Shown in pieces: positions 1 to 6,708 of a stretch of DNA of 6,708 nt; position 1 is the first letter of the stretch; every line of letters begins with the position of its first letter. The DNA comes from Chloroflexota bacterium (GTDB lineage: Bacteria; Chloroflexota; Anaerolineae; Ardenticatenales; Ardenticatenaceae). The notes beneath the pieces were generated by a model. That model worked only from the letters and a program-made list of their open reading frames with translations, was not told where the DNA came from and ran no database searches. Where the stretch lies: NCBI GenBank assembly GCA_003520455.1, contig DOUV01000367.1, forward strand, positions 1-6,708. The letters are read 5' to 3'. A program made the translations under genes and the position numbers.

Positions 1-25
1 TCGGGGCTCGGCCATCGCCAGCACG

Positions 26-202
26 GATCCTCCAAAACCCGCCCAGGCAACGTTCCTCCCTTCCGCGCCGATCCGCCCCGACCGCCCCCGTCAGGCCCGC
101 GACGTCGCACCACAAAACCCGCCCCGACCAGCGCGAGGGCCCTGCCCCACCACTACCCTGGCGCCACCACCCCCAGGCTGTCGAGGCGGGTTTTGGAGGA
201 TC
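26..202. repeat. 18-bp inverted repeat bracketing a C-rich segment (REP/MITE-like candidate)
   Basis: GATCCTCCAAAACCCGCC at 26-43 is the exact reverse complement of 185-202. A shortened copy of the inner part (AAAACCCGCC) recurs at 114-123 in the same orientation as the left arm. The 177-bp unit has no reading frame for a transposase. I see no target-site duplication outside the arms. It could be a non-autonomous repeat element or a large inverted-repeat structure; the inverted repeat is certain, its nature is not. Confidence 0.45.
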
Positions 203-465
203 GAGGCGAGCGGGCGCCTGGACTCCCTCCTGAGACGCCATGACCGGGCGGCCTGGTGGCCCGGCGGCCAAACGGGGAGTACGACGCGCTGGCCACAAGC
301 CGCTAATGAGCTGGGCTCCATCCTGCAGTCCGTTCGGTGTCAATGGGTTTGGGTTTCGCCGTCCTCGTTCTACACCTGAAAGGACTGTTTGCCTCTCCCT
401 CTTGACTGACTTTTGAGTCGCCCTGGAGGCAGGTCGGAAGCCTGGTTATTTATGACCAAACCACA

Positions 466-471
466 TATAAT
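466..471 (+). promoter_or_regulatory. -10 box for the NarL-type kinase/regulator pair
   Basis: The hexamer TATAAT matches the sigma-70 consensus exactly. The best -35 candidate with a 17-bp spacer (443-448, TGGTTA) is weak, so an activator may be needed. Transcription would begin near 478, giving an untranslated leader of about 80 nt that contains the 519-547 dyad. Confidence 0.5.
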
Positions 472-518
472 TGTCAGCGATCCCGATTCGTCCCCTTTTC
501 TCTGTTCTGACTCTATCA

Positions 519-547
519 CCAGTCAGGATGCAAGCTGACCTGACTGG
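519..547 (+). promoter_or_regulatory. 9-bp dyad overlapping the ribosome binding site
   Basis: CCAGTCAGG (519-527) and CCTGACTGG (539-547) form a perfect 9-bp inverted repeat with an 11-nt loop. The right arm includes the first two G of the GGAGG Shine-Dalgarno (546-550) for the kinase starting at 557. As RNA, the hairpin could lower translation initiation; as DNA, it could be an operator. Further TGACT pentamers at 403-407 and 508-512 slightly favour a protein binding site. Confidence 0.5.
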
Positions 548-556
548 AGGGACATC

Positions 557-1561
557 ATGGTTCAAACGCATCGTCCTGTCATGACGCACCGCAGACTGCT
601 CCTGTTCAAATGGCTCATGGTCCTCGTACCGCCCGTTACGGTCGCGGTCGGCCACAGCCTGTGGCTCATGGTGTTTATGCCTGCTCATACAGTCGCGGTG
701 GGCCACAACCTGCTGGGGTACTCGGTGGGCGGGCTTGCAGAGACCCTGCTCGTGACATTGCTCGTGACATTCCTGGCCCTGGTGCTTGCCTACATTTTTG
801 CAGAGACGCTGTTCAGGGTTCTCCGGAGACTCCAGGCTGAGGCATTGGCCCGAGAGCAGGACATCCTGACCATGAATGCCGTGATGCAGGAACGGGAGCG
901 GCTGAGCAGGGAACTCCACGATGGTGTGGCCCAGCTCGTCGCAGATCTGCTCTTGCGCCTGGACACCATCAAGGAGCTGGTGGAGGCCGACCGACACCAG
1001 GAGGCGGAAGCAGAGCTCGAGCGGCTGCACGGGGTTGCCAATGAAATCTACGAGGATATCGGGGAGTCCATTACAGGGCTCCGCACCAACGTGACGGAAC
1101 GAGGGCTGGTCCGCGCACTTCAGGACTACGTGGACCAGTTTGAAGAGCGGCACCAGATTCCCACGAGCCTCCAGATCCTTACAGGACCGGCTCCCGACGC
1201 GGCCGACCGGCTCTCACCTCTCGCGGCGCTCCAGCTCTTCAGGCTTATCCAGGAAGCCCTGACCAACGTTCGCAAGCACGCCGGGGCACGGGAGGCCACT
1301 GTGACGCTCATATCCGACAGGTCAGGGCAACTGAAGGTCGTCATTGCCGATGACGGCCAGGGTTTTATCCCTGGCGCCCAGGGGAACGGCAAGGCGCGGC
1401 CCCTGGGCCTGACGAGTATGCGGGAGCGGGTCGAGGCCCTGGGCGGCACGTTCGAAGTGAACAGCCAGCCCGGCTCGGGCACACAGGTGACTGCCACCAT
1501 CCCCATTCCACGAACGAGAAGGGAGAACGGGCATGCAGCCCTTACGACTCCTCCTGGTTGA
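557..1561 (+). CDS. NarL-family (HisKA_3) membrane sensor histidine kinase
   Basis: This 334-residue kinase should autophosphorylate on His and pass phosphate to the regulator encoded by the overlapping next gene. The N-terminus is hydrophobic (about 14-55 and 62-84) and suggests two membrane passes with no sizeable extracytoplasmic sensor domain. A linker helix (about 85-112) follows. The HisKA_3 dimerisation motif RLSRELHDGVAQL puts the phosphoacceptor at H121. The ATPase domain shows an N box (EALTNVRKHA, 233-242), a G1 box (IADDGQGF, 263-270), and GLTSMRERV followed by the PGSGT glycine loop. Start 557 is set by GGAGG six bases upstream. Residues 19-35 and 36-52 are a tandem duplication (W-L-M-V...T-V-A-V-G-H), a shorter LLVT repeat follows at 64-71, and the signal sensed is unknown. 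With so little outside the membrane, the cue may be membrane-borne or redox-related, but nothing proves it. Confidence 0.93.
   Translation: MVQTHRPVMTHRRLLLFKWLMVLVPPVTVAVGHSLWLMVFMPAHTVAVGHNLLGYSVGGLAETLLVTLLVTFLALVLAYIFAETLFRVLRRLQAEALAREQDILTMNAVMQERERLSRELHDGVAQLVADLLLRLDTIKELVEADRHQEAEAELERLHGVANEIYEDIGESITGLRTNVTERGLVRALQDYVDQFEERHQIPTSLQILTGPAPDAADRLSPLAALQLFRLIQEALTNVRKHAGAREATVTLISDRSGQLKVVIADDGQGFIPGAQGNGKARPLGLTSMRERVEALGGTFEVNSQPGSGTQVTATIPIPRTRRENGHAALTTPPG
611..712 (+). repeat. 51-bp tandem duplication inside the kinase membrane region
   Basis: Units 611-661 and 662-712 match at 38 of 51 bases by eye and encode two 17-residue segments that share WLMV at the start and TVAVGH near the end. 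Being in frame, the duplication adds a hydrophobic segment ending in Gly-His. The divergence suggests an old duplication. A perfect 12-bp tandem repeat (GCTCGTGACATT, 748-759 and 760-771) follows in the next hydrophobic segment. Confidence 0.8.
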
Positions 1562-2192
1562 CGACCACGCGCTCTTTCGCGAGGGACTCATCGCGCTCCT
1601 CTCCTACCAGGACGATTTCACCGTCGTTGGAGAGGCTGAGGACGCCGAGAGCGCCCTGGCCCAGGCGCGTGCGCTTGAGCCGGACATCGTGTTGATGGAC
1701 ATCGAGCTCCCAGGAGAGGACGGCGTTACCGCGACCCAGCGGCTGACGATCGAAATGCCCGCCGTCACCGTCGTGATGCTGACGGTGCACGACGACAGCC
1801 AGACCCTGTTCGAGGCCATCAAGGCGGGGGCGCAAGGCTACCTGGTGAAGAACGTGCGATCCCGGGAGCTCCTGGAGCAGCTCCGGGGCCTGGCGCGCGG
1901 CGAGGCTGCGATCTCGCGTCGTATGGCTGCCCGGATCTTGGAAGAGATCCGGGGCCAGACTGAGCCCTTCGGGCCCGAGGAAGAGCTGACTGCCCGGGAG
2001 ATGGACGTGCTGGAGCTGGTGGCGGCGCGCCTCTCCAACGCCGAGATCGCCGGGCGTCTGGTGGTCAGTGAGCACACCGTCAAGAATCACATGAAGAGCA
2101 TTCTCTCCAAGCTCCACCTCCGCAACCGACACCAGGCAGCCGCCTATGGCGTCGCCCGTGGCTGGCTGCCACGCCCGAAGGGGCGTGGCTAG
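1533..2192 (+). CDS. NarL/FixJ-type response regulator with LuxR-type DNA-binding domain
   Basis: This 219-residue transcription factor is the probable partner of the kinase upstream. The receiver domain (about 4-120) has the acidic pair D10/D11, phosphoacceptor D56 in VLMDIELP, conserved T84 in MLTVHD, and K106 in YLVKN. After a short linker, the LuxR-type helix-turn-helix lies at about 152-210 (LTAREMDVLELVA, then SNAEIAGRLVVSEHTVKNH), complete and of normal length. The ATG at 1533 is preceded by GAAGGGAG (1518-1525) and overlaps the last 29 bases of the kinase gene, so the two are probably translationally coupled. The final codons lie in a strong hairpin that reaches just past the stop codon. 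Target promoters cannot be deduced. Confidence 0.95.
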   Translation: MQPLRLLLVDDHALFREGLIALLSYQDDFTVVGEAEDAESALAQARALEPDIVLMDIELPGEDGVTATQRLTIEMPAVTVVMLTVHDDSQTLFEAIKAGAQGYLVKNVRSRELLEQLRGLARGEAAISRRMAARILEEIRGQTEPFGPEEELTAREMDVLELVAARLSNAEIAGRLVVSEHTVKNHMKSILSKLHLRNRHQAAAYGVARGWLPRPKGRG

Positions 2193-2193
2193 C
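2165..2193 (+). terminator. hairpin at the end of the NarL-type operon
   Basis: GCCACGCCC (2168-2176) pairs perfectly with GGGCGTGGC (2181-2189) around a GAAG loop, and three more pairs form outside a single bulged T (GCT 2165-2167 with AGC 2191-2193). The stem covers the stop codon of the regulator. No T-tract follows, so it may be a weak intrinsic terminator or a 3'-end stabiliser. Confidence 0.55.
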
Positions 2194-2256
2194 GCGCCGG
2201 TCCAGGCGTCGCCGAGACGATTGTAGAGCACCGTGTGCAGGCGCGTTCAGGTTCGG

Positions 2257-2280
2257 AGGGGCGCACGGCCGTGCGCCCCT
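2257..2280. repeat. 24-bp perfect palindrome (REP-like intergenic element)
   Basis: The half-site AGGGGCGCACGG (2257-2268) is followed directly by its exact reverse complement to 2280. Palindromes of this GGGGCG...CGCCCC style are, from general knowledge, common dispersed elements in Chloroflexota and some other genomes. It lies in the gap between the NarL-type operon and the methyltransferase. It might add to transcription termination or simply be a repetitive element. Confidence 0.7.
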
Positions 2281-2348
2281 ACAGCGCGCTTCTCACGCGG
2301 TTCCTACCATGTTCCCACCCGCGCCACGACAACGTGACCGATGGTCTC

Positions 2349-2459
2349 GCATCCTCTTGTCACCCCTCCGGTCTCGCGAACCGTCTCACAAAAATAGCCC
2401 TTTTCCTCTCTCCTCTGCCTTCCGCGGGTCATGTGCTGCAACTTGCTGCCAGGTATGCT
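2349..2459 (+). repeat. direct repeat copy 1, upstream of the methyltransferase
   Basis: This segment resembles 3204-3315 over about 110 bp. The two share a perfect 28-bp core (2390-2417 and 3245-3272, starting AAAAATAGCCC and continuing as a pyrimidine-rich run), and they match at many positions on both sides, including GGGTCATGT. Copy 1 leads into the methyltransferase promoter. The repeat contains no gene that I can support. Confidence 0.8.
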
Positions 2460-2464
2460 AGTAT
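2456..2464 (+). promoter_or_regulatory. extended -10 promoter for the methyltransferase
   Basis: TGCTAGTAT reads as an extended -10 (TGn followed by TAGTAT at 2459-2464), about 45 bases before the ATG at 2509. No good -35 lies at 16-18 bp, which fits an extended -10 promoter. The equivalent place in the downstream repeat copy lacks six bases (CTAGTA) and so has no such element. Confidence 0.4.
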
Positions 2465-2508
2465 AGGACTGTCGAGAGCTACTACCGCGAGATGAAGGAG
2501 GTTCGAAA

Positions 2509-3204
2509 ATGCACCAGAAGACCACTGACGCCCCGCAAACCGCAGGCCGCGTCCTCCACAGACACGCGCGCTGGTACGATCTTTTCGGCAGAGTCATCTC
2601 GTTCGGGCAGGACAAGGCGATCCGGGAGAAGCTCATAGAGCTCGCCGCGCCGGCGCCCGGTGAGAAGGTGCTCGACGTTGGCTGCGGCACGGGCACGCTC
2701 GCGATCGCCATCAAGTCGCAGGTGGGCGCCAGCGAGGTGCACGGCATCGACGCCTCTCCTGAGATGATCCAGGTCGCGAAGGAGAAGTCAGCCAAAAACG
2801 GCTCCGATATCGATTTCCGAGTCGCCCTGATCGAGGCGATCCCGTTCCCGGATGCTTCCTTCGATCTCGTGACCAGCAGCCTCATGCTCCACCACCTACC
2901 GGACGATCTGAAGGCGAAGGGCTTTCTGGAGATACGGCGCGTGCTGAAGCCCGGCGGCCGCTTCATGGCGATGGACTTCGCTGCGCACAGCCTCTCGCCC
3001 CTCGGCCATCTGCTGTCGATGCACAGCCACTCCCCCCTCAGCCATCTGCTGTCGGTCTTCGGCTACTCGCGCGGCGAGAGCATGGTCGACAAGCTGGCGC
3101 CGATGCTCAAGGACGCCGGCTTCAGCGACGTTGAGGGCATCCCCACGCGCCACAAGAACTTCGCCTTCATCCGCGCCCGCTCACCAATGCCGAAGAAGCC
3201 ATAG
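2509..3204 (+). CDS. class I SAM-dependent methyltransferase (UbiE/Methyltransf_11-like)
   Basis: This 231-residue soluble protein has the fold that transfers a methyl group from S-adenosylmethionine. Motif I is VLDVGCGTGTLAIAI (54-68), the acidic ribose-binding residue follows in HGIDAS (D81), the post-II region PFPDASFDLVTSSLMLHHL is at 112-130, and the RRVLKPGGRF strand is at 143-152. The substrate cannot be told from sequence; a small molecule such as a quinone or lipid intermediate is typical of the family, but ubiE is not claimed. AAGGAGG (2495-2501) seven bases before the ATG fixes the start. Residues 160-171 and 172-183 are a tandem duplication (HSxSPLxHLLS) in the region that usually forms the substrate lid. 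The gene stands alone between two copies of a direct repeat and converges on the kinase that ends at 3348. Confidence 0.92.
   Translation: MHQKTTDAPQTAGRVLHRHARWYDLFGRVISFGQDKAIREKLIELAAPAPGEKVLDVGCGTGTLAIAIKSQVGASEVHGIDASPEMIQVAKEKSAKNGSDIDFRVALIEAIPFPDASFDLVTSSLMLHHLPDDLKAKGFLEIRRVLKPGGRFMAMDFAAHSLSPLGHLLSMHSHSPLSHLLSVFGYSRGESMVDKLAPMLKDAGFSDVEGIPTRHKNFAFIRARSPMPKKP
2986..3057 (+). repeat. 36-bp tandem duplication inside the methyltransferase
   Basis: Units 2986-3021 and 3022-3057 agree at 31 of 36 bases and encode HSLSPLGHLLSM and HSHSPLSHLLSV. The repeat keeps the reading frame and lengthens the His/Ser/Leu-rich stretch between the main Rossmann fold and the C-terminal part. Confidence 0.85.
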
Positions 3205-3315
3205 CATCCTCCTCTTACTCCCTCTGGTCTCTCGAACCATCCCGAAAAATAGCCCTTTTCCTCTCTCCTCTGTCTTCTACGGGTCATGTCCCGCGGACTG
3301 CTGTTACCTATGTAG
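3204..3315 (+). repeat. direct repeat copy 2, downstream of the methyltransferase
   Basis: This is the second copy of the repeat at 2349-2459. It starts at the last base of the methyltransferase stop codon and shares the 28-bp perfect core. At the place of the -10 box in copy 1, it has TATGTAGGA, which equals the copy 1 sequence minus CTAGTA. It looks like a decayed duplicate of the methyltransferase promoter region. No gene follows it in the same direction. Confidence 0.75.
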
Positions 3316-3340
3316 GAAGCCCGCCTCAACGCTTCGCTGC

Positions 3341-3355
3341 GAGGCTGTCAGCCTC
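3341..3355. terminator. small hairpin at the convergent gene ends
   Basis: GAGGCT (3341-3346) and AGCCTC (3350-3355) are separated by three bases and overlap the stop codon of the minus-strand kinase. There is no T-tract on either side. It could mark the 3' end of the kinase transcript, but the evidence is thin. Confidence 0.25.
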
Positions 3356-4574
3356 CTCCGCGCACTAGAGAGTGCTTGTTCCAGTCATGCGGTTTGGATT
3401 TCTCCGACACCGCGGGTATTCGTACCCGTACGGCGAGGCCTCCGTCTTCCCGGGGCGAGGCGTAGACGTCACCACCGAGTGCGTGGGCGACGGACTGCAC
3501 GATTGACAGGCCGAGTCCGGCTCCGCGGCTGATCGAGGTATTGGCGGAGTCGGCGAGTCGTTCCGTGGTGCGCAGGCGGCGGAATGGTTCGAACAGACTC
3601 GGGACTTCGTAGGGCGGAACGGGCGGTCCGGTGTTTTCGACGGTGAGGTGGACGTTATCATCGACCACGCCGGTGGTGACCGTGACCCAGCCGTGTTCGG
3701 GCAGGTTGTAGCGGATGGCATTGTCGACCAGGTTCTGGGTGAGCCGTTCCAGGAGTACTGGGTCGCCTGCCACCGGGGCAGGCAGCAGGTGGGTGCGGAT
3801 GGCGACGCCGGCGTTCTGCGCGGCGCCTTGGGATTCCGTGGTGATGTGCCGTGCGATGTCGGCGAGGTCAACAAGGGTGGATTCTGTGACGTGTTGTTCG
3901 CTGCTGGCGAGGGTGAGCAGGCCGTCGATAAGCCGTTCGTGGCGTTGGTTGACGGCGAGCAGGGTGGCGCCCAGCTGACGCAGTGATTCGTTTGCTTGAG
4001 GATCGCTGAGTGCGACTTCGATGAGGGTGCGGTTGATCGTGAGGGGTGTGCGCAGCTCGTGGGAGGCGTTGGCGACGAATCGTCGCTGGCTGTCGAAGGA
4101 GCGATCAAGCCGTTCGAGCATGGCGTCGAGTGTGTCAGCGAGTTCTTTGATCTCGTCGTTGGGCCCGACGAGGGCGATGCGCTCGTGCAGGCTGCGGTCG
4201 GCGATCCGCCGGGCGGTCGCGGTAATCTGCCGCAGCGGATGCAACGCCTGGCCGGCAAGGAGCCATCCGAATCCTCCCGCGATGACACCGACGACACCGA
4301 GCATGATAAGCGAGGCGATGAGCATTGTGTTGAGGGTGTCGTCTCGGGCTTGCTGGAGTTGCGCCCTGAGCGCATCGTGCACTTCTGGCGACTGGTGTTG
4401 AAGGGTTTGTTCGGTGATGTCGCCCCGCACGGTCAGCTGATGGTTAAGGGTCTGCCCCAGGTACAAATACATCAGCGCGACGAGCGTCACGCCGGCGAGG
4501 AAGAACGCCCCGGCGTAGAGCAGGGTGAGCCGGACCCGGATCGTAGAAGGCCACCAGCGGCGTGGGGTGGTCAT
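3348..4574 (-). CDS. OmpR-partner sensor histidine kinase (HAMP, HisKA, HATPase_c)
   Basis: This 408-residue membrane kinase should phosphorylate the regulator encoded just upstream. TM1 spans about 14-38, a short extracytoplasmic loop of ~45 residues follows, TM2 is about 84-108, and HAMP about 109-161. The H box FVANASHELRTPL carries phosphoacceptor H172. The ATPase domain shows the N box LTQNLVDNAIRYN (278-290), a G1 box VENTGPPVP (312-320) with Asn where many kinases have Asp, the F box LFEPFRRL, and the G2 box GAGLGLSIVQ (351-360). From memory, the VENTG form is usual in actinobacterial relatives, so I do not read it as loss of activity. The frame is open up to 4694, but MTTPRRWW at 4574 is chosen because its ATG overlaps the regulator's stop (ATGA), indicating coupled translation. 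The loop is small, so the stimulus may be at the membrane. Confidence 0.94.
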   Translation of the reverse strand: MTTPRRWWPSTIRVRLTLLYAGAFFLAGVTLVALMYLYLGQTLNHQLTVRGDITEQTLQHQSPEVHDALRAQLQQARDDTLNTMLIASLIMLGVVGVIAGGFGWLLAGQALHPLRQITATARRIADRSLHERIALVGPNDEIKELADTLDAMLERLDRSFDSQRRFVANASHELRTPLTINRTLIEVALSDPQANESLRQLGATLLAVNQRHERLIDGLLTLASSEQHVTESTLVDLADIARHITTESQGAAQNAGVAIRTHLLPAPVAGDPVLLERLTQNLVDNAIRYNLPEHGWVTVTTGVVDDNVHLTVENTGPPVPPYEVPSLFEPFRRLRTTERLADSANTSISRGAGLGLSIVQSVAHALGGDVYASPREDGGLAVRVRIPAVSEKSKPHDWNKHSLVRGGG

Positions 4575-5227
4575 GGGATGCGGTACCCGGTACCGGGAAT
4601 GGTCTCGATGACCGGCGGGTCGCCCAGTTTCCGGCGCACCATCATGATGGTGAACCGGACGACGCCGGTGAACGGGTCGATGTGTTCGTCCCATGCTTTC
4701 TCCAGGAGCTGCTCGGCCGAGACCACGCCGCCCTCGGCCCGCAAGAGCTCAGCAAGGACCGCGAACTCCTTCCGGGACAACCCCACGGGGTGACCGTCTC
4801 GGGTGACGGTGCGACGATGCGGATCGAGGCGGATACCTGCCCGCTGGAGCACGGGTGGCGCGGCGGGCCGGGCGCGCCTGCCCAGCGCCTGGACACGGGC
4901 GGTCAGCTCGGCGAACGCGAACGGCTTGGTCAGGTAGTCATCCGCCCCGAGGCTGAGCCCGGCTACGCGTTGTGTCACCGCGGTGGCGGCGGTGAGCATG
5001 AGAATCCGGGTGTCGAGGCCGGAGTCGACGAGGGTCGTGCAGACCTCGTCGCCGGACACGATGGGCAGGTCGCGGTCGAGCACAACGACGTCATAGTCGT
5101 TGACCGCTAACCGCTCCAGCGCGGCGTCGCCGTCGTAGGCCACGTCTACGGCCATCGCGTGTCGGCGTAGGCCCTCAGCGATGGTGTCCGCGAGCAGCCG
5201 TTCGTCCTCCACCACGAGTACACGCAT
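4571..5227 (-). CDS. OmpR/PhoB-type response regulator
   Basis: This 218-residue DNA-binding regulator has a receiver domain (1-115) with acidic E7/D8, phosphoacceptor D51 in VVLDRDLP, T79 in LMLTA, and K101 in YLTKPF. A winged-helix effector domain (about 125-218) includes LSRKEFAVLAELL and ends GTGYRIP. Start 5227 is chosen because MRVLVVEDE is the normal first strand of the fold. A GTG at 5281 is in frame and would add 18 residues of Cys/Trp/Arg-rich sequence unlike any receiver, so it is unlikely. The start lies in a 28-bp tandem repeat (5200-5283), and GGAGG for the 5227 ATG is supplied by the Val-Glu-Asp codons of the repeat unit before it. The gene overlaps its kinase (ATGA). The divergent four-half-site operator is a probable autoregulatory target. 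Confidence 0.94.
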   Translation of the reverse strand: MRVLVVEDERLLADTIAEGLRRHAMAVDVAYDGDAALERLAVNDYDVVVLDRDLPIVSGDEVCTTLVDSGLDTRILMLTAATAVTQRVAGLSLGADDYLTKPFAFAELTARVQALGRRARPAAPPVLQRAGIRLDPHRRTVTRDGHPVGLSRKEFAVLAELLRAEGGVVSAEQLLEKAWDEHIDPFTGVVRFTIMMVRRKLGDPPVIETIPGTGYRIP

Positions 5228-5283
5228 GTTCGTCCTCCACCACGAGTACACACATGTTCGTCCTCCACCACGAGTACACACAT
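5200..5283 (-). repeat. three 28-bp tandem repeats carrying the regulator's start codon
   Basis: Units are 5200-5227, 5228-5255 and 5256-5283; the last two are identical and the first differs by one base. Read on the minus strand, each begins ATG, continues with codons for VLVVEDE, and ends GAAC before the next ATG. Starts at 5283 and 5255 shift out of frame and stop after 45 and 26 codons (TAG at 5148-5146, TGA at 5177-5175). Only 5227 opens the regulator. Each unit ends with GGAGG six bases before the next ATG, so each copy supplies a ribosome binding site for the one downstream. Confidence 0.93.
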
Positions 5284-5292
5284 GACTTCATT

Positions 5293-5298
5293 ATTATA
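5293..5298 (-). promoter_or_regulatory. -10 box of the OmpR-type regulator/kinase operon
   Basis: The minus strand reads TATAAT, a perfect -10, ending nine bases before the outermost repeat ATG at 5283. A transcript starting 6-8 bases after it would have almost no leader, so that ATG would be read as a leaderless start. The -35 position (about 5316-5321) has no TTGACA-like sequence and lies between two GTTAG half-sites, which fits activation by an OmpR-type protein. Confidence 0.55.
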
Positions 5299-5307
5299 TC
5301 ATGTCAC

Positions 5308-5353
5308 GGCGTTAGGGCGTTGTTAGGCCATTCCCTAACATTGCGCTAACGCC
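5308..5353. promoter_or_regulatory. four-half-site palindromic operator in the divergent promoter region
   Basis: GTTAG occurs at 5311-5315 and 5322-5326, and CTAAC at 5335-5339 and 5346-5350. Each direct pair is spaced exactly 11 bp, and the two pairs mirror each other about 5330.5. The outer arms GGCGTTAG/CTAACGCC and the inner arms TGTTAGG/CCTAACA are exact. OmpR/PhoB regulators bind head-to-tail on direct repeats with about 11-bp period, so this would suit two dimers facing each other. It lies between the regulator operon and the genes starting at 5398/5432. Binding by the neighbouring regulator is inferred. Confidence 0.65.
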
Positions 5354-5397
5354 CGAAGGTGTAACATAGCTCTGACGCCATGCAAGGAGGGCCGAAA

Positions 5398-5439
5398 ATG
5401 ACGACCGGGATGCACAGAGGAGAACACGCATATGGCTGA
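5398..5439 (+). CDS. possible 13-residue leader peptide
   Basis: AAGGAGG (5384-5390) stands seven bases before an ATG at 5398 that opens a 13-codon frame, MTTGMHRGEHAYG, ending TGA at 5437-5439. This is one of the best ribosome binding sites in the window. Its stop overlaps the start of the next gene (ATG 5432) by eight bases, so ribosomes ending here could feed the next start. It may be a translated leader or the decayed start of a longer gene. There is no run of one amino acid that would suggest classical attenuation. Confidence 0.35.
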   Translation: MTTGMHRGEHAYG

Positions 5440-5800
5440 CCGCGGATTGACCATCCGCATACCAATCTGGGTGAGGGTGTCTGGGATCATCGCCCTCGTC
5501 CTGGTCGGGGTGGTTGTCAGCTCGATGTTGCTGGGCGGCAGCGTCTCTGGTGGTCAGGACGGTGGCAGCGTCTCTGGTGGCCGCGACCATGGTAGCCAGA
5601 CAGAGCAGACGGATCACAACGGGGGCCAAACCGGACCGGCAGCGCCGTCCGGGTTGGAGCCGGCGGAGAACCCTGCGCCGTCCGGTCACCAGAGACCACC
5701 CCAAGAACGGGGATCATCGGATGGCCCTGACGACCCCACACCGACACCGTCCCACGGCTCTGGTGACCACACACGGTCCGATGGCAGTCGGGGCCACTAA
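5432..5800 (+). CDS. small single-pass membrane protein with Gly/Ser/Pro/His-rich tail
   Basis: The 122-residue product has a short N-terminus with Arg9, one membrane helix at about 13-34 (VRVSGIIALVLVGVVVSSML), and then ~85 residues of low-complexity tail rich in Gly, Ser, Pro, Asp and His with no cysteine. The tail is probably outside the membrane and unstructured, and its several His and Asp residues could bind metal weakly. GGSVSGGQD / GGSVSGGRD at 35-52 is a tandem repeat. AGAGGAG (5416-5422) nine bases before the ATG supports the start. It is transcribed divergently from the OmpR-type pair and is a likely target of it. I recall similar small proteins next to two-component genes and DUF2269-like proteins in actinobacteria, but cannot name a family. 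Confidence 0.7.
   Translation: MADRGLTIRIPIWVRVSGIIALVLVGVVVSSMLLGGSVSGGQDGGSVSGGRDHGSQTEQTDHNGGQTGPAAPSGLEPAENPAPSGHQRPPQERGSSDGPDDPTPTPSHGSGDHTRSDGSRGH
5534..5587 (+). repeat. 27-bp tandem duplication in the small membrane protein
   Basis: Units 5534-5560 and 5561-5587 encode GGSVSGGQD and GGSVSGGRD and share the exact stretch GGCAGCGTCTCTGGTGG. The repeat is in frame and extends the tail directly after the membrane helix. Confidence 0.85.
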
Positions 5801-5820
5801 CCATCAGAGGAGCAACAGCT

Positions 5821-5940
5821 ATGACCGTGACACCCGACCTCCGCACCTTCGTGCTCATCGTGCATATCACCTCCACGGTCGGCTGGGTCGGCGAGGTCAA
5901 CCGAGCGGGATTTCAGTCGAGCAAGGGAGGCAGCGCATGA
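5821..5940 (+). pseudogene. 5' remnant of a DUF2269-like membrane protein gene
   Basis: This 39-codon frame starts MTVTPDLRTFVLIVHITS and continues TVGWVGEV. From memory, that resembles the N-terminus of a DUF2269-type integral membrane family (LTPRLRKxALTAHVTSSVGWLGAV) whose members are about 150 residues with four or so membrane helices. After the Trp-Val-Gly the resemblance ends, and the frame runs through NRAGFQSSKGGSA to a stop, so most of the gene is missing, probably by deletion with a junction near 5893-5900. AGAGGAG (5806-5812) before the ATG is intact. The stop overlaps the next start (ATGA at 5937-5940), so the remnant may still be translated and feed ribosomes into the haem protein. 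It could instead be a genuine 39-residue peptide with one short hydrophobic segment. Confidence 0.55.
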
Positions 5941-6708
5941 GTACGCAAGCAGCCATCCGATCTTTGAATCAGAGGCGTGGCGCCAGCGGCGACTGGCGTC
6001 GTCGCCTTCTCCTCCACCATGCGCCGCTCGCCGTTGTCAGCGCTGTAGTCCTTTTCCTGTTCATGAGCCTCTCGCCCTTCGACCCTCAAGCATACCCCCA
6101 GGAGGGCATGGGCCCTGGTGTGTTCCCCCGGGTGGCACTGGTAGGCGAGGGCGTACAACAGCGCTTCTTCATGTCGCCCCAGGACCTCTACCAGGACGCG
6201 AAGCGGAGTCTGGAGAGCGAGGGGCGCCAACGGCGCTTCTTCATGACACGGGTTACCGACGCCACCGGCTACGTCGCCACCGGGCTCCTCGCGCTCACGC
6301 TCCTCATCGGGCCGGCCAACCTCCTGCTCCGTAGGCGGACTCCCGTCTCAAGCTATTTTCGGCGTGACGTGGGGACGTGGACGGCCATCTTCAGCGTGGT
6401 CCACGTGATCTTTGGCTGGCAGCTGCATGGCGGCGGACGGATCTCCGCCATGCTCAACTACTTCTTTGCGCCCGATGGCAGCCCGATGCTCGATAATTTT
6501 GGCCTGGCGAACTGGTCCGGGCTGGCCGCGCTGGTGATCGTAGTGATGTTGCTCGCGCTTTCCACCGACGGCGCCCTGCGGGAACTCAAGGCCAGGACAT
6601 GGAAGAACCTCCAGCGCCTGAACTACACTTTGTTCGCGCTGGTCATCTTACATGTGTTCTTCTACGGGGCACTGCTGCGAATGACATCCCCCTTTACGCT
6701 CCTCGGTG
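5937..6708 (+). CDS. ferric-reductase-like haem membrane protein, 5' part
   Basis: The frame has 257 complete codons and runs off the right edge without a stop. AAGGGAGG (5923-5930) six bases before the ATG fixes the start. TM1 is about 29-46; an extracytoplasmic or loop segment of ~60 residues (48-105) follows. Further helices lie at about 109-131, 146-164, 192-210 and 229-247. Single histidines sit where haem ligands are expected: H156 (SVVHVIFG), H164, and H239 (LVILHVFF). The patterns FRRDVGTWTA...H and LQRLNYTLFALVILH match the conserved starts of two helices in the ferric reductase-like transmembrane domain (FRE/NOX/MsrQ group). That domain carries electrons across the membrane via haem b; the electron donor and acceptor cannot be assigned, and any flavin or NAD domain would be outside the window. 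It may be translationally coupled to the remnant upstream. Confidence 0.75.
   Translation, partial: MSTQAAIRSLNQRRGASGDWRRRLLLHHAPLAVVSAVVLFLFMSLSPFDPQAYPQEGMGPGVFPRVALVGEGVQQRFFMSPQDLYQDAKRSLESEGRQRRFFMTRVTDATGYVATGLLALTLLIGPANLLLRRRTPVSSYFRRDVGTWTAIFSVVHVIFGWQLHGGGRISAMLNYFFAPDGSPMLDNFGLANWSGLAALVIVVMLLALSTDGALRELKARTWKNLQRLNYTLFALVILHVFFYGALLRMTSPFTLLG

Follow-up and report, generated by a model that had tools for sequence, protein, structure and literature searches.

Why does the start of a response regulator gene stand three times, head to tail, at the 5' end of that gene, and from which of the copies is the protein made? The question is raised by a locus in the window, that is, the whole stretch of DNA analyzed here (6,708 nucleotides), in which three 28-bp units at 5200-5283, read on the minus strand, are copies of the start of an OmpR-type response regulator gene. 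The initial annotation, made from the letters of the sequence, had described three such units, each carrying an ATG and the first codons of the receiver fold, and the repeat proved to be real. Tandem Repeats Finder (TRF) placed an array at 5200-5284 with a period of 28, 3.0 copies, a 98% match, and a score of 163, while the best array score over 200 dinucleotide-preserving shuffles of the window was 59. The array is far beyond chance, and a chance repeat is ruled out by this control. It also had the highest score among the 59 TRF rows with a period of 20 or more, some of them overlapping, that were obtained from the window and 80 related loci.

The outer unit (5256-5283) and the middle unit (5228-5255) are identical, and the inner unit (5200-5227) differs from them by one base, with CGT instead of TGT after the ATG. 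The ATG of the inner unit, at 5227, is the start of the regulator and has a GGAGG 6 nt upstream. The outer ATG (5283-5281), near the predicted 5' end of the mRNA, opens a reading frame of 45 amino acids (aa) with its stop at 5148-5146, and the middle ATG (5255), likewise preceded by a GGAGG 6 nt upstream, opens one of 26 aa; both are out of frame with the regulator, and both extend beyond its inner start. The GGAGG of each unit had been taken to serve the next ATG, which is correct for the outer and middle units, but that of the inner unit is followed by no further ATG. The innermost ATG had also been named as the only one to make the regulator. This stands among the ATGs but overlooked an in-frame GTG (5279-5281, minus strand), which is located two bases inside the outer unit and opens an N-terminal extension of 18 residues.

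The regulator (4571-5227, minus strand; 218 aa) belongs to the OmpR/PhoB type, with receiver and Trans_reg_C domains that both scored over the curated cutoffs (PF00072, 89.7 bits with a cutoff of 30.2; PF00486, 63.4 bits with a cutoff of 26.2). The ATG of a sensor histidine kinase gene (3348-4574, minus strand) overlaps the regulator stop codon (ATGA), so translation of the two is probably coupled. A known resistance regulator was tried as a candidate identity and rejected, since the best NCBIfam models, VanR-O (260.3 of 505 bits) and VanS-O (216.6 of 720 bits), stayed far below their curated cutoffs; no van enzymes were present among the other five proteins scanned. On the plus strand, a divergently transcribed gene (5432-5800) encodes a small protein with an N-terminal hydrophobic stretch, recognized by eye, and no matching family, and a gene for a ferric-reductase-like membrane protein (5937-6707) extends past the window end. 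An open reading frame (ORF) of about 39 codons at 5821-5939, also on the plus strand, resembles by eye the start of a membrane protein and is possibly a truncated remnant; its stop overlaps the ATG of the ferric-reductase-like gene. Elsewhere in the window, the kinase encoded at 557-1561 is 99% identical to a protein (P0234) assigned to an Ardenticatenaceae bacterium, a family of the Chloroflexota, and a 68-nt block upstream of a methyltransferase gene (2390-2457) recurs after that gene (3245-3312) with 81% identity, forming a dispersed direct repeat that may contain a promoter. A perfect 18-nt inverted repeat, GATCCTCCAAAACCCGCC, is located at 26-43 and 185-202, with its arms 141 nt apart.

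We then determined how the array is placed relative to the putative promoter. TATAAT (5293-5298, minus strand), the presumed -10 element of the regulator promoter, is separated from the outer ATG by exactly nine bases, so the description of the outermost ATG as lying nine bases after TATAAT in the wrong frame was borne out. As read from the sequence, an AATAAT overlaps the TATAAT and ends three bases closer to the start. The proposal that the outer ATG is a leaderless start held in part: a leaderless or nearly leaderless setting is supported, but strict leaderlessness is less certain. Counted from the second base of TATAAT, the A of this ATG is 14 bases away, and the distance from the -10 element to the transcription start is reported to range from 8 to 14 (PMC3160421). 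With the outer ATG at the far edge of this range, the mRNA may not be strictly leaderless but begin with a few untranslated bases. A direct repeat, CTAAC-N6-CTAAC (5311-5326, minus strand), is the presumed binding site of the regulator, and its second half-site starts 17 nt upstream of TATAAT. A second CTAAC-N6-CTAAC (5335-5350, plus strand) is its mirror image and is oriented toward the divergent small-protein gene and the ferric-reductase-like gene; by eye, a TAACAT (5362-5367, plus strand) starts 16 nt after the start of the second half-site of this mirror-image pair. Since the mirror-image pair faces the divergent gene, the regulator probably controls its neighbors as well as itself.

The arrangement of operator-like repeat and -10 element recurs in relatives. 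We scanned the upstream regions of the related loci L001 to L038 and L107 to L124 (55 distinct regions, one of 56 being dropped as a duplicate; L039 to L106 lay outside the scan). The direct repeat was matched in 28 of the 55 by a pattern that had been drawn up after part of the sequences had been inspected, and in 24 of these 28 a hexamer of the form xAxxxT, with A second and T sixth, lay at an offset of exactly 17 nt. In a subset of 16 loci, the offset of 17 was matched by 12, and each other offset from 10 to 25 was matched by none to two. The window fits the same 17-nt register between operator and -10 element. The remaining 27 regions lacked the direct repeat as defined by the pattern, 19 of them at below 65% identity and 8 not; these 8 include the next-closest loci after L001, namely, L111, L003, L109, L002, and L110 (73 to 75% identity).

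Behind this promoter core, the starts of the related genes occur at two spacings. The start gap is 30 to 113 nt in 24 of the 28 direct-repeat regions, 23 of which have a Shine-Dalgarno (SD)-like motif by a loose pattern. The other four (L015, L124, L019, and L108, the last being the same site as L001) have a leaderless-like start 5 to 7 nt after the -10 position; L019 is without a -10 hexamer, and in L001/L108, L015, and L124 the start follows a -10-like hexamer by 6 to 7 nt. L001, from Nocardia pneumoniae, is the best relative with DNA among the matches listed in the genome-contig scan (83% identity). Just upstream of its leaderless-like start, L001 has a tandem array of its own (4839-4948; period of 38, 2.9 copies), the units of which by eye contain degenerate copies of the operator half-sites.

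The nearest regulator proteins, 88 to 94% identical and mostly metagenomic, were available as protein sequences only, and a -10 element read through by an extended gene call can be looked for in them. Among the 120 nearest proteins listed, 10 gene calls had an extension of at least four residues (shorter extensions were excluded from the count), and all 10 showed a -10-like residue pair before the start, located 6 or 9 nt from it, with a background of 2.3% per position. Two of these extended calls have Tyr-Asn (TAY-AAY) at nine bases, which is the window's own gap. In the wider set from both protein searches, the signature was present in 18 of 36 extended calls. Taken together, the shared register, the leaderless-like relatives, and the -10 signature in the extended calls indicate that the single-unit ancestor was probably leaderless, in support of the earlier proposal that the in-frame ATG of a single unit would itself be read as a leaderless start. 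One survey counts against this: it reported few leaderless genes in Chloroflexi, with any signal in 4 of 12 genomes and an average of 4.7% (PMC3160421).

We next asked which start would be used in the present array. At the inner and middle ATGs, the order GGAGG-6 nt-ATG places the motif within the 5 to 13 nt before the start taken as the SD criterion, and the same 6-nt gap is found at the neighboring genes starting at 557 and 5937 (7 nt at 2509). It is codons of the regulator itself, V-V-E-D-E (GTGGTGGAGGACGAAC), that form the SD of the inner ATG; in the order GGAGGACGAAC-ATG they would now belong to a leader, the extra copies placing 56 bp ahead of the inner start. This spacing of 6 nt to the ATG supports the claim of the initial annotation that translation is handed over to the internal GGAGG. 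The predicted RNA fold was mixed, with the SD open (0.95 unpaired) and the inner AUG paired (0.01 unpaired). In reporters of Mycobacterium smegmatis, which is of a different phylum from the window, a start codon at the 5' end and an SD-led start at +30, in frame with each other, were both used, the SD-led one being enriched more (PMC4633059). Since both starts are used there, the inner ATG should work, and the outer starts should compete with it rather than switch it off. The on/off switching that had been suggested is not favored, because an SD-led inner ATG is available whenever there are two or more units.

The explanation that we consider probable is that the start of a leaderless regulator gene was tandemly copied so that the gene's own codons became a leader with an SD, and that the innermost ATG is the one mainly used. 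A leaderless gene, probably under its own control, would have had its first 28 bp copied in tandem, probably in two steps, and the two extra copies would constitute a newly made 5' leader. Because the GGAGG within the V-V-E-D-E codons lies six bases ahead of the following ATG, every copy would carry a ready SD, and initiation would move from the 5' end, where no leader was needed, to an SD-led start at the innermost ATG. The regulator and the overlapping kinase would then be made mainly from this ATG, in competition with the two out-of-frame starts, and the 45- and 26-aa ORFs of the outer (near-5'-end) and middle (SD-led) ATGs probably lower or tune the output of both proteins. The array would be tolerated because the SD-led start remains, and a 28-bp unit may be tolerable because it sits ahead of the start in use. 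As to its history, the residue after the start is Arg in all 92 near relatives whose gene calls include it (28 of the 120 calls begin later), so the T of TGT in both extra units is derived. The simplest order would be a duplication, a mutation, and a second duplication, whereby the unit number changed twice, and most likely the allele with the array arose recently.

Several other readings of the locus were weighed against this one. Were the GTG at 5281, which arises from the C-to-T change in the extra units, the main start, the regulator would carry 18 extra residues; such a start would lie only about 5 nt into the mRNA and lacks an SD, and an extension of this type was absent from all the other proteins compared, so we regard this reading as very unlikely. 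The proposal that slippage in the number of 28-bp units makes the dose of the regulator phase variable deserves a longer discussion, although we think it quite unlikely. One unit would be read leaderless, two or three would be SD-led with out-of-frame 5' starts, and four would give an in-frame extended protein. The arithmetic agrees with such a scheme, as 28 is 1 modulo 3 and each unit shifts the frame; when the frame cycle was computed for one to six units, the outer start was in frame with one unit, out of frame with two and three, and in frame again, with the extension, with four. The units are also nearly identical, and their T/C pattern suggests at least two changes of unit number. Units of 28 bp are, on the other hand, long for a classical contingency locus, and SD-led initiation would be available as soon as a second unit is present, such starts competing well in the mycobacterial reporters (PMC4633059). 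No second allele was seen in a protein search for extended N termini (510 matches and 539 candidates, the best 120 of the 510 being listed), a search that is blind to gene calls starting at the inner start; with the same blindness, the frame words of the repeat occurred, among the proteins compared, only in the window's own translation. TRF arrays overlapping the regulator start numbered zero in the 80 related loci, the nearest of which, L001, is 83% identical. The phylum to which L001's genome belongs, probably a different one from that of the window, was searched for the duplicated receiver start pattern with one mismatch allowed, and none of 296 genomes contained it. A further six loci, from other groups or with no group stated, reached at best 58% identity. 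Two phylum searches from those loci (E ≤ 1e-70), in which Chloroflexota were not knowingly included, yielded a match in 1 of 60 genomes and in 0 of 59, again with 58% as the best identity. A wider form of the slippage proposal, in which changes in unit number would shift translation of the regulator, and with it that of the coupled kinase, from leaderless to SD-led and back, seems to us more doubtful still. Leaderless and leadered mRNAs can differ in their response to stress, so slippage would then set the conditions under which the two proteins are made as well as their dose. If true, coding sequence of the gene itself would supply the contingency locus, with the V-V-E-D-E codons as a latent SD, in a two-component system that is probably self-activated.

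The array might also be inert, a neutral tandem duplication whose outer starts are ignored or lie outside a transcript that begins elsewhere. Older tandem duplications are present inside other ORFs of the window (611-712, 51 bp; 2985-3056, 36 bp; 5534-5587, 27 bp), all with lengths that are multiples of three, and TRF rows of period 20 or more number 2 in the 6.7-kb window versus 57 in 779 kb of related loci, so the lineage may simply duplicate often. In those 57 rows, from the 80 related loci, the period is divisible by three in 42. Against inertness, the promoter register sets the 5' end near the array, so that the region where the mRNA starts must have changed, and we consider an inert array unlikely. 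A sequencing or assembly artifact, or an allele carried by a minority of the population sampled, has in its favor that the array is known from a single assembly; an array of 84 bp fits within a normal short read, however, and the presence of two unit types one base apart together with an intact regulator frame makes this the reading to which we give hardly any weight. Mobile origins were rejected. For a viral or phage source, the array core had no exact match in viral contigs and 5190-5300 had no match at all in phages, the regulator relatives in viral contigs being at most 41% identical. For a plasmid source, the plasmid records held distant regulators only (best identity, 74%), and none covers 80% of 4400-5900.

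The reading that we prefer, a copied leaderless start with initiation moved to the innermost ATG, shares features with several known systems. At phase-variable contingency loci, the 5' end of a gene carries tandem units whose length is not divisible by three, and the window has a unit of such a length at such a place; it is unlike them in that an SD-led start in the correct frame persists for any number of units from two upward. Leaderless genes are described as having a -10 box directly next to the ORF (PMC3160421, PMC12340547), and here, too, a TATAAT stands a few bases before an ATG and the relatives of the regulator look leaderless, but the ATG at the 5' end is in the wrong frame, and the regulator's own start lies 56 bp further in, behind an SD. 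The M. smegmatis reporters (PMC4633059) likewise combine a 5'-end start codon with an SD-led start, but theirs are engineered and in frame, whereas those of the window are natural, repeated, and out of frame. Tandem repeats inside a two-component operon are known from the mycobacterial senX3-regX3 MIRU, which differ between strains; these are units of 77 or 53 bp between the two genes, not copies of the regulator start (PMC4213456). The TAACTGA repeats of Beggiatoaceae, direct repeats just before starts that are proposed to act on translation, form a dispersed 7-bp family in a setting where canonical ribosome-binding sites are rare, whereas the window has a single locus with the SD inside the unit (PMC4679880). 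In the literature we found no description of a start that was copied in tandem and whose unit contains an SD, which is weak evidence of absence, as most subscription papers were outside the scope of the search.

The locus appears to show, in a natural setting, how a leaderless gene acquires a leader. Since receiver domains that begin with V-V-E-D-E can spell GGAGG, duplication of the start would supply an untranslated region and an SD at once. The step from leaderless to leadered is testable, because relatives of the same regulator show both spacings under the same promoter core. If the number of units also varies, the array would represent a new type of dose switch.
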